From: an uncultured Aquimarina sp.
GTDB lineage: Bacteria > Bacteroidota > Bacteroidia > Flavobacteriales > Flavobacteriaceae
DNA: 41,977 nt
Reading direction: 5' to 3'
Assembly (NCBI GenBank): GCA_937929895.1
Contig: CALFUO010000099.1
Location: 1 to 41,977 of the forward strand
Shown here: positions 1 through 41,977 of the stretch, piece after piece
Numbering within the stretch: the first letter of the stretch is position 1
Layout: the number at the start of each line of letters is the position of its first letter
Notes under the pieces: generated by a model
Told to the model about the DNA's origin: nothing
What the model saw: the letters and a program-made list of their open reading frames with translations, nothing else
Database searches by the model: none
Position numbers and translations under genes: made by a program

Positions 1-103
1 ATCATAATTTGTCATATGTCGGCGAAATTTAAGAGTATTTTTGATAATTTCAGTAGACAGTAACACAAAAAAAGATAATTTTAAGAATCTCTTTTTAGTT
101 GAG

Positions 104-525
104 AGTTGTGAGTTGTCAGTTGTGAGTATTTCTTTATTTTCTCCCATCAATATTTTGTTTATAGTAATTGATGAATCCATTTAACAATTTTCTACACTGA
201 ATGATATTGTCACTTATTTTATGGAATTCTTCTCTACCTATATATTCTAGATCTAATGCTAAGTATAGTTGTGTTTCTAATTCATAAATAGATCCTCTAC
301 TTATGAATAAAAATTGTAACGTGTCTCTTGAAGTTCTTCTTCCACAGCCTTCAGCTATATTTGACGGAATAGAAATAGAACTCCGTCTAATTTGACTTAC
401 TAAGCCGTACAATTCTGATTTAGGAAAAGATTCTGTAACAACATAAATTTCTTTTACTAATTGCCTAGATTCTTTCCATACTTCTAAATCTTTATAATTC
501 ATAATGCTTCTGACAACTCACAACT
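104..525. mobile_element. Putative single-gene cassette: four-helix-bundle gene bounded by a perfect 16-bp inverted repeat (104-119 / 510-525)
   Basis: agttgtgagttgtcag at 104-119 and its exact reverse complement ctgacaactcacaact at 510-525, enclosing ORF 134-502; the right repeat ends 5 bp before the metH stop codon. Confidence 0.55.
134..502 (-). CDS. Four helix bundle protein (23S rRNA-intervening-sequence / S23-like family)
   Basis: 122 aa; MNYKDLEVWKESRQLVKEIY...FPKSELYGLVSQIRRSSISIPSNIAEGCGRR is the family signature. Confidence 0.9.
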   Translation of the reverse strand: MNYKDLEVWKESRQLVKEIYVVTESFPKSELYGLVSQIRRSSISIPSNIAEGCGRRTSRDTLQFLFISRGSIYELETQLYLALDLEYIGREEFHKISDNIIQCRKLLNGFINYYKQNIDGRK

Positions 526-530
526 GATAA

Positions 531-1529
531 CTAAATAACCTTAAAACCTCTCGGCTTGTACCCTGATGCTAAATCAGCAATTGCCGTAATATGTGCAGGC
601 GTTGTTCCACAACATCCACCAATAATATTGATTAAGTCTTTATCTAAAAACTCTTTTATCTGAGCAGCCATCTGTTCTGGAGTCTCATCGTACTCTCCAA
701 AAGCATTTGGTAAACCTGCATTGGGGTGTGCAGAAACATTAAACTCTGCCTTATTTGCTAATACTTCTAAATGTGGGGTTAACTGATTTGCTCCTAGAGC
801 ACAATTAAAACCAACACTTAACATTGGAATATGTGATACCGAAACTAAAAAAGCTTCTGCTGTTTGACCCGAAAGAGTTCTACCACTTGCATCTGTAATT
901 GTACCACTTACCATAATAGGAACATCAACACCACGCTGGTCTTTAACTTCTTCTATTGCAAACAATGCTGCTTTAGCATTTAAAGTATCGAAAATTGTCT
1001 CTACTAACAAAAGATCAGATCCACCATCTAATAAAGCTTCTACCTGCTGTTTATAAGCAATTCGTAGATCGTCGAATGTCACTGCTCGATACCCAGGGTC
1101 ATTAACATCTGGAGACATACTAGCAGTACGGTTTGTAGGCCCTATAGAACCTGCGACAAATCTAGGTTTTTCTGGATTTTTAGCTGTAAATTCGTCAGCT
1201 ACTTCTCTGGCAATTTTAGCTGATTCGTAATTTAACTCGTATACTAAATCTTGCATTCCGTAATCTTCCATAGCAATGGTAGTACCCGAAAACGTATTGG
1301 TCTCTGCGATATCTGCTCCGGCCTCGAAATATTTGGCATGAATTTCTTTTATTGCTTTGGGTTGTGTCAGACTTAATAAGTCATTATTTCCTTGTAAAGG
1401 TTGCCCCCAATCCTTAAAACGCTCACCACGATAATCTTCTTCTGTAAATTTATATTGCTGAATCATCGTACCCATTGCACCATCAAGCACAAGGATGCGT
1501 TCTTTTAATATGTCTTGAATCTTTTGCAT
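531..1529 (-). CDS. metH: Homocysteine S-methyltransferase family protein (N-terminal module of split cobalamin-dependent methionine synthase)
   Basis: 332 aa; [42 protein letters not shown] (zinc-binding Cys motif). Confidence 0.9.
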
Positions 1530-1581
1530 AAGCCTTTTGTCGTCTTCATCTTTGTTAGATTACTAACAAATAATGAGGCTG

Positions 1582-1612
1582 CAAAGGTACTCTATACCGA
1601 AGATTTTAACAA
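1582..1612 (-). promoter_or_regulatory. Bacteroidota-type promoter of metH
   Basis: Minus strand reads TTG-N20-TACCTTTG, matching TTG...TAnnTTTG, about 50 nt upstream of the start codon. Confidence 0.6.
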
Positions 1613-1708
1613 GATCGACGATTATATTAATTTTACCTAGAATTTAATAAGTTCTATTTGTGAGCATTCGACAAAAGCTTCATTTTTATTACGATAAAAT
1701 CATTTTTA

Positions 1709-2359
1709 ATGAGCCTATTTAAAAAATTAAAAACAACACCTAGTAAAACGATTTTAGGAATAGAAATATTCTTGCTATTCTTTCTTTTACCTATACTATT
1801 AGCAACTTCTATACCTAAAGAAATAAAATTATTTTCTGTTATGTCTGGTTTAATTTATGTGTTGATTGTTGGTGTTTCTAAGAATAGTTTTCAGAGAATA
1901 ACAATTCAAAAACCATCTAAAGCCTACAGTATAAGAGTGACAGGACTTTCGATAACACTCTTAATTATAGGTGTAGTTGTAATGAAACTGACTCGTCCTG
2001 AAATGCTATTTAATATGCCAACAAACAAACCACAACTATGGGTGGCTATACTTTGTGTTTATGCTTTTATTTCTGTTTTTGCACAAGAATTATTGTATAG
2101 AAGATTCTTTTTCAATAGGTATAGAGGCTTCTTTTCTGATAAAAAGTTACTGTTCTTTGTAAACGTTATTTGTTTTTCATTATGCCACTTATTTCTGCAT
2201 ACAACTTGGGTATTAGCAGTTACAGCAGTAGGAGGAGCTCTTTTTGCATATACATATACAAAAGAAAAGAGTTTATTTTGGACTTGTGTAGAACATGCCC
2301 TCTATGGCAATATTTTGTTTTCTATAGGAATTGGGTCCGAATTAGCCTTCCCTAGTTAA
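1709..2359 (+). CDS. CPBP family intramembrane glutamic endopeptidase-like membrane protein
   Basis: Multiple TM segments; QELLYRRFFFNRY and CHLFLH resemble CPBP motifs 1 and 2. Confidence 0.7.
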   Translation: MSLFKKLKTTPSKTILGIEIFLLFFLLPILLATSIPKEIKLFSVMSGLIYVLIVGVSKNSFQRITIQKPSKAYSIRVTGLSITLLIIGVVVMKLTRPEMLFNMPTNKPQLWVAILCVYAFISVFAQELLYRRFFFNRYRGFFSDKKLLFFVNVICFSLCHLFLHTTWVLAVTAVGGALFAYTYTKEKSLFWTCVEHALYGNILFSIGIGSELAFPS

Positions 2360-2400
2360 AAAATAAGCCCCGTAAATTTTCATTACGAGACTTATTTTTT
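2358..2400. terminator. Bidirectional intrinsic terminator
   Basis: AAAAAATAAG...CCGTAA / TTACG...CTTATTTTTT hairpin between convergent genes. Confidence 0.7.
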
Positions 2401-2429
2401 GATTCCTGTTTTATATTTCGATGTATGAA

Positions 2430-3005
2430 CTAGTTCATTTTCAAACTTACATCATCAATCCAATAGGTTCCTTTTCTATTATCAAAACCAATCACAAGGT
2501 TCATATTTTTAAAATCTACTTTCTTACCTTTTTTTCCTTCTGCAATAAAGGTATGTGTAATATTTACCCAATCTCCAGCAGATTTAAAATCAAATTTTTC
2601 ACTAAAAATAGCACCCCAAGGATATTTACCTCCTGTTTCTGTAGATGAGTATATAGAAAGAAACACTTTATCTTCTATAAATCTAGATTTCACCCAAAGA
2701 CTAAGAGTGTATTCTTTTCCCTTTTTCAATTTTAATTCTCTTCTGCGTAAAGATGCCTTATTCCCTGCTCCATCTTTCGTGTTTTGTTTCACACGAGCTC
2801 TAAAAGAATTAGAATCGGTTCTTCCGCTTTTAGTATCGAAGTCAAATATTACTTCTGGTTTACCACCATCTTTTGGAGACCCCCAAGCCCCATATTTCCA
2901 ATCTTGATGTGGTGTTTGAAATGAACGGTTGGTGGTAATTAATTCTTGTGCACTTACGGTTAAAGTGAAAAGAATACCTATCGTTAATAGTAATTTTGTC
3001 TTCAT
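2430..3005 (-). CDS. Secreted protein with a carbohydrate-binding (CBM4/9-like) beta-sandwich fold
   Basis: Signal peptide; KGKEYTLSLWVKSRF...GDWVNITHTFIAEG...YWIDDVSL. Confidence 0.6.
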   Translation of the reverse strand: MKTKLLLTIGILFTLTVSAQELITTNRSFQTPHQDWKYGAWGSPKDGGKPEVIFDFDTKSGRTDSNSFRARVKQNTKDGAGNKASLRRRELKLKKGKEYTLSLWVKSRFIEDKVFLSIYSSTETGGKYPWGAIFSEKFDFKSAGDWVNITHTFIAEGKKGKKVDFKNMNLVIGFDNRKGTYWIDDVSLKMN

Positions 3006-3149
3006 AAATAGTAATTTATAGTTCGTTAGTCTAGTTACAACTTATATGCCAAATATCTAAAAAAATACATAAACAGTGCATAGGATCTGCGCAAAACATA
3101 GTTTTATCGACAAAATAACTACCTTTAACAGTAGATACCTTTTTCAATT

Positions 3150-4040
3150 ATGAAAAATAACACACAACATAAACCTAGTTTAGAATTTTTAGCTCCAGCT
3201 ATAGGGCAATCACTTATCTATAATAGATTCGATGCAGATCATAAAAACACTAAACCAATTTGGCACTATCACCCTGAGATCGAAATAGTTTACGTAAACG
3301 AAGGTTCTGGAAAACGTCAAATAGGTAGCCATGTATCTTACTATAACGATGGTGATCTTATCTTAATTGGCTCTAATTTACCTCATTGCGGATTTACAGA
3401 TGTTTTTTCTGCTAAAAGAAATGAAACTGTAATACAAATGTTACCCGAATTTCTTGGGCAATCTTTTTTTGATGTAGCCGAAATGCAACCTCTAAAGAGT
3501 TTATTGAAACGAGCTAAACAAGGGTTATCTTTCTATGGAAATACAAAAACAGAAATTGGTGATATTATTGAAAATATGATGAACCAAACTCCTTTTGAAC
3601 GAATTCTTGAAATTCTTAGGGTTTTAAAAAAATTAGAAGCTAGTGAAGAATACCACATTCTAAATGCAGATGGATTTATTTTAAAAGCTGAAGCACAAGA
3701 TAATAGTAGAATAAATGACGTCTTTAATTATGTGCAAACACATTTTAAAGATCAGATTCCTGTTGATGATATTTCAAAGTATGTGAATATGACTACACCT
3801 GCTTTTTGTAGATATTTTAAAAAAGTAACTCACAAAACGTTTACACAATTCGTAAATGAATACCGTTTGGTACATGCTACGAAATTACTAAGTGAACAAA
3901 ATGATAGTATTCAAAACATTTGTTTCGAATGCGGATTCAATAACTTCTCACACTTCAATAAACAGTTTAAACAATATACTGGTAAAACCCCTAGAGAATA
4001 TAGAAAATCATTGAACTTTGAAGTAACAGAAGAATACTAG
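3150..4040 (+). CDS. AraC family transcriptional regulator (N-terminal cupin)
   Basis: WHYHPEIEIVYVNEGSG cupin; CFECGFNNFSHFNKQFKQYTGKTPREYRK AraC HTH. Confidence 0.93.
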   Translation: MKNNTQHKPSLEFLAPAIGQSLIYNRFDADHKNTKPIWHYHPEIEIVYVNEGSGKRQIGSHVSYYNDGDLILIGSNLPHCGFTDVFSAKRNETVIQMLPEFLGQSFFDVAEMQPLKSLLKRAKQGLSFYGNTKTEIGDIIENMMNQTPFERILEILRVLKKLEASEEYHILNADGFILKAEAQDNSRINDVFNYVQTHFKDQIPVDDISKYVNMTTPAFCRYFKKVTHKTFTQFVNEYRLVHATKLLSEQNDSIQNICFECGFNNFSHFNKQFKQYTGKTPREYRKSLNFEVTEEY

Positions 4041-4101
4041 GATAGAAAATTCAAAATATTACTGGATATATCTATTCAAATTCAACTAAAGATATTAAGC
4101 C

Positions 4102-4137
4102 AAGAAAAGTAACCTATACTTATAGGTTACTTTTCTT
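4102..4137. terminator. Bidirectional terminator, 17-bp perfect stem
   Basis: AAGAAAAGTAACCTATA / CT / TATAGGTTACTTTTCTT. Confidence 0.8.
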
Positions 4138-4163
4138 TATTTACCTATAGAATTGAAATATCT

Positions 4164-4541
4164 CTATTTGATCTCTCTTGCTGAAATACTATGATGGGAA
4201 TCATGATATACCACTACTCCGTTTTTAACAACTATTAATTGTGGAGACTGATGAGCTACACCAAACTTTTCTGCAATTTTTAGTGATACTGGTCGATAAT
4301 TCAGTAAATCTAAATAATACAAATCAGCATTTGTATCTAAATCGTATTCAGATTCTAATTGTTTAATTACCATACTACTTATTCCACAACGTGTGGAATG
4401 CTTAAAAATCGCTTGTGTCTTTTCTTTAGATTTTTCCTTAATAACATCTAACTCTTCTATAGAGGTAAGTGGAATCCACGGAAACGATTGTTTCTCTTCG
4501 TTCTCATTTTTCCCACCTTTTAAAAAATCAAATAATCCCAT
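4164..4541 (-). CDS. ytxJ: Bacillithiol system redox-active protein YtxJ
   Basis: SWIPLTSIEELDVIKEKS...FKHSTRCGISSMVIKQLE...VYHDSHHSIS. Confidence 0.85.
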   Translation of the reverse strand: MGLFDFLKGGKNENEEKQSFPWIPLTSIEELDVIKEKSKEKTQAIFKHSTRCGISSMVIKQLESEYDLDTNADLYYLDLLNYRPVSLKIAEKFGVAHQSPQLIVVKNGVVVYHDSHHSISAREIK

Positions 4542-4593
4542 ATACTTTTTATTTACCAGTCGGTTTAAATTCTATTCGATTACAACTAAAATG

Positions 4594-4622
4594 AAAAAAG
4601 CTGCCCGAAATCGAACAGCTTT
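4594..4622 (-). terminator. Terminator of the ferredoxin gene
   Basis: AAAAGCTG...CAGCTTTT stem; the minus strand has the T-run. Confidence 0.6.
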
Positions 4623-4647
4623 TGGCTTATTTTTAACGCTAACCCAA

Positions 4648-5046
<399 letters not shown>

Positions 5047-5061
5047 TTAAGCAAATATTAG

Positions 5062-6120
5062 ATGACTTTAAACGATAGAATTATTGCTTTTGCAGCTTTA
5101 GGAGACTTTTTACGCCAATTCGATGGCGAAAAACCTATTCCACAAAACGATATTATTCACAACGATCTTTTCTTTGAAAAATTTGTAGCTGCTATTCATA
5201 GTGCTAAACATTATAATAACTGGTTTTTAGAAAAAGAAGTCATTTTCTCTTTCCAACAATGGGCACAAGCTTTAACTAATGAAAATCTCGAAACTTGGCT
5301 TTCGAATTATGATTTAGGAATCATGCAGCCCAAAACTATTGGAATTGTGATGGCTGGAAATATTCCGTTAGTTGGTTTTCATGATTTACTCAGCATTTTA
5401 ATTACAGGGCATAAGGTATTGATAAAACTATCGTCGTCAGACAATAAATTAATTCCGTTATGTTGCGAATACTTAATAGCTATAAACAAAAATTTCAAAG
5501 ATTTTATTACCATTACTAAAGATCAATTAAAAGATTTTGATGGTGTTATTGCAACAGGTAGTAATAACACTGCTAGATATTTCGAACATTATTTTGGAAA
5601 GTATCCTAATATCATCAGAAAAAATAGAAATTCTATTGCTGTATTAACTGGTAACGAATCTACAGAAGATCTAGAGGCTTTAGGCGAGGATATTTTTAGA
5701 TATTTTGGTTTAGGCTGTAGAAGTGTATCTAAACTATTTGTACCAAATGATTATAATTTTGATACTTTCTTTAAATCAATTTATAAACACAATGATTTAT
5801 TAAATAACGACAAGTACACCAATAATTACGACTACAATAAAGCCGTTTATTTAATGAGTGAATACAAAATGCTAGATAATGGTTTCTTAATTATAAAAGA
5901 AGATGAGAGCCATGCCTCCCCTATAGGAAGTGTATTTTATGAATTCTATGAGGATGAAGAATCTCTTTCTGAACGTCTAAAAAATGACGAAGAAAAACTT
6001 CAATGTGTCGTTAATTTCCCAAGCAACTCAAAGCATGTTTCATTCGGCGAAACGCAAAAGCCCTCGCTTAACGATTATGCCGATGGAGTAGATACTATAG
6101 ATTTTTTGTTAAAAATTTAG
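5062..6120 (+). CDS. Acyl-CoA reductase (LuxC-like)
   Basis: 352 aa; GIVMAGNIPLVGFHDLLSILITGHKVLIKLSSSDNKLIP and FRYFGLGCRSVSKLFVP. Confidence 0.85.
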   Translation: MTLNDRIIAFAALGDFLRQFDGEKPIPQNDIIHNDLFFEKFVAAIHSAKHYNNWFLEKEVIFSFQQWAQALTNENLETWLSNYDLGIMQPKTIGIVMAGNIPLVGFHDLLSILITGHKVLIKLSSSDNKLIPLCCEYLIAINKNFKDFITITKDQLKDFDGVIATGSNNTARYFEHYFGKYPNIIRKNRNSIAVLTGNESTEDLEALGEDIFRYFGLGCRSVSKLFVPNDYNFDTFFKSIYKHNDLLNNDKYTNNYDYNKAVYLMSEYKMLDNGFLIIKEDESHASPIGSVFYEFYEDEESLSERLKNDEEKLQCVVNFPSNSKHVSFGETQKPSLNDYADGVDTIDFLLKI

Positions 6121-6258
6121 TGAATAAAATTTCAAAAAAACATGGTGATAAGGAAGATTATTAAGACCTTTGTCGCTTCCTTACAGGAAAATTTGTAAAC
6201 TCAACATTGAAAAAATTTAAGCCTTATCTTTTAAGGTAGTTTTTATAATTAAGGACGA

Positions 6259-7323
6259 ATGAAGAAACATAATTTTAGCGCAGGACCTTGTATTTTACCA
6301 CAAGAAGTATTTCAAAAAGCTTCTCAAGCAGTATTAAATTTCAACGATTCTGGTCTTTCCATTTTAGAAATTTCTCACAGAAGTAAAGACTTCGTAGATG
6401 TAATGGAAAAAGCTCGTGAGTTAGCGTTAGAGTTATTAGGGTTACAAGGACAAGGGTACAAAGCTTTATTCCTGCAAGGTGGGGCTAGCACCCAATTCTT
6501 AATGGCTGCTTATAACTTATTAAAAACTAAAGCTGGATATGTAAATACAGGTTCATGGAGTTCTAAAGCTATCAAAGAAGCTAAATTATTCGGAGAAGTA
6601 GTAGAAGTAGCTTCTTCTGCAGATGCAAATTTCAAATATATCCCTAAAGGATATACAGTTCCTGAAGATTTAGATTACTTACATCTTACGAGTAACAATA
6701 CTATTTTCGGAACTCAAATTAAAGATTTCCCTACTACTGATGTGCCATTAATTTGTGACATGAGTAGTGACATTTTCTCTCGTCAATTAGATTTCTCTAA
6801 ATTCGGAATTATCTATGCTGGAGCTCAGAAAAACATGGGGCCTGCAGGTACTACTTTAGTGGTAGTTAGAGAAGATATTCTTAAGGAAATCGGACGTAAG
6901 ATTCCTTCTATGTTAGACTATAAAGTGCATATTAGCAAAGGGTCTATGTTCAACACTCCTCCCGTTTTTCCTGTTTACGTTTCTATGTTAACAATGGAGT
7001 GGTTAAAAGCTAAAGGTGGAATCGCAGCTATCGAAGAAGAAAACGAGAAGAAAGCTAACCTTATTTATTCTGAAATTGACTTAAATCCATTATTCGAAGG
7101 ATTTGCTGCTAAAGAAGATCGTTCGATGATGAATGCTACTTTTAACTTAACTAACGGAGATCTGAAAGAGACTTTCGATGCTATGCTAAAAGAAGGCGGA
7201 ATCAATGGTGCTAATGGACACAGAAGTGTTGGTGGATACCGTGCTTCTATGTACAATGCTATGACTATCGAAAGCGTTGGTGCTTTAGTAGATATCATGA
7301 GTGATTTAGAGCGTAAAGCTTAA
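6259..7323 (+). CDS. serC: 3-phosphoserine/phosphohydroxythreonine transaminase
   Basis: MKKHNFSAGPCILPQEV, LFLQGGASTQF, GAQKNMGPAG. Confidence 0.97.
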   Translation: MKKHNFSAGPCILPQEVFQKASQAVLNFNDSGLSILEISHRSKDFVDVMEKARELALELLGLQGQGYKALFLQGGASTQFLMAAYNLLKTKAGYVNTGSWSSKAIKEAKLFGEVVEVASSADANFKYIPKGYTVPEDLDYLHLTSNNTIFGTQIKDFPTTDVPLICDMSSDIFSRQLDFSKFGIIYAGAQKNMGPAGTTLVVVREDILKEIGRKIPSMLDYKVHISKGSMFNTPPVFPVYVSMLTMEWLKAKGGIAAIEEENEKKANLIYSEIDLNPLFEGFAAKEDRSMMNATFNLTNGDLKETFDAMLKEGGINGANGHRSVGGYRASMYNAMTIESVGALVDIMSDLERKA

Positions 7324-7407
7324 TCCTACTAATTGATTATAAATCCCAATTTTTGGGTTAACCCTGAATTAAATCGTACGACTAAGTACACAAATCCATA
7401 TTTCTAA

Positions 7408-8358
7408 ATGAAAATTTTAGCAAACGACGGAATTTCACAAAGCGGTATAGACGCTTTAACAAAAGCTGGTTTTGAAGTAAGTACTACAACAGTAGCCCAA
7501 GAGCAGTTAATCAATTATATTAATGATAACGACATCGTAGTACTTTTAGTAAGAAGTGCTACCAAAGTTCGTCAAGATCTTATCGATGCTTGTCCTGGTT
7601 TAAAAATCATCGGTCGTGGTGGTGTTGGTATGGATAATATCGATGTAGAATATGCTCGCGAAAAAGGGCTTTCTGTAATCAATACACCTGCAGCTTCTTC
7701 AGAATCTGTAGCAGAATTAGTATTTGCTCACTTATACGGAGGTGTTCGCTTCTTATACGATGCTAACCGTAACATGCCTTTAGAAGGAGAAACTAACTTC
7801 AAAGGTTTAAAGAAGGCTTATGCTAAAGGATTAGAGTTAAAAGGTAAAACTTTAGGTGTAATTGGTTTTGGTCGTATTGGTCAAGCTACAGCTCGTATCG
7901 CTTTAGGTGTAGGTATGAAAGTTATTTACTTTGATCCATTTACTAAAGAGGCAGAATTATCATTAAGTTTCTATGATGGCCAAACTGTTTCTTTTAAATT
8001 AGAAAGCAACAGTAAGGAAGAAGTATTACAACAATCAGATTTCATAAGCTTACATGTACCTGCCCAAAAAGAGTATGTAATCGGTAAACCTGAATTCGAA
8101 TTAATGAAAAAAGGTAGTGCTATCGTAAATGCTGCTCGTGGTGGCGTAATCGACGAAGTTGCTTTAGTTGACGCTTTAGAAAGTGGTAAATTAGCTTTTG
8201 CTGGTTTAGATACTTTTGAAAATGAGCCTAAGCCTGAAATCAAATTATTAATGCATAACAAGATTTCTTTAACTCCACACATCGGTGCTGCTACTTTAGA
8301 AGCTCAAGATCGTATTGGAGAAGAATTAGCTAGCCAAATTGTTTCAATTTTAAAGTAA
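7408..8358 (+). CDS. serA: D-2-hydroxyacid dehydrogenase / D-3-phosphoglycerate dehydrogenase
   Basis: GRGGVGMDNID, LGVIGFGRIGQATA, NAARGGVIDE; directly after serC. Confidence 0.88.
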   Translation: MKILANDGISQSGIDALTKAGFEVSTTTVAQEQLINYINDNDIVVLLVRSATKVRQDLIDACPGLKIIGRGGVGMDNIDVEYAREKGLSVINTPAASSESVAELVFAHLYGGVRFLYDANRNMPLEGETNFKGLKKAYAKGLELKGKTLGVIGFGRIGQATARIALGVGMKVIYFDPFTKEAELSLSFYDGQTVSFKLESNSKEEVLQQSDFISLHVPAQKEYVIGKPEFELMKKGSAIVNAARGGVIDEVALVDALESGKLAFAGLDTFENEPKPEIKLLMHNKISLTPHIGAATLEAQDRIGEELASQIVSILK

Positions 8359-8390
8359 ATTTGTATTAATTTTAAGTTGCAATAAAATTA

Positions 8391-8423
8391 CAGCCGTTAA
8401 TCTCTTTGATTAGCGGCTTTTTT
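8391..8423 (+). terminator. Intrinsic terminator after serA
   Basis: AGCCGTTAATC...GATTAGCGGCTTTTTT. Confidence 0.8.
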
Positions 8424-8506
8424 ACTTTCATCGTTTTTTTATATTATAACAACGATAAATATTACCAAATCTTTTAGAAAAAAAATCCACAACGCTATGT
8501 CCAAAA

Positions 8507-8527
8507 TATATTTGATCACGGATCAAA
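8507..8527 (+). promoter_or_regulatory. TATATTTG -7-like element overlapped by palindrome TTTGATC-ACG-GATCAAA
   Basis: Direct read just upstream of ORF 8540. Confidence 0.45.
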
Positions 8528-8539
8528 TAAATAGTCACG

Positions 8540-9400
8540 ATGAAGGCACTTCTACTTTTAACCTCTCTTATTATTACCTTTACAACCTATGCCAAAAAAA
8601 TAGACTTTAATACTAATTTTTGGCAATCTTACATTTCGACAGTAGATGCAATCGGAAAACAAGAAATTAATTTACAACAACTTCCGATTCAAATTCTTAA
8701 AGTTAGAAAAGGGAAAGATGTCATACAATCCGTAAACAAACAACTTGTTCTTTTTTCAGAAAACTTTAAAACTACAGAAAATTTCGCATCAAACTTAAAA
8801 TCGTCAGAAATCAATAAGATTCTAAAAAACACCTCTAAATCGTTTGAATCTCTAAGAAGGTTAAGTACAAAATCAACAGTTAAGATTCGTAAAATATTAC
8901 ACCTAAGAGACCTAATCATAGTAAACCTAACATCGTTAAATAAACAAATTAAAAGAGAGGTAATTCGTGGCTTACCTAATATATATATCGATGAATATCA
9001 CTTAGTTTCTAAAATAGAGGAAAACATAGCACAAATTAATCATCAAATTTCGACTCTTCAATCTTACGAACTTCAATCGGAACTGAACAATTTTGATTAT
9101 AATAATATTGGAAATAAAGAAAATATTATATCCGAAATTAATCAGAGTATCAACTTTTTGATTTTAAATAATCTCGATGATTTATCTATCGATCAAACCT
9201 TAACAACAATTATACACCTAACTAATTACATTTTTAGAGAAGAAAATACGGATATAAAAAATATAACTAAGGATATCTCTTTACTCTTTGAAGGATTAAA
9301 AGATAGATCCATACTTTCTATAAGTACCAATGAAAAGTTTAGAGATCATTTTGTTTTTGACAACTTTTCTGATTCTAATTTTAATACCCCTAAAAGCTAA
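8540..9400 (+). CDS. Secreted mostly alpha-helical protein of unknown function (paralogue of 10786-11574)
   Basis: Signal peptide; shares the order and spacing of motifs with the second copy (see findings). Confidence 0.75.
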   Translation: MKALLLLTSLIITFTTYAKKIDFNTNFWQSYISTVDAIGKQEINLQQLPIQILKVRKGKDVIQSVNKQLVLFSENFKTTENFASNLKSSEINKILKNTSKSFESLRRLSTKSTVKIRKILHLRDLIIVNLTSLNKQIKREVIRGLPNIYIDEYHLVSKIEENIAQINHQISTLQSYELQSELNNFDYNNIGNKENIISEINQSINFLILNNLDDLSIDQTLTTIIHLTNYIFREENTDIKNITKDISLLFEGLKDRSILSISTNEKFRDHFVFDNFSDSNFNTPKS

Positions 9401-9475
9401 CTAATAGTTAGTTTAAACGGTGATTATATGAAAAGTAGCGCTGAAAAAATGCCATAATTTTCGGATATTATACAA

Positions 9476-9540
9476 GCCGAATTTTTAAATTTCACTAATT
9501 ATTTTATTTTTTTATAATTTGTCAAATTTAAAAATTTGGC
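9476..9540. repeat. Inverted repeat / hairpin (GCCGAATTTTTAAATTT ... AAATTTAAAAATTTGGC)
   Basis: 16 of 17 positions complementary. Confidence 0.6.
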
Positions 9541-9602
9541 GATTTCCAAAAAATGTCCCAAACCCTTGTGTTAGCAACGACTTGAGCTATTTTTCATATA
9601 CA

Positions 9603-10572
9603 TTGTTGCCAGTAGTTTTTTACTCAAAACATCGTTTAAAAAAATCGATTAAAGGCAAGGTTATCGTTGTTTCTCCTTGATTTCCTATAGCATTATTAAT
9701 TCCATTGTGGTTGTATTGGCTCCCATTCACTTGATAAGTCTCTACATTGTTATCATTCAATTCTTGTATGAATATATTAGCAATTTCAATTCGGGATTTA
9801 GAGCCACGTTTAGCTATAAAAAATTTAGGGTTGTCTATATTGTTCTCTACATTGAATAAAGGGGAAGCATCAATATTTTCCTGCTCATCAGTCCCAAATG
9901 CGTTTATATATATTTGACTGCCTTCTAAAACTTTTTCTCTTACGTTATAACCTTCCGTATCAATTGTAGCAACGCCTTTGATATTAGAAAGACTATAACC
10001 AGTTTGTTCTATAAAAGTTTTATTAGTCCCTATAAGAGAGATGAGATGCGCACCAGCACTATGTCCTAAAAGTGCTATTTTTTCTTGATTTCCGCCATAT
10101 TGCTCAATATTATCTAATACCCATTTAATAGCATCAGCAACATCAATATTATGAATTGGGTATTTAATTCGGTCTGGTTCTGATTGGCCTGGAAGCGGAC
10201 TCAATCTATAATTTACGCTAACAAAAACATAATTTAGACTTTCAAATAAGTTGATTTTGTTATTAAGGTTGTTCGCTTTGTCCCCAATACACCAACCACC
10301 GCCGTGAACGTAGATGACAACTGGTTTTTTTAAATCCGTATCATTCCGATAATAAATATCTAAACTTAAAAGGTTTTCGTCTGTATTCGAAACAGTTTTA
10401 TATTGTTGTGTCGTCATTAATTGCTCAAAATCAGAGGACTTATTCGTTTCTATATTTTCTTGGCTTTCACAACTTATAAATACAATAGCTAATAGTATTA
10501 AAATTCTAAATTTCATTTTATTCTTTTAGACTTGAACTTTACAATAAGGTTTAATTGAATTACTGGCAACAA
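9603..10572. mobile_element. Putative single-gene cassette: esterase bounded by a perfect 12-bp inverted repeat
   Basis: ttgttgccagta at 9603-9614; tactggcaacaa at 10561-10572; splits a paralogue pair. Confidence 0.45.
9620..10516 (-). CDS. Alpha/beta hydrolase lipoprotein (carboxylesterase / BD-FAE-like)
   Basis: Lipobox-like ISC after signal peptide; YVHGGGWCIGDK oxyanion motif; LLGHSAGAHL nucleophile elbow. Confidence 0.88.
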   Translation of the reverse strand: MKFRILILLAIVFISCESQENIETNKSSDFEQLMTTQQYKTVSNTDENLLSLDIYYRNDTDLKKPVVIYVHGGGWCIGDKANNLNNKINLFESLNYVFVSVNYRLSPLPGQSEPDRIKYPIHNIDVADAIKWVLDNIEQYGGNQEKIALLGHSAGAHLISLIGTNKTFIEQTGYSLSNIKGVATIDTEGYNVREKVLEGSQIYINAFGTDEQENIDASPLFNVENNIDNPKFFIAKRGSKSRIEIANIFIQELNDNNVETYQVNGSQYNHNGINNAIGNQGETTITLPLIDFFKRCFE

Positions 10573-10785
10573 AGAATTATAATACACTTATAGCTATTTC
10601 ATTTGAGAGATTTAATTAAGTATCCTACATTCAACTTCACAAACTAATTAAATAGTTACCTCCAACAAGAACACATGTCTTTTGTCGTCAAAAACATGCG
10701 ATACATCGATTTTTAACACATCTTAATAAATTAAAATAACATTCTGATTTACAGATTATTAACTTTATGTTATAACATCTAGAAT

Positions 10786-11574
10786 ATGAAGAAAATTTAT
10801 TTTACCCCCATACTTATTTTAGCCTACATCTTTTCCTTCGGGAAAGAAATTAATAGTCCTTCAGATGAATTCGTTGAAACAATTGGATTATCTCAGATAC
10901 ATCTTCAGGAAATTCCAATTATATATATCAATATGTTGGATGGAAAAGAAAGTTTAAATACCATTGAACAAGAATTTATTCTTATAGAAAAGAACCTGTC
11001 TTCCTTAAAAAAGATTATAACGCAAACAGGTAATAAATGTTTGAAGCAGCAGCTAAAAAATATTACAACTTCCATTAAAAAATTTAAAAAGTTAACGACA
11101 CTTTCCAGCTCCAATAATTTTAATACTATTAATAAGCAACAAATGCTTATTCAATTCCGTCTAAACAATATCTATGAAGAGCTAGACTTTGAATTTACAA
11201 AACTTGAAAAAAATGCATTTGAGGATACTATGAAAACTAACATCTTTATAGCCAACAACCAAATCTTGAATCTAAAGAAGTATAGGTTCAATCAAAAAAT
11301 GTTTGACATCACACAAAATCCCGATTATTTGATAAGTAATAGAGACATACTTAACGAGCTGAATACAGCGATAGACAAACTTATTATACACAATACACAT
11401 AATTTGGATTACGATATTAAACTAACATCTTTGATCACTTTAGTGAATTATATGCAGTACAATGAGTCACATATGACTACTATAGTTACTGATATTTCAT
11501 TGATTTTTGAAAATATTAGAGATAGCTATATAGAGGTACGTAATCAAAAAAGTTCATTCTATAGTTATAATTAA
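10786..11574 (+). CDS. Secreted mostly alpha-helical protein of unknown function (paralogue of 8540-9400)
   Basis: Signal peptide; IHLQEIPIIYI and TDISLIFENIRD align with INLQQLPIQIL and KDISLLFEGLKD of the first copy. Confidence 0.75.
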   Translation: MKKIYFTPILILAYIFSFGKEINSPSDEFVETIGLSQIHLQEIPIIYINMLDGKESLNTIEQEFILIEKNLSSLKKIITQTGNKCLKQQLKNITTSIKKFKKLTTLSSSNNFNTINKQQMLIQFRLNNIYEELDFEFTKLEKNAFEDTMKTNIFIANNQILNLKKYRFNQKMFDITQNPDYLISNRDILNELNTAIDKLIIHNTHNLDYDIKLTSLITLVNYMQYNESHMTTIVTDISLIFENIRDSYIEVRNQKSSFYSYN

Positions 11575-11611
11575 AATCGTATCTTTAATCGAACACAAAT
11601 TTTTATTTAAC

Positions 11612-12250
11612 ATGACAGGAATCTTAGACTTATTAAATGGTCCTTTAGGACAGCAAATTATTAGTGGAGTTAGCCAACAATCTGGTCAATCAGCAGACAA
11701 AACTAGTGGCTTATTACAAATGGCTCTTCCTGTTTTAATGGGAGCAATGAAAAAGAATGCCGCAACACCAGAGGGTGCACAAGGGCTTTTAGGAGCATTA
11801 GATAAGCACCAACAAGGTGGTATTTTAGAAAATTTAGGCGGATTATTTAACGGTGGTGTAGATCAATCTGTACAACAAGATGGAGATAATATCTTAGGAC
11901 ATATTTTAGGATCTAAAAGATCCCAGGTAGAAGGTGCATTAAGTCAACAATCTGGTATCGATGCGGGTTCTGTGGGTAATATATTAAAAGTAGCTGCCCC
12001 TATCCTTATGGGCGTTTTAGGGCAGCAAAAGCAACAACAGGGTATTTCTGATGCAAATGGTATAGGAAGCTTATTAGGGGGTTTACTAGGAGGGTCGTCT
12101 CAAAACTCTGGAGCATCTTCTATATTAACTTCTATTTTAGATGCAGATGGCGATGGTAGTATCATGGATGATGTTGCTAATATAGCTTTAGGTGGTAAGA
12201 AAAAAGGTGGTTTAGGAGGTTTACTAGGCGGTCTTTTCGGAGGTAAATAG
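11612..12250 (+). CDS. DUF937 domain-containing protein
   Basis: GILDLLNGPLGQQIISGVSQQSG...LPVLMGAMKKNA repeated; Gly-rich C-terminus. Confidence 0.88.
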   Translation: MTGILDLLNGPLGQQIISGVSQQSGQSADKTSGLLQMALPVLMGAMKKNAATPEGAQGLLGALDKHQQGGILENLGGLFNGGVDQSVQQDGDNILGHILGSKRSQVEGALSQQSGIDAGSVGNILKVAAPILMGVLGQQKQQQGISDANGIGSLLGGLLGGSSQNSGASSILTSILDADGDGSIMDDVANIALGGKKKGGLGGLLGGLFGGK

Positions 12251-12272
12251 GTCTATATTTATTATATAATTT

Positions 12273-12309
12273 AAAAAAGTCGGTATTCTTAAAGATTACC
12301 GACTTTTTT
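12273..12309 (+). terminator. Intrinsic terminator
   Basis: AAAAAAGTCGGTA...TACCGACTTTTTT. Confidence 0.85.
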
Positions 12310-12350
12310 ATGAAATTAATTATCTTTAAACATAACTAAAATCGACATAA

Positions 12351-12728
12351 ATGTTTGGACTTATTTTTAACATCGCTGCCATATGTGCAGGTTTACTACT
12401 AGCTACTTCCCTACTCGATAAATGGGATGGAGATAAAGACATTTTCAATAAAGCTGCTAAGTTTTTATTGCCCTATAATACGATTATCGGAGGAGTAATT
12501 TTTGCACTAGGAGTACTTGGGCTTTTTAGCAGAGGGTGTTTTGTACACAATAGCATTGCTGTCTGTGCTGGGCTACTTTTAATTACTGATATTCTAGGTA
12601 AAACTCCACTTGTCGGGCAATTACTAGTTAAAGCCTCTAAGGCTTTGATACCTTTTAAAGTGATTGTTGGTATAGGTGTTCTAGCTGTTGGGCTTACTCG
12701 TTTCTTTGGTATGGGATTACTTTGTTAA
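12351..12728 (+). CDS. Small multi-pass membrane protein of unknown function
   Basis: 125 aa with several hydrophobic stretches. Confidence 0.65.
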   Translation: MFGLIFNIAAICAGLLLATSLLDKWDGDKDIFNKAAKFLLPYNTIIGGVIFALGVLGLFSRGCFVHNSIAVCAGLLLITDILGKTPLVGQLLVKASKALIPFKVIVGIGVLAVGLTRFFGMGLLC

Positions 12729-12845
12729 GTATTTATGTACACTTAAAGCAAATAGGCAATTTAGTTTTCGTGATTTCACAAATCTTAGTTAATTCACTTG
12801 TTTATTTATGTATATTAAACACTACACATTGCTTATCTAATACCT

Positions 12846-13005
12846 ATTCAATTCGAAAATAATATGATCGTTAAAACAGCCCTCTTTTCTGTTATTTCTT
12901 CATTATAAAACTTGACAATGATTAATGCTATTCTAAAATTTTATGGCTCGAAATAGCGAAAATACTTTCTATTTTTATTATAATCATATTATTTTCAAAT
13001 TGAAT
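12846..13005. repeat. Foldback element with 23-bp terminal inverted repeats
   Basis: ATTCAATTCGAAAATAATATGAT (12846-12868) vs ATCATATTATTTTCAAATTGAAT (12983-13005), 22/23 complementary. Confidence 0.6.
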
Positions 13006-13125
13006 TATAACCGATCGTGACTTCTATTGATTGAGATCTATTTATAATTTTTCGATGATTAAAATTATGTTTAACCTACATAATGATTGTAAATTTAAAT
13101 CGTATTGTATCAACTCAAAAAGCTA

Positions 13126-13198
13126 TGGAGAGTCACTTTTTTTAAAACTACTGTCACACCTAGCTGGGTGATAAAGAAAGGAAGAATACCACTCTCCA
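13126..13198. ncRNA. Candidate structured non-coding RNA
   Basis: Outer TGGAGAGT/ACTCTCCA stem enclosing a TGTCAC(A)CC-TAGCT-GGGTGATA hairpin in AT-rich non-coding DNA. Confidence 0.3.
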
Positions 13199-13645
13199 AA
13201 AACTTCAATCATCTCTTATTATATTGTAAATTAATTATTGGTGGAGACTCTTAAACAATGGTAACAATGTATAAGAAAACATAGGGCCTTTAGATTTAAT
13301 TTAAAGGTCTGTATTTGCTTATAAAATCAACAACGATAGAATTTGACATTTATAAAAAAAATAAAAGCAAAATATCTATATTTGGCTAAATACCGATCGA
13401 AATATATCGTTTATCACCCGTCCTAAGTTCTATTACATTTATTGACAAATAAACTAAGATCATAAAGTAGTATAAATACTTTCAATATCCAAAAGTTCCC
13501 AACCTCTCGAAGAATAAATGAAATAGCAGAAAAACACAATCAAAACAGTGACTATATGACGCGAGGTAGCAATCACTAAATACCAAATAATACTCTAAAA
13601 AATGGTATTATTCTCCCCCCGACTCTTCTTAAAAAAGAGGAAACA

Positions 13646-13717
13646 ATGAAAGTACAACAAAACTTATTAAACCTGAATAATGCATTTATTACGTTAGATT
13701 CTATAAAAAAATACTAG
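13646..13717 (+). pseudogene. Possible truncated reading frame (23 aa) ending inside the dispersed repeat
   Basis: AGAGGAAACA-ATG then MKVQQNLLNLNNAFITLDSIKKY*, the TAG lying inside CTAGTATCCGAAAG. Confidence 0.25.
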
Positions 13718-13739
13718 TATCCGAAAGTTTCGGATTTTA
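13715..13739. repeat. Dispersed repeat, head-to-head copy
   Basis: CTAGTATCCGAAA-G-TTTCGGATTTTAG, imperfect palindrome 11/13. Confidence 0.55.
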
Positions 13740-13889
13740 GAAAAATCAAAATTTTAAATAACTTGTTTTTAATGATTTAAAAGTCTTGAACGTCAAAATG
13801 CTGAGAAAAGATCTTTTCTAATATGAATTAAAAAGATCTAAATTAAAAACTTGTAACAACTTGATTTATAAAGTCGATTTTCTATTCTC

Positions 13890-13943
13890 TTTCAGTGAAA
13901 CAGTCTATATTTTAAAGTTTCGGATACTTGTGAAAAAAAACAT
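13890..13943. repeat. Dispersed repeat, long copy (inverted relative to 41927-41977)
   Basis: TTTCAGTGAAACAGTCTATATTTTAAAGTTTCGGATACTTGTGAAAA; about 5 mismatches in 47 nt to the reverse complement of the window's right edge. Confidence 0.75.
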
Positions 13944-13972
13944 AAAATTTAATAGAAAATGATTTTAATAGC

Positions 13973-14005
13973 TACATTTGTACTGTAACAAAAATTATTA
14001 TAGTT
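13973..14005 (+). promoter_or_regulatory. Promoter -7 element (TACATTTG) plus putative Rrf2 operator
   Basis: TACATTTG followed by ACTGTAACAAAAATTATTATAGTT, similar to the palindrome at 14443-14465. Confidence 0.5.
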
Positions 14006-14016
14006 AAATACATATT

Positions 14017-14427
14017 TTGGTAAAAAGTAAATTTTCTATATCTCTCCATATAATGACATTTCTGGCATATTACCCAGATAAATGGCATGCTTCTACTGAA
14101 ATTTCAAAAAGTCTGAATATCAACCCCGTTCTTGTTAGAAAAGAACTTAAAAGTTTAAAAGACCATAATTTAATAGAAAGTAAAGAAGGAAAAAATGGTG
14201 GGATACAATTAATGAGAAAAGCTGAAAATATTTATTTATCAGATATTTTTATCGCTGTTAAAGGCAGCAATCATTTATTAAATCTTTCTAATAATGTACC
14301 CGATGTTTCATGTAAAATTGGAGGACAAATAAATGAAAAACTACTCGTAATGTTTGATGATATGGATAATGCTATTACAAATACATTAAAAAATCAAACG
14401 CTTGAAGGATTTAAAAATCAATTTTAG
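14017..14427 (+). CDS. Rrf2 family transcriptional regulator (TTG start)
   Basis: FSISLHIMTFLAYYPDKWHASTEISKSLNINPVLVRKELKSLKDHNLIESKEGKNGGIQL. Confidence 0.88.
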   Translation: MVKSKFSISLHIMTFLAYYPDKWHASTEISKSLNINPVLVRKELKSLKDHNLIESKEGKNGGIQLMRKAENIYLSDIFIAVKGSNHLLNLSNNVPDVSCKIGGQINEKLLVMFDDMDNAITNTLKNQTLEGFKNQF

Positions 14428-14442
14428 TTTTTTTTAAATTAA

Positions 14443-14465
14443 ACTGTAATAATTATTATAACAGT
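14443..14465. promoter_or_regulatory. Near-palindromic operator candidate ACTGTAATAATTATTATAACAGT
   Basis: ACTGTAAT/ATAACAGT symmetry between the Rrf2 gene and the hydrolase gene; related sequence at the Rrf2 promoter. Confidence 0.5.
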
Positions 14466-14478
14466 AAATATTGAAATT

Positions 14479-15327
14479 ATGAATAAGTCTATTAAAATCA
14501 ATGATATCTCTATATTTTATAGAGAATCTGGTCAGAAGAACGAAGAAACTATTTTGTTTTTACACGGTAATCCGACCTCTTCTCATATGTATAAATCACT
14601 CATGGCTTCATTAGAAAATAACTATCATGTAATCGCACCAGATTACCCTGGTTATGGGTTTAGTGATAGTCCATCTACCAAAGAGTTCGAATATTCTTTT
14701 GAAAACATTAGCGTACTCATGGACAAATTTATTGATAAACTTAACCTAAATAAATTCTATTTATTTGTTCAAGACTATGGCGGTCCAATAGGATTTCGTA
14801 TTGCTACAAGAAGACCTGAATTAATTAAAGGGCTTATTATTCAAAATGCAAATATTTATGTTGAAGGTTTTGGTGAATGGGCTTTGGAAATAGGAGGTTA
14901 CATGCAAAACAATGATGTTGAAGCCATGAATAAATACAAAAAACATCTAACAACACTCGAAGGTCTTAGAGAACAATATGTGACGGGCTCTAAAGAAGCT
15001 AGTTTAATAGATCCTGCTTCTTATTTTTTAGATTATGCTTTTTTAAATCGCCCTGGTATAAAAGATATCTTTCTTACTCTTTTTGATGACTATGGTTCTA
15101 ATTTCGAAAAGTACGAAGAGTGGCAAAATTACCTTAAAACATATCAACCACCTACGCTAGTTGTTTGGGGTGAAAATGACAAATTCTTTAGCAGTCCAGG
15201 TGCAGAAGCTTATAAAAAAGACTTAAAAAATGTAGAGATACATCTTTTCGATGGTGGACACTTTATGCTAGAAGAGTATTACAAAGAAGTTGCCGTTTTA
15301 ACAGACCTATTTATCCAAAAAAATTAA
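14479..15327 (+). CDS. Alpha/beta fold hydrolase (haloalkane dehalogenase/epoxide hydrolase-like)
   Basis: ILFLHGNPTSSHMYKSL, FVQDYGGPIGFRIA, WGENDKFF, DGGHFMLEE. Confidence 0.92.
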   Translation: MNKSIKINDISIFYRESGQKNEETILFLHGNPTSSHMYKSLMASLENNYHVIAPDYPGYGFSDSPSTKEFEYSFENISVLMDKFIDKLNLNKFYLFVQDYGGPIGFRIATRRPELIKGLIIQNANIYVEGFGEWALEIGGYMQNNDVEAMNKYKKHLTTLEGLREQYVTGSKEASLIDPASYFLDYAFLNRPGIKDIFLTLFDDYGSNFEKYEEWQNYLKTYQPPTLVVWGENDKFFSSPGAEAYKKDLKNVEIHLFDGGHFMLEEYYKEVAVLTDLFIQKN

Positions 15328-15343
15328 TTTTAAAACAAGAAAT

Positions 15344-16216
15344 ATGAAAGTGTTCGTAACAGGAGCTACCGGATTCCAAGGAAGTAGTATTGCAAAAGAA
15401 TTATTAGGTGAACACCATCAAGTGGTTACATTGAAAAGAGATCCAAACAATGGAATGCCGCCAATGGTCGGAATAGACGTAATCGCTGGAGGACTAGAAA
15501 GTAAAGATTCATTAAAAAAAGCTATGAAAGGAGTACAAGCTGCTGTCTACTCTTTCCCTTTAATTTTTGATCTTGAACTTGCTAAATCCTATACCGAAAA
15601 TTTTATTTCAGCTGCTAAACAAGAAAACGTAAACCTTATAGTATTTAACTCTACTTTTCATTTGGCTCCTTCGAAAACTGGATTTTTAGCCTTAGATATA
15701 AAGGTGACTATAAAAGAATTACTGGATGCCTCTGGTCTTAATGTAATCACATTGGCACCCGATATTTATTTAGATAATATTGCTGCACCTTGGTCTATTC
15801 CTGTTATTTTAGAAAATAAGATCGTGCCTTATCCTATTAAATCGGATCAAAAATTACCTTGGATTAGTCATTCTGACCTAGGAAAATATGTCGCAAAAGC
15901 AATTGTAAAACCAGAATTAGCTGGTCAAACATTACCTATTGGAGGAAATCTAATTACAGGTAATGAAATTGCCTCTGCAATATCTTCAAAAATAAACCAA
16001 TCACTTCATTTCATTGCAGTCCCTGTGGATGAATTTGAAAATCAATTGAAACCTGGATTTGGTGAATTGGCAGCTCAAGAAATCTCTAATATCTATCGTT
16101 TTGTTGAACAAAATCATACAGATTTTACAAACAAAGACTTTCAAAAAACAAATGAATTATTAGGTGTTACACCTCAATCTCTTTCTGATTGGGTAGCGAC
16201 TGTAAACTGGAGTTAA
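15344..16216 (+). CDS. NmrA-like NAD(P)-binding protein
   Basis: MKVFVTGATGFQGSSIAKELL Rossmann motif. Confidence 0.88.
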   Translation: MKVFVTGATGFQGSSIAKELLGEHHQVVTLKRDPNNGMPPMVGIDVIAGGLESKDSLKKAMKGVQAAVYSFPLIFDLELAKSYTENFISAAKQENVNLIVFNSTFHLAPSKTGFLALDIKVTIKELLDASGLNVITLAPDIYLDNIAAPWSIPVILENKIVPYPIKSDQKLPWISHSDLGKYVAKAIVKPELAGQTLPIGGNLITGNEIASAISSKINQSLHFIAVPVDEFENQLKPGFGELAAQEISNIYRFVEQNHTDFTNKDFQKTNELLGVTPQSLSDWVATVNWS

Positions 16217-16250
16217 TAATCATTATTTTAAAGTAATCTTAGAACTTTAC

Positions 16251-16268
16251 ACTAGTATCCGAAAGTTT
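16251..16268. repeat. Dispersed repeat copy cactagtatccgaaagtt-type
   Basis: acactagtatccgaaagt; inverted relative to 13914-13931. Confidence 0.55.
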
Positions 16269-16270
16269 TA

Positions 16271-16409
16271 ATACCATTTCCTAATTGAATTTACCGAATT
16301 AAAATGCGCATTTTAATTTTTTTTACTTCAACATAAAAAACTACCGTAGCTGCTACTATGCTAATTTTTATAACTTATATAATTCCTAAATTCATATAGG
16401 AAATGGTAT
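16271..16409. mobile_element. MITE-like foldback element, copy 1
   Basis: Perfect 12-bp TIRs ATACCATTTCCT/AGGAAATGGTAT; internal sequence shared with copy 2. Confidence 0.75.
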
Positions 16410-16515
16410 AAATTCCGTTGTTTTAGATTTGGACGAAAAAACCAAATAATGGCAAAGCCTTTAAGATATGACCTCCGTTAAAAGCGAAGGTTTTATAGAC
16501 TCAAACAAAAACAAA

Positions 16516-16914
16516 ATGAACGAAAATTTAAAAAATGAAGTTAGACATGCTTTAAACGCATGGTTAAAAGCATTTAACGACAATGACTTAGACGCCTTGA
16601 TAGGCTTATATGACCCAGAAATTAACTACGCCAACAGTGCTAAAGCTATAGAAATAGGTATTCCTGCAATAAAAAAAGGATTTGCAAATAGTTTTGCAAT
16701 TAAGCCCAAAGTTGTTTTTAAAGAAGAACAAGCTATCGTAGTTGATGGTTTAGGGTATATCGCAGGACAATTTAGAGTTTCTGGCACAAACCCTGAAGAT
16801 GGTAGCGCTGTAGGAGAGGCTGGTCGCGTAGTCGTTATTTTCAGAAAGGACGCTAACAATCAATGGAAATTAGTATTCGATATGGATAATCGTCCTCCGG
16901 ATGTAACAATTTAA
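16516..16914 (+). CDS. Nuclear transport factor 2 / SnoaL-like (YybH-type) protein
   Basis: ALNAWLKAFNDNDLDALIGLYDPEINY...RVVVIFRKDANNQWKLVFDMDN; ORF track starts at 16468, ATG at 16516 preferred. Confidence 0.83.
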   Translation: MNENLKNEVRHALNAWLKAFNDNDLDALIGLYDPEINYANSAKAIEIGIPAIKKGFANSFAIKPKVVFKEEQAIVVDGLGYIAGQFRVSGTNPEDGSAVGEAGRVVVIFRKDANNQWKLVFDMDNRPPDVTI

Positions 16915-16927
16915 AATAACTAACATT

Positions 16928-17308
16928 ATGATTAGAAAAGCAATGCAACCAAGAGATGTTGCAAATCAAATAGGTGAATGCATTAAAGAAGGTAATATAG
17001 ATAATATAGTCGATTTTTTTCACCCAGATTATCTAATGTCTTTTCCTCCGACTGAAGACCCAAAATCAGGATTAGAAATTATAAGAACTGTTTTTTCTTC
17101 CTTTATTGAATCTAAGTCAACCTTAATAAGTAAAGTAACTGGTGAAATTATTAATGGTGATATTTCTTTGCTTCAGGCAGAATGGCATATTGAAGATGCA
17201 ACAGGAACAATTATAAGTGAAGGAAAATCTACAGAAGTTCTAAAACAAAGAGCAGACGGTTCTTGGGTATATTACATAGATTGCCCAATGGGTTTACCAC
17301 AAGTGTGA
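16928..17308 (+). CDS. Nuclear transport factor 2-like protein
   Basis: IGECIKEGNIDNIVDFFHPDYLMSF...STEVLKQRADGSWVYYIDCP. Confidence 0.8.
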   Translation: MIRKAMQPRDVANQIGECIKEGNIDNIVDFFHPDYLMSFPPTEDPKSGLEIIRTVFSSFIESKSTLISKVTGEIINGDISLLQAEWHIEDATGTIISEGKSTEVLKQRADGSWVYYIDCPMGLPQV

Positions 17309-17678
17309 TGGTGTTTTAGCCTAGATTAGGTATTAGAAAAATAATCTACTCGGTCTTTGATCTACACAGCAAATACTATCGTAGACTATATTCTTAATTT
17401 AACCATAGCAATACTATGCTTAGATACTGACAGAAAATAAATAATAAAGAAAAAGTTATGGAAGTAAATTACTATCGTCATTTCTATGAAGACAGCAATT
17501 ACCTAAAGAAAGAAATTATCAATTTAAAACATTGAATTCCAAACTTTAATGAAGGGACTCCCCTACCATTTCTATTGAAATTCTAGGAGTGATATTGAGT
17601 AATTATAAGGTAAACGATACTACCACTTTTCCTTTTTCAGGTTAATCCATTGCCTATTTTTTTTTCCAACTTAAAATA

Positions 17679-17838
17679 ATACCATTCCTTATATGAATTT
17701 ACCGAATTAAAATGCGCCTTTAGGAATTCTACTTCGACATTAAAAGAACCGTAGCACGTACTATGCTTATTTTTTCTGACTTATATAATTCCTAAAGGCG
17801 CATTTTTCTTTAAAGTAAATTCATATAGAAAATGATAT
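17679..17838. mobile_element. MITE-like foldback element, copy 2 (more symmetrical)
   Basis: Internal perfect 20-bp IR AAAATGCGCCTTTAGGAATT (17709-17728) / AATTCCTAAAGGCGCATTTT (17787-17806); same start and centre as copy 1. Confidence 0.8.
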
Positions 17839-17843
17839 AAACG

Positions 17844-17872
17844 AAAAACCATCCTTTATAAGGATGGTTTTT
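17844..17872. terminator. Bidirectional terminator downstream of serB
   Basis: AAAAACCATCCTTTATAAGGATGGTTTTT. Confidence 0.8.
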
Positions 17873-17949
17873 ATTATAAACAGTTAGCAGAAATAACGCT
17901 GCATATTTGCACAAAATTATTATTAGTTAAATTGTATAGTTTGCTTAAT

Positions 17950-19191
17950 TCAAGCTTCTGCGAGCTCTTTTTCAACCAAATCGATATCTCTATCATGATA
18001 ACCTAACATATAAAGGACACCGTCTAAACCAATGCTAGAAATAGAACTTTGTGCGTTGTCTTTTACTTTTGGTTTAGCATGGAAAGCAATTCCTAAACCT
18101 GCTAAGTTTAGCATCGGTAAATCGTTGGCACCATCACCAACAGCAATAGTTTGCTCGATTGCAATACCTTCTTTTGCTGCAATTTCTTTTAGGTATTCGG
18201 CCTTTTTATTACCATCTACAATTTCTCCAATATATCCCCCTGTTAAAGCTCCGTCCTTAATTTCTAACTCATTTGCATGAACATAATCAATACCTAGTAC
18301 CTCTTGCAAATAGTTTCCGAAATATGTAAATCCTCCTGATAGAATCGCTGTTTTGTAACCGTAACTTTTCAAGGTACTGATTAACCTATGTGCTCCCTTT
18401 GTTATAGGAAGGTTCTTAGCTACGTTTTGCAACACTTCTTCACTAAGTCCTTTCAATAAGCCCATACGCTTTTTGAAACTTTCGTTAAAATCAATTTCTC
18501 CTCGCATTGCAGATTCTGTAATTTCGGCTACTTGGTCACCAACACCTGCTAAGTTCGCTAATTCGTTAATTACCTCTGTTTGGATTAATGTTGAATCCAT
18601 ATCGAAGCATACCAAACGTCTATTTCTTCTGTAAATCGTATCTTCTTGAAAAGCAATATCCACATCTAAATCACGTGATATTTGCATGAATTTTGCGTTG
18701 AATTCTGCCTTATCATCTATATGCCCTCTAACCGATAATTGAATAGAAGACCTAGGATATTCGTCTGCTTTTACAAGAGACAAACGCCCAGTTAATCTTT
18801 TTATTGAATCAATATTCAACCCTTTTTCAGAGACTACTTTGGTAACCGAAGAAATCTGCTCGGCTGAAAGTTTATGTCCCAAGAGAGTAATGATATATCT
18901 ATCTTTTCCTTGTAGTCCAACCCAATTTTCGTAGTCTTCTAAACTAATAGGGTTAAATTTCGCGGTAATATCTAGTTCGTAAGCTTTAAATAATAAATCC
19001 TTTAAAACTGCTGCTGATTTTTTTCCTGATTCTATTTCGAACAAAATTCCTAAAGAAAGTGTATCGTGAATATTAGCTTGACCAATATCCAATACCTTGG
19101 CATCGTACTGAGCCAAAACATATGTTAAAGATGATGTTAATCCTGGTTTATCTTGACCAGAGACATTTAAAAGGAAAATTTCTTTACTCAT
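17950..19191 (-). CDS. serB: Phosphoserine phosphatase with N-terminal ACT domains
   Basis: VCFDMDSTLIQTEVINELA, AILSGGFTYF, AVGDGANDLPML. Confidence 0.95.
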   Translation of the reverse strand: MSKEIFLLNVSGQDKPGLTSSLTYVLAQYDAKVLDIGQANIHDTLSLGILFEIESGKKSAAVLKDLLFKAYELDITAKFNPISLEDYENWVGLQGKDRYIITLLGHKLSAEQISSVTKVVSEKGLNIDSIKRLTGRLSLVKADEYPRSSIQLSVRGHIDDKAEFNAKFMQISRDLDVDIAFQEDTIYRRNRRLVCFDMDSTLIQTEVINELANLAGVGDQVAEITESAMRGEIDFNESFKKRMGLLKGLSEEVLQNVAKNLPITKGAHRLISTLKSYGYKTAILSGGFTYFGNYLQEVLGIDYVHANELEIKDGALTGGYIGEIVDGNKKAEYLKEIAAKEGIAIEQTIAVGDGANDLPMLNLAGLGIAFHAKPKVKDNAQSSISSIGLDGVLYMLGYHDRDIDLVEKELAEA

Positions 19192-19267
19192 AATAATGGT
19201 TTGCTCAATAAGGCTGTAAAGTTGAGTATTCTATTTGGTTTTTAAAAGTTTTCTTAGAAAAGAAGTA

Positions 19268-20050
19268 TTAGGAATTCGCTATCAATTCTGCAATATCCAA
19301 TACTTCTATTTCTGCTTCCTTCTCTTTATGTTTAACACCATCTGTCATCATAGTATTGCAATAAGGGCAACCTGTAGCAATAATATTTGGCTTTGTAGCT
19401 AGAGCATCTTCTGTCCTTAAAATATTGATGTCCACATTACCTTTTTCGGGCTCTTTGAACATCTGTGCTCCCCCTGCCCCACAACAAAGTGCGTGGTTTT
19501 TACTACGCTTCATTTCTATTATATTAGCATTGATATTCGCTAATACGTTTCTTGGCGCATTGTACTCACCATTTGCTCTCCCTAAATAACAAGGGTCATG
19601 AAAAGTAACTCGCTTTCCTTTGTAAGTCTGTCCTTCGATATTTAAGCGCCCTGATTTCACTAATTCATCTATGAATTGTGTATGATGTAATACTTCGTAT
19701 TTCCCCCCTAGATTTGGGTATTCGTTTTTTAACGTATTAAAAGAATGTGGATCACAAGTGACAATACGTTTTATTTCATATGCATTTAACACCTCTATGT
19801 TTGTAACCGCTTGCATTTGGAATAAAAATTCATTCCCTGCTCTCTTTGCAATATCGCCTGTACAACTTTCTTCTGTACCTAATACAGCAAAATCAACGTT
19901 TGCCTTATTCAATATTTTCACAAAAGCTCTAGAAATTTTCTTTGCACGATCATCAAAACTTCCAGCTGATCCTACCCAAAATAAAATTTCAAGTTGCTTT
20001 CCTGCATTAAAGCAATCTGACATTACTGGTACTTTTATTCCATCACTCAT
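19268..20050 (-). CDS. (Fe-S)-binding protein, CCG-domain heterodisulfide-reductase-like subunit
   Basis: HDPCYLGRANGEYNAPR, CCGAGGAQMF, GCPYCNTMM. Confidence 0.9.
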   Translation of the reverse strand: MSDGIKVPVMSDCFNAGKQLEILFWVGSAGSFDDRAKKISRAFVKILNKANVDFAVLGTEESCTGDIAKRAGNEFLFQMQAVTNIEVLNAYEIKRIVTCDPHSFNTLKNEYPNLGGKYEVLHHTQFIDELVKSGRLNIEGQTYKGKRVTFHDPCYLGRANGEYNAPRNVLANINANIIEMKRSKNHALCCGAGGAQMFKEPEKGNVDINILRTEDALATKPNIIATGCPYCNTMMTDGVKHKEKEAEIEVLDIAELIANS

Positions 20051-20172
20051 AATCGTTAACTATTAAATCCCACAATGTGGGTCGAATTTCACGAGATCTT
20101 CCTCGTATTTTAACAAAAGTAATTTTAAGCTATAATTTACCTGCCAAACTAATAGCCTATTGCAAACACACC

Positions 20173-21507
20173 TTACTCATTTACCCAATTTAGACGATCC
20201 ATTTGATTATATGGCCAAGGTGCTCCATTATTCTCTATATTAGACATCATACTATTTAACTCGGTCGGTGCAGCACTTTCTTCCATCACTAAATAGCGTC
20301 TCATATCCATAATAATAGATAATGGACTAATACCGACAGGACATTCTTCTACACATGCATTACAGGTTGTACAGGCCCACAACTCTTCTTTTGTTATATA
20401 GTCTCCTAACAACTGCTTACCATCGTCTTGAAAAGTGCCATTATTGGCATCTATATTATTCCCAACCTCTTCTAGGCGATCTCTGGTATCCATCATAATC
20501 TTACGAGGAGATAACTTTTTACCTGTCAAATTTGCTGGACAAGATGAAGTACAACGTCCACATTCTGTACAGGTATAAGAATTTAATAATTGTACCCAAT
20601 TTAAATCTTGTACATCACTAGCCCCAAACTTAACAGGTTCCTCTTCTGTATCTTCTATCGGTGCTGCATATGGATCTGCTTCTGGATCCATCATCATCTT
20701 AACCTCTTTGGTAACTGCTTCTAGATTATCTAACTGCCCCTTTGGGTTTAAATCTTGATAATAAACATTTGGGAAAGCTAATAAAATATGAAGATGCTTG
20801 GAATAATATAAATAATTTAAGAAAATTAGAATACCTGTAATGTGTGACCACCAAGCCACTCTTTCTAGAACCAGTAATGTTCCTTGCGAAAGATTTTCTA
20901 CTAGTGGATGTATAAACCAACTACTAATAGGAAAGTTTCCTGCTATACCATCGGCTTTCGCATAATGATCTGCCCCCAATACTTGCAATTGATAATCTGT
21001 AGCATTCATAAAGAACAATAACAACATCAATACAATTTCAAAATACAAAATATTGTTACCATCTTGTTTAGACCAACCTTTTAAGGTTATAAAACGTTTG
21101 ATGTTCATCACATTTCTTCGAACCCAAAAAATAATGACCGATACCAAAACTAAAAAAGCAAGTATTTCAAAAATGGCAATCAATGCATTATATAAGCCTC
21201 CTAATGGGTAAAAAATACGATGCGTCCCTAAAATACCATCTATAATAATTTCTAGTACTTCTATATTGACGAGTAAAAAACCAATATAAACGACAATATG
21301 TAGTACTCCTGCAATTGGCCTAACCACCATTTTACTTTGCCCTAAGGCAATTCTAATCATATTAGATAATCGTACATCTTTGTGGTCTGTACGATCTACA
21401 TCCAACCCTAGTTTTATATTACGAATTAGCTTTTTAACATTCTTAGAAAAGAATATAATTGCTGTAGCAAACAATAAAACAAAAATAATATTCTGAATAT
21501 ATTCCAT
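20173..21507 (-). CDS. Membrane (Fe-S)-binding protein with two 4Fe-4S motifs (HdrC/DsrM-like)
   Basis: CTECGRCTSSCPA and CTTCNACVEECPV after several TM helices. Confidence 0.9.
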   Translation of the reverse strand: MEYIQNIIFVLLFATAIIFFSKNVKKLIRNIKLGLDVDRTDHKDVRLSNMIRIALGQSKMVVRPIAGVLHIVVYIGFLLVNIEVLEIIIDGILGTHRIFYPLGGLYNALIAIFEILAFLVLVSVIIFWVRRNVMNIKRFITLKGWSKQDGNNILYFEIVLMLLLFFMNATDYQLQVLGADHYAKADGIAGNFPISSWFIHPLVENLSQGTLLVLERVAWWSHITGILIFLNYLYYSKHLHILLAFPNVYYQDLNPKGQLDNLEAVTKEVKMMMDPEADPYAAPIEDTEEEPVKFGASDVQDLNWVQLLNSYTCTECGRCTSSCPANLTGKKLSPRKIMMDTRDRLEEVGNNIDANNGTFQDDGKQLLGDYITKEELWACTTCNACVEECPVGISPLSIIMDMRRYLVMEESAAPTELNSMMSNIENNGAPWPYNQMDRLNWVNE

Positions 21508-21669
21508 AATTAAATGCGAAATGGGAATTTATGATGCTCAAACAAGCATTGTTTTATGAAATTAATAAAAAGTATACGATTCCTCAAAAATCTAGTTTTA
21601 TAGATAAAGATTATAAATAAGGAGTATCTTAATTCTAATTTTGTTAATTTATAATAAGTTCTTCTGTTA

Positions 21670-22620
21670 CTATTGTAATGAGTCTTTAGGCTTTACATAC
21701 TCTTTATTCTTTTTGCCAAAAATAGAGAAATGGACATATCTTTTAGGGTGTAGTTTCATATCCTGAAGTAATTGATCTAATTGCTTAGTTGCACGATCAA
21801 TATTTTTATACACCGAAGGATCGTTGATAAATTTACCTACTGTACCAGTACCATTATCTACTTTAGCTGTCATGGAAGCAACATCCTTGGTTATCTTATC
21901 TAAACGCTCTGCAATCTCTCTAATATCGATAGTTGAAAGTTCTTCTGACAACTTATCTACATTACCCGAAGCATTTTTAAAATTCGTTAAGGCGGTGTTT
22001 AAATTAGATTCATTTTCTGCTAATAATCCATGCACTTTAGACGAAGTAGATTTGAAAGAATTGATCGTAGACGACAAATCTTTTAAAGTTTTAGCAATAA
22101 CAGTTGTATTTTCTTTATTTAACAAACTATTGATACCAGTAAGTGTAGTATCAACTTTAGATAGTACTCTATTTAACTTCTCTGAAATTGGATCTATTTT
22201 ACTTGTCAACTCACCGACCATTCCTTCATCTATACTAGAGGGTAAAGTGGTCCCACTTTCTGCAAAAGTAGTTGGGTTTTGTTCTGGTATAATCGCTAAA
22301 TTCTTCCCTCCTATTAAACTCGCACTATAAATCTGAGCTTTACTATTCGTTCCGAATTTAAAGTCAGATTCTATAGTAAAGGCAACTTTTAGCTTTCCAG
22401 ATACATCGGCAAATGTTATATCTTTAACTTTTCCTACTTGTAATCCGTTAATGGTTACTTTCGATGCGTGATCTAACCCACCGACATTATCATAAAAGGC
22501 AAAATATTCTTTATCGTGTGATAATAGATTATTCCCCTTTAAAAAATTGTAACCAAAAATTAATAACGCAATTGCGGATAAAATAATTAGAGCTGCTTTA
22601 ATTTCCTTCGTAATCTTCAA
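21670..22620 (-). CDS. MlaD/MCE family lipid-transport protein
   Basis: N-terminal TM then FAFYDNVGGLDHASKVTINGLQVGKVKDI. Confidence 0.9.
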   Translation of the reverse strand: MKITKEIKAALIILSAIALLIFGYNFLKGNNLLSHDKEYFAFYDNVGGLDHASKVTINGLQVGKVKDITFADVSGKLKVAFTIESDFKFGTNSKAQIYSASLIGGKNLAIIPEQNPTTFAESGTTLPSSIDEGMVGELTSKIDPISEKLNRVLSKVDTTLTGINSLLNKENTTVIAKTLKDLSSTINSFKSTSSKVHGLLAENESNLNTALTNFKNASGNVDKLSEELSTIDIREIAERLDKITKDVASMTAKVDNGTGTVGKFINDPSVYKNIDRATKQLDQLLQDMKLHPKRYVHFSIFGKKNKEYVKPKDSLQ

Positions 22621-22766
22621 AATATAAGCTTAGTATTTCAATCAAAAATAGTAAATATAATAAGCTTTAGCAGTCATTCTAACTAAGTTTTATTTGTAGA
22701 TAAAACTTAACAACTAGTATAAGAGGTATTATTTAATTAATTTGCAATAACATCACATTACTACTT

Positions 22767-24368
22767 ATGAAATTATTAATTACTTTTTCTCTGTTGATTT
22801 CAACATTTGCTCTGGCTCAAAGACCTGATTTATCCAAAGATTTTAAGGTCTCAATAGGTGAACCTTACAAGCGCATTAAGGCTTTAGATGAATATCATTT
22901 TCAATATGGATCTAGGATGTTATCTTTCAAAAAAGTAAACAAAAACTTCATTATTGAGAGACATTCTTTAGCTACTCTAAACAAAACTCCTAAAAATAGT
23001 AGCTTAACAGAATTTGGAGATTTTATTGGTATAGAACAATTTAAAGACACTGTTGTAATCTTCGGAAGAAAAAAAGACAAATTAGTTGCCCAAAAATTAA
23101 TGATTACAAAGAATAGTGTAAGTAGACCTTTTGTTTTTATTGATGAAGGTAATGCTATAGCAGATGATTTTGCGTTTAGCTCTCGTTATGGTTACGATAT
23201 CGGCAGCCGTATTAATGCTTTTGGAATAAAAAAAGCTTTTGATGATTCTAAATTTGTAGTCGTGAGTCGTGTAAAGCATAAAACGAATGAAGAAGAAGGC
23301 ATATCCAATAATCTAAATATTCATGTATATAACCAAGATTGGTCTTTAGATTGGAAAAAAACTATAGCCCTTCCTTTCAATAGTAGAGAACTTAGAACAG
23401 AAGATTTTATGGTAGATTCGTTGGGTGATTTTTACATTTCTGCTACCAAATTCGAAGATACATCTATACTAACTACTCTTAATAAGAACAAAGACGACTA
23501 CTCGACATACATATTTAAAATAGGAAAAAAAGATAACAACTGGCAGAAAGGAAAATTAGATACAGATAAAGCAATAGATGAGTCAATCTTATTTTTAGAC
23601 GCAAAAAAACAAGCTTTTTTAGTTGGTTTTTACACCGAAAAACAAGCTAAAGGATATGCTAGTGGAATTTTTTCTTCTAATCTTAAAACGATTAAAGATG
23701 AAATTAAAACAACGCTACATCCGATACCTGTCGATACTATTATTAGCTACGAAAAACGCAAAACAATACAAATAAATAAAGGGCAACGATTTATTGATGA
23801 TCAAGAAGATCTTGAAGGTTTGAAAATAAATAACGTGGTTAGCAACGCAGATGGTAGTTTTAATGTATTTGCAGAGCAACGTTATGCTAAACGTAATACT
23901 AGTTACATGAGTGGAGTAACAAAGGTTTTCTATCAATATTTTTATAGGGATGCGTATGCTGCTAAAATAGATGGGCAAGGAAGCTTACTATGGTTCAATC
24001 AATTACCTAAAAACCAATTTAGCAATAGAGGAAAAAAAGCCATGTCCTTTGTAAACCAATCATTCGGTGGCTATCAATATCTTCTATATTGGGATATGTA
24101 TAGAAATATTTACAAAAATGTAGGTGACTTTGCAGAACTATTAGAAATGAAACGTCAAGAGTATCTTTTTATAGTTGCTTTTAAAATCAATGACATTACA
24201 GGAGAAGTTATAAAAGAACCTGTAATTAATTCATTGGACGTTGACAAGCAAAGAATTTCAAGCTTTAAAATGGATAAGGTATTAACCATTAGTGAGCATC
24301 AATTAATTCTTGAAGCCCACAATGGTCGAGGAAAAAATTATTTAGTAAAAATAGAGGGTATTCGATGA
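22767..24368 (+). CDS. Secreted protein of unknown function
   Basis: Signal peptide LLITFSLLISTFALAQ; no recognised domain. Confidence 0.7.
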   Translation: MKLLITFSLLISTFALAQRPDLSKDFKVSIGEPYKRIKALDEYHFQYGSRMLSFKKVNKNFIIERHSLATLNKTPKNSSLTEFGDFIGIEQFKDTVVIFGRKKDKLVAQKLMITKNSVSRPFVFIDEGNAIADDFAFSSRYGYDIGSRINAFGIKKAFDDSKFVVVSRVKHKTNEEEGISNNLNIHVYNQDWSLDWKKTIALPFNSRELRTEDFMVDSLGDFYISATKFEDTSILTTLNKNKDDYSTYIFKIGKKDNNWQKGKLDTDKAIDESILFLDAKKQAFLVGFYTEKQAKGYASGIFSSNLKTIKDEIKTTLHPIPVDTIISYEKRKTIQINKGQRFIDDQEDLEGLKINNVVSNADGSFNVFAEQRYAKRNTSYMSGVTKVFYQYFYRDAYAAKIDGQGSLLWFNQLPKNQFSNRGKKAMSFVNQSFGGYQYLLYWDMYRNIYKNVGDFAELLEMKRQEYLFIVAFKINDITGEVIKEPVINSLDVDKQRISSFKMDKVLTISEHQLILEAHNGRGKNYLVKIEGIR

Positions 24369-24384
24369 TTAATCATCGAATACC
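24357..24384. repeat. 28-bp perfect palindrome spanning both stop codons of convergent genes
   Basis: GGTATTCGATGATT|AATCATCGAATACC. Confidence 0.95.
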
Positions 24385-26918
24385 TCAAACTCTTTGGTTA
24401 ACTGGATAATCTTTCCGCTGTTTGTAATTCCTTGAACTGACATTTGGAAAACACCAGTCTCGTCACTAGTATAGAATACTTGCGTATTAGCCGCCGACTT
24501 CGAAATATTCCAATTAGGTTTCCAATGCAGCGTACTCCTATAGTCTGGTTCGAACTTATTCCCTTTGCCTTTTAAATAGTTTTTGTCGAAAAACTCTTTA
24601 GCTTTATAGAAAGGTGTTGTTAAAATATTAGCTGCACCTTTTATTTTGTCATCAGTAGAAACGATATTCCCTATCCCTCCATTTTTAAGATATACTGCAA
24701 TGACACCATTACCTCCTTGACCACCATATACAGCAGCATCGGCTCCGTCTAAGACATCTATAAAGGCTACATCAGAAGCTTGGAAAGATGCAATAAAATC
24801 TATATCGCTTATAACTCCATCCAACAAAAACAAGGGACCAGAAGGATTCGTTGGATCTTCATCAAAACTCACCAACGAACCGGTAGTGCTCGAAGCGTTA
24901 CCACCTCTTACTCTTACTTGATAATTGGGAGCACTTCCGGATACACGTACACTAGGTAATCCGCTTAATAAATCTATCGCTGTTAAACCATCAACTCCCC
25001 CAATTGAATCTGTGATAACACGATCCGTCGGAAAACCATACAGCGAACCAGATTCTTGTAAAATTTCATCATAGAAGGACTCCGGGTCTTTTTTAGATAC
25101 GTTTAAAATAGTCTCATCTAAAATATTTTCTCCTGTAAAAGTAAAATCTACATCATCGAAAAAATCCTGTTTCTTTTGGTAGCGTTTCAAAAATGGACTT
25201 CCATCTAAGGTTCGCTCTTTAACGATTGGAATTATTTTTGGCCTCGGTAATCCTTTATCAAAAAGTAATACAATATCTTTTTCTTGCTTTTTATTTACCC
25301 CTAACATTTTACCTATCAACATGGTCTTCAATGTATCTTTTATATAGAAAGGGCCAAAACTAAATTTCTCTTTTTGAGAAATAGTGTCTGTTAAAATTTG
25401 AGAAGAAGTTCCTAAAAAAAATAAGTTCGCTTGGATTTTACGTTTAGCATAGGCTACCTTTTTCGCAAATATTTGACCAGAAATTGTCACCCCGAGTTCT
25501 GGCGCTATTTTTTCTTGCTTTTTATAATAATTAGCTAACACCGTATCCCATGTAAATCTTCTCCATCCATGTGTAAGCATCAAACATTCTAACAAAAATT
25601 CTTTTTGGTATTGAGATCTTGAAGGTTCGAAAAAGGCTGCCGTATTTGCTATTTCTCCTCGCAAATCTGAATTTAACAGTAGCCAACTCTTAATATTTTC
25701 TCCTTCATGAATAGGTACTGTTTCTTTTGATGTTACTGAAACAGAAACATTAGCAAAATCGAATTCTTTACCCATTTTATCCATAGTATATTCAACTCTA
25801 GATCTAGTTTCTAGTCGATTTTTATTTAAATAAATCTCAAAATCTTCCTGATTATCGATAAATACCAAACGCTCACTTAGAGGTTTCCCTGCTGAGTTGA
25901 ATAGTGTAAAATGTACTACTCCACTTGGCATTTTGTTGGTAACTAATTTTATACCATTTTCAAGATTACTTTCTTTTAAAATCTTATTAAAAATAACCTT
26001 ACCTCTTTGATGCCCTATTATAAAGTGATTAAACACAGGCTTATTACTAACAATATTTAAAGTTAACTCGTTAGGGCGTTTAGTTACACTAATTTTTTTT
26101 GCTGTAGCATCAGCTGTAGGTAGGTCAAATAATTGTATTCCTTTCTTAGTATCAATTACTGCTTCATAGTTTTTACTGTTTTCAAAATTTAAAGTTGTCT
26201 TCCCTAATCCAAAATCAAAAGTTTTAAAATAAGATATAATTTTCTTGGACACCTTATCTCGCACATGACCGTCAACCTTAATTCCATTACCCTTAGAATC
26301 TGTTACTTTAATACCTAAGGTATTTTCCTTTCCAGCAATTACAGCTCCTCCTTCTGGATAAAAATTAAGTTGTAGTTGTCCCAAATTCTTTTGATTAGAG
26401 TCTACTACCGCATTATTATCATTGAACTTTGGAACATTCTTGAAATCTATATCTGTCTGCTTTTTCGTCTTCTTTTCGGTCTGCTTTATATAAAGAGGTT
26501 TTCTAAAAATATACGCATCTTCTTCGTTACGCATATAGTTGGTATAGGCACGTAACTGATAATTTCCTGTTTCCCATTTTTTAGAAATTTTAATATCTCC
26601 TGCTCCGCCTACGCTTCCTGGTTCTACATAAAGCTTGGCATCAAAAACAATACTATCCTTGGGATTTATTAAATCTACATATAAAACTCTACTTTTATTT
26701 GTAGCTTCATGTGTAATTGCATTTACCAAATAGCTTTTATACCAAATAGTTTCGTCAGAATTATAAAACGGCTTATCTGTATGTAAATATGCCTTCTCTG
26801 TGTAGTCTTTCTCTGATATTGATAATACTTTTTCAAATAACTGAGAGGGTCCTGATTGTGCTAACACCCATTGAGTAACAAGTATTAGAAAGCTTAAAAG
26901 TTTAATTCTTCGAGTCAT
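24369..26918 (-). CDS. MG2-like N-terminus plus TonB-dependent-receptor plug domain protein
   Basis: KAYLHTDKPFYNSDETIWYKSY (MG2-like) and VDGLTAIDLLSGLPSVRV...PLFLLDGV...GADAAVYGGQGGNGVIAV (plug); no barrel region follows. Confidence 0.8.
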   Translation of the reverse strand: MTRRIKLLSFLILVTQWVLAQSGPSQLFEKVLSISEKDYTEKAYLHTDKPFYNSDETIWYKSYLVNAITHEATNKSRVLYVDLINPKDSIVFDAKLYVEPGSVGGAGDIKISKKWETGNYQLRAYTNYMRNEEDAYIFRKPLYIKQTEKKTKKQTDIDFKNVPKFNDNNAVVDSNQKNLGQLQLNFYPEGGAVIAGKENTLGIKVTDSKGNGIKVDGHVRDKVSKKIISYFKTFDFGLGKTTLNFENSKNYEAVIDTKKGIQLFDLPTADATAKKISVTKRPNELTLNIVSNKPVFNHFIIGHQRGKVIFNKILKESNLENGIKLVTNKMPSGVVHFTLFNSAGKPLSERLVFIDNQEDFEIYLNKNRLETRSRVEYTMDKMGKEFDFANVSVSVTSKETVPIHEGENIKSWLLLNSDLRGEIANTAAFFEPSRSQYQKEFLLECLMLTHGWRRFTWDTVLANYYKKQEKIAPELGVTISGQIFAKKVAYAKRKIQANLFFLGTSSQILTDTISQKEKFSFGPFYIKDTLKTMLIGKMLGVNKKQEKDIVLLFDKGLPRPKIIPIVKERTLDGSPFLKRYQKKQDFFDDVDFTFTGENILDETILNVSKKDPESFYDEILQESGSLYGFPTDRVITDSIGGVDGLTAIDLLSGLPSVRVSGSAPNYQVRVRGGNASSTTGSLVSFDEDPTNPSGPLFLLDGVISDIDFIASFQASDVAFIDVLDGADAAVYGGQGGNGVIAVYLKNGGIGNIVSTDDKIKGAANILTTPFYKAKEFFDKNYLKGKGNKFEPDYRSTLHWKPNWNISKSAANTQVFYTSDETGVFQMSVQGITNSGKIIQLTKEFEVFDD

Positions 26919-27005
26919 TTTGCTAATTTGTTTGTTGCAATATAAATTTCAAACGTTAAAGAAAATCATAAAGTATAAAAAATATACCCTCTACTAACCA
27001 TTTGT

Positions 27006-27470
27006 TTAAAAATTAAACCCATTCGTTTGTTTTACCCCTTCACCTATCGCAAAACTTACTGCATTTGCAAGATTAAAGCTTCTAATTTTCCCTGTAGTCG
27101 GGATAGACAAATAATTGACATCTTTAAATTGATTCAAAATATCGGCCGATAGACCTTTTGATTCTTGCCCAAAAACTAACCAATCTCCTTCTTCATATTT
27201 TACATCTAAGAATGATTGTGTTGCTCTAGCACTAAATAAAAAAATTCTACTTAAATCCGGCACAATACTCTTCCACTCTTCGAAACTTTGGTACTCTGCT
27301 ACATTAAGCTGAGGCCAATAATCTAGGCCTGATCTCTTTAATTGTTTATCCGAAATTTCAAAGCCTAAAGGGTGTATTAGATGTAAGTTACACCCTGTCC
27401 CTAAACACAATCGCCCAATATTCCCCGTATTATTAGGAATCTCTGGGTAAACCAATACTACATTTAACAT
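27006..27470 (-). CDS. trmL: tRNA (cytidine(34)-2'-O)-methyltransferase
   Basis: MLNVVLVYPEIPNNTGNIGRLC, FGQESKGL, NLANAVSFAIGE. Confidence 0.93.
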   Translation of the reverse strand: MLNVVLVYPEIPNNTGNIGRLCLGTGCNLHLIHPLGFEISDKQLKRSGLDYWPQLNVAEYQSFEEWKSIVPDLSRIFLFSARATQSFLDVKYEEGDWLVFGQESKGLSADILNQFKDVNYLSIPTTGKIRSFNLANAVSFAIGEGVKQTNGFNF

Positions 27471-28102
27471 TACAATCTTCTTTTAATATTATTTTTAGCA
27501 CTTTCGGGCACTACATCACAGTTTAAAATTTTATTGATAACCGAGGTATATATATCCTTTTGATAAAGAGTATAAAAAATATCGTAGATAGTAGGATTAC
27601 CTTCTGCATTGTAAATCTTCACTAAACAATCCCCCTCGCGAACTAATCCATTCTCTATTACTCGCACATATACCCCCGATAAAGATGTATTGATAAATTG
27701 TTTTAAAACTGCTTGTGTTCCCATACGAATCCCCAACTTAAAACAAGGCTGTCGGGGTTGTGCTATTTCGATTGTTGCTTCTCCAATTTTATATCGATCT
27801 CCTACTTTCAACTCCTTCTCTTCTAAACCGGATATCGTTAGATTTTCTCCAAACATTCCATAATCCCAATCTAAGTTCGTATAGAGTGATTTCCAATATT
27901 TATAAGCCTCCAAACTATACAAATAACATGCTTTATCGACTCCTCCATGAAATCTTCTATCCATTACATCATCATCTTTCACGTCTTCTGTTCCCAAATA
28001 GATACCCTCTGAATTAGGAAATTTGTAAATTCCTGTTTCTACAATACGTCCATTATACTCAATGCTTCTTCGTTTTCCTATATTAGTGGCAATTACCTTC
28101 AT
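27470..28102 (-). CDS. MOSC domain-containing protein
   Basis: DRRFHGGVDKACYLY, WDYGMFGENLTISGL, QPRQPCFKL; TAATG overlap with trmL. Confidence 0.9.
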   Translation of the reverse strand: MKVIATNIGKRRSIEYNGRIVETGIYKFPNSEGIYLGTEDVKDDDVMDRRFHGGVDKACYLYSLEAYKYWKSLYTNLDWDYGMFGENLTISGLEEKELKVGDRYKIGEATIEIAQPRQPCFKLGIRMGTQAVLKQFINTSLSGVYVRVIENGLVREGDCLVKIYNAEGNPTIYDIFYTLYQKDIYTSVINKILNCDVVPESAKNNIKRRL

Positions 28103-28224
28103 TACATTTATTTTTTAGTTTCAATAAGAATCAAAAAATACTTCTTCTTTTCCTTATTCAAAAATCTGAAAAAATCAATATTCAACCATAACTATTAGTA
28201 TTATATTTGGCTTACCTAAAAGAA

Positions 28225-29355
28225 ATGATATCATCTATGATTTCCGTAGAAGAAATCCATAATAAAAAAGATTTTATACAGTTCATTACATTTCCTAATG
28301 AGCTATATAGAAACAACCCTTATTACGTTCCTCCTATTATTAAAGAAGAACTAACTGCTATAACCCAAAAAGATAACCCTGTCTATCAGAATGCAAAAGC
28401 TGCTTTCTTTCTTGCTAAAAAAGATGGTAAAATAGTTGGGCGAATAGCTGCTATTGTTAATTTCTTAGAAACCAAAGAGCAAAATAAACCTAAGGTGCGT
28501 TTTGGTTGGTTAGATATGATCGATGATATTGCAGTTACTAAAGCCCTAATTAACGCTGCTATAGATTTCGGAAAAAAACATCACTTAAAATATATAGAAG
28601 GCCCTGTAGGTTTTTCGCAAATGGATAAAGCAGGGATGCTAACCCAAGGTTTCGAAGAGTTAAACACCATGATTACCTGGTATAATGCAGCATATTACCC
28701 CAAACACATGAAAACTTTGGGCTTCGAAGATGGCGCTACTTGGGTCGAATATCGAATTCAAATCCCTGAAAGTATAAGACCGAAAGTGGTTAAAGTTAGT
28801 GAAATCATTAAAAAACGATATGGACTGCGTTTATTAAAGTTCAAGTCTACAAAAGAAATTATTCCTCATGTGAATAAAATGTTCGATTTATTAAATAAAA
28901 CATATAGTAGCCTACAAACTTTTGTACCAATTCAACAATATCAAATTGAACATTACAAGAAGAAATATATTCCTTTTGTAAATCCCAAATATATTACTTG
29001 TGTTACCGATAGCAATGGTGAAATTGTTGCTTTTTCGATAGTAATGCCCTCTTTCTCTAAAGCATTACAAAAAGTTAATGGAAAGTTATTCCCATTCGGT
29101 TTTTTACACATTTTAAAAGCCCAACGTATTAATGATACCGCAGCTTTTTATCTAATCGGCGTGGATCCTGAATACCAAAATAAGGGAGTCGTAGCTTTAA
29201 TATTTAAAGAAATGAATGAGGTATTTTTAGCTAATGGAATAAAAAAAGTAGAAACCAATCCTGAATTAATCGAAAATAAAGCAATCCAAGCTTTATGGAA
29301 AGATTACGACTCTGTACAACACAAGCAAAGACAAACTTTTAGAAAATACTTTTAG
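28225..29355 (+). CDS. GNAT-like N-acetyltransferase family protein
   Basis: YVPPIIKEE..FFLAKKDGKIVGRIAAIVN...YLIGVDPEYQNKGV; ATG start preferred over track TTG at 28207. Confidence 0.75.
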   Translation: MISSMISVEEIHNKKDFIQFITFPNELYRNNPYYVPPIIKEELTAITQKDNPVYQNAKAAFFLAKKDGKIVGRIAAIVNFLETKEQNKPKVRFGWLDMIDDIAVTKALINAAIDFGKKHHLKYIEGPVGFSQMDKAGMLTQGFEELNTMITWYNAAYYPKHMKTLGFEDGATWVEYRIQIPESIRPKVVKVSEIIKKRYGLRLLKFKSTKEIIPHVNKMFDLLNKTYSSLQTFVPIQQYQIEHYKKKYIPFVNPKYITCVTDSNGEIVAFSIVMPSFSKALQKVNGKLFPFGFLHILKAQRINDTAAFYLIGVDPEYQNKGVVALIFKEMNEVFLANGIKKVETNPELIENKAIQALWKDYDSVQHKQRQTFRKYF

Positions 29356-29368
29356 AAAACCTTCTATT

Positions 29369-30034
29369 ATGAATTCAAGAAATTACGCAGCAGAGTGCCT
29401 AGGAACATTCATTCTTGTATTTTGTGGAACAGCAGCAATGGCAGTTAACGAAGTAACAGGCGGAGCTGTAACTCATGTTGGGATAGGGATTACTTGGGGT
29501 TTTATTGTTATTGCATTGATCTATGCTTTTGGTGAAATTTCTGGAGCTCATTTTAACCCCGCAGTGACAATAGCTTTTGCTTACGCGAAAAAATTTCCTT
29601 GGAAAGAAGTTCCTAAATATATTTTTTTTCAAACTATTGGCGGAGTTCTTGCAAGTTTTTTGGTGTTATATCTATTTCCTGAAAGTGAAACTTTAGGCGG
29701 AACTAGAACAATTTTAAGTACTGAAAAAGCGTTTATTCTAGAATTACTATTGACTTTTGTCCTAATGCTGGTAATCATTAATGTTTCTACTGGCTCTAAA
29801 GAAACGGGAATGATGGCAGGTATTGCAATTGGAGGGGTTGTAATGTTAGAAGCACTATTTGCAGGCCCTATGACTAATGCTTCGATGAATCCTGTTAGGT
29901 CTTTTGCCCCTGCTCTTGTCGCTGGATATTGGGAAAATTTATGGCTATATTTAATAGCACCTATAATTGGAGCAATATTTGCTGTGCTTTCTTGTAAATA
30001 TATAAAAGCAGACAATTGCTGTGATGAATGTTAA
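29369..30034 (+). CDS. MIP/aquaporin family protein
   Basis: SGAHFNPAVT and NASMNPVRSFAPA motifs; multiple TM segments. Confidence 0.93.
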   Translation: MNSRNYAAECLGTFILVFCGTAAMAVNEVTGGAVTHVGIGITWGFIVIALIYAFGEISGAHFNPAVTIAFAYAKKFPWKEVPKYIFFQTIGGVLASFLVLYLFPESETLGGTRTILSTEKAFILELLLTFVLMLVIINVSTGSKETGMMAGIAIGGVVMLEALFAGPMTNASMNPVRSFAPALVAGYWENLWLYLIAPIIGAIFAVLSCKYIKADNCCDEC

Positions 30035-30045
30035 ACAACTACATT

Positions 30046-32607
30046 ATGCGAAATTTTATTTTTCTTACTTTTTCTTTCTTAATTTTTAAAGTTTCTGCTC
30101 AAGAAATTTGGACTGCTCGATCGGGAAATACCTACGAATTAAACCGTGAAGCTTTAACTGATAGATTAGAACTCCTTATCACCAAAAACAGTAAAGAAAT
30201 TTTAATACCGTTTCCTTCGTCTACAGGAATAAAAGAATACAATCTTGTATTACACGAAGTGTTTTCACCTGCTTTACAAGCTAAATTTCCTTTTATACAC
30301 TCTTTTAAAGGCACAGATATAAATGGTAAAACTACCATAAGTGTAACTTGTAATAAAGACCTTTTTACATTAAACTTTATTGAAAACGGTAGTGCTTGGA
30401 AATTAAAGCATCAAAGAAAAAACTATTACAGTTTAGAAAAAGATACTTCGAAAGTAACCAAAGATTTTAGTTGTAACACACCTATTTCACTAAATACGAT
30501 CCCTCAAAAAAAAAACATTAGCACACAAGCTCGGTATTTCAATTCTTTTACTCCAGACAAGCAAAGAAGAATCATTCGATTTGCTGTAGCTGTGGCAGGA
30601 GAAACTTCGGATTATTTTATCAATAAAGCTAACGCACAAAGCGCGAGCGAAACTGAAAAAAAAGGAATTATCTTACAAAAGATAGAAGCTAGTCTAAATC
30701 AAATAAATATAGCTTTTGAACGAGATCTTGGTGTTACTTTACAATTAGTCGCAGACAATGATAAAATTATCTATTTAGATAAAAATAGCGATCCTTTCTC
30801 TGATATCAATACCGTTTCTCTATTATCAACAATAACTGCAGAAGCACAAAGTATTATAAGTAACATTATTGGTGATTCTAATTATGATATCGGCCATATT
30901 ATTACTTCTCCAAATAACGGTGGAACTGGTGAAGCCTTAATAGCATCTCTTTGTGACAATTCGAGAAAAGCTACTGCCATTTCTGCTTCTAGTGAACCCG
31001 AAGGTTTTGCTTTCGACTTCACCCTTTTCGCACACGAAATCGGACACCAGTTAGGAGGTAACCATACCTTTAACGCTTTCTGTGGACCAGGCACAAGAAA
31101 TTCTTTTACATCTATCGAAGTAAGTAGCGGTACAACTATAATGGGATATTCTGGTGCTTGTGGGGATTTAGATATTCAACCTACTAGTGATCCTTATTTT
31201 CACACGGTAAGCATTGATGAAATTTTAAATACATTTCAAGATAAAGAGTTTAGTTGTTCTGTTGAGAAACAGCCTATTTTGAACAACTTGCCTATTATAA
31301 CAGAACTACCTTCACAACATTACATACCAATAGGTACTCCATTTTTCTTAGATGCAACAGCTACTGATTCTGATGGTGATAACCTAACCTATAGTTGGGA
31401 ACAATTAGATACTGATATTGGAAGTAGCCCTCCTGAATCTACAGATCCTGCTGGACCATTATTCCGTGTTTATAATCCTATCGAAAACTCTCGACGTTAT
31501 TTTCCTACCAATAGTTCTACAGGGCAACAAACCAATTCTAGTTTTGAAATTTTACCGAGCACAGAACGTCTAATGACTTTTAACGTACTCGTAAGGGACG
31601 GAAAACCACAAGGAATTTCGTATTCTAACGCAACTACTATTAATACTGTGGGTAATACCCCTTTTACAGTAGGATTACCGAAAAACACAAACGGGAATAC
31701 TATAGAGAGTTTTCTACCTATGGACACTGTTAACCTTACATGGACAAAAGGAATTAGTGACGAAGTACTTATTAATACTCAAAATGTAAGTATTGACCTT
31801 ATAAACAATGAAACTGGTGTAGAAACTAATTTAATAGCTTCTACACCAAATGACGGTCAAGAAGATATTGTAATTCCTTTACTTACACCAAAAGGAAATT
31901 TATACAGATTTAGAGTAACAGCTCTTGATAATATATTCTTTAATGTAAGTAATACTTTCAAAGTAGATTTTCCTACAAATACAGATTTTTTAGTTACAAA
32001 TAGTCAAGAAAAAACATCTAACTATCTGATTTTTAACATAAAAAAAGTCAACAACATTAATAAAGATCGTGAAATTATTCTTACATTTAAAAATGGAATA
32101 TCGGGCGAAGTGTTAAATTTAACGACAAACAACATTGAAATTTCGTTTGATGGTATTAATTACAGTAGTATCATAAATAATGTAATAAATGAAAACTCCT
32201 TTAATGATTCTGTCTTTTTAAGAATACCATTAAACTTTACTATTGAAAATGAAGTTATCGAAAAAGTAACTCTTGAAGCAACAGTTTTAGATAACGATAA
32301 TGTTTCTAAATCTTTTCCCAGTACAGGAAATTTAATACCATTAGAACTTACTTTTAGAGATACTATTAAAATTTTTCCTATACCGGCGATTAACGAAATT
32401 GTAACAATCACATCTGCGTTTACCTTAATTAACGGTGATTTTATCGAAGTAACGTTTTTCGATTTGAATGGGCAAATAGTGCAAAAAAACTCGATTTCCG
32501 AAACTGTTGAACAGATAAGTGTTTCGGGATTAGCTTCTGGTATTTATATTCTTCAAATTGAGAAGAATGGTAAAGAAACTGCTAACTACAAAATACTTGT
32601 CCAATGA
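30046..32607 (+). CDS. Reprolysin-like zinc metalloprotease with T9SS C-terminal sorting domain
   Basis: HEIGHQLGGNHTF, Met-turn TTIMGYSGAC; C-terminal IFPIPA...GLASGIYILQIEKNG; ORF track start 30028, ATG 30046 fits a signal peptide. Confidence 0.9.
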   Translation: MRNFIFLTFSFLIFKVSAQEIWTARSGNTYELNREALTDRLELLITKNSKEILIPFPSSTGIKEYNLVLHEVFSPALQAKFPFIHSFKGTDINGKTTISVTCNKDLFTLNFIENGSAWKLKHQRKNYYSLEKDTSKVTKDFSCNTPISLNTIPQKKNISTQARYFNSFTPDKQRRIIRFAVAVAGETSDYFINKANAQSASETEKKGIILQKIEASLNQINIAFERDLGVTLQLVADNDKIIYLDKNSDPFSDINTVSLLSTITAEAQSIISNIIGDSNYDIGHIITSPNNGGTGEALIASLCDNSRKATAISASSEPEGFAFDFTLFAHEIGHQLGGNHTFNAFCGPGTRNSFTSIEVSSGTTIMGYSGACGDLDIQPTSDPYFHTVSIDEILNTFQDKEFSCSVEKQPILNNLPIITELPSQHYIPIGTPFFLDATATDSDGDNLTYSWEQLDTDIGSSPPESTDPAGPLFRVYNPIENSRRYFPTNSSTGQQTNSSFEILPSTERLMTFNVLVRDGKPQGISYSNATTINTVGNTPFTVGLPKNTNGNTIESFLPMDTVNLTWTKGISDEVLINTQNVSIDLINNETGVETNLIASTPNDGQEDIVIPLLTPKGNLYRFRVTALDNIFFNVSNTFKVDFPTNTDFLVTNSQEKTSNYLIFNIKKVNNINKDREIILTFKNGISGEVLNLTTNNIEISFDGINYSSIINNVINENSFNDSVFLRIPLNFTIENEVIEKVTLEATVLDNDNVSKSFPSTGNLIPLELTFRDTIKIFPIPAINEIVTITSAFTLINGDFIEVTFFDLNGQIVQKNSISETVEQISVSGLASGIYILQIEKNGKETANYKILVQ

Positions 32608-32616
32608 TGAGTATAA

Positions 32617-34917
32617 ATGAGTATAAGATTAAGATTTCTAGCAACATTATTGTTTTGCTTAGCCGTAGGAAGTTTCTCCTTTTCGGCAGAGTCTTCTAAT
32701 GCTCATTTTTTTTTATCCCTACCCAAAACACAAGTATTTGGTTTTCAGAATTTTACAAACAAACCATTGCATCATAAAAATTTTGATTGTATCGAAATAC
32801 AGAGTGATCTAAATAATTCTAAAATTCTCTCATCAAAGAAAATACTTAGTAATAACGAAACTATTGTAATTAGAACTGCAATAATTGCCTCACCTCAGTA
32901 TTCAGAATATTTTATAAATAAATATGACGCACATCATAAAAGTGAATCTGAAAAGAAATTCTTGATAAAAAGCGAATTACAAAAATCTATTGACGCAGTT
33001 AATAAAGTAGTATCTAGAGATCTTAATATACGTCTTGAACTTATTCCACAAATAAATGAGCTAATTTTTATTGGCCCACATATCTTATTCAAACATATTA
33101 ATAACCATCACGATGCTCTTACCGTTGCTGAGGAAGTTATCTCTAAAACAATCAATATAAATGACTATGATTTAGGTCATATATTTACCACAGAAAATGG
33201 TGGCGCTTCGGGAAAAAACACAGCCTTCGGCTCTAAAAAGTGGCAAGGTAGTACAGGAGCAACGGTCCCTGAGGGCTCTAAATTTTATATTAATTATTTC
33301 GCTCATGAAATTGGACACCAATTAGGAGCTACACATACTCAAAATGCGAATTGTGCACGTAGCTATGACTCGTCGGTAGAAATAGATAGTGGTATTAGTA
33401 TAATGAGTTATGCGGGAATTTGTTCATTAAAAGATTCGAACATTAGTTCTGATACTGCTCCTTTTTACCATGTATTTAGTATAGAACAAATACAACAACA
33501 TTTAAGTCATTACTTCCTAAGAAATAATGCGGTAAATAAAGTTACCATTCTAGACATACCTAATTATACGATTCCTATTGGAACCCCCTTCGAACTAAAA
33601 ATAGAAACTTCAACTCCTTTAGAAAACGTGTGGTATAATTGTGAGCAAATAGATCGAGAAACTCTAAATCAAAAAAGCATCCAATTTTCAGAAATAGGAC
33701 CTGCTTTTATATCTCCACAACTATCCCATTCAAACACAATTTGCTTTCCTCCTATTATAGATGTTGTAAACAACCAACTCTATAGTTCTTTCAATAGCTT
33801 ATCCGACATTCCAAGAAGTTATGCTTTTGCTGCTTCGGCACGTATCGATGACGATAATGGACAATACTTTGATATTGATAAATTTTTTGTTAGAACCTCT
33901 GGTAATACTCCTCTTAAAGTAACATCACAAAACAAAGCCAATATCAATTGGGAACAAGGACAAACTTATACTATTAATTGGAATGCTGATGCACTAATAC
34001 AAGACGGTATGGACTTTAAGACTGTTGATATAATTTTATCACTTGACGGATTAAATTTTGACTACCCGATAGCCAATAAAGTTAACAACTCTGGTAATTT
34101 TAGTTTTACAGTTCCGATAAATATACAAAGTGACCATTGTAGAATAAAAGTTAAAGCCTCTGATAATATATTTTATGCTTTAAATGATGTACCTTTTTCT
34201 ATCAACAAAAACATTCCAACAAGCTTTTCTTATGAGGAATATGGTTTTATTCAAAATAAAAAATATATTATTCCTGTTAATAAAAAGTTTAATTTAAAGG
34301 ATATAGAAGTTACTATTCAATTAAAAAGAGGTGTTTATGAAGATTTAGATATAAAACTTATTGACCCTAAAGGAAAAACTAAGGATCTATTTCATTTAAC
34401 ATGTCAAACTAGATTAGATAATATAAATATGACCTTTTTAAGCTATTGGAAAACACAAAACACTAATGCTTTTAATTATAATCTATGTCCTGATGAGGTT
34501 ACTGGAAACCGTCCTTTTAAACAAAATATAACCATTGATAATACCGATGGTTACTGGGGGTTATTGATATCTAACAAAGGAGAGCTTATTACAGACGCAC
34601 TTATTACGTGGGATATAAAATTCATGGGGGCAGGAAAAAAAACAACTCTTCCTTTACCATCTAGCCAATTAACCTATAATATGACTCATCTTTATCCAAA
34701 TCCTGTTGATGATATTTTATGGATAGAAAACAATTTGTTTTTGCAAAACAAAACCTATGGCATCCTTTCTAATACCCGAGGTCTAATAATTTCTGAATTC
34801 ATTATTGATTCAACTAAAAAAAAATCATTAGACCTAAGAAACTTCACAAAAGGCATCTACTTTATTCAACTTTTCAACACCAATTTTAACGAAACTAAAA
34901 AGATAGTTGTAAAGTAG
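32617..34917 (+). CDS. Reprolysin-like metalloprotease with P-domain-like region and T9SS sorting domain
   Basis: HEIGHQLGATHTQ, SIMSYAGIC; KRGVYEDLDIKLIDPKG...DNTDGYWGLLISNKG (P-domain-like); LYPNPVDD...GIYFIQLF. Confidence 0.9.
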   Translation: MSIRLRFLATLLFCLAVGSFSFSAESSNAHFFLSLPKTQVFGFQNFTNKPLHHKNFDCIEIQSDLNNSKILSSKKILSNNETIVIRTAIIASPQYSEYFINKYDAHHKSESEKKFLIKSELQKSIDAVNKVVSRDLNIRLELIPQINELIFIGPHILFKHINNHHDALTVAEEVISKTININDYDLGHIFTTENGGASGKNTAFGSKKWQGSTGATVPEGSKFYINYFAHEIGHQLGATHTQNANCARSYDSSVEIDSGISIMSYAGICSLKDSNISSDTAPFYHVFSIEQIQQHLSHYFLRNNAVNKVTILDIPNYTIPIGTPFELKIETSTPLENVWYNCEQIDRETLNQKSIQFSEIGPAFISPQLSHSNTICFPPIIDVVNNQLYSSFNSLSDIPRSYAFAASARIDDDNGQYFDIDKFFVRTSGNTPLKVTSQNKANINWEQGQTYTINWNADALIQDGMDFKTVDIILSLDGLNFDYPIANKVNNSGNFSFTVPINIQSDHCRIKVKASDNIFYALNDVPFSINKNIPTSFSYEEYGFIQNKKYIIPVNKKFNLKDIEVTIQLKRGVYEDLDIKLIDPKGKTKDLFHLTCQTRLDNINMTFLSYWKTQNTNAFNYNLCPDEVTGNRPFKQNITIDNTDGYWGLLISNKGELITDALITWDIKFMGAGKKTTLPLPSSQLTYNMTHLYPNPVDDILWIENNLFLQNKTYGILSNTRGLIISEFIIDSTKKKSLDLRNFTKGIYFIQLFNTNFNETKKIVVK

Positions 34918-35026
34918 ACTCTAAGGGTGTTCAAAAGTTGTTAAATTCTAATCGAATTAATTTTGTTGCAGCTCTACTTTTCTTAATGCTTCCTCATATA
35001 TTTGTAATGATTTAAAGTCAAACATT

Positions 35027-36145
35027 ATGAGATTTATTGTTTCGAGCAATTACTTATTAAAACAATTACAGTTTTTAGGTGGAATTATTAACAGTAATAA
35101 CGCTTTACCAATTCTTGATAATTTTCTATTTGAATTAGATAATAATAACTTGAAAATTTCTGCTTCGGATTTAGAAACTACGATTATTTCTAAATTACAT
35201 GTAGAATCTTCGGACACAGGAATTATAGCTATTCCAGCAAAACTATTGCTTGAAACATTAAAAACATTTCCAGAGCAGCCATTAACATTTACCATAAATG
35301 ATAATAATACTATAGAAATAAGCTCTGAACAAGGGAAATATGCCTTGGCCTACAATAATGGCGAAGAATTTCCTAAAGTAATTCAATTAGAAGATAGTAG
35401 TAGTACTAGTATCCATTCTGGAGTTTTAGCAAATGCTATTAGTAAAACAATCTTTGCTAGTGGAAACGATGAACTAAGACCTGTTATGAGTGGGGTTTTC
35501 TTTCAGTTTTCACCAGAAGAATTAACATTTGTTGCTACTGATGCCCATAAACTGGTAAAATATACTCGTAATGATTTAAAATCTGATAAAGTAGCTGAAT
35601 TTATAATGCCTAAAAAACCTCTGAATCTTTTAAAAGGTGTTTTAGGAACTTTAGATGCAGATGTCACTATAGAATATAACGATTCGAATGCAAAATTCTC
35701 TTTTGATGAAGTTGAATTAATCTGTCGTCTAATTGACGGAAAATACCCTAATTACGAAGCAGTAATCCCTAAAGAAAACCCAAATGTATTGACTATGGAA
35801 CGTAGTCAATTTTTAAACTCGGTGCGTAGGGTTTCTATTTTCTCTAATAAAACAACACACCAAATACGTTTAAAAGTATCCGGAGCAGAATTAAATATAT
35901 CAGCAGAGGATATAGATTATTCAAATAAAGCAGAAGAACGCCTTACTTGCCAATTCGAAGGCGATGATATGCAAATAGGATTCAACTCAAGGTTTTTCGT
36001 TGAAATGCTAAATAATTTAGAATCTTCTGATGTCCAAATTGCTATGTCTTTACCTAATAGAGCAGGGATTTTAACTCCATTAGATGGATTAGAAGAAGGA
36101 GAACACGTGACCATGTTAGTAATGCCAGTAATGTTGAATAGTTAA
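35027..36145 (+). CDS. dnaN: DNA polymerase III subunit beta (sliding clamp)
   Basis: [34 protein letters not shown]-terminal VMPVML. Confidence 0.97.
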
Positions 36146-37023
36146 TGAAAGGAATAGTTTTAGCGGGTGGGAGTGGCACAAGACTGTACCCAATCACAAA
36201 AGGGGTTTCGAAACAATTGACCCCAGTCTATAATAAACCAATGGTTTATTATCCTATTTCTGTATTAATGTTATCTGGCATTAAAGAGATACTGATTATA
36301 TCTACCCCTCAAGATTTACCTTCTTTTCGACGCCTTTTCGGTGATGGCTCAGATTTAGGAATCTCCTTTGAATATGCCGAACAGCCGCATCCTAATGGAT
36401 TAGCTGAAGCTTTTATTATAGGAAAAGATTTTATTGGTGATGATGATGTATGTTTAATACTTGGTGATAATATTTTTTATGGTCATAAACTACCCGAAAT
36501 GTTACAACAAGCAGTACATAACGTTGAGAGTAAGAGACAAGCAACAGTTTTTGGGTATTATGTTAACGATCCAGAACGCTATGGGGTTGTAGATTTTAAT
36601 CAAGACGGAGATGTTTTAAGTATTGAAGAAAAACCTACAATAGCAAAAAGTAATTACGCTGTTGTTGGTGTTTATTTTTACCCAAATGAAGTGATTAAAG
36701 TTGCTGAAACGATAACCCCAAGCCATAGAGGTGAATTAGAAATCACTTCTCTAAATCAATATTTTTTAGAAGAACAAAGTCTCTCAGTTGAACTAATGAA
36801 AAGAGGTTTTGCTTGGTTTGATACTGGTACACACGATTCATTACTAGAAGCCTCTAACTTTATACAAACAATAGAGAAAAGACAAGGTCTCAAAATTGCT
36901 TGTTTAGAAGAAATTGCTTTCGAAAAAGAATATATTACTTCGTCTCAATTACTTAAACTAGCACAACCCTTATCTAAAAATGAGTATGGTCAATATCTAA
37001 AAAGACTCGTAAAAAAGAAATAG
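36145..37023 (+). CDS. rfbA: Glucose-1-phosphate thymidylyltransferase
   Basis: [37 protein letters not shown]. Confidence 0.98.
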
Positions 37024-37024
37024 A

Positions 37025-37597
37025 ATGAAAATTACCCTAACAGATATACCAGATGTCCTGATATTAGAACCTGAAGTCTTTGGGGATCATCGAGGATACT
37101 TTCTTGAGTCTTACAATAAGAATAAACTACCTGAAATTATTTCGAATATTAATTTTGTTCAAGACAACGAATCTAAATCTCAGAAAGGAGTACTTCGTGG
37201 ATTACATTTTCAAATCCCCCCTTTTTGCCAAAGTAAGTTAGTAAGGGTAATCCAAGGTGATGTTTTAGATATTGCCGTAGATATTCGTAAAGGTTCTCCT
37301 ACTTTTGGAAAGCATGTAGCTGTAAGCTTAACATCCGAAAACAAAAAGCAACTTTTTGTTCCTCGTGGTTTTGCACATGGTTTTGTTGTTTTGAGTGATA
37401 CCGCTATATTTTCTTATAAATGTGATAACTACTATAGTCCTAAACATAATAGAGGTGTTAATTTTAGTGACCCTGAATTAGGTATTGATTGGAAGATTAA
37501 TATTCAAGATGCTATTCTCTCTGAAAAAGATAATGAATTGCCATCTTTAAAAAATTGCTCCGATTTATTTGATTTTAATGTTAATCTCTATGAGTAA
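37025..37597 (+). CDS. rfbC: dTDP-4-dehydrorhamnose 3,5-epimerase
   Basis: FGDHRGYFLESYN, VLRGLHFQ, VPRGFAHGFVVLS. Confidence 0.97.
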   Translation: MKITLTDIPDVLILEPEVFGDHRGYFLESYNKNKLPEIISNINFVQDNESKSQKGVLRGLHFQIPPFCQSKLVRVIQGDVLDIAVDIRKGSPTFGKHVAVSLTSENKKQLFVPRGFAHGFVVLSDTAIFSYKCDNYYSPKHNRGVNFSDPELGIDWKINIQDAILSEKDNELPSLKNCSDLFDFNVNLYE

Positions 37598-38447
37598 TAT
37601 TTTAATTACTGGTTCTAATGGTCAACTGGGTAGTGAATTTAAAACTATCGCAAATGAATATTCGGAATTTAAACTAATTTTCTCTAACCGAAGTAACTTA
37701 GATATTACAGATTACATTTCTGTAAGCAATAGTATTGAAAAGGAAAATATAGAAGCCATAGTAAACTGTGCTGCATATACAGCTGTAGACAAAGCTGAAG
37801 ATGAGAACGAATTAGCTGATGATATAAACCATAAAGCAGTAGATAACTTAGCCAAAGTTGCAAAAAAATTTAATATTAAATTAATCCACATTTCAACAGA
37901 TTATGTTTTTGATGGACGAACCTCTAAACCTTATAACGAAGATCACAATACCACTCCTATCAATATTTATGGTCAGACAAAACGAAATGGAGAGTTATCT
38001 TTAATTAATGTTGCCCCTAAAAATAGCATCATTATACGTACCTCGTGGGTATATTCTAGCTTTGGCAATAATTTTGTAAAGACGATGCTTAAATTATCTA
38101 ATTCTCGTGATGCATTAAATATTATTTTCGATCAGATAGGTAGTCCAACTTACGCACGAGATTTGGCGCGACACATTCTAAAAATTATCCCTAATATAGA
38201 CACAAATAAAGTAGATATATATCACTATACTAACGAAGGAGTATGTAGCTGGTATGATTTTGCTACAGCTATTTTTGAAATCAAACAAAAAACTATTAAA
38301 GTCTCTCCCATATTAGCGTCACAATATCCTACTAAGGCAAATAGACCACATTACAGTGTTTTAAATAAAACCAAAATTAAAACTAACTTTAATATTGAAA
38401 TTAGACATTGGAGAGAGGCATTGAAGGAATGCCTGAGTAACCTATAA
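37590..38447 (+). CDS. rfbD: dTDP-4-dehydrorhamnose reductase
   Basis: ILITGSNGQLGSEF, AYTAVDKAED, STDYVFDG; ATG at 37590 preferred over 37569. Confidence 0.96.
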   Translation: MSNILITGSNGQLGSEFKTIANEYSEFKLIFSNRSNLDITDYISVSNSIEKENIEAIVNCAAYTAVDKAEDENELADDINHKAVDNLAKVAKKFNIKLIHISTDYVFDGRTSKPYNEDHNTTPINIYGQTKRNGELSLINVAPKNSIIIRTSWVYSSFGNNFVKTMLKLSNSRDALNIIFDQIGSPTYARDLARHILKIIPNIDTNKVDIYHYTNEGVCSWYDFATAIFEIKQKTIKVSPILASQYPTKANRPHYSVLNKTKIKTNFNIEIRHWREALKECLSNL

Positions 38448-38454
38448 AACTAAC

Positions 38455-39468
38455 ATGAAACATATTTTAATTACTGGAGGTGCTGGATTTATCGGTGCCA
38501 ATTTTGTAAATCATTTTATAGCTAATCATCCCGAATATCATATTATTAATTTAGATGCATTAACCTATGCAGCTAACTTAGACAATATTCAACTAAAAGA
38601 TACTGAATTAGAACGATATACTTTTATAGAGGGTTCTATTACTGATCGTACTTTAGTTGAGTCTATATTCGAAAAATATAATATTGAAGGAGTATTACAT
38701 TTCGCTGCAGAATCTCATGTAGATAATTCTATTACGAATCCAGGTGTTTTTATTGAAACTAACGTAAAAGGCACATTCAATTTAATTGATGTCGCTTATA
38801 AATTTTGGATGGAAAAACCATTCAAATTTAAAGATAACTATAGACATTGTAGATTTTTACATGTATCTACAGACGAAGTATACGGAACATTAGGAGAAAC
38901 TGGTCTATTTACAGAAGAAACTCCATACGCTCCAAATTCTCCTTACAGTGCTTCTAAAGCATCAAGTGATATGGTTATTAGAAGCTACCACCACACCTAT
39001 GGTATGAATACTATCATCACAAACTGTTCTAATAATTATGGTCCGTGTCAACACAATGAAAAATTAATTCCAACAATTATTCGAAAAGCATTAGCTAATG
39101 AACCCATTCCTATTTACGGAGACGGATTAAATATTAGAGATTGGCTATACGTTCTAGACCATTGTATGGGCATCGATTTAGCATTTCATACTGGTATTTC
39201 AGGAGAAGTATACAATATCGGAGGACGCAATGAACAAAATAATTTATACATTGTAAATACTATTTGTGAAATTCTAGACCAAAAAGTACCTAAGTCTGAT
39301 TCGTATAAAGAGTTAATCACTTTTGTTGAAGACCGAGCTGGACACGATAGACGATATGCTATCGATGCTACTAAGATCGAGACTAAATTAGGTTGGAAAG
39401 CTTCAGAAAACTTTGACTCTGGTATTATAAAAACAATAGATTGGTATTTAACAAAATTCCAAAATTAG
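38455..39468 (+). CDS. rfbB: dTDP-glucose 4,6-dehydratase
   Basis: ILITGGAGFIGANFVNHF, AAESHVDNSI, STDEVYGTLG, YSASKASSD. Confidence 0.98.
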   Translation: MKHILITGGAGFIGANFVNHFIANHPEYHIINLDALTYAANLDNIQLKDTELERYTFIEGSITDRTLVESIFEKYNIEGVLHFAAESHVDNSITNPGVFIETNVKGTFNLIDVAYKFWMEKPFKFKDNYRHCRFLHVSTDEVYGTLGETGLFTEETPYAPNSPYSASKASSDMVIRSYHHTYGMNTIITNCSNNYGPCQHNEKLIPTIIRKALANEPIPIYGDGLNIRDWLYVLDHCMGIDLAFHTGISGEVYNIGGRNEQNNLYIVNTICEILDQKVPKSDSYKELITFVEDRAGHDRRYAIDATKIETKLGWKASENFDSGIIKTIDWYLTKFQN

Positions 39469-39472
39469 AAAT

Positions 39473-40423
39473 TTGAAAAAATCCTTTAAACAAATAGCAT
39501 TAGACGTAATTAAGAACGAATATGAAGGGCTACAAAGCCTTTCTAAGACTATTGATGAATCTTTTGATGCTGCTATAGAGTTAATCTACAGATGTAAAGG
39601 AAAAGTGATATTTACAGGTATTGGTAAATCTGGAATCATTGGAAGAAAAATTGCCTCTTCCTTTTCCAGTACAGGCACCCCTAGTATTTTTTTACATCCG
39701 TCAGAAGCTATTCATGGTGACCTAGGCATGATCTCTGATAAAGATGTTATTATTGCAATAGCAAATTCTGGAGAAACGGTAGAAATTTTAAATTTATTAC
39801 CCTACATAAAGGATAGATGTCTCAAAATGATTTCTATAACTAGCAAACCAAATTCAACTTTGGCTAAGCAAAGTAACATTCATTTATACATTGGAAAATT
39901 TGAAGAAGCATGCCCCTTTAACTTGGCACCTACTACCTCCAGTACCTTAACATTATGTTTAGGAGATGCCTTAATGATAGCTTTAATACATAAGAGAGGC
40001 TTCAAAGAAGAAAACTATGCCTCACTTCACCCTGGTGGAACTTTAGGGAAAAGATTGAAAAACCTTGTAGAAGAATCGATGATTTCAAAAGACCTTCCTT
40101 TTTTATCAGAAGACACTTCTATAATCGAAGCTATTAAAATTATTAATAAAAAAAGATTTGGTATAGGTATCGTTGGTAATAAAAAAAATGTCAAAGGTTT
40201 AGTTACAGATGGTGATTTACGTCGTGCTATGCTAAACTTTCAAGAAAATTTCTTTTCTTTATCTTTAGAACAAATTTTAACCCCAAATCCACGTTTTATA
40301 GCTCCTCATGTTAAACTGACTGAGGCAAAAAAACAAATGCTATACCATAAGATTGGTTGCCTACTCGTTGGCAAAAAAACTGATTTAAAGGGTATTATAC
40401 AATTACATCAAATCAAGTTTTAA
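39473..40423 (+). CDS. kdsD: KpsF/GutQ family arabinose-5-phosphate isomerase (SIS + CBS)
   Basis: FTGIGKSGIIGRKIASSFSSTGTPSIFLHPSEAIHGDLGM; TTG start. Confidence 0.95.
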   Translation: MKKSFKQIALDVIKNEYEGLQSLSKTIDESFDAAIELIYRCKGKVIFTGIGKSGIIGRKIASSFSSTGTPSIFLHPSEAIHGDLGMISDKDVIIAIANSGETVEILNLLPYIKDRCLKMISITSKPNSTLAKQSNIHLYIGKFEEACPFNLAPTTSSTLTLCLGDALMIALIHKRGFKEENYASLHPGGTLGKRLKNLVEESMISKDLPFLSEDTSIIEAIKIINKKRFGIGIVGNKKNVKGLVTDGDLRRAMLNFQENFFSLSLEQILTPNPRFIAPHVKLTEAKKQMLYHKIGCLLVGKKTDLKGIIQLHQIKF

Positions 40424-40425
40424 TA

Positions 40426-41163
40426 ATGTACAATAAGGTTGTAGTTATACCTGCAAGACAAGCTTCCACTAGATTACCTAACAAGTTAATGTTAGATCTA
40501 GGTGGAAAAAGTATTATTCATCGCGTTTACGAAAGATGTTTGAAAGCCAAAAATATTGATGAAGTAATAATTGCTGTGGATACTGAAGAATTATTAGAAC
40601 ATTGCAAAACATTCTGTGACACTTCAATACTAACAAGCAAAAATCATCTATCGGGTACTGATCGTATCTTTGAGGCTGTATTGCAGATTGATTGTAAATA
40701 TATTATTAATGTTCAAGGTGATGAGCCCTTTATAGAGCCTCTTCTTATAGACCAAATTGCAAATGCAATATCAGAAGATACTTACATGGTTAGTGCAATG
40801 CATCAACTACAGCGGCAAGAGGAAGTTGACAATCCAAATAATGTAAAAGTTGTTACTGATAAAAACGGAAGGGCTTTATACTTTTCTAGATCAGCAATAC
40901 CTTTTATTAGAGATAAAAACGAATTAACAACCAAACAATCTTATTATAAACATTTAGGGATCTACGGATATACTAAATCCTTTTTAAAGACAGTTACTTC
41001 TCTTCCTCCTTCGTCCCTAGAAGTAACTGAAAAACTAGAACAACTTCGTGTCTTGCAGAATGGTTACGAAATCAAGATGGTAGAAACCGACCACGAACCT
41101 ATCGGTATAGACACATTAGAAGATTACAACAAAGCAAAAGCACTACTTGATGAACTTATTTAG
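40426..41163 (+). CDS. kdsB: 3-deoxy-manno-octulosonate cytidylyltransferase
   Basis: VVIPARQASTRLPNKLMLDLGGKSIIHRVYERC, NVQGDEPFI. Confidence 0.96.
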   Translation: MYNKVVVIPARQASTRLPNKLMLDLGGKSIIHRVYERCLKAKNIDEVIIAVDTEELLEHCKTFCDTSILTSKNHLSGTDRIFEAVLQIDCKYIINVQGDEPFIEPLLIDQIANAISEDTYMVSAMHQLQRQEEVDNPNNVKVVTDKNGRALYFSRSAIPFIRDKNELTTKQSYYKHLGIYGYTKSFLKTVTSLPPSSLEVTEKLEQLRVLQNGYEIKMVETDHEPIGIDTLEDYNKAKALLDELI

Positions 41164-41923
41164 CAGAAAATCACAACTAAAAGAATTACTTAAGGGAGCA
41201 ACAGATATTCACAATCATGTATTACCTGGTATAGACGACGGTGCACAAGACTTAGAACAATCAATAGCATTACTTAAACGATACGAAAAAATTGGTTTTA
41301 AGAGAGTTATAGGAACCCCTCACACGATGAGCGACTATTACCCAAATACTGCTGAAATCATAAAAAATGCTTTTAAAGAATTACGAATTGGCTTAAAAAA
41401 TAATGGAATTGATATAGAACTTCGTTGCTCTAGCGAATATATGATTGATTATGATTTTGAAGAAAAAATAGATCAATCAAATACTCTAATCCCAATGGCT
41501 GGAAATCATATTCTTGTTGAAATGTCCTACCTTCATGCGTCTGATAATTTAGACAAGACTCTTTACAAATTACAATTGAATGGCTATACCCCTATTTTAG
41601 CTCATCCTGAAAGATATGGTTATTACCATGATAATTACGAGGCCTTTTCTATTATGAAATCTAAAGGAATTAAGCTACAATTAAATGCATTATCCCTAAG
41701 TGACTATTACGGAGATAAAATTAATAAAACAGCAGTAAAGCTATTACAAGATGGTCTTTATGATTTTTTCGGCACAGACACCCATAAACTTAAACATCTT
41801 AATCAACTAGAAAAAATAAAAATAAAAAATAAGCATCTAGATAGTTTAAATGAAATTATCACCAACAACGATAAACTTTTCCTAATTCAAGACATTGAAC
41901 AAGAAATTGAAACGGTAAGTTAA
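41147..41923 (+). CDS. CpsB/CapC-type (PHP) tyrosine-protein phosphatase
   Basis: ATDIHNHVLPGIDDGAQDLEQSIALLKRYEKIGFKRVIGTPH; HPERYGYY. Confidence 0.93.
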   Translation: MMNLFSRKSQLKELLKGATDIHNHVLPGIDDGAQDLEQSIALLKRYEKIGFKRVIGTPHTMSDYYPNTAEIIKNAFKELRIGLKNNGIDIELRCSSEYMIDYDFEEKIDQSNTLIPMAGNHILVEMSYLHASDNLDKTLYKLQLNGYTPILAHPERYGYYHDNYEAFSIMKSKGIKLQLNALSLSDYYGDKINKTAVKLLQDGLYDFFGTDTHKLKHLNQLEKIKIKNKHLDSLNEIITNNDKLFLIQDIEQEIETVS

Positions 41924-41926
41924 ATA

Positions 41927-41977
41927 CATGTTTTCACTAGCATCCGAAACTTTAGAATATAGACCGTTTCAATGAAA
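41927..41977. repeat. Dispersed repeat, long copy at window edge
   Basis: catgttttcactagcatccgaaactttagaatatagaccgtttcaatgaaa, inverted near-copy of 13890-13943. Confidence 0.75.

Follow-up and report, generated by a model that had tools for sequence, protein, structure and literature searches.

S23 genes between inverted 7-nt repeat arrays at operon junctions: the metH locus of an uncultured Aquimarina and its relatives

Genes of the PF05635 (S23) family are very common in Bacteroidota, and we know of no function for them. One such gene lies between the two halves of metH in an uncultured Aquimarina sp., in the 41,977-nucleotide stretch analysed here (contig CALFUO010000099.1; the window), where it is enclosed by a perfect inverted repeat. 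What kind of unit do gene and repeat form, and how did it come to stand in a methionine operon? A first-pass annotation proposed a minimal mobile unit, mobilised in trans or carried as a hairpin, that had inserted between the halves of a split metH. The reading favoured here, with moderate confidence, is a widespread element composed of an S23 gene and two cognate inverted arrays of ~7-nt units, which resides at operon junctions in the direction of transcription and relies on the host operon for its expression.

Anatomy of the element between metH1 and metH2

The sequence AGTTGTGAGTTGTCAG at 104-119 recurs as its exact reverse complement at 510-525, and the only gene between the two copies is an S23 gene of 122 aa (134-502, minus strand); both the lone IVP-like ORF and the lack of a transposase inside the unit had been correctly described. 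The chance of a perfect 16-bp inverted pair in 1.5 kb of such composition is roughly estimated at ~1e-3. The arms are longer than 16 bp, extending to 26 nt (88%; 94-119/510-535). They are tandem ~7-nt arrays, one reaching the metH1 stop codon and the other the metH2 N-terminus, so that the sense order is metH1, left arm, S23 gene, right arm, metH2.

The upstream (left) arm (510-535, minus strand) is an imperfect 26-nt array of AGTTATCAGTTGTGAGTTGTCAG-type units around a perfect core (510-525). The metH1 stop codon (531-533) lies 5 bp off this core, as annotated earlier, but within the extended arm. The downstream (right) arm (94-127, minus strand) is the reverse-complementary 7-nt array, ACTCACAACTGACAACTCACAACTCTCAACT in sense, and contains ~4-5 AGTTGTN units in a row; the repeat had been described as built from AGTTGTG/AGTTGTC heptamers. 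In the RNA fold predicted for 80-560 (z = -5.8), which takes in coding sequence, the two arms pair with each other.

The operon's upstream gene, metH1 (531-1529, minus strand), encodes the homocysteine S-methyltransferase half (PF02574, 8e-101) and matches the N-terminal 319-336 positions of metH models. The cobalamin-binding half, metH2, had been suggested to lie just left of position 1, and its start is found inside the window: within an ORF at 1-180, the stretch 147-73 (minus strand) is a recognisable metH2 N-terminus when compared with those of relatives, and its start codon (147-145) overlaps the final codons of the S23 gene. The right arm is thus also coding, being translated as MGENKEILTTDNSQLSTKKRFLKLS, an N-terminal extension similar to the metH2 N-termini of relatives. 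Below ~73, at the contig end, the sequence ceases to match metH2; positions 1-72 may be a contig-end artefact or belong to a disrupted metH2.

The encoded protein belongs to the S23 (23S_rRNA_IVP) four-helix-bundle family, matching PF05635 over residues 4-109 (4.3e-40; 136.6 bits, cut-off 33.8) and TIGR02436 (1.8e-38). In profile searches its similarity to Avd, the accessory protein of diversity-generating retroelements, was below threshold (bAvd, 8e-5; DivGenRetAVD, 2e-4), and the curated Avd cut-offs were missed (21.9 bits vs 80; bAvd, 23.5 vs 40). The family assignment made earlier therefore holds, with Avd as a sub-threshold relative. Solved relatives are 2gsc (XCC0516) and 2rld, with five chains each; the S23p protein of Xanthomonas forms a homopentameric ring (PMC4990558). 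S23 proteins are no more than mildly basic (median net charge +2), a point against the reading favoured here.

Occupied and empty junctions

Among ~30 genomes of the same genus, the metH1/metH2 junction is occupied by S23 with arms in 11 (one of them decayed) and empty in ~20, which bears out the expectation that both kinds of locus would be found. In the empty junctions metH2 follows metH1 directly after a gap of a few bases, with neither heptamers nor arms. The split of metH is the normal state in most relatives and was not caused by the insertion. On the metH1 tree eight changes of state are required, and the occupied G001 lies inside a supported clade of empties. Comparison of occupied with empty metH loci shows that the junction is replaced, and no target-site duplication was recognised.

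Other arrangements of this junction were also seen. In G019 (L049) it holds a different insert, with CCCCTAACCCCCAAAGGGG/TTCTCCCTTTGGAGG sequences entering both reading frames. Aequorivita has a threonine-dehydratase-like gene between metH1 and metH2, and in G037 and G050 the two are set apart by ~1.15 kb of other sequence (loci L161, L240 and L242).

The same S23 subfamily is found beyond the genus. Proteins of close similarity occupy two junctions, metH1/metH2 (in Kordia, Poritiphilus, Seonamhaeicola, a Flavobacterium and others) and metH2/metF (in Flagellimonas, Pedobacter, Mucilaginibacter and others). In the S23 clade to which the window's gene belongs, 31 of 43 members are found in the methionine operon; further relatives stand at trpD/trpC, fadJ/fadA and other junctions. 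Conservation at the same metH site across distant genera with no empty sites had been named as an observation that would speak against a mobile unit: the first half of it is seen, in several genera, and empties exist. A contig labelled as a Klebsiella pneumoniae MAG (L175) carries a Flavobacterium-like metH/metF operon with S23 and is probably mislabelled or contaminated.

The sdhA/sdhB junction occurs in three states. Either the two genes lie a few bases apart, or they are separated by a gene-less hairpin of 70-87 nt that bears the metH-type heptamer (in the window's own genome, L023/L253, and in others, L255, L258, L260, L261 and L265) or by an S23 gene with other arm types (G003 and G039). 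Gene-less hairpins with the cognate heptamer are present here in eight genomes, seven of which have the metH S23 gene.

The nearest relative of an S23 gene nearly always occupies the same junction in another species. Recent transposition is rejected on this ground; movement must be rare, and none was observed directly. Most sites are monophyletic within the genus, while metH2/metF and sdhA/sdhB are not across wide taxa, although these trees of 110 residues are weak. The dN/dS of S23 is mostly 0.03-0.2, and 0.09-0.15 at metH, indicating purifying selection. Low dN/dS and nearest relatives at the same junction together identify these genes as long-lived residents with a functional protein, and the window copy, too, is a long resident of the metH junction in its lineage. 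The proposal of a minimal mobile unit is thus upheld in that gene and repeats form one unit. The unit is not, however, a recent minimal cassette bounded by perfect 16-bp repeats; it is a long resident under purifying selection, and its arms are ~7-nt arrays that enter both neighbouring reading frames.

Mobilisation in trans fared less well. No reverse transcriptase (RVT_1) was found in G001, G004 or G006 (8-11 S23 copies) or in G015 (20 copies), and G004 also lacks a Y1 transposase; neither enzyme is therefore needed for high copy number, and both were rejected as required partners for the current copy number. The window's own genome has a single RVT_1 match, on contig C163 (the window is C99), and at the window locus itself no reverse transcriptase, template or variable repeat was found.

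S23 genes and their arms at 176 loci

The S23 gene with its arms at metH is one case of a general element at operon gene junctions across many bacteria. A survey covered 176 S23 genes, mostly from Bacteroidota (97 from the genus and order, 79 from named genomes); names of operon genes were mostly read from neighbouring protein sequences rather than from database matches. The inverted heptamer repeats anticipated around other family members were found. The flank pairing score was 12.8 in the 97 loci and 14.9 in the 79, compared with 8.4 for control genes (P = 3e-22 and 7e-20). Inverted comparison of the flanks scored 13.7 and direct comparison 9.1, and inverted was also above reversed. The flanks have a period of 7 nt (z = 16), sometimes 8, with other periods near control. 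In ~40% of S23 genes the arms were no different from control. The strongest arms mostly have four or five units (14 and 20 of 61 arms), a range that starts at the detection threshold of ~4 and so speaks neither for nor against exactly five units per arm, one for each subunit of a pentamer. Contigs labelled Syntrophobacterales, Methanophagales, Gastranaerophilales, Parcubacteria and Planctomycetota also carry S23 with inverted ~7-8-nt arms (L206, L209, L212, L216 and L226).

It might be argued that such arrays arise by chance or slippage in these AT-rich genomes, where 7-nt arrays are common, and that S23 is an ordinary small operon gene beside them. Many bacteria do have an excess of heptameric simple repeats (PMC4679880, PMC4692102), and the genomes with S23 also contain arrays that enclose no gene. 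However, neither the 7-nt period nor the pairing appears in control genes or in control stretches taken from these loci. The arms, moreover, are inverted and polar; left matches right, and both match the subfamily of the protein. Contradicted by the controls, this explanation is very improbable.

The element is strongly oriented. Both neighbours are co-directional with S23 in 166 of the 176 loci, and S23 is reversed against its neighbours in five. The G-rich arm is the upstream one in 99 of 106. Upstream arms contain more stop triplets than shuffled sequence (345 vs 252 +/- 10), and the stop codon of the upstream gene lies within the left arm or at most 10 nt from it in 80 of 102. The idea that the right arm is kept free of stops was rejected, as its stop count is not below that of shuffles.

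This orientation bears on whether the element is a transposon-like cassette, with arms as terminal repeats and S23 as passenger or Avd-like accessory, mobilised at the DNA level by an enzyme from another locus (Y1/RAYT, a reverse transcriptase or another). Such a cassette would explain why the same gene with the same arms occurs in different operons, why sites are patchy and why there are gene-less hairpins resembling non-autonomous copies. A near-absolute orientation bias would nevertheless be unusual for a DNA transposon, neither target-site duplications nor fixed ends were seen, the arrays vary in length, and the genomes described above reach 8-20 copies with no reverse transcriptase, one of them with no Y1 transposase either. 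We regard this alternative as improbable.

Repeat type follows S23 subfamily. When arms at one site are swapped across species, they pair less well than the native combinations do (10.3 vs 13.4, P = 8e-8); such co-evolution was absent at two sites, S4 (sufC/sufD) and S7. At unrelated sites in different genomes, repeat words are common to 40-55% of pairs with 60-80% protein identity, and to ~1% of pairs below 50% identity (Mantel r = 0.18; permutation maximum 0.07). Different S23 subfamilies share no repeats, whether in one genome or at one site. Repeat words thus track S23 relatedness and not genome or site, which means that the gene and its arms act together as a unit. The trpD/trpC copy of G004 and the metH copies of G001 and G017, for example, have S23 proteins 79% identical and the same heptamer, which points indirectly to movement from operon to operon in the past.

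The window's own genome has five PF05635 genes, two of which lie in the thi operon (thiE/thiG and thiG/thiH) and one at hisA/hisF; their arms are inverted and of other sequence (GGTATCA, AGTATTA and others). Pattern searches, by which alone genome-wide hairpins were counted, gave 44 occurrences of the metH heptamer pattern in the assembly and none of the reversed-pattern control, and several of the 44 are gene-less inverted pairs. In G005 (L109; G005:C17:49212-56356), one thiamine operon holds three S23 genes at different junctions.

Because repeat type goes with protein type, the S23 protein, as a ring, probably recognises its own repeats. The protein could then be a host operon regulator rather than part of a selfish element, binding mRNA repeats and controlling translation of its own operon and of operons with gene-less hairpins, in the manner of TRAP (trp RNA-binding attenuation protein). 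Faithfulness to site combined with purifying selection would fit, as would the concentration of the window's clade in the methionine operon, at two or three junctions across Bacteroidota, and the overlap of the metH2 start codon with the end of S23. The sdhA/sdhB hairpins, seven of eight in genomes with the metH S23 gene, and the pentameric relatives 2gsc and 2rld are further points in its favour. Genomes with a cognate S23 also have more arrays of the corresponding heptamer (median 34 vs 2, P = 4e-6); the total number of S23 genes correlates as well, however, and the phylogeny-corrected test has too few independent pairs to have power. Patchy presence, such as the occupied G001 in its clade of empties, and the many functionally unrelated operons would be odd for a regulator. 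Overall, we consider a host regulator unlikely.

Proposed mechanism and comparison with known systems

The element may best be read, by analogy, as the counterpart in mRNA operons of the 23S rRNA intervening sequences. In the latter, complementary ends form a stem that is cut by RNase III with no subsequent ligation (PMC4990558). Intervening sequences with an S23p ORF, as in Coxiella, Leptospira and Brucella, likewise encode a PF05635 protein between complementary stem-forming ends, are transcribed in sense inside a host transcript whose continuity is not needed, and are patchily present (PMC4990558). The ORF at metH similarly lies within ends capable of forming a stem. In contrast to them, the element described here is located between protein-coding genes of an operon and not in rRNA, its arms are tandem 7-nt arrays that follow the S23 subfamily, it has many sites per genome, and its S23 is under purifying selection, whereas S23p of Coxiella is decaying.

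The element would be expressed from the host operon promoter. Its upstream arm is a stop-rich stretch in which the preceding reading frame ends, and in some copies its downstream arm extends the next one at the N-terminus. Pairing of the arms in the transcript would place the S23 message in a loop, as in the ORF-bearing rRNA intervening sequences, and processing of RNase III type could separate the flanking messages. The S23 ring may bind its own repeat type, as RNA or single-stranded DNA, and this binding could serve maintenance of the element, rare movement or autoregulation. G.U-wobble asymmetry did not favour sense-RNA pairing as the selected level (15 vs 42 and 37 vs 29), which leaves the stem with a possible role as DNA, or with none.

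An extension of this proposal, put forward tentatively, is that S23 subfamilies are sequence-specific rings binding one 7-nt unit per subunit, and that gene and cognate arrays sustain themselves in protein-coding operons. Free-standing and rRNA S23 would then be two habitats of one type of element, and gene-less hairpins might be kept or moved in trans by the cognate protein. TRAP offers an analogy only: it too is a ring homo-oligomer that acts on tandem repeats in leader or intergenic RNA, but its fold is unrelated to S23 and TRAP-like binding by S23 is putative.

Other known systems share parts of this anatomy. Avd has a related fold and sequence profile, below the cut-off; in contrast to a diversity-generating retroelement, the locus yielded neither a reverse transcriptase nor a template or variable repeat, and several genomes rich in S23 lack reverse transcriptases altogether. 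Simple repeats with a heptameric unit (GGGAATC in Xanthomonas and Nostoc; TAACTGA in Beggiatoaceae and some Bacteroidetes) are also 7-nt tandem arrays, mostly intergenic and sometimes between operon genes. They are described as direct repeats that seldom form inverted pairs and are not linked to a protein gene (PMC4692102, PMC4679880), whereas the arms described here are both inverted and polar and go with an S23 gene. MITE and REP-type palindromes resemble the element as dispersed short intergenic inverted repeats, including the gene-less hairpins of the same genomes. Heptamer arrays and such hairpins are numerous there, but the arrays vary in length and fixed ends were not seen. The element differs in encoding S23 in its loop, in its strong orientation with the operon and in showing no transposase-type ends or target duplications.

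Published work covers rRNA intervening sequences, Avd and direct heptamer repeats (PMC4990558, PMC10053308, PMC4679880, PMC4692102); in the literature searched, whose coverage is incomplete, no description was found of S23 genes in cognate inverted heptamer arms at operon junctions. From the survey, the orphan family PF05635 gains a defined anatomy and a testable rule, that of a subfamily-specific 7-nt repeat forming inverted arms at operon junctions. If the protein does recognise the repeat, a large orphan family would be explained, rRNA intervening sequences would be linked to elements of mRNA, Avd would be given a context and the dispersed heptamer arrays a possible reason. Very long uniform arrays (~15-25 copies of GGTTGAT or GGTTGTT) were seen in G007 and G060, away from the listed S23 positions.
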